Below are positions 1 through 33,388 of a stretch of 33,388 nucleotides of DNA, piece by piece (positions within the stretch are counted from its first letter, which is position 1; each line of letters begins with the position of its first letter). The stretch spans positions 40,081-73,468 of the forward strand of contig JAUNOF010000002.1 of the NCBI GenBank assembly GCA_030537215.1. The letters are read 5' to 3'. The notes below the pieces were generated by a model that had not been told where the DNA came from, did not search any database, and was given only the letters and a program-made list of their open reading frames with translations. The stretch is from Lachnospiraceae bacterium (lineage in GTDB: Bacteria > Bacillota > Clostridia > Lachnospirales > Lachnospiraceae). Made by a program: the position numbers and the translations under genes.

Positions 1-112
1 CGGGTATGTTCACTCAACTAAACTCAGCTGTCGCCTTCGGCTCGGCTTCGTTAAGGTTCGTGAACGACTTTCGCACTAAACTCGTGAAACACCTCGTTAA
101 GTGCTCAATGCG
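1..112. repeat. Intergenic repeat-like, hairpin-rich stretch after grpE
   Basis: This non-coding stretch follows the grpE stop and continues out of the window. It can fold: GTTCAC at 8-13 pairs with GTGAAC at 60-65, enclosing GC-rich segments built from CGCCTTCGGCTCGGC-type sequence. ACTAAACTC recurs, at 17-25 and again near 76-84. The composition differs from the flanking coding DNA and resembles clostridial intergenic repeat elements, but only one copy lies in this window, so repeat status is inferred. It could instead be part of a processing or attenuation structure between grpE and the expected dnaK. Confidence 0.35.
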
Positions 113-829
113 TCAATTCGCAACCTGTACCATGCTGTGGCGAACCACGCTGTCACGGTACATATAGCCCTTTTGAAGCTCCATGGATACCACATTTTCA
201 CCGAAATTCTCATCATCAATATGCATCACTGCATTGTGGAAATTCGGGTTAAATTCCTTTCCTACCGCCTCGATGGGGGTAACGCCTATATCCTCCAGGG
301 TCTTTACAAACTGCTTGTAGATCTTTTCCATTCCTTCTGCAAATGGGCTTCCCTTTGCATCCTCTGGAATGGCGGCCAGGCCTCGCTCAAAGTTATCTAC
401 CACCGGAAGGATCTTCTCGATGATATCCTTAGCTCCCACCTCATACATGGCGGCTTTTTCCTTATCGGTGCGCTTTCTGTAGTTGTCAAACTCTGCCATG
501 GACCGGCGCAGGCGGTCAGTCAGATCTTCAATCTTCTCATCCTTCGGATCCTTCTTGTCTTTCTTTCGGAAGAATCCTTTCTTTTCCTTTCCCTGACCAT
601 CTGCAGCTTCCGCTCCTGCCGGGTCCTCTTCTGCGTCCCCGCCTGGGTTTCCGTCTGCGTTCTCAGCATCTGCCTGGGCGGCATCGGCTGCTTCTGCTGC
701 AGCACCTGCCTGGCTGTCTGCCTGAGAGGCAGCTGCATCTCTTTTTTCCTGGCTGTCTGCTCCTGCCGCAGGTTCTCCCTGGCATTCTGCTTCTGCCGTC
801 TGCTGGTTGTTCTTTATTGTTTCTTCCAC
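113..829 (-). CDS. grpE: Nucleotide exchange factor GrpE
   Basis: GrpE is the ADP-release factor of the DnaK chaperone cycle and acts in the cytoplasm as a dimer. The C-terminal half matches the family: a coiled coil from about residue 100 (KIEDLTDRLRRSMAEFDNYRKRT) followed by the conserved stretch ILPVVDNFERGL and a beta domain ending in VVRHSMVQVA. The first 95 or so residues are Ala, Glu, Asp and Gln rich and look disordered, which is long for the family (238 aa here). I chose the GTG at 829 because an AAAGGTG ribosome site lies 6 bases ahead; the GTG at 838 overlaps that site. It follows hrcA by 17 bases, in the usual hrcA-grpE-dnaK order. Confidence 0.96.
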   Translation of the reverse strand: MEETIKNNQQTAEAECQGEPAAGADSQEKRDAAASQADSQAGAAAEAADAAQADAENADGNPGGDAEEDPAGAEAADGQGKEKKGFFRKKDKKDPKDEKIEDLTDRLRRSMAEFDNYRKRTDKEKAAMYEVGAKDIIEKILPVVDNFERGLAAIPEDAKGSPFAEGMEKIYKQFVKTLEDIGVTPIEAVGKEFNPNFHNAVMHIDDENFGENVVSMELQKGYMYRDSVVRHSMVQVAN

Positions 830-846
830 TTTAATCACCTTTCATT

Positions 847-1902
847 CTAACTTCCATCGCCTTCCGGCGGTTTATTAAAGGCTAAGTCAAGCTGACTCAT
901 CACATTCCTCAGAGTACCTACCACTTTATCGTAATCCATTCGCTTCGGTCCTACAATGCCGATGGTGCCGCGCAGCCCTTCGCCTAATACGTAATTGGCA
1001 GTCACCACGCTGCAGTCCTTCATAGACTGTACCGGCATCTCATCTCCGATGTAAACCTGGATTCCGGTACCGGCATCCTTCTCAGATGAATTTACATCAG
1101 CGATCAGCTCCTGGAGCATATCCTTCTGCTCGAAGGTGCTCAAAAGCCTGCTTGCCTTCTCTCCGTCACTTAGCTCCGGATACTTGAAGATGTTGGTCGC
1201 GCCGCTGGTGTAGATCGGAAGATCCTCCGCATCTGCCCTGACGGCTTCTGCAATCTGGTCCAGAACCGACTCCACAACCATGCTGTGGATCCCGGCCTGC
1301 TCCTTCAGTTTGGAAATTACACTTAAATTAATGCCCTCAATGGTCAATCCGTTTAATGTACTGTTCAGCAGAATATTCAGATTCAGGATATCCTCATCCC
1401 GCAAAGACTCCTTCAGCGGAATCATGCTGTTCTTAATAATGTTGCCCTCCATCACCAGCACCAGAAGAAGCTTCTCTGCGTCCACCTTAGAAAGCTGGAT
1501 AAACTTCAGCTTATTCTGATGATACTGAGGGCCGCTGATCAATGCGGCATAATTGGTATTAGATGCAAGCATCTGCACTAAACGTTTCAGTACCAACTCC
1601 AGACGGTCCACCCGCTGGAACATTACCTCCTGTACCTGATTGATCTCCTGATCCTTCTCTTCCATCAGCTGATCTACATAAAACCGATAGCCCTTATCTG
1701 ATGGAATCCGGCCTGCTGAGGTGTGGGGCTGGATAATATATCCCATCTCCTCCAGATCCGACATCTCATTCCGGATGGTTGCTGAACTTAATTTTAAATC
1801 GGAATATTTGGAAATGGTCCTGGAACCAACCGGCTCTCCGGTTTCCAAATAGGTCTTGATGATCGCCTTTAATATGGTAACCTTCCTTCCGTCTAACTCC
1901 AT
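847..1902 (-). CDS. hrcA: Heat-inducible transcription repressor HrcA
   Basis: HrcA is the repressor of class I heat-shock genes; it binds CIRCE operators and is stabilised by GroEL. The N-terminal winged helix is clear (GRKVTILKAIIKTYLETGEP, then GSRTISKYSDLKLSSATIRNEMSDLEEMG), followed by the HrcA sensor domain to about residue 345. The start at 1902 (MELDGRK) has an AAAGGCGGG ribosome site; a GTG at 1923 in the same frame would place the start ahead of that site. At 351 aa the length is normal. A sigma-A promoter and a CIRCE lie upstream, so the gene is very likely autoregulated. It is the first gene of the hrcA-grpE operon; hemW, its usual upstream neighbour, is 10 kb away. Confidence 0.97.
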   Translation of the reverse strand: MELDGRKVTILKAIIKTYLETGEPVGSRTISKYSDLKLSSATIRNEMSDLEEMGYIIQPHTSAGRIPSDKGYRFYVDQLMEEKDQEINQVQEVMFQRVDRLELVLKRLVQMLASNTNYAALISGPQYHQNKLKFIQLSKVDAEKLLLVLVMEGNIIKNSMIPLKESLRDEDILNLNILLNSTLNGLTIEGINLSVISKLKEQAGIHSMVVESVLDQIAEAVRADAEDLPIYTSGATNIFKYPELSDGEKASRLLSTFEQKDMLQELIADVNSSEKDAGTGIQVYIGDEMPVQSMKDCSVVTANYVLGEGLRGTIGIVGPKRMDYDKVVGTLRNVMSQLDLAFNKPPEGDGS

Positions 1903-2031
1903 GCCATCCCGCCTTTCTGTCACAGTTAGCTGCTTCGCATCCGTTTTATTTGTCCCGCTGCTGTCACAGCTTTCCTTTGACTGCTCTGCTGCTTTCCTTT
2001 TACTGCTTGTGATCTAACTTGTTTTTGTTTG

Positions 2032-2058
2032 TTAGCACTCAACGATATCGAGTGCTAA
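2032..2058 (-). promoter_or_regulatory. CIRCE operator (HrcA binding site)
   Basis: A perfect inverted repeat TTAGCACTC, nine bases, GAGTGCTAA matches the CIRCE consensus exactly. It lies just downstream of the hrcA -10 box, where bound HrcA would block transcription of hrcA-grpE. Confidence 0.97.
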
Positions 2059-2072
2059 TTTCTACATAAGTT

Positions 2073-2101
2073 AATATATTACAATCCATATTATTTGTCA
2101 A
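2073..2101 (-). promoter_or_regulatory. Sigma-A promoter of hrcA-grpE
   Basis: On the minus strand, TTGACA (2096-2101) is separated by 17 bases from TATATT (2073-2078). The start point would be near 2066, just ahead of CIRCE. The leader to the hrcA start is about 165 bases. Confidence 0.85.
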
Positions 2102-2184
2102 TACCATTTTTAAAAAAGTTGTTTTTTTGCGGAAATTATACCAGAATCGGGAAACCAGAAATTTGGGGAACAACGCCTTTTTTC

Positions 2185-2218
2185 TTGACATTTAACATTT
2201 TTGTAATATAATAGTAAA
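2185..2218 (+). promoter_or_regulatory. Promoter of first 3D-domain gene with WalR-box-like repeat
   Basis: TTGACA (2185-2190), 16 bases, then TATAAT (2207-2212). Overlapping the -10 is TGTAAT-N5-AGTAAA (2202-2218), one mismatch from the WalR/YycF box TGTWAH-N5-TGTWAH. Further TGTAAT half-sites lie at 2233-2238 and 2254-2259 in the roughly 120-base leader. The promoter is convincing; WalR binding is inferred. Confidence 0.65.
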
Positions 2219-2339
2219 TGTGCTACAACAATTGTAATATTAATCTGCGTTTTTGTAATATTTTGTCATAAGAGTTCTGGTTTTCTCTTCTATTTTATAA
2301 TAACCATATGATAACAAATTGCTGTGAGGTACTATAATT

Positions 2340-3122
2340 ATGAAGAAACATGGTTTAAAGACCTGCAAAACACTCCTTTTTTCCTTTGCTGCCGCCCTGT
2401 CTTTCTCATTTCCCGCCGCGGCTGCCAGCATTCGAGGTGCGATTACAGATGTGGATTCCCAGACCATCTGCGGCTGGGCATGGAATAAGGAAGATACCAA
2501 TGATGTTCAGGAAGTAGAGGTACATATCTGCCAGGCTGGCAATCCTGAGCCCATTAAATACCTTCACGTTACTGCTGATGATTATCGAGAGGATCTGGTT
2601 TCGGAATTAAAGGATGGATGGCACGGCTTTTCTGTAACCGTGGATTGGTCCCAATTAAAGGGAAGCGACTTTAAAGTGAAAGCTTATGCAATAAAGGATG
2701 GTAAGTATTATACCTTGGGAGATACCATCAGCTACAGGAAAGCCTCCGGTACCGCATCCTCCGATTCTGCTTCTGCCGGGAATTCTTCTTCCAAATCCGG
2801 CGGCTCGGGAAATTCAGCGCAGGCCTCCGGCACTGGAACCTCTCTTGGCATCTTTACAACCAGCGGCTATTGCGGCTGTGAACAATGCAGCAGTGAATTC
2901 GGCCTTACCTATTCCGGCACCGTTCCTCAGGCCGGACATACCATTGCTGCCGATCTAAGTCTCCTTCCCATCGGAACTAAGGTTCGCATTGGCGACACTG
3001 TCTATACGGTAGAGGATACGGGATCCAGCATTATCGGAAAGTGGATCGATATCTATTATGATGAACACCAATCGGCTGACTCCCATGGATTGAAGGAACA
3101 GGAAGTGTTTCTTGTGGAGTAA
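2340..3122 (+). CDS. Secreted 3D-domain cell-wall protein (copy 1)
   Basis: A signal peptide (residues 1-29, ending PAAAAS) is followed by an all-beta-looking module (about 30-133) with the motif ICGWAWNKE, a Ser/Gly/Ala linker (about 135-168) and a C-terminal 3D domain (about 169-260). The 3D domain is a small double-psi barrel found in lytic-transglycosylase-like and Rpf/YocH-type wall proteins. The three Asp landmarks are visible in AADLSLLPIGT, VEDTGSS and WIDIYYDEH, with a Cys cluster YCGCEQC ahead. The likely role is peptidoglycan remodelling outside the membrane; activity is not proven by sequence. The gene is monocistronic, with its own promoter and terminator. The start has GAGGT upstream. 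A paralogue follows at 3623. Confidence 0.88.
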   Translation: MKKHGLKTCKTLLFSFAAALSFSFPAAAASIRGAITDVDSQTICGWAWNKEDTNDVQEVEVHICQAGNPEPIKYLHVTADDYREDLVSELKDGWHGFSVTVDWSQLKGSDFKVKAYAIKDGKYYTLGDTISYRKASGTASSDSASAGNSSSKSGGSGNSAQASGTGTSLGIFTTSGYCGCEQCSSEFGLTYSGTVPQAGHTIAADLSLLPIGTKVRIGDTVYTVEDTGSSIIGKWIDIYYDEHQSADSHGLKEQEVFLVE

Positions 3123-3161
3123 GGTACCCAATAAATATAGAAGAAACATCATATCATCTAA

Positions 3162-3210
3162 CCAAAAACTGCCTCATCCCAAAGAAATCTGGCAGTTTTT
3201 GGTTTTTCTT
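3162..3210 (+). terminator. Rho-independent terminator of first 3D gene
   Basis: A perfect 12-bp stem, CCAAAAACTGCC (3162-3173) with GGCAGTTTTTGG (3191-3202), is followed by a T-rich run. It ends transcription 40 bases after the stop codon. Confidence 0.92.
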
Positions 3211-3425
3211 TCCACAAATTCTACAAACCTCTCTCTTTCATTTGATTCTCCACCAGGATATCTCCGTTTTTTTCACCCTCACAATCCTTCATCCTGTGCA
3301 ATCTCCAACGCAAATTTCTTTTAAATTCTACTTCTTTTGTAACAATCTTCCAGATATGATTATTTTTTCGTCCATTATCGCCTTGATCTTCCTCTCCAGC
3401 CATGTAAGTGCTTTCCTGAAATAAC
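3211..3425. other. AT-rich intergenic stretch, no gene recognised
   Basis: Between the terminator of the first 3D gene and the promoter of the second there is no convincing gene. Short open frames exist on both strands but have no ribosome site and no recognisable family. One minus-strand reading gives a helical-looking stretch (ALTWLERKIKAIMDEK) near 3350-3420 that could be a gene remnant, but I cannot name it. Confidence 0.5.
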
Positions 3426-3488
3426 TTGACAAACTGAAAAAAAGGAGTAAAATAAGCAATTGCAGTGATTTATTACGAAAGTATTACA
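3426..3488 (+). promoter_or_regulatory. Promoter and WalR-box-like repeat of second 3D gene
   Basis: TTGACA (3426-3431), 16 bases, TAAAAT (3448-3453). Downstream, 3472-3488 read on the minus strand is TGTAAT-N5-CGTAAT, 11 of 12 matches to the WalR/YycF box. An AT-rich leader of roughly 160 bases precedes the start. The layout mirrors that of the first 3D gene. Confidence 0.6.
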
Positions 3489-3622
3489 TATTTTTATTTT
3501 GTATTAAATTTTATTTGCTGTTTTATATCGATTCCATTTAATTTCTACGCTAGATCAGCAGAGGTGCTAGTGAACTGGTATTCCATGTAAAGCAGCTGCA
3601 CAAAAAGAGAGGTTAACATCAT

Positions 3623-4321
3623 ATGAAAACAACTTGTTTCAAGAAATCCCTGATAAATATTTTATTTACCGCAGCATTTGTGCTGACCGGCAGCATAACT
3701 GCCATGGCAGCTCAGGTTCACGGCAATGTGGATGAGATCTGTGACGATTCCATTTCCGGCTGGGCCTGGAATGCCGACGCGCCGGAAGAATCTCTTACTG
3801 TTGCCATTACCATTTCTGACAGCGCCGGAACCGTGTTGGAAACCCTTACCGCTTCAGCCGACATTCAGAGAAACGATGTGGCAGCCTGCGGCTACGGAAG
3901 CGGCGCCTGCGGCTTTTTCGTTCCGGTAAAGTGGTCAGAGCTGCCGGACGGCACCTACACGGTTCATGTGACAGCAGCCGACCAGGTGATCGGCGGAGAC
4001 CGGCAGTACTGCAAGGGCCAGCCTCAGATGCGCTCCTTAGGCATCTTTAAAACTACCGGCTATTGTCCATGCTATTCCTGTTCCGAGGGCTGGGGACGCC
4101 GCACCAGCACGGGAGCCATCGCCAGCGCGAATCATACCATTGCAGTTGATCCGCGAGTGATCCCTTATGGAACAAAGGTTATGATCAACGGCGTCATCTA
4201 CACAGCAGAGGATAAGGGCGGCGGCGTTAAGGGCAACCATATTGATATCTTCTACAATACCCATGGTGAGACCCGTATCCAGGGTACCCAGTACGCTGAG
4301 GTGTTTGTGGTGGAAGCATAA
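3623..4321 (+). CDS. Secreted 3D-domain cell-wall protein (copy 2)
   Basis: This is a paralogue of the protein at 2340 with the same layout: signal peptide (1-29, ending AMAA), a beta module containing ISGWAWNAD (30-130) and a C-terminal 3D domain (about 137-232). It lacks the Ser/Gly linker of copy 1, so the domains are almost adjacent. The 3D landmarks are GYCPCYSCSEGW, AVDPRVIPYGT, AEDKGGG and HIDIFYNTH, and fit the family better than copy 1. The expected role is wall binding or peptidoglycan cleavage outside the cell. The start follows an AGAGAGG ribosome site. It has its own promoter; I see no strong terminator directly after it, only an ATCAGGA/TCCTGAT hairpin near 4342-4378 without a T run. 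An istB remnant begins 2 bases after the stop. Confidence 0.88.
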   Translation: MKTTCFKKSLINILFTAAFVLTGSITAMAAQVHGNVDEICDDSISGWAWNADAPEESLTVAITISDSAGTVLETLTASADIQRNDVAACGYGSGACGFFVPVKWSELPDGTYTVHVTAADQVIGGDRQYCKGQPQMRSLGIFKTTGYCPCYSCSEGWGRRTSTGAIASANHTIAVDPRVIPYGTKVMINGVIYTAEDKGGGVKGNHIDIFYNTHGETRIQGTQYAEVFVVEA

Positions 4322-4322
4322 C

Positions 4323-4506
4323 TTCGAAGCCCTTGTTTGAGATCAGGATGATCGAACTCTGTTCGTAAAGTCCTGATATGAGATGGAAAAATAAACTGGT
4401 CTCTTTATGGTCGATCGGAAGATAGCTGATCTCTTCTTTCTTCAACAGTTGGATCAGTCCTGCCATAGTCACAAAATATCAAGATGGCAGAAAGCGCAAG
4501 ACCGAT
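4323..4506 (-). pseudogene. IstB-like ATPase remnant (IS21 family)
   Basis: Minus-strand translation of 4323-4472 gives VTMAGLIQLLKKE, EISYLPIDHKE, LFFHLISGLYEQ and SIILISNKGFE. These match in order the IstB region around Walker B (DEIGYLPLD), LFFQLISxRYE and TSNKxF. Slightly upstream, in another frame, IGLALSAI resembles the stretch just after the IstB Walker A. The P-loop and the C-terminal third are missing, a segment between LLKKE and EISYLP is deleted, and the frame is broken. No istA and no terminal inverted repeats are visible. It is a scar of an IS21-type element, placed exactly between the 3D gene and the importer cassette. Confidence 0.68.
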
Positions 4507-4521
4507 AAATGAAGAATAGAA

Positions 4522-4574
4522 AAAAAGCCACAGTCAGCCCTCTTTTGTTATGGGGTGTTCTGACGTGGCTTTTT
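4522..4574 (-). terminator. Terminator of the AraC regulator gene (bidirectional)
   Basis: AAAAAGCCAC-A-GTCAG (4522-4537) pairs with CTGAC-GTGGC-TTTTT (4560-4574), with one bulged A. A-rich and T-rich tracts flank the stem on both sides, so it can work in both directions. It lies 16 bases beyond the AraC stop. Confidence 0.85.
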
Positions 4575-4589
4575 GTATTCAATAGAATT

Positions 4590-5564
4590 TTAGTTTTTCT
4601 CCAGATACTTTGTGCGCCGATATTCCAGTGGTGATAATCCAAATCGCTTTTTGAATACAGCAGCAAACTTGCCCTGATTGGAATAGCCGACCTGTTCCGA
4701 AATCTCAGAGATAGGACGTTTTGTGCCAGAAAGAAGTTTAGCAGCTTCAAGTAAGCGGGTTTCTCTTAACCAGGTGGAAATGTTCTGTCCATATACACCA
4801 CGGAAGTAATTTTTGAGACTGGTTTCGCTGACGGAAAAGCGTTCTGCAATCTGACGCACAGGGATGTGCTGGCGGAGATCATCCGAAAGAATTTTTGCTG
4901 CTCTTTTGGCAATCTCTACCTGCGTTTCCGTGTAAAAGCCACAGGTTTTTGAAGGCCGTATTTCCATGTTAAGGAGCCGGTAAAGAAGTTCAAGCGTATA
5001 AATTTGCAGATAAAAAGCAGACGGCCTTTCAGAGAGCTGCCAGATTTTTTGAAAGATGGTTTCCAGTTCGTTGTCTGTTTCACTTATGTAGGTTTTATGT
5101 TTCTCACAATAGTCTTTTTCTAATTTTGTTAAGTCAAGGGAAAAGGACTTCAGAAGATCACCGCAGGATTGCAAAAGAAGCGGCAGGTCAAAGTATATCT
5201 TAATCCCTCGATACTGCCCCGTAGGGAAGATGTATTCTTTCTGTGCCGTCTGCTCACTGATGCACAAATCATTTTCTTTCAGGTAAATGTATGATCCGTC
5301 ATCCAAAAGTAATTCACTTCTGCCGGAAACGCAATAATTGATCAGCAGAGGCTTCAAGTCGGAATTTGCGTCGGATTCAGGCCAGACAGTAGCGTTCACA
5401 AAAATAAAAGCAACCGTCAGACCTGGAAAAAGTGTATAGAATGTCATGCGCCCTTTCCCGTTTACCTGGCCTAGAAGCAATTCGCTGCTGTTTGGGCCAT
5501 TTCTTAAAGTTACCCCTGAAATAGAATTGCTGTTTTCCAATATGCTGTATATCATATCACGCAA
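4590..5564 (-). CDS. AraC-family transcriptional regulator of the importer cassette
   Basis: The C-terminal 100 residues form a standard AraC double helix-turn-helix (VRQIAERFSVSETSLKNYFRGVYG, then RPISEISEQVGYSNQGKFAAVFKKRFGLSPLEYR). The N-terminal part is a beta-rich sensor region, as in YbtA- and PchR-like regulators next to siderophore transporters. I place the start at a TTG (5564) because GGGGCGG lies 7 bases upstream and because the promoter -10 box at 5614-5619 rules out the longer frame reaching 5642; an ATG at 5555 is the alternative. The gene is divergent from the ECF/ABC operon and probably activates it, perhaps on sensing the imported ligand. No ligand can be named from the sequence. 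Confidence 0.9.
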   Translation of the reverse strand: MRDMIYSILENSNSISGVTLRNGPNSSELLLGQVNGKGRMTFYTLFPGLTVAFIFVNATVWPESDANSDLKPLLINYCVSGRSELLLDDGSYIYLKENDLCISEQTAQKEYIFPTGQYRGIKIYFDLPLLLQSCGDLLKSFSLDLTKLEKDYCEKHKTYISETDNELETIFQKIWQLSERPSAFYLQIYTLELLYRLLNMEIRPSKTCGFYTETQVEIAKRAAKILSDDLRQHIPVRQIAERFSVSETSLKNYFRGVYGQNISTWLRETRLLEAAKLLSGTKRPISEISEQVGYSNQGKFAAVFKKRFGLSPLEYRRTKYLEKN

Positions 5565-5613
5565 CTGTGTTCCGCCCCTTTCGTTCTGCTGCCGCCTAAA
5601 ATTCATAAAAACT

Positions 5614-5642
5614 ATTATACACGCACTTTGGGGGCCGGTCAA
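5614..5642 (-). promoter_or_regulatory. Promoter of the AraC regulator gene
   Basis: On the minus strand, TTGACC (5637-5642), 17 bases, TATAAT (5614-5619): a near-consensus sigma-A promoter. It sets the RNA start near 5607, hence a short leader to the TTG start at 5564. Confidence 0.82.
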
Positions 5643-5694
5643 TCCAATGTCCAGACAGGCGGGAAAATTCCTTGCTATTTGGGCTTAAAATGTC

Positions 5695-5756
5695 GATATG
5701 TGCATAGAAGCTGTGTCTGATGTGTGCTACTATTATTGTTAGTTAGCTGAGTCTAA
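5695..5756 (+). promoter_or_regulatory. Importer operon promoter with AraC- and DtxR-type candidate sites
   Basis: An extended -10, TG-C-TACTAT (5725-5733), has no good -35, as expected for an activator-dependent promoter. Two direct repeats GATATGTGC (5695-5703) and GATGTGTGC (5719-5727) lie 24 bases apart just upstream and are candidate AraC sites. Just downstream, 5739-5756 reads TTAG-TTAGCTGAGT-CTAA, close to the DtxR/IdeR box TTAGGTTAGCCTAACCTAA if one base is gapped. Binding by either regulator is inference. Confidence 0.5.
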
Positions 5757-5790
5757 TCAACAGAAAGCAATCATGTTAGGAGGTTTCGCA

Positions 5791-6372
5791 ATGAACAACA
5801 AATTGCAAGGAAAGGACTTAATCAACATCGGTATTTTCACGGCGATCTATTTCATCGTTATCTTCGCGGCGGCATCCATCGGTTTTATCCCGGTATTCAT
5901 TCCGCTTATCAGCGTGATCGTCCCGCTGGTCGGAGGCATCCCGATGATGCTGTTCTTCTCCAAAATCAAGAAATTCGGTATGCTTACGATCTGCGGTCTG
6001 CTGCTTGGTATCATCATGCTGCTGGCTGGCATGGGCTACTGGTGCATCCCTACCGGCCTGATCTTCGGTCTGATTTCCGATTTTATGATGAAAGGCTGCG
6101 ATTACAAAGATGCGAAGCGTGAACTCCTGATCCACGGTGTCTTTTCTATGTGGGTGATCGGTGCGTTCATTCCCATCGTTGTAACAAGGGACACATATTA
6201 TCAAAGCCTGCTCTCCGGTTATGGGCAGGAGTACGCTGATACGCTTATGGCCTATATGCCGGACTGGATTTTGCCGGTGCTGTTAGCAGCAGCTTTCGCC
6301 AGCGGTCTTGTGGGTGGCCTGATTGGACGGAAGATTTTCAAAAAGCACTTTGAACGGGCAGGAATTGTGTAA
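5791..6372 (+). CDS. ECF transporter S component, MptD/Trep_Strep type
   Basis: A 193-residue polytopic membrane protein with about five to six hydrophobic segments; the opening helix (LINIGIFTAIYFIVIFAAA) and overall pattern match the MptD-family (Trep_Strep) putative ECF substrate-binding proteins. S components confer ligand specificity and dock on a shared T/ATPase module. The ATG at 5791 is chosen because TAGGAGGT sits just before it; an ATG at 5773 would lie ahead of that site. Its stop overlaps the start of the T gene (TAATG). Family members often sit beside AraC regulators and YbtP/Q-like ABC pairs, as here, suggesting a metal-chelate or siderophore-related substrate, but the ligand is unknown. 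Confidence 0.85.
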   Translation: MNNKLQGKDLINIGIFTAIYFIVIFAAASIGFIPVFIPLISVIVPLVGGIPMMLFFSKIKKFGMLTICGLLLGIIMLLAGMGYWCIPTGLIFGLISDFMMKGCDYKDAKRELLIHGVFSMWVIGAFIPIVVTRDTYYQSLLSGYGQEYADTLMAYMPDWILPVLLAAAFASGLVGGLIGRKIFKKHFERAGIV

Positions 6373-7109
6373 TGAGCCGCGAACTCCTTGCAAGTCAGAA
6401 AAGTAACAGCGGAATACCATTAGACCCACGGACAAAACTGACATTGTTGCTTACCATAGCCGTTTTTATCCTGGGCGGCTCCTACGAAGGCATCATGCAG
6501 TATTATATCATTGTATTGGCCGCCATCCCGCTGCTGCTTTTACTGGCGGCAGGAAAAGGGAAAAGCGCAGTTCTTTACATACTGATTTTTGGAGGCAGCC
6601 TGTGCCTGGAAATGTTTGGATTATCCCGGCTGACTGGTGTTGCAAATTATATCGCGGTTGCCATCGTTGGTATTCTGCTGCGGTTTACCCCCAGCGTTGT
6701 CATGGGTTATTTTGTTGTTACCACAACGACTGTGAGTGAATTTGTGGCGGCTATGGAACGGATTCATCTCCCCCAGCAGATCACGATTCCTATGTCTGTG
6801 ATGTTTCGCTTTTTTCCTACGGTTGCAGAGGAATGGAGTGCGATTGGGGACGCCATGCGGATGCGTGGCGTCCGCTTTGGCGGAGGGAAAGCCGGCGCGA
6901 TTTTGGAATACCGCGTGGTTCCTATGATGATCTGCTCCGTAAAAATCGGAGAAGAACTTTCCGCTGCGGCGCTCACCAGGGGGTTAGGCGGGCCTGTCAA
7001 ACGGACAAACATCTGCAAGCTGGGATTTCATGTGCAGGACATTGTTTTTCTGCTCATTTGTATCGGTGCATTTGCAGCACAGATTTATGTGCTGGCCGCA
7101 AGGGGGTGA
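6372..7109 (+). CDS. ECF transporter T component (CbiQ/EcfT-like)
   Basis: The transmembrane coupling protein of an ECF importer, 245 aa, with several hydrophobic helices. It starts with the family landmark DPRTKLTLLLTI. The cytoplasmic coupling region carries the two Ala/Arg/Gly-type motifs that fit the ATPase grooves: DAMRMRGVRFGG (about residues 159-170) and AALTRGLGG (about 199-207). The start overlaps the S gene stop by one base and the stop is 6 bases before the ATPase gene, so S, T and A are surely co-transcribed and form one complex in the membrane. Confidence 0.9.
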   Translation: MSRELLASQKSNSGIPLDPRTKLTLLLTIAVFILGGSYEGIMQYYIIVLAAIPLLLLLAAGKGKSAVLYILIFGGSLCLEMFGLSRLTGVANYIAVAIVGILLRFTPSVVMGYFVVTTTTVSEFVAAMERIHLPQQITIPMSVMFRFFPTVAEEWSAIGDAMRMRGVRFGGGKAGAILEYRVVPMMICSVKIGEELSAAALTRGLGGPVKRTNICKLGFHVQDIVFLLICIGAFAAQIYVLAARG

Positions 7110-7115
7110 AGCAAA

Positions 7116-8630
7116 GTGATCGAATGTCGAGATGTATCCTTTTCCTATCCGGCCAGCGCCTTGCCCGGTAGTGACAACCAGGCCGGAGGTGCTTTGAAGC
7201 ATATCACCTGCACCATTACGGAGGGGTCCTTTGTGCTGCTCTGCGGAACTTCCGGCTGCGGTAAAACCACTCTTACCCGCTTATTTAATGGCCTTATTCC
7301 CCACTACCATGAGGGGACTTATACTGGTTCCGTCTGCCTGGGTGGAAAAGATACCCGTGAACTGTCCCTGTTTGATATTTCGCTGAAAGTCGGTTCGGTA
7401 TTCCAAAATCCCCGGTCTCAGTTTTTTAATGTGGACACAACAAGCGAGCTGGCCTTTGGCCCGGAAAACCACGGTATGGCAGAGGAAGTTGTGAGGGAAC
7501 GGGTAAAACATGTGGCTGCACAGCTAAAATTGGAACCGCTGCTTGACAAGAGTATTTTTTCTTTATCCGGCGGTGAAAAACAAAAGATTGCCTGCGGATC
7601 AGCAGCCGCAATAGACCCTGATATTTATGTATTGGACGAACCATCATCCAATCTGGACACATACGCGATTGCTGACCTTCGGCAGCTTCTCTCTGTTTTG
7701 AAGTCACAAGGAAAGACCATCATCATATCCGAACATCGGCTATACTATCTGTCAGGCCTCTTTGATCGCGTCCTGTATCTGAATGACGGAGAAATTCAGG
7801 GCGATTATTCAGCGAAGGACTTTCAAAACCTTTCTGCGAAGCAACGGGATGAAATGGGGCTGCGTCCCCTGGGGCTGGACGGCCTGAAGGAGATTGAAGG
7901 GCCGCCTTCACGGGGACAGGGGGCATCCTGGAGACTTTCGGATTTTTCCTTTTCCTATAAACACGAGCCGGAAATGCTGCATATAACAGAAGCCACTTTC
8001 CCGGTTGGCAGCGCTACGGCATTGATCGGACATAATGGTGCTGGGAAGTCTACTCTTTCCAGGTGTCTGTGCGGATTGGAAAAACGGTGCCGGGGAAGAG
8101 TGCAAGATCTGAACAAATCCTATTCCAGAAAAGACCGGCTAAAACTCTGCTATATGGTCATGCAGGATGTAAACCATCAGCTTTTTACCGAAAGCGTTCT
8201 GGATGAAATCCTGTTGAGCATGAAAACCAATGATAAGCAGAAAGCAAAAGAAGTTTTAGATGAAATGGATTTGTTACCATACGCAGACTGTCATCCGATG
8301 GGATTATCCGGCGGGCAGAAACAGCGTGTGGCTGTTGCCTCTGCGATTGTATCGGAGAGACCGCTTATCTTATTTGATGAACCGACCAGCGGGCTTGACC
8401 TTTTTCACATGAGGCAGGTTGCAAGTGTCGTGAATCAGGTGGCGGATGCCGGGAAAACCGCCCTTGTAGTAACGCATGACCCGGAATTTATCTTACGTTG
8501 CTGCAATTATGTTCTTCATTTAGAAAACGGACAAGTTCAGGAAAGCTATTCCATAGAGGACAGCGAGGGCAGAGATCGTCTGCTGAAATTTTTCCTGAAC
8601 GATATGGAGAAGGAGGTGTCCACAAGATGA
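7116..8630 (+). CDS. ECF transporter double ATP-binding protein
   Basis: Two complete ABC ATPase domains fused in 504 residues, as in YkoD/EcfA1A2 fusions. Domain 1: Walker A GTSGCGKTTL (from about residue 44), signature LSGGEKQK, Walker B YVLDEPSSNLD, H-loop SEHRLYY. Domain 2: Walker A GHNGAGKSTL (from about 305), signature LSGGQKQR, Walker B ILFDEPTSGLD, H-loop VTHDPEF. All catalytic motifs look intact in both halves. The start is GTG at 7116. The gene powers the S/T proteins encoded just upstream. Its last four bases overlap the next ABC gene (ATGA), tying the ECF module to the ABC pair in one operon. Confidence 0.93.
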   Translation: MIECRDVSFSYPASALPGSDNQAGGALKHITCTITEGSFVLLCGTSGCGKTTLTRLFNGLIPHYHEGTYTGSVCLGGKDTRELSLFDISLKVGSVFQNPRSQFFNVDTTSELAFGPENHGMAEEVVRERVKHVAAQLKLEPLLDKSIFSLSGGEKQKIACGSAAAIDPDIYVLDEPSSNLDTYAIADLRQLLSVLKSQGKTIIISEHRLYYLSGLFDRVLYLNDGEIQGDYSAKDFQNLSAKQRDEMGLRPLGLDGLKEIEGPPSRGQGASWRLSDFSFSYKHEPEMLHITEATFPVGSATALIGHNGAGKSTLSRCLCGLEKRCRGRVQDLNKSYSRKDRLKLCYMVMQDVNHQLFTESVLDEILLSMKTNDKQKAKEVLDEMDLLPYADCHPMGLSGGQKQRVAVASAIVSERPLILFDEPTSGLDLFHMRQVASVVNQVADAGKTALVVTHDPEFILRCCNYVLHLENGQVQESYSIEDSEGRDRLLKFFLNDMEKEVSTR

Positions 8631-10378
8631 AAGAGAAGGAAGAAAAGAAACCATCTCCCATAAGCGTTTTATGGGGGTGGGGCAAGCAGTATCATGGGAA
8701 ATTCATCAGCAGCGTTGTCTTTGCGGTTTTGGGCGTCGCTTGTCAAATGATACCCTATTTTTGTGTGGCGCATATCGTCACAATGATGGTATCTGGCGAA
8801 CAGGAGTTTTCCCGCTATGTAAGCGCCTGTATTGTCGCCTTGTGCGGCTATATGGGGAAAGTGGTGTTCTCCAATGTTTCCACGGTAATTTCTCATACAG
8901 CGGCTTATTATACGCTGCGTGATCTTCGGAAGGCAATTACCCGGAAACTGGCCCGCGTTCCCATGGGGACAATTTTGGATACCCCTTCCGGCCAGTACAA
9001 GACAACAATAGTTGACCGGGTGGAGGGGATGGAATCAACATTTGCTCACCTGATCCCGGAAATGACCGCAAATATCCTGGTGCCTCTTGTGATTGTCGTG
9101 TACCTGTTCATTCTGGACTGGCGCATGGCGCTTTTGTCCCTTGTTACGCTGGTAGCGGGGCTGGCTGTTATGTCCGCTGGCATGATAAATTATCCTGTCA
9201 AGTGGGAGAGCGCGGTAAAAGCCGGAAAAGAGATGGCAAATGCCATCGTGGAGTATATCGGCGGCATTGAAGTGGTCAAGGCATTCAGCCAGTCAGCCGG
9301 TTCCTACAAAAAATATTCGGACGCTGTGAATTATAATGCGGACTACTATGTGGACAGGATGCGGGAAAACCAAAAGACCATGAGCGCCTACAACGCGATC
9401 CTGCCCTCGGTGCTGATCTGTATTCTACCCTGCGGTTTTGCGTTCTGTCGTTCCGGCAGCCTGGAGCTGTCCACATTCCTCTCCATCGTGATTTTCTCCC
9501 TGGGGCTTGTGGGGCCGATTATTGCAGCTTTTACCTTTACGGATGATCTGGCGGTATTGGGTACGAATGTAGACGAAATCAGCCAGCTATTGAACGCCGC
9601 AGAACTGGACCACAAAGATACGCCGGTAAAGCTGGCGAATACCAATATTGGTCTTGACCATGTTTCGTTCTCCTATGACAGGACAACAGAGGCTCTGCAT
9701 GATGTGAACCTTTCTATTCGGTCTGGCACAATGACCGCCCTTGTGGGACCGTCAGGTTCCGGCAAATCCACGATAGCGAAGCTGATTGCCGGGTATTGGG
9801 ACGTTACTTCCGGCAGTATTACCCTTGGCGGCCATGAACTGAAAGAAATTCCTCTGACCGAAATTTCCGATCAGATTTCCTATGTATCGCAGGACAATTA
9901 CCTTTTTAACCGCAGTATCCGTGAGAATATCCGCATGGGCAGGCCGGGCGCAACGGACGCGGAGGTGGAGCAGGCGGCGAAACAAAGCGGCTGCGATGCC
10001 TTTATCCACAAGCTGGATAAGGGATATGACACGATTGTAGGCAGCGCCGGTTCTCACCTCTCCGGCGGGGAGCGCCAGCGGATTGCGATTGCCCGCGCCA
10101 TGCTGAAAAATGCCCCTGTGGTCATTTTGGACGAGGCAACCGCCTATATCGATCCAGAGAATGAGGCGGTCGTGCAGAAAGCAATCTCCGTCCTGACGGA
10201 AGGCAAGACGCTGATCGTGATCGCCCACCGGCTGTCTACCATCATCAATGCAGATAATATCGTGGTGGTGAAGGACGGAACCATTCACGCCCAGGGAACG
10301 CATGACAAGCTACTGGAAACCTGTCCCCTTTACCGGGATATGTGGCAGGCGCATATCGGCGCGAAAGACCAGATGTAA
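8627..10378 (+). CDS. ABC half-transporter, YbtP/IrtA-like (permease fused to ATPase)
   Basis: A 583-residue type IV (exporter-fold) ABC half-transporter: six predicted membrane helices (about 20-310) and an ATPase domain with Walker A GPSGSGKST (about 374), signature LSGGERQR, Walker B VVILDEATAYID and H-loop IAHRL. The DPENE sequence right after Walker B and the unusual TAYID resemble YbtP/YbtQ/IrtAB-type siderophore importers more than drug exporters. AGGAGGTG precedes the ATG at 8627, which overlaps the stop of the ECF ATPase; a longer in-frame reading upstream has no ribosome site. It almost certainly pairs with the next gene as a heterodimer. The import direction is inferred from context. 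Confidence 0.88.
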   Translation: MKEKEEKKPSPISVLWGWGKQYHGKFISSVVFAVLGVACQMIPYFCVAHIVTMMVSGEQEFSRYVSACIVALCGYMGKVVFSNVSTVISHTAAYYTLRDLRKAITRKLARVPMGTILDTPSGQYKTTIVDRVEGMESTFAHLIPEMTANILVPLVIVVYLFILDWRMALLSLVTLVAGLAVMSAGMINYPVKWESAVKAGKEMANAIVEYIGGIEVVKAFSQSAGSYKKYSDAVNYNADYYVDRMRENQKTMSAYNAILPSVLICILPCGFAFCRSGSLELSTFLSIVIFSLGLVGPIIAAFTFTDDLAVLGTNVDEISQLLNAAELDHKDTPVKLANTNIGLDHVSFSYDRTTEALHDVNLSIRSGTMTALVGPSGSGKSTIAKLIAGYWDVTSGSITLGGHELKEIPLTEISDQISYVSQDNYLFNRSIRENIRMGRPGATDAEVEQAAKQSGCDAFIHKLDKGYDTIVGSAGSHLSGGERQRIAIARAMLKNAPVVILDEATAYIDPENEAVVQKAISVLTEGKTLIVIAHRLSTIINADNIVVVKDGTIHAQGTHDKLLETCPLYRDMWQAHIGAKDQM

Positions 10379-10392
10379 GGGGGTGTTGTCAG

Positions 10393-12129
10393 ATGTATGG
10401 AACATTGAAAAAAATCTTTGCGTTTGCAGGAAGTAAAAAGGGATTGCTGAAAAAATCCCTGCTGTTCGCCTTCCTCTCCGGGCTGTTTGCGGCCTTGCAG
10501 TTTGCCGCCCTCTTTGTTGTGATCCAGGCATTGGTATCTGACAGCCAGGACAGCGGTATCATCTGGATTTCATTAGGGATCATGGCTGTGTCCGTCATCG
10601 GGCGGATTATCACAACCTATTTCTCCACGATGGAACAGACGGAAACCGGATATTGTATGGTAGCGGAAAAACGTATTCATATCGGAGACCGGCTGCGCTA
10701 TATCCCGATGGGCTACTTCAATAAAAACAGCATTGGGAACATCACCGCCATTGTCACGACCACATTAGGGGATGTAGAAAATTCTGCAGCCCGTGTGCTG
10801 GTGACCGTGTTGGGCGGATTCTTCAATTCAGTGGCGCTTGTCATTGTTCTGCTGGTATTTGACTGGCGGATTGGTCTTGTTGCCGCTGTCGGTGTGCTGG
10901 TCTATCTTGCAGCGGCGGAGCTGGCGCTTCGCAAGTCTGCGGCACTCAGCGGAATCAGGCAGCATACGCAGGAAAATCTTGTGGAGTCCGTGTTGGAGTA
11001 TATCCAGGGCATGGGGATCGTCAAAGCCTTCGGTCTGGAGAAAGACAGCTCACAATCCATTGGCAGCGCTATTAAAGCGAGTTGCCAGGACAACCTGAAA
11101 CTAACCAAAACAAGCGTCCCCTACGACGCCTTGAAACAGGTTGTTGTCCGGGTATTCAGCGTTTTGCTGCTTCTGTCTTCCGTCTACTTTTGGCTGAACG
11201 GCTCCCTGTCATTGGTCTATGGCGTGATTTTGGTGATCGCTTCCTTCATGGTATTTAATGAGTTGGAGAACGCCGGTAACATGGCATCCCTGCTTCAAAT
11301 GCTGGCGGCCTCAATGGATACGACAAATACGATTGACGATACGCCGGTGATGGATGAAAAAGGTACTGATATTACACCGCGGTCCTCTGAAATTGTATTT
11401 GACAAGGTGGATTTTTCCTATGCAGACCGCAAGATTTTAGATCAGGTCAGCTTTACGATCCCCGCCGGAACGACCACGGCGATTGTCGGTCCGTCCGGGT
11501 CAGGTAAAACAACCATGTGCAACCTGATCGCCAGGTTCTGGGATGTGAACGCCGGGAAGATCACGATTGACGGCGAAGATGTCCGGGATTTCAAGCTGGA
11601 CAGTTTGATGAAGAATATCAGCATGGTATTCCAGAATGTTTATCTTTTTGCAGATTCGATTGAGAATAATATCAAATTCGGTTGCCCTGACGCTACGCAT
11701 GAACAAGTGGTAGAGGCGGCGAAAAAGGCTTGCTGCCATGATTTTATTTCTGCTCTGCCGGATGGATATGATACCGTGATAGGAGAAGGCGGCGGAACCC
11801 TGTCCGGCGGTGAGAAACAGCGTATTTCTATTGCCCGCGCTATGTTGAAAAACGCTCCTATTATTATCCTGGATGAAGCTACGAGCAGCGTTGACCCGGA
11901 AAATGAAGATGAATTACAGCGGGCTATTGAAGCTCTGACCCATGATAAGACCATCATAATGATTGCACATCGGCTGAAAACGGTCCGGGGAGCGGATCAG
12001 ATATTGGTGTTGGACAATTCCCACATCGTCCAGCGCGGCACTCATGCGGAACTGATCCAGCAGGAAGGCTTGTATGCTGATTTCGTATCTGCAAGACAAG
12101 AGGCTATCGGCTGGAAACTGGTTCAGTAA
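10393..12129 (+). CDS. ABC half-transporter, YbtQ/IrtB-like (permease fused to ATPase)
   Basis: A 578-residue partner of the preceding gene: six membrane helices (about 18-300) and an ATPase domain with Walker A GPSGSGKTT (about 366), signature LSGGEKQR, Walker B IIILDEATSSVDPENE and H-loop IAHRL. Both half-transporters appear catalytically complete. The ATG at 10393 follows AAGGGGGTG, 14 bases after the previous stop. Established relatives such as YbtPQ and IrtAB take up iron-siderophore despite an exporter fold; a multidrug exporter function cannot be excluded by sequence alone. The truncated DtxR gene follows after 11 bases with an AGGAGG site, so it was part of this operon. Confidence 0.88.
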   Translation: MYGTLKKIFAFAGSKKGLLKKSLLFAFLSGLFAALQFAALFVVIQALVSDSQDSGIIWISLGIMAVSVIGRIITTYFSTMEQTETGYCMVAEKRIHIGDRLRYIPMGYFNKNSIGNITAIVTTTLGDVENSAARVLVTVLGGFFNSVALVIVLLVFDWRIGLVAAVGVLVYLAAAELALRKSAALSGIRQHTQENLVESVLEYIQGMGIVKAFGLEKDSSQSIGSAIKASCQDNLKLTKTSVPYDALKQVVVRVFSVLLLLSSVYFWLNGSLSLVYGVILVIASFMVFNELENAGNMASLLQMLAASMDTTNTIDDTPVMDEKGTDITPRSSEIVFDKVDFSYADRKILDQVSFTIPAGTTTAIVGPSGSGKTTMCNLIARFWDVNAGKITIDGEDVRDFKLDSLMKNISMVFQNVYLFADSIENNIKFGCPDATHEQVVEAAKKACCHDFISALPDGYDTVIGEGGGTLSGGEKQRISIARAMLKNAPIIILDEATSSVDPENEDELQRAIEALTHDKTIIMIAHRLKTVRGADQILVLDNSHIVQRGTHAELIQQEGLYADFVSARQEAIGWKLVQ

Positions 12130-12140
12130 AGGAGGATTCA

Positions 12141-12392
12141 ATGAAAATTTATGTGTCGGGCGAGGACTATTTAAAGACCATACTGATGCTGCAAAAGAAA
12201 AATGGTATGGTGCGATCTATTGATCTTGCCCGACACATGGTGGATTCCAACCCCAGCGTCAGCCATGCAGTCAAAACCTTGCGCGAGGGCCGATTCCTCA
12301 TGATGGATCAGGATTATTGCCTGCACCTGACGGACATAGGCCGGGAAGTTATCGTCTGCTGTCAATCCAGCAAAAACTCGCTCATCACATAA
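12141..12392 (+). pseudogene. Truncated DtxR/MntR-family metal-dependent regulator
   Basis: Residues 1-70 match the N-terminal winged helix of DtxR/MntR-like repressors (SGEDYLKTILMLQKKNG, then a DLARHM helix, NPSVSHAVKTL and LHLTDIGREV). Homology stops at about 12350; the remaining 13 codons run antisense into the 3' end of hemW and the frame closes at 12392. Full-length relatives carry further metal-binding and dimerisation domains, so about half or more of the gene is lost. HMVDSNPSV also deviates from the usual HMGVSKPSV, hinting at decay. It has a good ribosome site (AGGAGG) and is the last gene of the importer operon. It may still make an 83-residue DNA-binding fragment, but metal sensing should be gone. 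Confidence 0.82.
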
Positions 12393-13813
12393 TTGCTCAC
12401 ATCCATTCCCCATTCCGTCAGCGCCAGATTTTTCTCATCCTGCACCAACAGGCCATGCTTCACCATCCTCTCGATCACCGCTCCATATACCGAATCCATA
12501 TGAACCCCAAATGTCTGGGTAAAAACAGCATCAGACACGCCCTCTGTCATCCGAAGTCCAAGAAACATAAATTCCTCCATCTGCTCCTTCCGGCTCTGGG
12601 CATGGATGTCTCCATGAAGAAGTTCTAATCCGTCCAGGGAAAAATCCAGACTTTGATATGTTTCCATATCCTCCACATTGGAAAACCGGCAGCCGTCTAC
12701 ATAGGAGGAGGCTCCCAGCCCGAACCCAAGATACTCCACACCGGTCCAATAACCAATATTATGACGGCACTCCTGTCCTGGTTTTGCGTAATTGGAAATC
12801 TCATATCTCTGGTAGCCTGCATCTTCCAAAAGGGTTTTGGTCAGATGATACATGCGCCGTTCCTCCTCCTCATCCACCAGAGGCGGCCACTGATACAGCG
12901 GATCCGGCTTTTTAGGATCTCTTCCACGCCAGAAATCACCGATGATAGGGCCCTGGGCTTCGCTCCTGGTGGCCGCGGCTGGAACTGCTTCCGCAGGCCG
13001 GACTGATTTTGCCGCTGGAACTGCTTCTGGATATTCTTTTACCGTATAATCCGTTCCAGCTGCCGGATCGGTTTCTGCCTGACGATCCGTCTCCTCCCTA
13101 AGATTTGTTTCCGCCCCACAGTCTTCCTCACGGCAAAGCATGGCTTCCCTGCGTTCCTGCTTTTCTCTCTGCTTCCGTTCCTCCTGGCAGCCATAATGCT
13201 CTCCAAAGGGGGTTCCTTCCTCAATAATCAGGCTGTAGGCGGAAATATGTTCCGGCTTCAGCATAATGATCTTCTTTAACGTGTTTTTCCAGGAATCCAC
13301 CGTCTGGCCGGGGACCGCACTCATCAGATCCACATTGATATTTGTAAAGCCAGCCATTCTGGCCTGCTGAAAGGCCATGAGAAAATCTTCAAAACGGTGG
13401 ATCCTTCCCAAAAGCTTCAGCTCCTCATTATTGGCGGACTGAAGTCCTAAGCTGATCCGGTTAATGCCGGCAGCCCGGTACGCCGGCAGCTTACCGGCAA
13501 GCCTGGTTCCCGGATTGGCCTCAATGGTGATCTCCGCATCCTCTGCTACCTGAAAGGCCCGATGCACCGCCTGCATTAGAAGGGTGATCTGCTCCGGTTC
13601 CAGGGCGGAAGGGGTGCCGCCGCCGATAAAGATGGTGCTGACCTCATAATCCCCATACCATGGCCCGGAGCTTAAGATTTCACTGCGGAGCTGATCCATG
13701 TATTCCGCCTGAGTCTGCAGATCCGATGGGAAGGACAGGAAATCACAGTAAAGGCACTTTTTCATGCAAAATGGAATATGGATATATAATTCCAGTTTTT
13801 TCTTTCGATTCAT
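12362..13813 (-). CDS. hemW: Radical SAM heme chaperone HemW with a 100-residue insert
   Basis: HemW is the HemN-like radical SAM protein thought to deliver heme rather than act as coproporphyrinogen oxidase. The [4Fe-4S] motif CMKKCLYC (Cys16, Cys20, Cys23) is intact, with GGGTPSALEP, the EANPGT strand and DLMSAVPGQT following, and a HemN C-terminal domain (NIGYWTGVEYLGFGLGASSY). At 483 aa it is about 100 residues longer than usual: residues 208-310 form an Arg/Glu/Ala-rich low-complexity insert between TPFGEHYG and the helix DEEEERRMYHL. The reading frame is intact across it. The gene starts 9 bases after lepA. Its 3' end overlaps the broken DtxR gene by 31 bases. Confidence 0.94.
   Translation of the reverse strand: MNRKKKLELYIHIPFCMKKCLYCDFLSFPSDLQTQAEYMDQLRSEILSSGPWYGDYEVSTIFIGGGTPSALEPEQITLLMQAVHRAFQVAEDAEITIEANPGTRLAGKLPAYRAAGINRISLGLQSANNEELKLLGRIHRFEDFLMAFQQARMAGFTNINVDLMSAVPGQTVDSWKNTLKKIIMLKPEHISAYSLIIEEGTPFGEHYGCQEERKQREKQERREAMLCREEDCGAETNLREETDRQAETDPAAGTDYTVKEYPEAVPAAKSVRPAEAVPAAATRSEAQGPIIGDFWRGRDPKKPDPLYQWPPLVDEEEERRMYHLTKTLLEDAGYQRYEISNYAKPGQECRHNIGYWTGVEYLGFGLGASSYVDGCRFSNVEDMETYQSLDFSLDGLELLHGDIHAQSRKEQMEEFMFLGLRMTEGVSDAVFTQTFGVHMDSVYGAVIERMVKHGLLVQDEKNLALTEWGMDVSNYVMSEFLLD
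12884..13192 (-). other. Low-complexity insert region inside hemW
   Basis: This segment encodes HemW residues 208-310, rich in Arg, Glu, Ala and Pro. It contains a 14-base direct repeat, GCTGGAACTGCTTC, at 12978-12991 and 13014-13027, giving the repeated peptide EAVPAA. That suggests growth by local duplication. Confidence 0.7.
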
Positions 13814-13822
13814 CTCCGTGCT

Positions 13823-15637
13823 TTACTCCTCATCCAGCTTCAGCACACTCATGAACGCCTTCTGCGGGATCTCTACGTTTCCAATCTGACGCATCCGCTT
13901 CTTTCCTTCCTTCTGCTTTTCCAGAAGCTTTCTCTTTCGGCTGATATCGCCGCCATAGCATTTGGCCAGAACGTCCTTCCGCATAGCCTTCACCGTTTCT
14001 CTGGCAATGATCTTGCCGCCTACGGCTGCCTGAATCGGAATTTCAAACAAATGCCTGGGGATCTCCTCCTTCAGGCGCTCGCACATCCGGCGTCCTCTCT
14101 CATAGGCAGAAGCCGCATGGACGATAAAGGACAGGGCGTCCACCTCTTCCCGGTTTACCAGGATGTCCAGCTTCACCAGCTCCGACCGCTCATAGCCCTT
14201 TAAGTCATAGTCAAAGGACGCATAGCCTCTGGATCTGGATTTCAGCGCATCGAAAAAGTCATAAATGATCTCATTTAACGGAAGCTCGTATTTCAGCAGC
14301 GCTCTCGTCTCTTCCATATATTCCATGCCCAGATAGACCCCTCGGCGCTCCTGGCACAGCTTCATGATGGCGCCTACAAACTCTGTGGTCACCATAATCT
14401 CCGCGCTGACAATGGGCTCCTCCATGTAATCGATCTCCGTAGGGTCCGGAAGATTGGATGGATTGGTCAGCTGGATCATCTCACCATTTTTCTTATATAC
14501 ATGATAGATAACGCCTGGCGCTGTAGTTACCAGATCCAGGTTGTATTCCCGCTCCAGACGTTCCTGGATGATCTCCAGATGGAGCAGTCCCAGAAAGCCG
14601 CAGCGGAAGCCAAAGCCTAATGCCAGGGAGGTCTCCGGCTCATAGAACAGAGAGGCATCATTTAACTGAAGCTTCTCCAGCGCATCCCGAAGATCCGGGT
14701 ACTTGGCGCTGTCTGCCGGATACAGGCCGCAGTATACCATGGAAGTCACCTTCTTATAGCCTGGCAGCGGGCTGGCGCAGGGATTCTGCCGGTTGGTCAC
14801 GGTATCGCCCACCTCTGTATCCTTTACATTTTTAATGCTGGCGGTAATGTAGCCTACGGTTCCAGCGGTCAATTCCTCACAGGGAATGAACTGTCCTGCA
14901 CCGAAATATCCTACCTCCACAACATCCGCCTCTGCTCCGGTTGCCATCATGCGGATCGGCGTTCCCTTTCTTACGGTGCCTTCCTTGATCCGGCAGAAGA
15001 TGATAACACCTTTATAAGGGTCATAGAGAGAATCGAAAATCAAGGCCTGAAGGGGCGCCTCTGAATCTCCTCCCGGCGCCGGGATCTTGCGGACAATGGC
15101 TTCCAGCACTTCCTCCACATTTAAGCCAGTCTTGGCAGAAATCCTTGGAGCATCATGTGCCTCGATTCCGATCACATCCTCGATCTCCTCCACCACACGG
15201 TCCGGGTCTGCACTGGGCAGATCGATCTTATTGATTACCGGGAATACGTCCAGATCATGGTCCAGTGCCATATATACATTCGCCAGGGTCTGGGCTTCGA
15301 TTCCCTGAGCTGCATCCACCACCAGAACGGCGCCGTCACAGGCTGCCAGCGCACGGCTTACCTCGTAATTAAAATCCACATGCCCTGGAGTGTCGATCAG
15401 GTTAAAAATATATTCCTGTCCGTCCTTTGCCGTGTAAACGGTGCGGACAGTCTGCGCCTTAATGGTGATTCCCCGCTCCCGCTCAATATCCATATTATCT
15501 AAAATCTGGTCCTGCATCTCCCGCTGGGTCAGAAGTCCTGTTTTCTCAATAATCCGATCCGCCAAAGTAGATTTGCCGTGGTCGATATGGGCAATAATGC
15601 AGAAATTGCGGATATTCTTTTGTTCAATATTTGCCAT
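13823..15637 (-). CDS. lepA: Elongation factor 4 (LepA)
   Basis: A ribosome-associated translational GTPase that back-translocates or remodels stalled ribosomes. G motifs are canonical: [17 protein letters not shown] and [10 protein letters not shown]. These are followed by domain II, EF-G-like domains III and V, and the LepA-specific C-terminal domain ending in [21 protein letters not shown]. At 604 aa it is the standard length. AGAGAGGTAAC precedes the ATG. It sits between spoIIP and hemW, 42 and 9 bases away, in the conserved Firmicutes order. Confidence 0.98.
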
Positions 15638-15679
15638 ATGTTACCTCTCTTTCTTTCTGTCTAAAAATATAGCATTTTT

Positions 15680-16975
15680 TCAATTTCCGCGCAACACCAT
15701 AGTGAAAACTTCCGCCAAAGGTTCCATGGCATTTTTAACCTCCTCATATGTATTGGTCTGGGCGCCTGCTTCGATTAAGCAGGAACGTGGGCGAAGATGC
15801 ATGTTGTACCGCAGACCTTTCAGATAAATCTTTCTGGTAAATCCCGGATAATAAGCCGCCGCCTTTAGCTGAAGCTGCAAACTGAATGCCAGATTATCCT
15901 CCCGGTTGGGATTCTCCAGGTAGGGGATCGGGCCTTCCGGCGTCTGGCTTAATCCATTAAAAAACATGATCTGAGCTGTGGACTTTCCATTCACTTCCGT
16001 CACCAGGCGGGTTTTCTCACTGACTCCATCCCGGTGCAGGTCGATCACCACCTGAATGGAAGGATTTTCCTCCAGAATGCGGCTGATTCCCTCCAAAGCA
16101 TAGGTGTAAGCCCGGTTCCGGTCCAGCTTTCCGTCCCGTACATCATAAACGGACCGGTCATGATACACAGAAAAGCCCTTCTGCGTCAAAAGTTCTGCCA
16201 GATAATCCCCCACTGCCACAATATTTTCCCCTTCCTTTGAATCCGCAAAAGCCTCCTGGGAATGGGTATGATAGATGAGAATCTGCGGAGCCGCGCTGCT
16301 TTCTGTCTCTAACTCCAACTGGAAATTCCGGCTGAGAAGCTTCCGTGCATCCATCAGGTCCCGACCTGCGGTGGTAGAGGTGTGGACGCTGTAAAAATGC
16401 TTCATCAGAAAATCATAATCCTCCAACTGCGCCAATTGGTAGGTCTGACCTGGAAATCCGGCGCCGGATGCGGCTGCAGGGAAAGAGGGTGCTCCCGAAA
16501 CAGCAGTTCCCTGGGAAACCGCTCCGGAAGAATCGACGCCCGCACCAGACAGCCCTACACCGGTCTCGGCTCCATCGGTATTGCTTTCATTCATCCCTTC
16601 ACGGTCTGTTCCATTCCCGTCCAGTTTCGTCTCCTCGTTCCCATAAAGAGCCAGATATTCATGCTCTTTCCAGAAGGTTTCTGCAGCCTTCGCTGCCCGA
16701 TATGCCGGGTCAGACTCCCCATCCAGTTTTGCCAGATTCCTTTCCCACCCGCTTTGGGGCGGTTCCGGGTAAAACTGGTTCCAGATATGCCGCAGCAAAA
16801 GCTCCCCTGCGTCCCAAACCACATTCTGAAGCTTTGGCATCTCAAGCCCCATCGTCAGACTGGGGAACAATCCCCCGCTCCAGGCCTTTGCCGCCGTCAG
16901 GCAGACAGCTGCTGCAAGCATGATTCTGAGAATCTGTTTCCTTACCAAGGGAAACCGAATTCGCCCATTCTTCAC
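15680..16975 (-). CDS. spoIIP: Stage II sporulation protein P (SpoIIP)
   Basis: SpoIIP is the peptidoglycan amidase/endopeptidase that works with SpoIIM and SpoIID during engulfment of the forespore. The protein has one N-terminal membrane anchor (about residues 15-32), a variable linker and a C-terminal SpoIIP domain with LIYHTHSQEAF, VVIDLHRDGV and CLIEAGAQTNTYEEV, holding the expected zinc His and Glu residues. The region between about 115 and 180 is Gly/Ser/Ala rich and longer than usual. The start is uncertain: GTG at 16975 follows AGGTGG closely, whereas the TTG at 16990, in frame, has no ribosome site. It lies just downstream of gpr and upstream of lepA. Confidence 0.94.
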   Translation of the reverse strand: MKNGRIRFPLVRKQILRIMLAAAVCLTAAKAWSGGLFPSLTMGLEMPKLQNVVWDAGELLLRHIWNQFYPEPPQSGWERNLAKLDGESDPAYRAAKAAETFWKEHEYLALYGNEETKLDGNGTDREGMNESNTDGAETGVGLSGAGVDSSGAVSQGTAVSGAPSFPAAASGAGFPGQTYQLAQLEDYDFLMKHFYSVHTSTTAGRDLMDARKLLSRNFQLELETESSAAPQILIYHTHSQEAFADSKEGENIVAVGDYLAELLTQKGFSVYHDRSVYDVRDGKLDRNRAYTYALEGISRILEENPSIQVVIDLHRDGVSEKTRLVTEVNGKSTAQIMFFNGLSQTPEGPIPYLENPNREDNLAFSLQLQLKAAAYYPGFTRKIYLKGLRYNMHLRPRSCLIEAGAQTNTYEEVKNAMEPLAEVFTMVLRGN

Positions 16976-17007
16976 AAGACCACCTGCCAAAACCCATTAT
17001 CAACAGT

Positions 17008-18150
17008 CTATGCGGTTTCGCCCTTCTTTAGAGCTTCTGGAGCCGCCTTTTTCGGCGGCTCTAATACAAAAGCCAGCTCGATTGCTTCCGAAATCACCTG
17101 ACCAAGCTGCTCCACCTGCGCCTCAATATCCGGCGGCGTCACAAACATCGGCCCAAATTCCGGCTCCAGAAGCTCCCGAATCAGGGCATACTGCTCCTCC
17201 GGCTCCAGTCCGCTTAAATACTGCCCCGTTCCCTTCGTCCCTTTTCCCATCTCCAGCGCCTTCACCATGGCCTCCATGGTATCCTGAACGATCGCCGCTG
17301 CCCCCACCACAGTAGGTACTCCCACTGCAAGCACCGGCACCCCCAGAGTTTCCCTGGTAAGGCCGCTGCGATGATTTCCCACTCCAGAACCAGGCCGGAT
17401 TCCTGTATCTGAAAGCTGTATGGTACAGCCCAGCCGGTGAACACTTCTGGCTGCCAGCGCATCGATGGCAATCACCAGCTCCGGCTTTGTCTCATCCACC
17501 ACGCCTTTTAAGATCTCCGCAGTTTCCATCCCCGTCTGCGCCATCACGCCAGGCGTGATTCCGCTGATCGAGGCCATTCCATGAGACTGCAAAAATCCGG
17601 CTCCATACTGTCCCTCATAATGCCGCGTCACATGAAGGTGCTGCAGCACCCGGGGACCCAGAGAATCCGGCGTCACATACAAATTTCCCAGCCCTACTAC
17701 CAGAACCTTTTTGGCCGATGCCAGCTTTCGGATCTGCTCTGCCAGCTCATCTGCCAGCCTCTTCCGAAAATCCTTACCCTTCTGATCCAGACCTCTGGCC
17801 TCAATGGTCAGATAGGTTCCCATTTCCTTCCCCATGGCCTTCGCACCCTTCTCATTCAAGATCTTTACTTCCGTGATCTTAATCTGCCTCTCCTGGTGAT
17901 ACCATTCCCGCAGTGAAACTCCTTTGATTTCTCCTCCATCACCAGGAAACCGTTCCTTCTCCTCCACCGCTAGGTCCGTCCTCAGTTCCATCCCCATACG
18001 CTTCTGCTTCCTGGCCTGCCCTCCGGCCTTCATTCCACCTGATATCCGCCTTCTCTCACTTCCCCCCTGTACTTTCTGTTTTTTTTCAATTTTTCCCATA
18101 TGTCCCATTTTCTTCATCCCTTCAGCCAATCTATCCAACAATCGTCTCAT
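17008..18150 (-). CDS. gpr: GPR endopeptidase (germination protease)
   Basis: GPR degrades the small acid-soluble spore proteins during germination; it is made as a zymogen in the forespore. The family core starts at LRTDLAVEE and includes VVGLGNLYVTPDSLGPRVLQHL, VIAIDALAARS and the GNHRSGLTRETLGVPVLAVGVPTVV block. The aspartates of the proposed aspartic-type site are present. Ahead of the core is an unusually long, Lys/Arg/Gly-rich N-terminal part (about 55 residues from the ATG at 18150). The open frame extends to 18243, but that ATG overlaps the rpsT -35 and lacks a ribosome site; an ATG at 17997 with AGGAAG upstream is another candidate. The gene is divergent from rpsT and heads gpr-spoIIP-lepA-hemW. 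Confidence 0.93.
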   Translation of the reverse strand: MRRLLDRLAEGMKKMGHMGKIEKKQKVQGGSERRRISGGMKAGGQARKQKRMGMELRTDLAVEEKERFPGDGGEIKGVSLREWYHQERQIKITEVKILNEKGAKAMGKEMGTYLTIEARGLDQKGKDFRKRLADELAEQIRKLASAKKVLVVGLGNLYVTPDSLGPRVLQHLHVTRHYEGQYGAGFLQSHGMASISGITPGVMAQTGMETAEILKGVVDETKPELVIAIDALAARSVHRLGCTIQLSDTGIRPGSGVGNHRSGLTRETLGVPVLAVGVPTVVGAAAIVQDTMEAMVKALEMGKGTKGTGQYLSGLEPEEQYALIRELLEPEFGPMFVTPPDIEAQVEQLGQVISEAIELAFVLEPPKKAAPEALKKGETA

Positions 18151-18236
18151 CTCTTGCCGCCAATCCTTTCCATTATCGATTTCCCCAGAACAGTAACAAA
18201 CACTAATATTTTCCGCAAAATTTCCGCAATTATGTA

Positions 18237-18265
18237 TTGACATCCCCGATGATTTTCGTTATTAT
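18237..18265 (+). promoter_or_regulatory. Promoter of rpsT
   Basis: TTGACA (18237-18242), 17 bases, TATTAT (18260-18265). The -10 area, TATTATAATA, is self-complementary and could also serve the opposite strand towards gpr. The leader of about 80 bases might hold S20 autoregulatory RNA, but no clear structure was identified. Confidence 0.8.
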
Positions 18266-18352
18266 AATATAGTATGTTTAACATTGAACTGTCCGTGTCC
18301 AGACTTTGATGGAGAACACAAAGAAAAACATTGATGAATGGAGGTGCACGAA

Positions 18353-18616
18353 ATGGCAAATATTAAATCTGCAAAGAAAAGAATTTTAGTTAACGAAACC
18401 AAGGCTGCTAGAAACAAGGCTATTCGCTCTAAAGTGAAAACTGCAATCAAGAAGGTAGACGCTGCTGTTGCTGCTGGTGACAAGGCTGCTGCACAGGCTG
18501 CATTAGTTGCTGCTACCGCTGAGATTGATAAGGCTACCAGCAAGGGAGTATACCACAAGAATACTTCTTCCCGCAAGGTATCCCGTTTAGCTAAGGCTGT
18601 TAATGGCATTGCTTAA
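18353..18616 (+). CDS. rpsT: 30S ribosomal protein S20
   Basis: S20 binds 16S rRNA near the body of the small subunit early in assembly. The 87-residue product is short, highly basic and helical, with the family opening MANIKSAKKRI and the ending KGVYHKNTSSRKVSRLAKAVN. GGAGGTG lies 6 bases ahead of the ATG at 18353. Codon use is strongly biased to GCT and AAG, as for a highly expressed gene. It has its own promoter and terminator and is divergent from gpr, as in Bacillus. Confidence 0.98.
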   Translation: MANIKSAKKRILVNETKAARNKAIRSKVKTAIKKVDAAVAAGDKAAAQAALVAATAEIDKATSKGVYHKNTSSRKVSRLAKAVNGIA

Positions 18617-18649
18617 TTTATAGAATTGAAATTTAACCCAATTAAAAAT

Positions 18650-18685
18650 CCCTGTTCCGCAGGTGTGGCGGAACAGGGGTTTTTA
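18650..18685 (+). terminator. Terminator of rpsT
   Basis: A perfect 11-bp GC-rich stem, CCCTGTTCCGC (18650-18660) with GCGGAACAGGG (18668-18678), is followed by a T run from 18680. Confidence 0.94.
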
Positions 18686-18720
18686 TTGTTTCATAGGAAA
18701 GTGCGTCCTATGAAACAATA
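18684..18720. repeat. Perfect 15-bp inverted repeat after the rpsT terminator
   Basis: TATTGTTTCATAGGA (18684-18698) and its exact complement (18706-18720) enclose a 7-base loop. It starts inside the T run of the rpsT terminator and ends 4 bases before the hemerythrin stop codon. There is no T run on either side in the hemerythrin direction, so it is a poor classical terminator. It may be a small mobile or repeated palindrome, or a 3'-end stabiliser for hemerythrin mRNA. Confidence 0.75.
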
Positions 18721-18724
18721 GACC

Positions 18725-19147
18725 CTACAGACGGTCAGAATGATCCCTCATAAAGCGGTATTCTGCTACGGAACGGTCGAAGGTCTTAATGTGGTAATAC
18801 AGCCACTCCGTTACATTTTTATTTACGCTCTCCACAAAAGCCTCTGTTGGACCTTCCTCCTCCTCTAACATCTCATGAAGCTCCTTTACTACCTTCTTCA
18901 GCTCTGCATGCTTCTCCTTATGCTCCTTGATACCAGGATATTCGATCTCCTCCTGAAGCTTTTCCTCGGCAGAAAAATGGTAGTCCGTGTATTCTGCCAG
19001 ATAGTCCAGCATCTTTACTGCACCTACCTTATTTGCATGATCCTCGCAGCTGATCAGAAGAGCATTGATCTTCTCGATCAGCTCCTTGTGCTGCTCATCA
19101 ATCATCTCATTTCCTGTAATTAAAGTTTCATCAAATTTTGCCAGCAT
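18725..19147 (-). CDS. Bacteriohemerythrin
   Basis: A 140-residue four-helix protein that binds O2 at a di-iron centre. All seven expected ligands are visible when numbered from the ATG at 19147: His20, His57, Glu61, His76, His80, His119 and Asp124, in the motifs DEQHKEL, YHFSAEE, EHKEKH and HIKTFD. That start has AGGAGGAG 8 bases upstream; a longer frame from 19186 would place the ribosome site inside the gene. Single-domain forms in anaerobes are thought to bind or scavenge oxygen, or to store iron. It is convergent with rpsT and apparently transcribed alone. Confidence 0.93.
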   Translation of the reverse strand: MLAKFDETLITGNEMIDEQHKELIEKINALLISCEDHANKVGAVKMLDYLAEYTDYHFSAEEKLQEEIEYPGIKEHKEKHAELKKVVKELHEMLEEEEGPTEAFVESVNKNVTEWLYYHIKTFDRSVAEYRFMRDHSDRL

Positions 19148-19321
19148 AGTATTCTCCTCCTGCTTCGTTGTTTCGCTGCTGTTCATGTGCGTTCACAGCA
19201 ACCAGCAAAAATTTTTCTTCGGCAACTTACATTCTAACACTCTTTTTCTCATTAAGCTACAAAATTTCATATAAATTCAAAATTCAAACACATCCTGGCC
19301 GTTCTTCCTGATTTTCCGGCT

Positions 19322-20293
19322 CTAAAACTGCCTGCAGATCAAAAGTTCCACTGCCATACGGTCCTGCAGCCGCCCCTGCTTCACCGCCTCCTCCGTGTCC
19401 ACGCAGAGCTGAACGTAGGAAACCATCTGCTCTCTGGTAAATGCCTTGGCCTGAGGAAGCATTTTTCCTACTACAAAGGGCGGAAGCTTCAGCCGGGAAG
19501 CCATTTCCGGCTTTGCTATCCCCTTCTCCGCCATATCCTTTACCAGCAAAAGCTGATTAAACTGTCTGGCAATCAAAAACAGAATCCGCATAGGCGGCTC
19601 TCTGAGAATCAGCAGATCCTGGTAAAGCTCCATTGCCAGTTTCGTCCTGCGGCTGGAAATGGCAGTCACCATATCAAAAATCTTGTTGCTCACCTGGGTT
19701 GTACAGATGGTCTCTACATCCTGAGAAGTGATCACATCTCGGCCCAGAGTATAACTGATCAGCTTATCCAGCTCTGACCGGATATTCTCCATATCATCTC
19801 CTGTTTTGCTAAGAAGCAGCTCCATGGTCGAACCAGTAATCTTCTTTCCTTCCTTAGCCAAGAGCCCTGCTGCCCACCTGGCGAGCTGGGCCGAATCCTG
19901 ACGATCCAGCTGGGCAGCATAGCCCGCTTTTTTCACTGCCTTATACAGCCGGCTCCGCTTATCTACTTCCGATTCCACAAAAAGCATGCAGGTAGTGTCC
20001 GGCAGATCCGGAAGATATTCCACCAGCTCATCTGCATTGCCCTTGAATAAGCCGCTGTCCTCGATCAGGATCAGCCGCTTTTCGGCAAAGAACGGCATAG
20101 TGTCTGCCAGCCCGATGATTTCTGAAAGATTCAGTCCTTTTCCCTCAAAATAATGATAGTTCATGGTGTCATCCCCAAGAATGGCTTCCTTCAGCTTGTT
20201 CTTATAGCTTATCTTCAGGAAGCCCTCCTCCCCGTATAAAAGATAAACCCGTTTAAATTTCCGGTCTCTGATATCCTGATTCAGCGTCTGCAT
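19322..20293 (-). CDS. holA: DNA polymerase III subunit delta
   Basis: HolA is the clamp-loader wrench that opens the sliding clamp during replication. The 323-residue product has the family layout: an N-terminal AAA-like domain opening with RVYLLYGEEGFLKISYKNKL, then NYHYFEGKGLNLSEI, ADTMPFFAEKRLILIEDSG and a helical C-terminal collar (EPPMRILFLIARQFNQLLLVK). There is no P-loop, as expected for delta. It follows comEC and an alcohol dehydrogenase gene on the same strand; holA close to comEC and rpsT is the usual Firmicutes setting, so the dehydrogenase gene is the unusual neighbour. Confidence 0.95.
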   Translation of the reverse strand: MQTLNQDIRDRKFKRVYLLYGEEGFLKISYKNKLKEAILGDDTMNYHYFEGKGLNLSEIIGLADTMPFFAEKRLILIEDSGLFKGNADELVEYLPDLPDTTCMLFVESEVDKRSRLYKAVKKAGYAAQLDRQDSAQLARWAAGLLAKEGKKITGSTMELLLSKTGDDMENIRSELDKLISYTLGRDVITSQDVETICTTQVSNKIFDMVTAISSRRTKLAMELYQDLLILREPPMRILFLIARQFNQLLLVKDMAEKGIAKPEMASRLKLPPFVVGKMLPQAKAFTREQMVSYVQLCVDTEEAVKQGRLQDRMAVELLICRQF

Positions 20294-20337
20294 CCTATTA
20301 CCATCCTTCTAAACTGCCTGACGATTTTCATCCTCCA

Positions 20338-21522
20338 TCATCTTAAATACGCCATCTGGTAAATCTCAATCATTTCCTTCTTATCCAGCTTCCGGATACC
20401 CGCTAAGGTTCTGGTGCCGAAATTGGTGCATTTTTCTGCCATCTCTTCAAATTTCGACGGTTCCACATCCAACTCCTGTAAGGATACCGGCATTCCCAGA
20501 CTCTGGAAGAAGGACTCGGTGGCCTGGATTCCAGCCAGGGCCGTTGCCATGGGATTCTCAAAATTCATTTCTACATTCCAGACACGTACTGCATACTGAG
20601 CAAACCGATCCACAGCAGCCGGGCATACAAATCTGGCCCAGGAGGCAAACAATGCAGATAATCCGGCTCCGTGGGCGATCCTTGGATACATGCCGGACAG
20701 TTCATGCTCCAGCTGGTGGATCTGCATCAGATATTCCCGCCCCAGACCGGTCAGGCCATTGTGAGATAAGCTGCCTGCCCACATCAAGGTGGCTCTGGCC
20801 TCATAATCCTCCGGATTCTGATCTGCGATTCTGCCTGCCTCGATCACCGATTTCAGCAGTCCCTCTGCGATCCGGTCTGTCAAAGCACTATCCTTCGTCC
20901 AGCCAAAGTACCGCTCCAGGGTATGCATCATAATATCCACCGTCCCGCAGCCAGTCTGGAACTTGCTGACCGTATAAGTCAGCTCCGGATTGCAGATGGA
21001 AAAAAGCGGCTGATGGGTCCAGCTGTTAAAGCCTCTCTTTAATCCGCTTTCTTCATTGGTGATTACTGCCGACTGACTCATCTCGCTTCCAGAAGCCGCA
21101 AGGGTCAGGATCACAGCCACAGGAATATGTTTCACCGGCACAGCCTCCTTCTGGAAGTATTTCCATACATCCGTTTCCGGATTTCCGGCGCCGTCGCCGA
21201 TTGCCTTTGCAGAGTCAATAACACTTCCGCCGCCTACTGCCAGAATCAGGTCCACCTGTTCCTCCAGGCAAAGCTGGATTCCCTTCCGCACCATGCCCAG
21301 CTCTGGATTCGCCTGGACGCCGCCCAGCTCTGTGCAGCAGATGCCGGCCTCATGAAGAGAAGCCTTCACACGGTCTAAAAGACCGGACTGCTTTACGCTT
21401 CCGCCGCCGTAATGGATCAACACCTTGTGAAAACCATACTCCTTTACCAGTTCACCGATCTGTTTCTCTGTGTCCCTTCCAAATATGATTCTGGTTGGGA
21501 TTGTGATGTCAAAATTTTTCAT
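20338..21522 (-). CDS. Iron-containing alcohol dehydrogenase (butanol dehydrogenase-like)
   Basis: A group III, NAD(P)-dependent alcohol dehydrogenase of 394 residues. The nucleotide-binding motif GGGSVIDSAKAIG (97-109) and metal-ligand regions are present: Asp196 and His200 in TVDIMMH, His273 in EHELSG and His284 in AHGAGL. Relatives reduce short-chain aldehydes such as butyraldehyde during fermentation; the exact substrate cannot be read from the sequence. AAGGAGGACACA precedes the ATG. It lies between comEC (67 bases upstream) and holA, splitting a commonly adjacent pair, which suggests a later insertion. Confidence 0.93.
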   Translation of the reverse strand: MKNFDITIPTRIIFGRDTEKQIGELVKEYGFHKVLIHYGGGSVKQSGLLDRVKASLHEAGICCTELGGVQANPELGMVRKGIQLCLEEQVDLILAVGGGSVIDSAKAIGDGAGNPETDVWKYFQKEAVPVKHIPVAVILTLAASGSEMSQSAVITNEESGLKRGFNSWTHQPLFSICNPELTYTVSKFQTGCGTVDIMMHTLERYFGWTKDSALTDRIAEGLLKSVIEAGRIADQNPEDYEARATLMWAGSLSHNGLTGLGREYLMQIHQLEHELSGMYPRIAHGAGLSALFASWARFVCPAAVDRFAQYAVRVWNVEMNFENPMATALAGIQATESFFQSLGMPVSLQELDVEPSKFEEMAEKCTNFGTRTLAGIRKLDKKEMIEIYQMAYLR

Positions 21523-21589
21523 TGTGTCCTCCTTATGTTCCCTAATTTACGTTCTTTTTCTGATTCTCGTCAAATTGTTTCCATGATAT

Positions 21590-24337
21590 CTAGTATACCG
21601 TGAATGATTCTTCTTGTAAATACGTCCAATACCGCAGCTTCTCCCCATCGGTATGAAGAAAAACCGCTCCCTGCTCCCCGGTTCCCAAGATCTCACATCC
21701 AGCCTGTTCCAGCCGTTCCACTGCTTCCCTATGAGGATGCCCATAGGAATTTCCTTTTTGATAAGAGATTACTGCCAGATTCGGCTGTGCAGCATCCAGC
21801 AGCTCTTCACAATTGGAATACCGAGAGCCATGATGGGCTGCCTTCAGAACCTGAATCCGAGCAAGCTGCTCTCCCTGCCGCGCTGCAAGCCTTCGCTCTC
21901 CTTCCTCATCAGCATCTCCTGTTAGCAGCATATGAAAGCTTCCATAATCAACCTGCAGAATCAGAGACTGCTGGTTCCGGTCAGAAGCATCGATCTCCTC
22001 TCCCTTCTGGGGATAAAGGCAGGTCAGCTCACACGTTCCCGCCTGAATCCAATCCCCTGCATCCATATACCAGATCTGCGTCCCCGCCATTACAGCCGCC
22101 TGAATCAGCCGATCATATGCGCTGTCTCCTTTCCCAAGCTCCGGCAGAACAAGATGCCGGATCGTGATTTCCTCACATTCCTCCAAAAGATATCGAAGGC
22201 CGCTGATATGATCTTCATCTCCATGACTGACCAAAGCAAGATCGATCGTCCCGATTCCGCAGGATTTCAGATATGGCTCCAGCCGGTTTTTCCCTAGTTT
22301 TTTCTCACTGGTGCTGCCTCCATCCACCAGGATTACCGCCCTTCCTGGATGCCCTGTTCTTCCCTGAAACACCGCCTTCCCTGCTGTGTCTGCGCCGGAC
22401 TCCTGATTGCAGCTGATCCGGCTATTATTTTTTCTGCCAATCTCTCCGCTGCTTCTTTCACTGATCTCTCCGCCGTTTCCTTCATCAGCCAATTCCATCC
22501 CCCGCATCTGGAGCATTCCGCCCTCACACTGAATCACGATTCCATCTCCCTGCCCTACATCTAAGAAAACAGCATCATATCCCTTTTGACGAAGAGGGCT
22601 CAGACAGATGAAGCAGCCAATCGTCCCTGCAAGCAGCATACCAAATGCAATCCATCCACTTTTTCTTGTTTTTATCTTATCTTTTTTATTTTTTCTCCCA
22701 CTTAACACAATATCTCTGTCATTTTTATGGATTCTATCCCCACTTTCTCCACTCTTTTTCATGATCTCCCTTATTCCAAGAACCATCGCTGTCAAAATCC
22801 CGTAATAAACAGCAATCTGAATCCATTTCGGACGTCCAAAAACAGCCTGACCTCCTGGGAATCGGGCGAAAATCTGGCAGAGCACCTGGTACCACCGCAA
22901 GATATAATGCCCACTTCCCACTGCAGCAGTTCCCAGGGACGGGCTTAAAAAACCGGCAGCAATTCCAAAAAGTCCGGAAAGCACCACATATCCCATCAAG
23001 GGCACCACCAGCAGATTCAAAAAAATCCCGTACACCGGGTACTGAAAGTAATGATACAGTACAATCGGACAGGTCATCAGCTGAACCGATAAGCTGACCA
23101 GCAGTGTTTTCTCCCAGCTCCTATGTACCTTCAAACTCCTGACAAGTTCTTCCCCCAGCAAACCGATTCCCAGTACTGCCCCAAAGGAAAGCTGAAATCC
23201 GCTCTGTCCAATCAGCAAAGGATTTGCCCAGGAAAGCAGCAGCGCTGCCAGGGACAATGCGGAAAGCAGATCATAGGTTCTCCCCAGATATGCTGCCAGA
23301 AAGGATGCCAGCAGCATGATAATCGCCCGGACCGCAGAGCCGGAACCACCTGTCATCACCCCATAGCTGACGATAACCGCACCTGCCGCGCTCCCGGCCA
23401 GACCATACCCCATGCCGGATTTTCGAAGCAGGCGGTATAATCCCATTCCAATCATAGATAAATGCAGTCCGCTGATAGCTAAAATATGAGAGATTCCATT
23501 TTTCTGGTAGAGGTCACGAATCTCCGAATCCATCCCTCCCTTCTCCCCCAGAATTGCAGCCTGGAAAATTCCCCGGTCAGCCGCCCCGCAGATTTGCTCC
23601 AGGATCTGACTGCACCGGCAGCGGAACCGATATAATCCATCAAAATACGGCGAACCCCTTCCGTTCGCTCCTCTGCTTTCCAGCCGGTCTGCAGAAAGTG
23701 ACATAGAAATCCCCTGGGAGCGATAGTATTGTTTAAAATCAAACTGACCAGGATTGCGGGCCGGTTGAAAGCATCCTGCCTCGCCTTCCGCCTCAGCCCA
23801 CTGACCGATCTGAAGTTTCTTGACCGCAGACAAAATCTCTGCCGGTTCCCCTTCTACATAAACCAGAACCTTTCCGTATTCCTGGGTTTCCAGCTCCACT
23901 GCATCAGACCATGTGGTTTCCAGGATGCGGGTCACCTGCCCGGCTATCAGAATCCATTCTCCTTCCTCCGGACAGAACGCTTCCAGACGATTCCACCGTT
24001 CTATCACCCGCCCCATCCGAAAGCACCCGCTTAAAAAAGCGCAGAAAAGCAGAAGTATCCACAAACCACTGTACATACTTCTGCTTTTTCCGCAAATTTT
24101 TCTTTTCCATCCCCAGAAATCGGTCTCGATGGCCGCAGGGAACAAGGCATCAGCAAAGCCTGCTGCTGCCGCAATAACAATCACAATGATTGCAATCAAT
24201 CCTGCTGCAAACACTGCCGCAGCTATTGCTGGAATATGGCTTCCAACTGTCTTTTGATTTCCTCCACTCTCTGCGCACCAGACACATACCTCTCCAAGTA
24301 CGAAGCCAATTGCTGCTGCAAAAAGCGGTCGTTTAAT
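21590..24337 (-). CDS. comEC: ComEC/Rec2 DNA-uptake channel protein, probable ATT start
   Basis: ComEC forms the membrane channel, and probably the nuclease, that brings single-stranded DNA into the cell. Domains in order: N-terminal membrane helices and a DUF4131-type domain, the Competence membrane domain with GISHILAISGLHLSM, and a C-terminal metallo-beta-lactamase domain with SHGDEDHISG and AAHHGSRYSN. Within the last there is a hydrophilic insert of about 60 residues between QCEGG and VILVDGG. The usual first codon would be GTG at 24214, but the frame stays open upstream and reads IKRPLFAAAIGFVLGE, the typical ComEC N-terminus, right after AGGAGG (24346-24351). No ATG, GTG or TTG exists there; ATT at 24337 (or 24340) is the likely start, giving about 916 residues. 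Confidence 0.9.
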   Translation of the reverse strand: MKRPLFAAAIGFVLGEVCVWCAESGGNQKTVGSHIPAIAAAVFAAGLIAIIVIVIAAAAGFADALFPAAIETDFWGWKRKICGKSRSMYSGLWILLLFCAFLSGCFRMGRVIERWNRLEAFCPEEGEWILIAGQVTRILETTWSDAVELETQEYGKVLVYVEGEPAEILSAVKKLQIGQWAEAEGEAGCFQPARNPGQFDFKQYYRSQGISMSLSADRLESRGANGRGSPYFDGLYRFRCRCSQILEQICGAADRGIFQAAILGEKGGMDSEIRDLYQKNGISHILAISGLHLSMIGMGLYRLLRKSGMGYGLAGSAAGAVIVSYGVMTGGSGSAVRAIIMLLASFLAAYLGRTYDLLSALSLAALLLSWANPLLIGQSGFQLSFGAVLGIGLLGEELVRSLKVHRSWEKTLLVSLSVQLMTCPIVLYHYFQYPVYGIFLNLLVVPLMGYVVLSGLFGIAAGFLSPSLGTAAVGSGHYILRWYQVLCQIFARFPGGQAVFGRPKWIQIAVYYGILTAMVLGIREIMKKSGESGDRIHKNDRDIVLSGRKNKKDKIKTRKSGWIAFGMLLAGTIGCFICLSPLRQKGYDAVFLDVGQGDGIVIQCEGGMLQMRGMELADEGNGGEISERSSGEIGRKNNSRISCNQESGADTAGKAVFQGRTGHPGRAVILVDGGSTSEKKLGKNRLEPYLKSCGIGTIDLALVSHGDEDHISGLRYLLEECEEITIRHLVLPELGKGDSAYDRLIQAAVMAGTQIWYMDAGDWIQAGTCELTCLYPQKGEEIDASDRNQQSLILQVDYGSFHMLLTGDADEEGERRLAARQGEQLARIQVLKAAHHGSRYSNCEELLDAAQPNLAVISYQKGNSYGHPHREAVERLEQAGCEILGTGEQGAVFLHTDGEKLRYWTYLQEESFTVY

Positions 24338-24384
24338 AATGATTTCCTCCTGTTGTCCAACTTAAAAAGAATCCTTCTGCTGCC

Positions 24385-25335
24385 CTACGGATCCGTCAGC
24401 AGATAATCCATATTTTCTTCAAATAGTGTTTCCAGAGAAATGGTATCCCGGAACATCACAGCCGGAGATCCATTGACAGAAAGCTGAACCCGATTGACCG
24501 TAGTCAACTGAGTCAGAGAATTTACAATGGAATAGATAGGGATCTCCTCTTTTACTCCCAGGCTGTTGTTTAAAAAAGCAGAATCAAAGTTCAGATAGCA
24601 TACATTGTCCGTCACTGATATATTCAGCAGCTTGGTTTCCGGCGGAATTGTTGCACTGCATCCCGTCTTTTTGGGGCCTTCCAGCAGCTGCTCTACGATC
24701 AGCCGCTCCATGGAGGTGTTGATGCTGTGGATCACCTCCCGTTTTTCTTCCACCAGGTACTGCCCCGTTTCATCGGCAAAATATAGTGTCAGCTCAGACT
24801 TTTCAAATGCATTCACATCGCTGATATTGTCCATAAAATCTCCGGCTGCCATCATCCCTACCGGATTGCCGGAGGCATCCATCAAGGGCTGCTCTCCGCT
24901 GTAAATGTTCAGAAATTCTACCCCGTCAATCTGTGACAATGTCTTGGTCAGCGCCGCTCTGCACAGAATTTCCTGGCTGGCACTCATAAATGTATAGTTT
25001 GCATCAAAATACAGATACAGCACATTGGAATCCCACTGGAACCGCTGCAGCTCTGTTTTGGAAGAAACCGGAGATTTTGCATCCAGATCAGCGGGTACTG
25101 TCACCAATTGCTGGTACAGCTCCCGGATCAGATCCAGACCTTCCTTAGATTCCGGATGATACTCTACTGGTATCAGCCTGGTCATCCCGGTATTTACATA
25201 GTATACAATGTACTGATTTTCCTCCGGGCAGAATGTGGGGGGCTCCTCTTTCCGGCAGCCCACCAGCCACAGCGCCAGCAGCGTCAGCGCCGCGGTCAGG
25301 AAAATCACTTTCCTTTCTTTCCTTACTCGTTCCAT
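24385..25335 (-). CDS. GerMN-domain lipoprotein
   Basis: A 316-residue exported lipoprotein: basic N-terminus, hydrophobic segment and lipobox LWLVGC (Cys27). Two GerMN-like repeats follow, about 60-165 and 190-300, with the pattern LYFDANYTFMSAS and, in the second, CYLNFDSAFLNN plus the ending IYSIVNSLTQLTTVNRVQLSVNG. GerM in Bacillus works in sporulation and spore germination on the wall or at the engulfing membrane. The start overlaps the end of the histidine kinase gene by 13 bases, so the two are translated from one mRNA, resembling the LpqB/MtrB-type kinase-lipoprotein pairing. The direct role is inferred. Confidence 0.88.
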   Translation of the reverse strand: MERVRKERKVIFLTAALTLLALWLVGCRKEEPPTFCPEENQYIVYYVNTGMTRLIPVEYHPESKEGLDLIRELYQQLVTVPADLDAKSPVSSKTELQRFQWDSNVLYLYFDANYTFMSASQEILCRAALTKTLSQIDGVEFLNIYSGEQPLMDASGNPVGMMAAGDFMDNISDVNAFEKSELTLYFADETGQYLVEEKREVIHSINTSMERLIVEQLLEGPKKTGCSATIPPETKLLNISVTDNVCYLNFDSAFLNNSLGVKEEIPIYSIVNSLTQLTTVNRVQLSVNGSPAVMFRDTISLETLFEENMDYLLTDP

Positions 25336-27074
25336 TGGCCGCCTCCTGTCTGCTCCGGCTTGATCTCGCCAGTTGATTCTTCTGCTTTCCTGGTCATTGC
25401 CAGCTTCGGCGTTCCATTCTCTGATTCTGCACTCGCTGTCCTGGGCCTCTCCAGCTTTGACTTCTCTGCCTTATGCTCCGGTTTTCGTTTCTCTGCCTTC
25501 TGCTGCCCTGCTTTTCCGTCCTTTTTTCTTGCGCTTCCTCCTCCCATCCAGAAGCCCTTTAAAGCAGGTGAGCCCTTTACTGCGCCGGCAGCCCCGCTTC
25601 CGGCCTTTCCGGCTCCGTCCGGCACATAATTCAGCGGAATCCGCACATGAAATACGCTTCCTTTTCCCTCCTGGCTTTCCACCTTGATGGTTCCCTTGTG
25701 CATCATCACCACGCTTTTTGTAATAGCAAGTCCCAGTCCGGTTCCTCCGGTTTCCCGAGAACGCGCCTTGTCCACCCGGTAGAACCGCTCAAAGATATGT
25801 CCCTGAAATTCTTCCGGGATTCCGATCCCGGAATCTGCAACTGTGACGAAGAAGGATTTATGGTCTGCATCCAGCGTCACCTTCACCCATCCGTTGTCCA
25901 CATTATACTTAATGGCATTTTCCACCAGATTGTTAAATGCCAGCGACAGCTTCACCTCATCAACGTCTGCACTTACCTCCCGGATGCTCTCAAAGGTCAG
26001 TTCAATATTCCGCTTTTTGGCAATAGGACGCAGCCGCTTTAAGATGATCTCCATCAGGCTGTTGATAGAGATCTGAGTCACCTTCATCAGTTCCGCCCCT
26101 GATTTATCCATCTTCACCAGGGAAAGCAGATCGTCAATAATCTTGCTCTCCCTGTCGATCTCATCGGAGATATCGGACATAAACTCCTGATACAGTTCCA
26201 CCGGAGCGCCTTCCATCCCCATCAGAGAATCCGCCAGCACCCGGATGGAGGTAATGGGCGTCTTTAACTCATGAGAAACATTGGAAACAAATTCCTGGCG
26301 GGACTTATCCACCGCCTTCAGCTTTGTCAGAGCCCGGTTCACCGCCTCTGAAATCTGCCTGGTTTCCTGGTAGCTGTGCTCATTGATATCACTTTCCAGA
26401 TTTCCTTCTGTGGCTCTGTCCAGCATTCCCTGAAGGGTTCGGAAAGGCCGGATCAATATGCCCGCCGCTCCTACCGAGATTACTAAAAGAAGCACACCTG
26501 TGATCATGGTCAGAAAATGAGATTCCTCCCGCACCGAATCCGCCAGTCGGCTGATGGGCTCTGTGGAGGATGCCACCACCAGCACACCCTGGATCCGCCG
26601 CTCCGGTGTGTTCTCATAGATGGGAAAGGTCTGGACGAAATAATTCTTTTCTTTATTAATAATATTGCTGTTTTCTCCTTGAAAACAGCGGAGCACCTCC
26701 TCGGACACGGCGATCTTTCCCTCTGCCAGTCCAAAGGTATCCTTGATAATCCGGTAATTCTGATCGACCACCACGATCCGCCCGTGAAACAGATCTGCCG
26801 TAATATCGATCTCCGCATCGAAGGATGTAGCCTTTCCCAGCTCCGTCATATACCCGGCCCGGGTCATTTTGCTGCTGAGGATCAGACATTGATTCTGAAC
26901 ATCCACACTGCGGCTGCTTACATAAGTCTGCTCCACAAAGCTGGACAGAATGTTTCCGTGCACCACAACCGGAAACAGCCCCACTGCCAGCAGCAGCAGA
27001 ATAAGCGGAAAACGGATGCTGATCCTCCCCCGCCCCGAAAGACCGGTCCAAAAATCCCGGTGAAATAACAGCAT
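25323..27074 (-). CDS. Membrane sensor histidine kinase with long basic tail
   Basis: A 583-residue sensor kinase: membrane helix 1 (about 20-40), an extracytoplasmic sensor (45-185), helix 2 (about 188-210), HAMP (about 208-260), HisKA with SNVSHELKTPITS (phospho-acceptor His268), and an ATPase domain with N-box NNLVENAIKYN (381-391), G1 DSGIGIP and G2 GGTGLGLA. The last 95 residues after the catalytic domain (PDGAGKAGSGAAG onward) are Lys/Glu/Gly rich and look disordered. Organisation is PhoR/WalK-like. No response regulator gene is adjacent: DegV lies 5 bases upstream and the GerMN lipoprotein overlaps downstream. Its partner must be encoded elsewhere. The sensed signal is unknown, though the lipoprotein neighbour suggests a cell-envelope cue. 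Confidence 0.93.
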   Translation of the reverse strand: MLLFHRDFWTGLSGRGRISIRFPLILLLLAVGLFPVVVHGNILSSFVEQTYVSSRSVDVQNQCLILSSKMTRAGYMTELGKATSFDAEIDITADLFHGRIVVVDQNYRIIKDTFGLAEGKIAVSEEVLRCFQGENSNIINKEKNYFVQTFPIYENTPERRIQGVLVVASSTEPISRLADSVREESHFLTMITGVLLLVISVGAAGILIRPFRTLQGMLDRATEGNLESDINEHSYQETRQISEAVNRALTKLKAVDKSRQEFVSNVSHELKTPITSIRVLADSLMGMEGAPVELYQEFMSDISDEIDRESKIIDDLLSLVKMDKSGAELMKVTQISINSLMEIILKRLRPIAKKRNIELTFESIREVSADVDEVKLSLAFNNLVENAIKYNVDNGWVKVTLDADHKSFFVTVADSGIGIPEEFQGHIFERFYRVDKARSRETGGTGLGLAITKSVVMMHKGTIKVESQEGKGSVFHVRIPLNYVPDGAGKAGSGAAGAVKGSPALKGFWMGGGSARKKDGKAGQQKAEKRKPEHKAEKSKLERPRTASAESENGTPKLAMTRKAEESTGEIKPEQTGGGQWNE

Positions 27075-27079
27075 ATTTT

Positions 27080-27949
27080 TTACATCTCCACTTCCTTCGA
27101 GCAGGCAATGGCAAGGGAGCCAGGGCCGATATGACAGGAAACGCTTAAGGACAACGGCGAAATCACAATATCTGCACCTGGATACAGGGCCAGAAGCTCC
27201 TCCTTAAATTCCTTTGCCATCTCTTCATTCTGAGTATGAGCAATCTCAAGATGCGTGTGCTTCGCCCCGGCATCCTGGAACCGCGCCTCCAGATCCTTCT
27301 GCATGGCAGTGAGCATAGTCACTTTCGCCTGTTTCATGGTCCTTACCTTGGAAAATGCATCCAGTTTTTCTCCCTGGATCTGCAGCACCGGCTTGATTCT
27401 GAGAAGCGTTCCCAGGGCAGCCGCCGCAGGTGTGATCCGGCCGCCTTTCTTTAAATACTTCAGCGTGTCTACGGTGATGTAAATACTGCTGTCAAACTTC
27501 ACTTCCTCCAGCTTTTCCTTGATCTGAACTGCCGTCCATCCCTTCCCGGCCATCTGGATGGCATCCAGAACCGACTGGCGCTGGGTAACAGAAATCCGCT
27601 GGTTATTCACTACCTGAACTCGTCCGTCATAATCCTCCGCCAGCATGGCTGCTGTCTGGTAGGAGCTGCTTAAGCTGCTTGACATGGGGATGTGAACAAT
27701 GGTATCCTTCTCCTTCAGCAGCTCATCCCACAGATCGGTTACGGATGCCGGCGATGGCTGGGAGGTAGAAATATCCGCTCCATCCTGCAGCATCTGGTAA
27801 AACTGCTCCTGGGTCAGGTCAATATCCTCAAAATATGTCTGATCATTGATCATAAAGGGCATAGGAAGGATGGAAATTCCCAGCTCCTTTCCCTCTTTTT
27901 GGGTGATTCCGCTGTTACTGTCTGTTACAATTGCAATTTTCATTTCCAT
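27080..27949 (-). CDS. DegV family fatty-acid-binding protein
   Basis: DegV/FakB proteins bind a single fatty acid and, with the kinase FakA, deliver acyl-phosphate for lipid synthesis. The 289-residue product opens with KIAIVTDSNSGI and has the binding loop TSQPSPASV and the mid-protein MSSSLSSSYQTA, both family landmarks. The end, SCHIGPGSLAIAC, provides the conserved His-Gly-Pro region. The frame opens at ATG 27949 with GGGAG close upstream; the ATG at 27943 is an equally good alternative. It is directly followed by the histidine kinase gene and likely co-transcribed. Confidence 0.94.
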   Translation of the reverse strand: MEMKIAIVTDSNSGITQKEGKELGISILPMPFMINDQTYFEDIDLTQEQFYQMLQDGADISTSQPSPASVTDLWDELLKEKDTIVHIPMSSSLSSSYQTAAMLAEDYDGRVQVVNNQRISVTQRQSVLDAIQMAGKGWTAVQIKEKLEEVKFDSSIYITVDTLKYLKKGGRITPAAAALGTLLRIKPVLQIQGEKLDAFSKVRTMKQAKVTMLTAMQKDLEARFQDAGAKHTHLEIAHTQNEEMAKEFKEELLALYPGADIVISPLSLSVSCHIGPGSLAIACSKEVEM

Positions 27950-27986
27950 ATGATCTCCCTTAATCTAAAATTGATGTGTTACAGCA

Positions 27987-29759
27987 TCATGCCGTATACG
28001 CCGAGGTATACAGCTGATAATACATTCCCTGCTTTTCCATCAGCTCCTGATGGCTTCCTTCCTCCACAATCTGGTTCTCAAACAGCACCAGGATCCGGTC
28101 TGCGTTCTGAATGGTGGTCAGACGGTGGGCGATGGTCAAGGTGGTCCGCCCTACTGCCAGCTTGTCTAAGGACTGGCTCACCAGATGCTCGCTTTCATTA
28201 TCCAGAGCCGAGGTGGCTTCATCCAGTACCAGGATAGCCGGATTCTTCAAAAATACTCTGGCAATACTGATCCTCTGCTTCTGGCCTCCGGACAGCTTCA
28301 CGCCCCGCTCTCCCACATAGGTATCGTAGCCATCCTTCAGCTGGCAGATAAATTCATGAGCTCCGGCAAGCTTTGCCGCTTCTGTGATTTCCTCCTTTGT
28401 GGCCCCCGGGCGCCCATAGGCGATATTATCCATTACGGTGCCGGAAAACAGGTACACATCCTGCTGAACCACTCCGATATGGGAGCGAAGGCTCTGAAGG
28501 GTGATATCCTTTAATTCCTGGCCATCAATCAGGATCCGCCCTGATGTCACATCGTAAAATCTGGGGATCAGATTGCACAGCGTCGTCTTTCCGCCGCCGG
28601 ATGGTCCTACTAACGCAACCCGCTCGCCTGGACGAATCGTTAAGCAGATGTCATCCAGAACTGGATTGTGGTCATCAGGATACTCAAAGCTGACATGATC
28701 AAAGGTGATCTCACCTTCCACATGCTCCATCGGCCTAGCGCCTTCCTCATCAAAGATATCCACATTGGCATCCATGATTTCCACGAAGCGCTCGATTCCT
28801 GTCATGCCTCGCTGGAACTGCTCGGCAAACTCAATGATTCGCCGGATGGTAGCCAGAAGCGTGGTCACATACAAGGTGTAAGCAACCAGATCACCTGGCT
28901 CGATCAGCCCCTTTACCATAAAGATACCGCCGGCTATGATGACCACCATGTACATCAGACCGTCAAACATCCGGATGGTATCCTGAAAGGCTGCCATGTA
29001 AAAGTAAGTCTTTCGCTTAATTGTTAAAAACTGTAAATTATCCTTCTGAAACTTCTCCATCTCCACATGCTCATTGGCGAAGGCCCGGACCACCCGGTTC
29101 CCCAGAAGGCTGTCCTCGATCCTGGCATTCAGCTCACCGATGTGGTTCCTCTGTTCCTTAAAGGCTGCCCGCACCTTCAGATTAAAATAGGTGCAGGACA
29201 CTGCCATGATGGGAATAAATAAAAAGATCACCACCGTCAGCAGCAGGCTGATCCGAGATAAGATCAGGAAGGACACCACCGCCTTTAAAAAGGCGATAAA
29301 AAATTCTTCGGGACAATGGTGGGCAAATTCCGTCACGTCAAACAGATCACTGGTGATCCGGGACATAATCTGCCCCACTTTGGTATTGCTGTAATAGCTG
29401 TCGGAAAGCTTCTGCAGGTGGGCAAATGCATCCCTGCGCATATCTGTCTCAATGGCAGCGCCCATCACATGGCCGGTATATGCCATATAAAAGCTGGCCA
29501 GTCCATCGATGATCCGCAGGAAAAAGTAGAAAGCGCCGATCCAGATCACAGTGCGGACCGTCAGCGACGCCAGGTCCTGAAGGCCCTGATTGGTGATATA
29601 GCGCAGGATCAGAGGCAGCACCATCTCGCAGATGGTCGTCAGCGACGCACAGAACAGATCAAACAGCATGACCTTTTTATAGGGACCATAATAAGGCAGA
29701 AAGCGCCTCAGCAGTTCCGAGGTTTTCATCGTTTGGTTTTTCTTATTCATTACTTCCAT
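27987..29759 (-). CDS. ABC exporter (MsbA/LmrA-like half-transporter)
   Basis: A 590-residue permease-ATPase fusion: six membrane helices within about 30-320, then an ATPase domain with Walker A GPSGGGKTTL, signature LSGGQKQR, Walker B ILVLDEATSALDNESE and H-loop IAHRLTT. Its motifs are of the ordinary exporter type (DNESE), unlike the DPENE of the pair at 8627-12129. Exporters of this kind move lipids, peptides or drugs; the substrate is unknown. It probably works as a homodimer since no partner gene is next to it. It lies 37 bases upstream of degV on the same strand. ATG 29759 has AAAAGGAT just ahead; ATG 29750 is possible. Confidence 0.92.
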   Translation of the reverse strand: MEVMNKKNQTMKTSELLRRFLPYYGPYKKVMLFDLFCASLTTICEMVLPLILRYITNQGLQDLASLTVRTVIWIGAFYFFLRIIDGLASFYMAYTGHVMGAAIETDMRRDAFAHLQKLSDSYYSNTKVGQIMSRITSDLFDVTEFAHHCPEEFFIAFLKAVVSFLILSRISLLLTVVIFLFIPIMAVSCTYFNLKVRAAFKEQRNHIGELNARIEDSLLGNRVVRAFANEHVEMEKFQKDNLQFLTIKRKTYFYMAAFQDTIRMFDGLMYMVVIIAGGIFMVKGLIEPGDLVAYTLYVTTLLATIRRIIEFAEQFQRGMTGIERFVEIMDANVDIFDEEGARPMEHVEGEITFDHVSFEYPDDHNPVLDDICLTIRPGERVALVGPSGGGKTTLCNLIPRFYDVTSGRILIDGQELKDITLQSLRSHIGVVQQDVYLFSGTVMDNIAYGRPGATKEEITEAAKLAGAHEFICQLKDGYDTYVGERGVKLSGGQKQRISIARVFLKNPAILVLDEATSALDNESEHLVSQSLDKLAVGRTTLTIAHRLTTIQNADRILVLFENQIVEEGSHQELMEKQGMYYQLYTSAYTA

Positions 29760-29846
29760 ATCCTTTTCTCATTTTCGCATACTCCTTTTTATTTTATCTC
29801 ATTTTACCGGGAAATGGAAGAGTGAAAAAGGCGAAAAAATATGTTC

Positions 29847-29874
29847 TTGACAAATATCCTCTTTCGTGTAAAGT
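29847..29874 (+). promoter_or_regulatory. Promoter of zinc-ribbon membrane protein gene
   Basis: TTGACA (29847-29852), 16 bases, TAAAGT (29869-29874). In the leader a CGTCTC/GAGACG hairpin (29887-29910) precedes the GAAAGGGGA ribosome site. Confidence 0.55.
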
Positions 29875-29939
29875 TAAAGTAGTTTACGTCTCCGGCGAAT
29901 TTAAGAGACGTTCGGAAAGAAGAAAGGGGAACTTGCATC

Positions 29940-30695
29940 ATGCCATATTGCCCGAAATGCGACATGGAATTTATAGAAGGGATTACGATCTGCTCCGACT
30001 GCGGCGGACCGCTGTACGAATCAGAGGAGGCTTGGAACGCTGCTCGAAAAAAGGAAAGGGAGGCTGCACTCCGACAGGGGACCGGGCCTGATCAGAACGT
30101 TTTCCCGGCTTCTGACGAAGCTGGCCGGCAGCAGGCAGAAGCCGCCGGCGCTGCAGAACCAGAAGGCTTTGGGCAGCGTTCCAAAGGGGAGCTTCCCGTT
30201 TCCACAGTATATGTGAAAAAGTCAGAGCGTTACGAGGATATGAAATCCTCCGCTTCAGCCTTCCTGCTGATGGGATGTGCCGCCTTAGCCGCAGCCCTGC
30301 TGTGCATCGCAGGAATCCTTCCCATCTCCGGCACCACTCAGATCATCTTTTCCCTGGTTTTGGCTGTTATGGGGCTGGTCTGCCTGATCGTCTGCATAAA
30401 AACCAGAAAGGAAGCTGCTGTTATGCAGAAGGAGGCCGCTGAGGAAACTGCTGCCACCGAAAAGCTGATCACCTGGTTTTTAAGGGCACATTCGGCTGAC
30501 GCCATCGATCAGAAGCTGGCAGAGGAGGCGCTGGCAGCCGGGGACGATCTGAGGGAGTATACTCCGGAAGAGTTAAGCTTAAAGCGCTACGGGCTGATCC
30601 AGGATTACCTGATCACAGAAAAGGATCTGCCGGATCAAACCTATGTGGATCTGCTGTGCGAGGAGATTTACAACCGGATGTTTGGACAGGAATAA
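29940..30695 (+). CDS. Zinc-ribbon membrane protein of unknown function
   Basis: I do not recognise a named family. The 251-residue product begins with a short zinc ribbon, CPKC and CSDC (Cys4, Cys7, Cys18, Cys21), then a charged, Ala/Gln/Glu-rich linker to about residue 100, two membrane helices (about 107-127 and 133-153) and a soluble, acidic helical tail (about 160-251). Such ribbon-plus-two-helix proteins are common, poorly studied membrane proteins in clostridia. The start follows GAAAGGGGAAC and has its own promoter. It is divergent from the ABC exporter gene at 29759 and convergent with the AraC gene at 30744, so it is probably a single-gene unit. Confidence 0.8.
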   Translation: MPYCPKCDMEFIEGITICSDCGGPLYESEEAWNAARKKEREAALRQGTGPDQNVFPASDEAGRQQAEAAGAAEPEGFGQRSKGELPVSTVYVKKSERYEDMKSSASAFLLMGCAALAAALLCIAGILPISGTTQIIFSLVLAVMGLVCLIVCIKTRKEAAVMQKEAAEETAATEKLITWFLRAHSADAIDQKLAEEALAAGDDLREYTPEELSLKRYGLIQDYLITEKDLPDQTYVDLLCEEIYNRMFGQE

Positions 30696-30743
30696 CCCTC
30701 TCATTAAAATAAGATTATCAGGCCTGTATGGATGGATGCTATT

Positions 30744-31733
30744 TTATGTGCTGATTCTTTGTCTGTAATCGCCTGGCAGACATCCTACTTCTTCCTGAAA
30801 TTTTTTGTAAAAAAAAGATACATTATTGTATCCAATGTACGCTGCGATTTCGATTACGCTCATTGAGGAGCTGCGCAAAAGCTGTTTCGCTGTATTTATT
30901 TTCTGGTGAAGAACGAGTTCTCGATAGCTGTAACCGGTATGCTTTTTCAGCAAATTGGAGAGATAATTGGGATTGATATTAAAAAAACGCGCAGTATCTG
31001 TCAGGGAACAGTTCTGATAATTGGCTTCTATGTAATGAAGAACTGGTATCACAGGATTTTTGTTCAGATCCTCCTGGGAAGAGAGTTCGTGTTTATAGAC
31101 GTTGATGGTTTCCGTCAATATCAAGGTCAGCAGACTGTTTAAAATATCGGCTGTCACCAGGGACGGAGAATACCATTCGCACATAAACTCTCCAATAAAC
31201 AGGCGGAGTCGGTCACTGTTCTGGGAGTGAAAAATGAGAAAATCATTGTGTGCCACACCTTCTGTCAGGGCATCCAGAAAGAAACGGGTGACGATGCTCT
31301 CGGAAGAAAAACGGTTGAAGAAATTGCTGGTCAGATATTTGTTTTCGATGTTCAGATTTAATAAAATATCATCCTCTCCAAGCGGCTCAATCTGATGCAC
31401 TGTGTCCGAATTTAGAAAAATCAGCTGTCCTTCAGATAAAGTGTATTTTTTCCCGTTAATGACCTGTGTGCAGTTGCCAGCATACATATAGTTAATTTCA
31501 ATATCACTGTGGCAATGCTCAGGGAATGCCTGAAAACGGGAATGTTTTTTTGCAAACAAAAGAAGTCCGCCGTTTCGGACAGAGAGTTTGCCAAAATTGC
31601 AGAATAAAACTTTTTTTCCGTTTATGATGCGAGTGTCATAGATAGAAGCATAATCTATAGTTTTTCCGTTCTTATATTCCAGCTCATGTTCTGTAATCTG
31701 TCGAAGCATCTGATCCAACTGCTGTAAATTCAT
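30744..31733 (-). CDS. AraC-family regulator with cupin sensor domain
   Basis: A 329-residue regulator: an N-terminal cupin-type ligand pocket (about 60-150, with FPEHCHSDIEINYMYAG and LIFLNSDTVHQIEP) and a C-terminal AraC double helix-turn-helix (LTDTARFFNINPNYLSNLLKKHTGYS, then MSVIEIAAYIGYNNVSFFYKKFQEEVGCLPGDYR). Proteins of this layout usually control sugar uptake. I start it at ATG 31733 because GGAG lies 10 bases ahead; the open frame continues to 31931, but that part has no ribosome site and would fill the intergenic region. It is divergent from a PTS permease gene and is its probable activator. Confidence 0.9.
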   Translation of the reverse strand: MNLQQLDQMLRQITEHELEYKNGKTIDYASIYDTRIINGKKVLFCNFGKLSVRNGGLLLFAKKHSRFQAFPEHCHSDIEINYMYAGNCTQVINGKKYTLSEGQLIFLNSDTVHQIEPLGEDDILLNLNIENKYLTSNFFNRFSSESIVTRFFLDALTEGVAHNDFLIFHSQNSDRLRLFIGEFMCEWYSPSLVTADILNSLLTLILTETINVYKHELSSQEDLNKNPVIPVLHYIEANYQNCSLTDTARFFNINPNYLSNLLKKHTGYSYRELVLHQKINTAKQLLRSSSMSVIEIAAYIGYNNVSFFYKKFQEEVGCLPGDYRQRIST

Positions 31734-32004
31734 AATGTCCATTCTCCACTTCTGCATGTCCTTTTGCATGCCATTCTGTATGATTCGGTCATCCTGCATC
31801 CTGTCTATAGGATACCATACAAAGAGAAAAACCGTCAATGGAAGTTCTGTGATTTGGTCAATGAATCCCTGTGAAACCGACATATTTTTTTTAAGTGACA
31901 TGCAGTAAAATAACAGCATGAAGCAAGTCATAAAAAAGAGCCAGAACCAAAACCAGGAGCTGGACCAGAGCAGAAACCGGAATAAAAATAGGGAGGAACG
32001 TATT
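31734..32004. promoter_or_regulatory. Divergent AraC/PTS intergenic region
   Basis: This region must hold both divergent promoters. A TAAAAT box at 31906-31911 is a possible -10 for the PTS gene, but it has no matching -35, consistent with activator-dependent control. No convincing catabolite-repression (cre) site or PTS antiterminator hairpin was found. GGGAGGA at 31991 is the PTS ribosome site. Confidence 0.4.
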
Positions 32005-33388
32005 ATGGCAAAGGATTATACGAAAGCAATCGACCAGATTATAAAACTGGTCGGCGGAACGGACAATGTGCAGAGTCTGATGCACTGTGTGACACGTCTG
32101 CGTTTTACTTTGGCGGATATGAAGAAAGTAGAAACAGCAGAGCTGAAAAAGGTGGATGGCGTTCTCGATGTGATTATGACAGCTGAGCAGTGTCAGGTAG
32201 TCATCGGACCAAAGGTAAAAGATTACTACAATGCAATTATAGAACAGTATCATGGATTCGGAGCAGAGGGAAAAAACACCGTGTCTTCGGAAAAAAATGA
32301 GAAATCGGGAAACGATAAAAAGGACGGAGACAGCAAGTCTGCGCTTACTGCATTATTTGAGACAATTTCCGGTATTTTTGTGCCGATTCTTGGCGCTTTG
32401 GCCGGAGCAGGTATGCTGAAAGGACTGCTGGTAGCACTCTCTTCTGCCGGCATGCTGAATGCGTCAGGCGGTACTTATGTAGTTTTGTATTCCCTGGCAG
32501 ATGCTATGTTTTACTTTATGCCGCTGGCACTGGCTTTTTCTGCTGCCAAGCGCTTTCAGTCCAATCCTTTTATTGCATTTGCAGTGGTTTCCGCAATGAT
32601 ATATCCCAATATCCTGGATGCTGCGCTTGCGGGAACCTCCCTGTCCCTGTTTGGTTTGATTCCGGTAAAAACCATGCAATATACAAACTCGGTTCTGCCG
32701 CCGATTATCGTAGTCTATGTGCTGTCAAAGGTGGAAAAATGGCTGAACAAAGTCATTCCTGCCATGGTGAGAACGATTTTTGTGCCGCTGCTGTCTATGG
32801 TGATTGTATTCCCTCTGGCACTGACTATCATCGGACCAGTGGTATCTGAACTGAGTAATATTATCGCTTCTGTATTTACCGGCATTTATAATTTAAATCC
32901 AATGATTGCAGGTGCCGTGATTGGAGGTTTCTGGACTGTAACCATCATCACCGGACTGCATTGGGGGCTTTTCCCAATTGTTATGAACAATATCGGGGTC
33001 TACGGATATGATACCTTGCTTCCGCTGACCATTGCTACCAATTTTGCTTCTGCAGGTGCAGCATTTGGCGTGTTTTTGAAGACAAAGGATGCAAAGGTGA
33101 AAGAAATTGCAGGAAGTGCAGCATTTTCAGGATTTGTAGGCGGTGTAACAGAGCCGGCTATTTATGGTATCAGTCTGAAGTATAAACGTCCTTTTTATAT
33201 TGGCTGTATTTTTTCTGCCATCGGCGGAGCGATTGTAGGCGCTGCTGCCGCTCAGTACACAGCAATTATGGCAGTCTGCGCTGTGACTCTTCCGGCAATT
33301 GCAACATTCAAGGGCGGCCTTGCCATGGTAGCCGCTTCTCTCATCTCATTTGTCGGTACTGCAGTTACTACATATTTGGTTGGTTTCC
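32005..33388 (+). CDS. PTS EIIBC permease, beta-glucoside/sucrose family (partial)
   Basis: A sugar phosphotransferase permease, cut by the window end after 461 codons. EIIB domain (about 1-85): the phosphorylated cysteine is Cys28 in LMHCVTRLRF, typical of the BglF/ScrA/TreB group. After a charged linker (about 88-112) comes the EIIC membrane domain, with FVPILGALAGAGMLKGLL, IYPNILDAA, ITGLHWGLFPIV and GGVTEPAIYGISLKY, the last being a family signature near the sugar site. The start at 32005 has GGGAGGA 7 bases ahead. An EIIA domain may be fused after the window end or encoded elsewhere. The exact sugar (beta-glucoside, sucrose or trehalose) cannot be decided. The AraC/cupin gene is divergent and probably controls it. 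Confidence 0.93.
   Translation, partial: MAKDYTKAIDQIIKLVGGTDNVQSLMHCVTRLRFTLADMKKVETAELKKVDGVLDVIMTAEQCQVVIGPKVKDYYNAIIEQYHGFGAEGKNTVSSEKNEKSGNDKKDGDSKSALTALFETISGIFVPILGALAGAGMLKGLLVALSSAGMLNASGGTYVVLYSLADAMFYFMPLALAFSAAKRFQSNPFIAFAVVSAMIYPNILDAALAGTSLSLFGLIPVKTMQYTNSVLPPIIVVYVLSKVEKWLNKVIPAMVRTIFVPLLSMVIVFPLALTIIGPVVSELSNIIASVFTGIYNLNPMIAGAVIGGFWTVTIITGLHWGLFPIVMNNIGVYGYDTLLPLTIATNFASAGAAFGVFLKTKDAKVKEIAGSAAFSGFVGGVTEPAIYGISLKYKRPFYIGCIFSAIGGAIVGAAAAQYTAIMAVCAVTLPAIATFKGGLAMVAASLISFVGTAVTTYLVGF

Follow-up and report, generated by a model that had tools for sequence, protein, structure and literature searches.

Where does the DNA-uptake gene comEC start when the start listed for it has no ribosome site? 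This question was raised by a 33,388-nt stretch of a Lachnospiraceae genome (GCA_030537215.1, contig JAUNOF010000002.1, positions 40,081 to 73,468), here called the window. An earlier note on this DNA had proposed an ATT codon, and the proposal was followed up in the window, in the 11 genomes of its genus and in other genera of the family.

Start codon of comEC

On the minus strand, comEC followed a gene with a Germane domain (Pfam; 24385..25335). A perfect AGGAGG Shine-Dalgarno (SD) site was located at 24346..24351, a place conserved across the genus, and after it the comEC frame read AA ATC ATT ATT AAA CGA CCG CTT. No in-frame ATG, GTG or TTG was found between this site and a GTG at 24212..24214, and the only initiation-like codons at usable distance were ATC, ATT and ATT, as the earlier note had described. 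The frame upstream of the GTG was indeed open for 41 codons and encoded a ComEC N-terminus (I-K-R-P-L-F-A-A-A-I-G-F-V-L-G-E). The GTG, the conventional start in the list of open reading frames, was rejected, as the note had argued, because it had no ribosome site and would cut off this conserved N-terminus. A TTG at 24360 was dropped, being in another frame and before the SD site. comEC thus most likely starts at the AUU at 24335..24337, 8 nt behind the AGGAGG and homologous to the single ATT, ATA or ATC of relatives; the first ATT (24338..24340, 5 nt from the AGGAGG), an alternative start, was not at a homologous position. The coding sequence from the preferred ATT would span 21590..24337 (minus strand), with the Pfam domains DUF4131, Competence and Lactamase_B.

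The note had left to be checked whether relatives keep ATT or have ATG. comEC was present in all 11 genomes of the genus, with AGGAGG as SD site (GAGGAG in one). Nine of them had only ATT, ATA or ATC about 8–9 nt behind the SD site, one had TTG, and one had an ATT at 8 nt plus an ATG just 2 nt from the AGGAGG. An in-frame stop stood right upstream of the start in several members, leaving no other comEC start in those genomes. In several relatives the stop of the upstream gene lay no more than a few bases from the comEC start, and translational coupling to that gene is possible there. In other Lachnospiraceae genera, found by protein similarity alone, comEC also often had ATT, ATA or ATC (AUH in the message). 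TTG or ATG occupied the same position in other genera. Among 79 distinct Lachnospiraceae 5′ ends, all from holders of the motif described below and weighted to well-sampled branches, the start was AUH in 39, TTG in 19, ATG in 20 and GTT (unassigned) in one; the spacing to the SD site was 8 nt in 28 of the 39 AUH cases. In one locus (L044, genome G292) the homologous start position was a GTT, spaced 8 nt from GGAGG, and no other start was apparent.

An assembly error, or initiation of comEC at GTG 24214 or at an ATG inside the gene, was considered highly improbable. The window genome is fragmented (257 contigs) and codon 10 is ATG in some relatives, but AUH was found at the same place in independent assemblies and in one isolate, Hungatella hathewayi WAL-18680 (ATT). 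The codon-10 ATG was rejected as a start, as other genus members have ATT, GCG, ACA or GCC in its place and other genera have TTG or ATG at the AUH position itself. Sequencing error can be discarded as the cause of the AUH start in general. Same-genus infC had AGGAGG, 9 nt and ATT in 9 of 9 loci where this could be read, so AUU initiation is to be expected in these cells. The relatives, the isolate and infC together gave the near-cognate start strong support.

The mean predicted anti-SD pairing of comEC was −10.5 kcal/mol before AUH, −8.8 before TTG and −5.1 before ATG. For AUH versus ATG the difference had p = 1.7e-9, a value that overstates the independence of related sequences, though its direction is clear. 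This inverse relation of SD and codon strength suggests a tuned rather than a minimal initiation rate. The idea that the weak codon keeps ComEC levels very low was therefore half right: weak codons went with strong SD sites and ATG with weak ones.

A conserved core in comEC, the Tad operon and radC

Directly behind the start, an RNA hairpin of 65 nt was predicted from about +10 of the message (24264..24328, minus strand; outer arms 24328-24318 and 24274-24264; −31.1 kcal/mol, z −3.8), and it was present in all 11 genus members. Within it lay a 12-nt core (GUACUUGGAGAG, +37 to +48; in the window GTACTTGGAGAG, 24290..24301, minus strand) which is conserved across genera. It was first noticed in loci fetched by protein similarity. 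The core was nearly invariant across genera, though in the rest of comEC the shares of GTA, CTT, GGA and GAG were just 0.18, 0.21, 0.37 and 0.54. A scan of about 85,000 species with GGNTTYGTACTTGGAGAGGTA gave 45 matches, all with labels of Lachnospiraceae or related Clostridia and all read as comEC, and a covariance model of the hairpin found comEC starts in several other genera. The fold was weaker in the wider family (mean z −1.7 over 40), so conservation is stronger for the pairing site than for the stem as a whole. Covariation within the genus-level alignment of the hairpin was uninformative, the sequences being too alike, and an Rfam scan gave no family above the gathering cut-off, only a sub-threshold CRISPR-repeat match.

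An AUH start did not strictly need the core. Two starts without the exact core, L276 (G191, ATA) and L279 (G024, ATT/ATA), showed that AUH reaches beyond the core-holding branch, and many core-holders had TTG or ATG.

At least three copies of TTYGTACTTGGAGAG were found in 9 of the 11 genus genomes and two copies in the other two. A longer segment of the window comEC, GGCTTCGTACTTGGAGAG (24290..24307, minus strand), was the exact complement of a hairpin loop in a Tad-pilus operon of the same genome (G000:C41, L110 1207-1224). This antisense copy belongs to the 5′ end of a TadE-like gene, where a hairpin takes up the gene's SD site and AUG in its stem and has the copy in its loop; the loop carries CUCUCCAAGUACGAAGCC, the complement of GGCUUCGUACUUGGAGAG in comEC, and the arms are AAAGGAGGTGAAGTCCCATGCCCTTTTTT and AAAAAAGGGTGTGGGACTTTGCCTCCTTT. 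A free small-RNA gene was dropped as an explanation of this second copy, since it sits inside the TadE-like gene. The operon encoded an ATPase, T2SSF-type proteins, DUF5702, the TadE-like protein, a prepilin peptidase and an FHA protein; the secretion ATPase, inner-membrane T2SSF-type proteins, prepilin peptidase and pseudopilins of a Tad pilus were thus all found. T2SSE, T2SSF and DUF5702 were over their Pfam cut-offs, Peptidase_A24 was below its own (E 9e-5), and the TadE-like assignment came from a VEAALAL segment only, with no Pfam hit. A third copy, in sense orientation, was found in the leader of radC (PF04002; G000:C28 in the window genome). The predicted fold of the radC leaders paired most of the SD site in the majority and placed the motif in or close to the loop.

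Across 64 loci the longest uninterrupted stem of the Tad hairpin had a median of 25 bp, versus 11 bp in shuffled sequences (shuffled maximum 17). The ATG lay inside the 5′ arm in 53 of the 64, and an SD-like site in or adjoining it in 43. The stem was mostly 20–35 bp, with the gene's own AUG buried and usually its ribosome site too. This hairpin reached far beyond the core-holding genera, throughout the family, and DUF5702, encoded next to the hairpin gene, was found in 286 of 299 family genomes.

Some loci departed from this arrangement. In L111 (G008:C19) the ORF opened by the hairpin ATG was merely a short one, and the TadE-like gene followed downstream with an SD site and ATG of its own; the hairpin here resembles a leader element in its own right. 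In L282, L284, L286 and L294 (G045, G095, G154 and G200) the Tad loop was without CUCUCC and held an SD-like AAAGGAG(A)-AGGATTCG, in some of them followed by an ATG within the loop; radC matches were short in these genera.

Covariation between loci of one genome

Sequences flanking the core were oriented to the comEC strand, with one genome per genus, most of the genomes compared being metagenome assemblies. In permutation tests, which ignore phylogeny, the flanks of comEC and tad had 5.07 pairable bases in 28 genera versus 2.07 by permutation (sd 0.33, p < 5e-5), and those of radC and tad 5.0 versus 1.8 in 9 genera. Within the genus of the window alone the flank covariation did not reach significance (p = 0.10), which is what relatives this close would be expected to show. 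For 28 genera with radC retrieved through protein similarity, the best complementarity between radC leader and Tad loop scored 29.9 versus 20.0 (sd 0.8, p < 2e-5), and the 15 core-less genera alone gave p = 2e-5. Complementary runs were 12–23 nt long for comEC and tad and up to 20 nt for radC and tad.

Compensatory change between the partners was also seen in single genera. G098 had an identical core change in comEC, radC and tad, and G253 a CTGCT flank common to comEC and tad; in G191 (ATA start) the comEC core was lost and a diverged complementary site kept. Core-less radC-tad pairs were found in G166 (GTAATCTGGAAGAGAGCTGT with ACAGCTCTCTTCCAGATTAC), G041 (TCTGTCCGGAGAGTT with AACTCTCCGGGCAGA) and G277 (TACGGAGAGCATAA with TTATGCTCTCCGTA). 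A good radC-tad match was not found in G272, G132 and G139, although the hairpin was present. No excess of comEC-tad pairing was found in core-less genera, G191 excepted, and comEC pairing was confined to a branch of the family.

A motif common to three functionally related loci, in either orientation and with a nearly invariant core in the genera holding it, might instead be bound as DNA by a competence regulator or sigma factor, the folds being incidental. The core is in fact conserved more tightly than pairing alone would require, which counts against pairing. But loci of one genome change together in their flanks and, in some genera, in the core itself, also where the motif of a genus is another sequence altogether, and the motif, for the most part in a hairpin loop, sits within a gene or directly ahead of a ribosome site. 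Such co-change within a genome is the signature predicted for RNA-RNA pairing and not for a protein site in DNA, and a DNA site was judged improbable.

The same covariation bears on the possibility that the AUH start alone is regulatory, giving low, IF3-tuned ComEC, while the complementarity to the Tad and radC mRNAs has no function in the cell. AUH starts without the core (G191 and G024) are compatible with this, as are the near-cognate starts that limit output in S. aureus (PMC13009471) and, through IF3, in Streptomyces sigR (PMC5472188). A complementarity kept by covariation across genera needs selection on the pairing, however, and this explanation too was thought unlikely to hold.

Predicted regulation of DNA uptake

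The reading preferred as a whole, and considered quite probable, combines an AUU-start comEC, trans pairing with the Tad hairpin and a further copy in radC. The first ~75 nt of the comEC coding region would fold into a hairpin displaying GGCUUCGUACUUGGAGAG, which would pair in trans with the hairpin loop of the Tad-pilus mRNA; co-folding of comEC and the Tad loop fragment of the window genome gave −71.0 versus −48.2 kcal/mol apart, a predicted gain of ~23 kcal/mol. RNase III could act on a stem as long as that of the Tad hairpin, and release of the loop as a small RNA by this enzyme is a candidate step. The Tad RNA, whole or cut, may then bind the comEC and radC mRNAs and set their translation. 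Binding would open the start-site structures and so tie synthesis of the uptake channel and RadC to transcription of the pilus operon. The AUU start would hold ComEC output down and make it sensitive to IF3, as for sigR (PMC5472188) and infC.

Both targets have structure at the start site which pairing could open, and activation was therefore slightly favoured over repression or a change in mRNA stability as the sign of regulation. That pairing is real but acts the other way, with comEC and radC repressed or co-degraded with the Tad mRNA, or acting on that mRNA, is a serious possibility to which we give somewhat under an even chance. In its favour, RNase III might be drawn to long duplexes, the hairpin locks away the start of the Tad gene itself, and the pairing of Listeria hly and prsA2 mRNAs acts on stability and not on ribosome binding (PMC8079631). 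Most radC leaders pair much of their SD site, however, and the comEC stem begins near +9, so that loop pairing would more naturally open both; moreover, pairing in the Tad loop does not reach the Tad stem.

More broadly, the hairpin of the Tad mRNA would both lock its own gene and supply a base-pairing RNA that controls a DNA-uptake and recombination regulon, an RNA-coordinated uptake that we regard as rather likely. This regulon would comprise radC family-wide, comEC in one branch (often with AUH) and single further candidates in some genomes. The core also stood shortly upstream of two genes that by eye resemble Rpn/PD-(D/E)XK-type nuclease genes, in L113 (G008:C66) and L257 (G123:C21); the L113 gene also seems to be without a normal start (AAAGGAGAATACCCATA). 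In L245 (G291:C1:2624186) a UvrD-like helicase gene starts 35 nt behind the core, which may mark another target or be due to chance.

No description of a Tad/radC/comEC pairing network was found in Rfam or the searchable literature, and literature searches on comEC with AUU, DUF5702 and Lachnospiraceae with Tad competence found nothing. The control of DNA uptake in Lachnospiraceae, which are major gut bacteria, thus appears undescribed in the searchable literature. The present analysis predicts, at the level of sequence, that Tad pilus, ComEC and RadC form one regulated system, and adds a conserved group of AUU/AUA/AUC starts to the few known. The complementary sequences in tad, radC and comEC are exchanged from one genus to the next, so compensatory mutants would offer a direct test of the pairing.

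Comparison with known systems

Near-cognate starts and mRNA-mRNA pairing are both known; their combination, with a family-wide hub, is new as far as these tools show. In E. coli, infC and pcnB start at AUU. As in these, the in-frame codons at proper distance in comEC were AUH only, in the window and in nine of the 11 genus genomes, and the unusual start was kept in relatives. In S. aureus, infC starts at AUA, cvfC1 at AUU and ccpN at AUA; these genes have extended SD sites and about 10% of the output of AUG in poor medium (PMC13009471). All of these resemble comEC in having AUU or AUA behind a strong or extended SD site, a start that limits initiation in relation to IF3 in them and would do so in comEC. 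comEC differs from them in encoding a DNA-uptake protein, in the conserved RNA element downstream of its start and in the many genera that switch between AUH, TTG and ATG. Streptomyces sigR, with a GTC start under IF3 repression, likewise has a non-canonical start conserved across the genus and important for protein level, but it is another codon in another gene, and the available text describes no trans-pairing RNA (PMC5472188).

Trans pairing of two mRNAs of one pathway, coupling their expression, is described for Listeria hly and prsA2 (PMC8079631, citing Ignatov et al. 2020). There a 3′ UTR pairs with a distal 5′ UTR and acts on stability, whereas the pairing in Lachnospiraceae would join the loop of a start-masking hairpin to the start regions of two or more genes and would extend over a bacterial family. 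In Liberibacter crescens, DNA uptake involves joint action of the Tad pilus and ComEC; this is a distant phylum, and no RNA link was found in the available text (PMC8513845). With Tad/ComEC uptake in L. crescens and hly-prsA2 pairing in Listeria, each element of the arrangement proposed here has a precedent.
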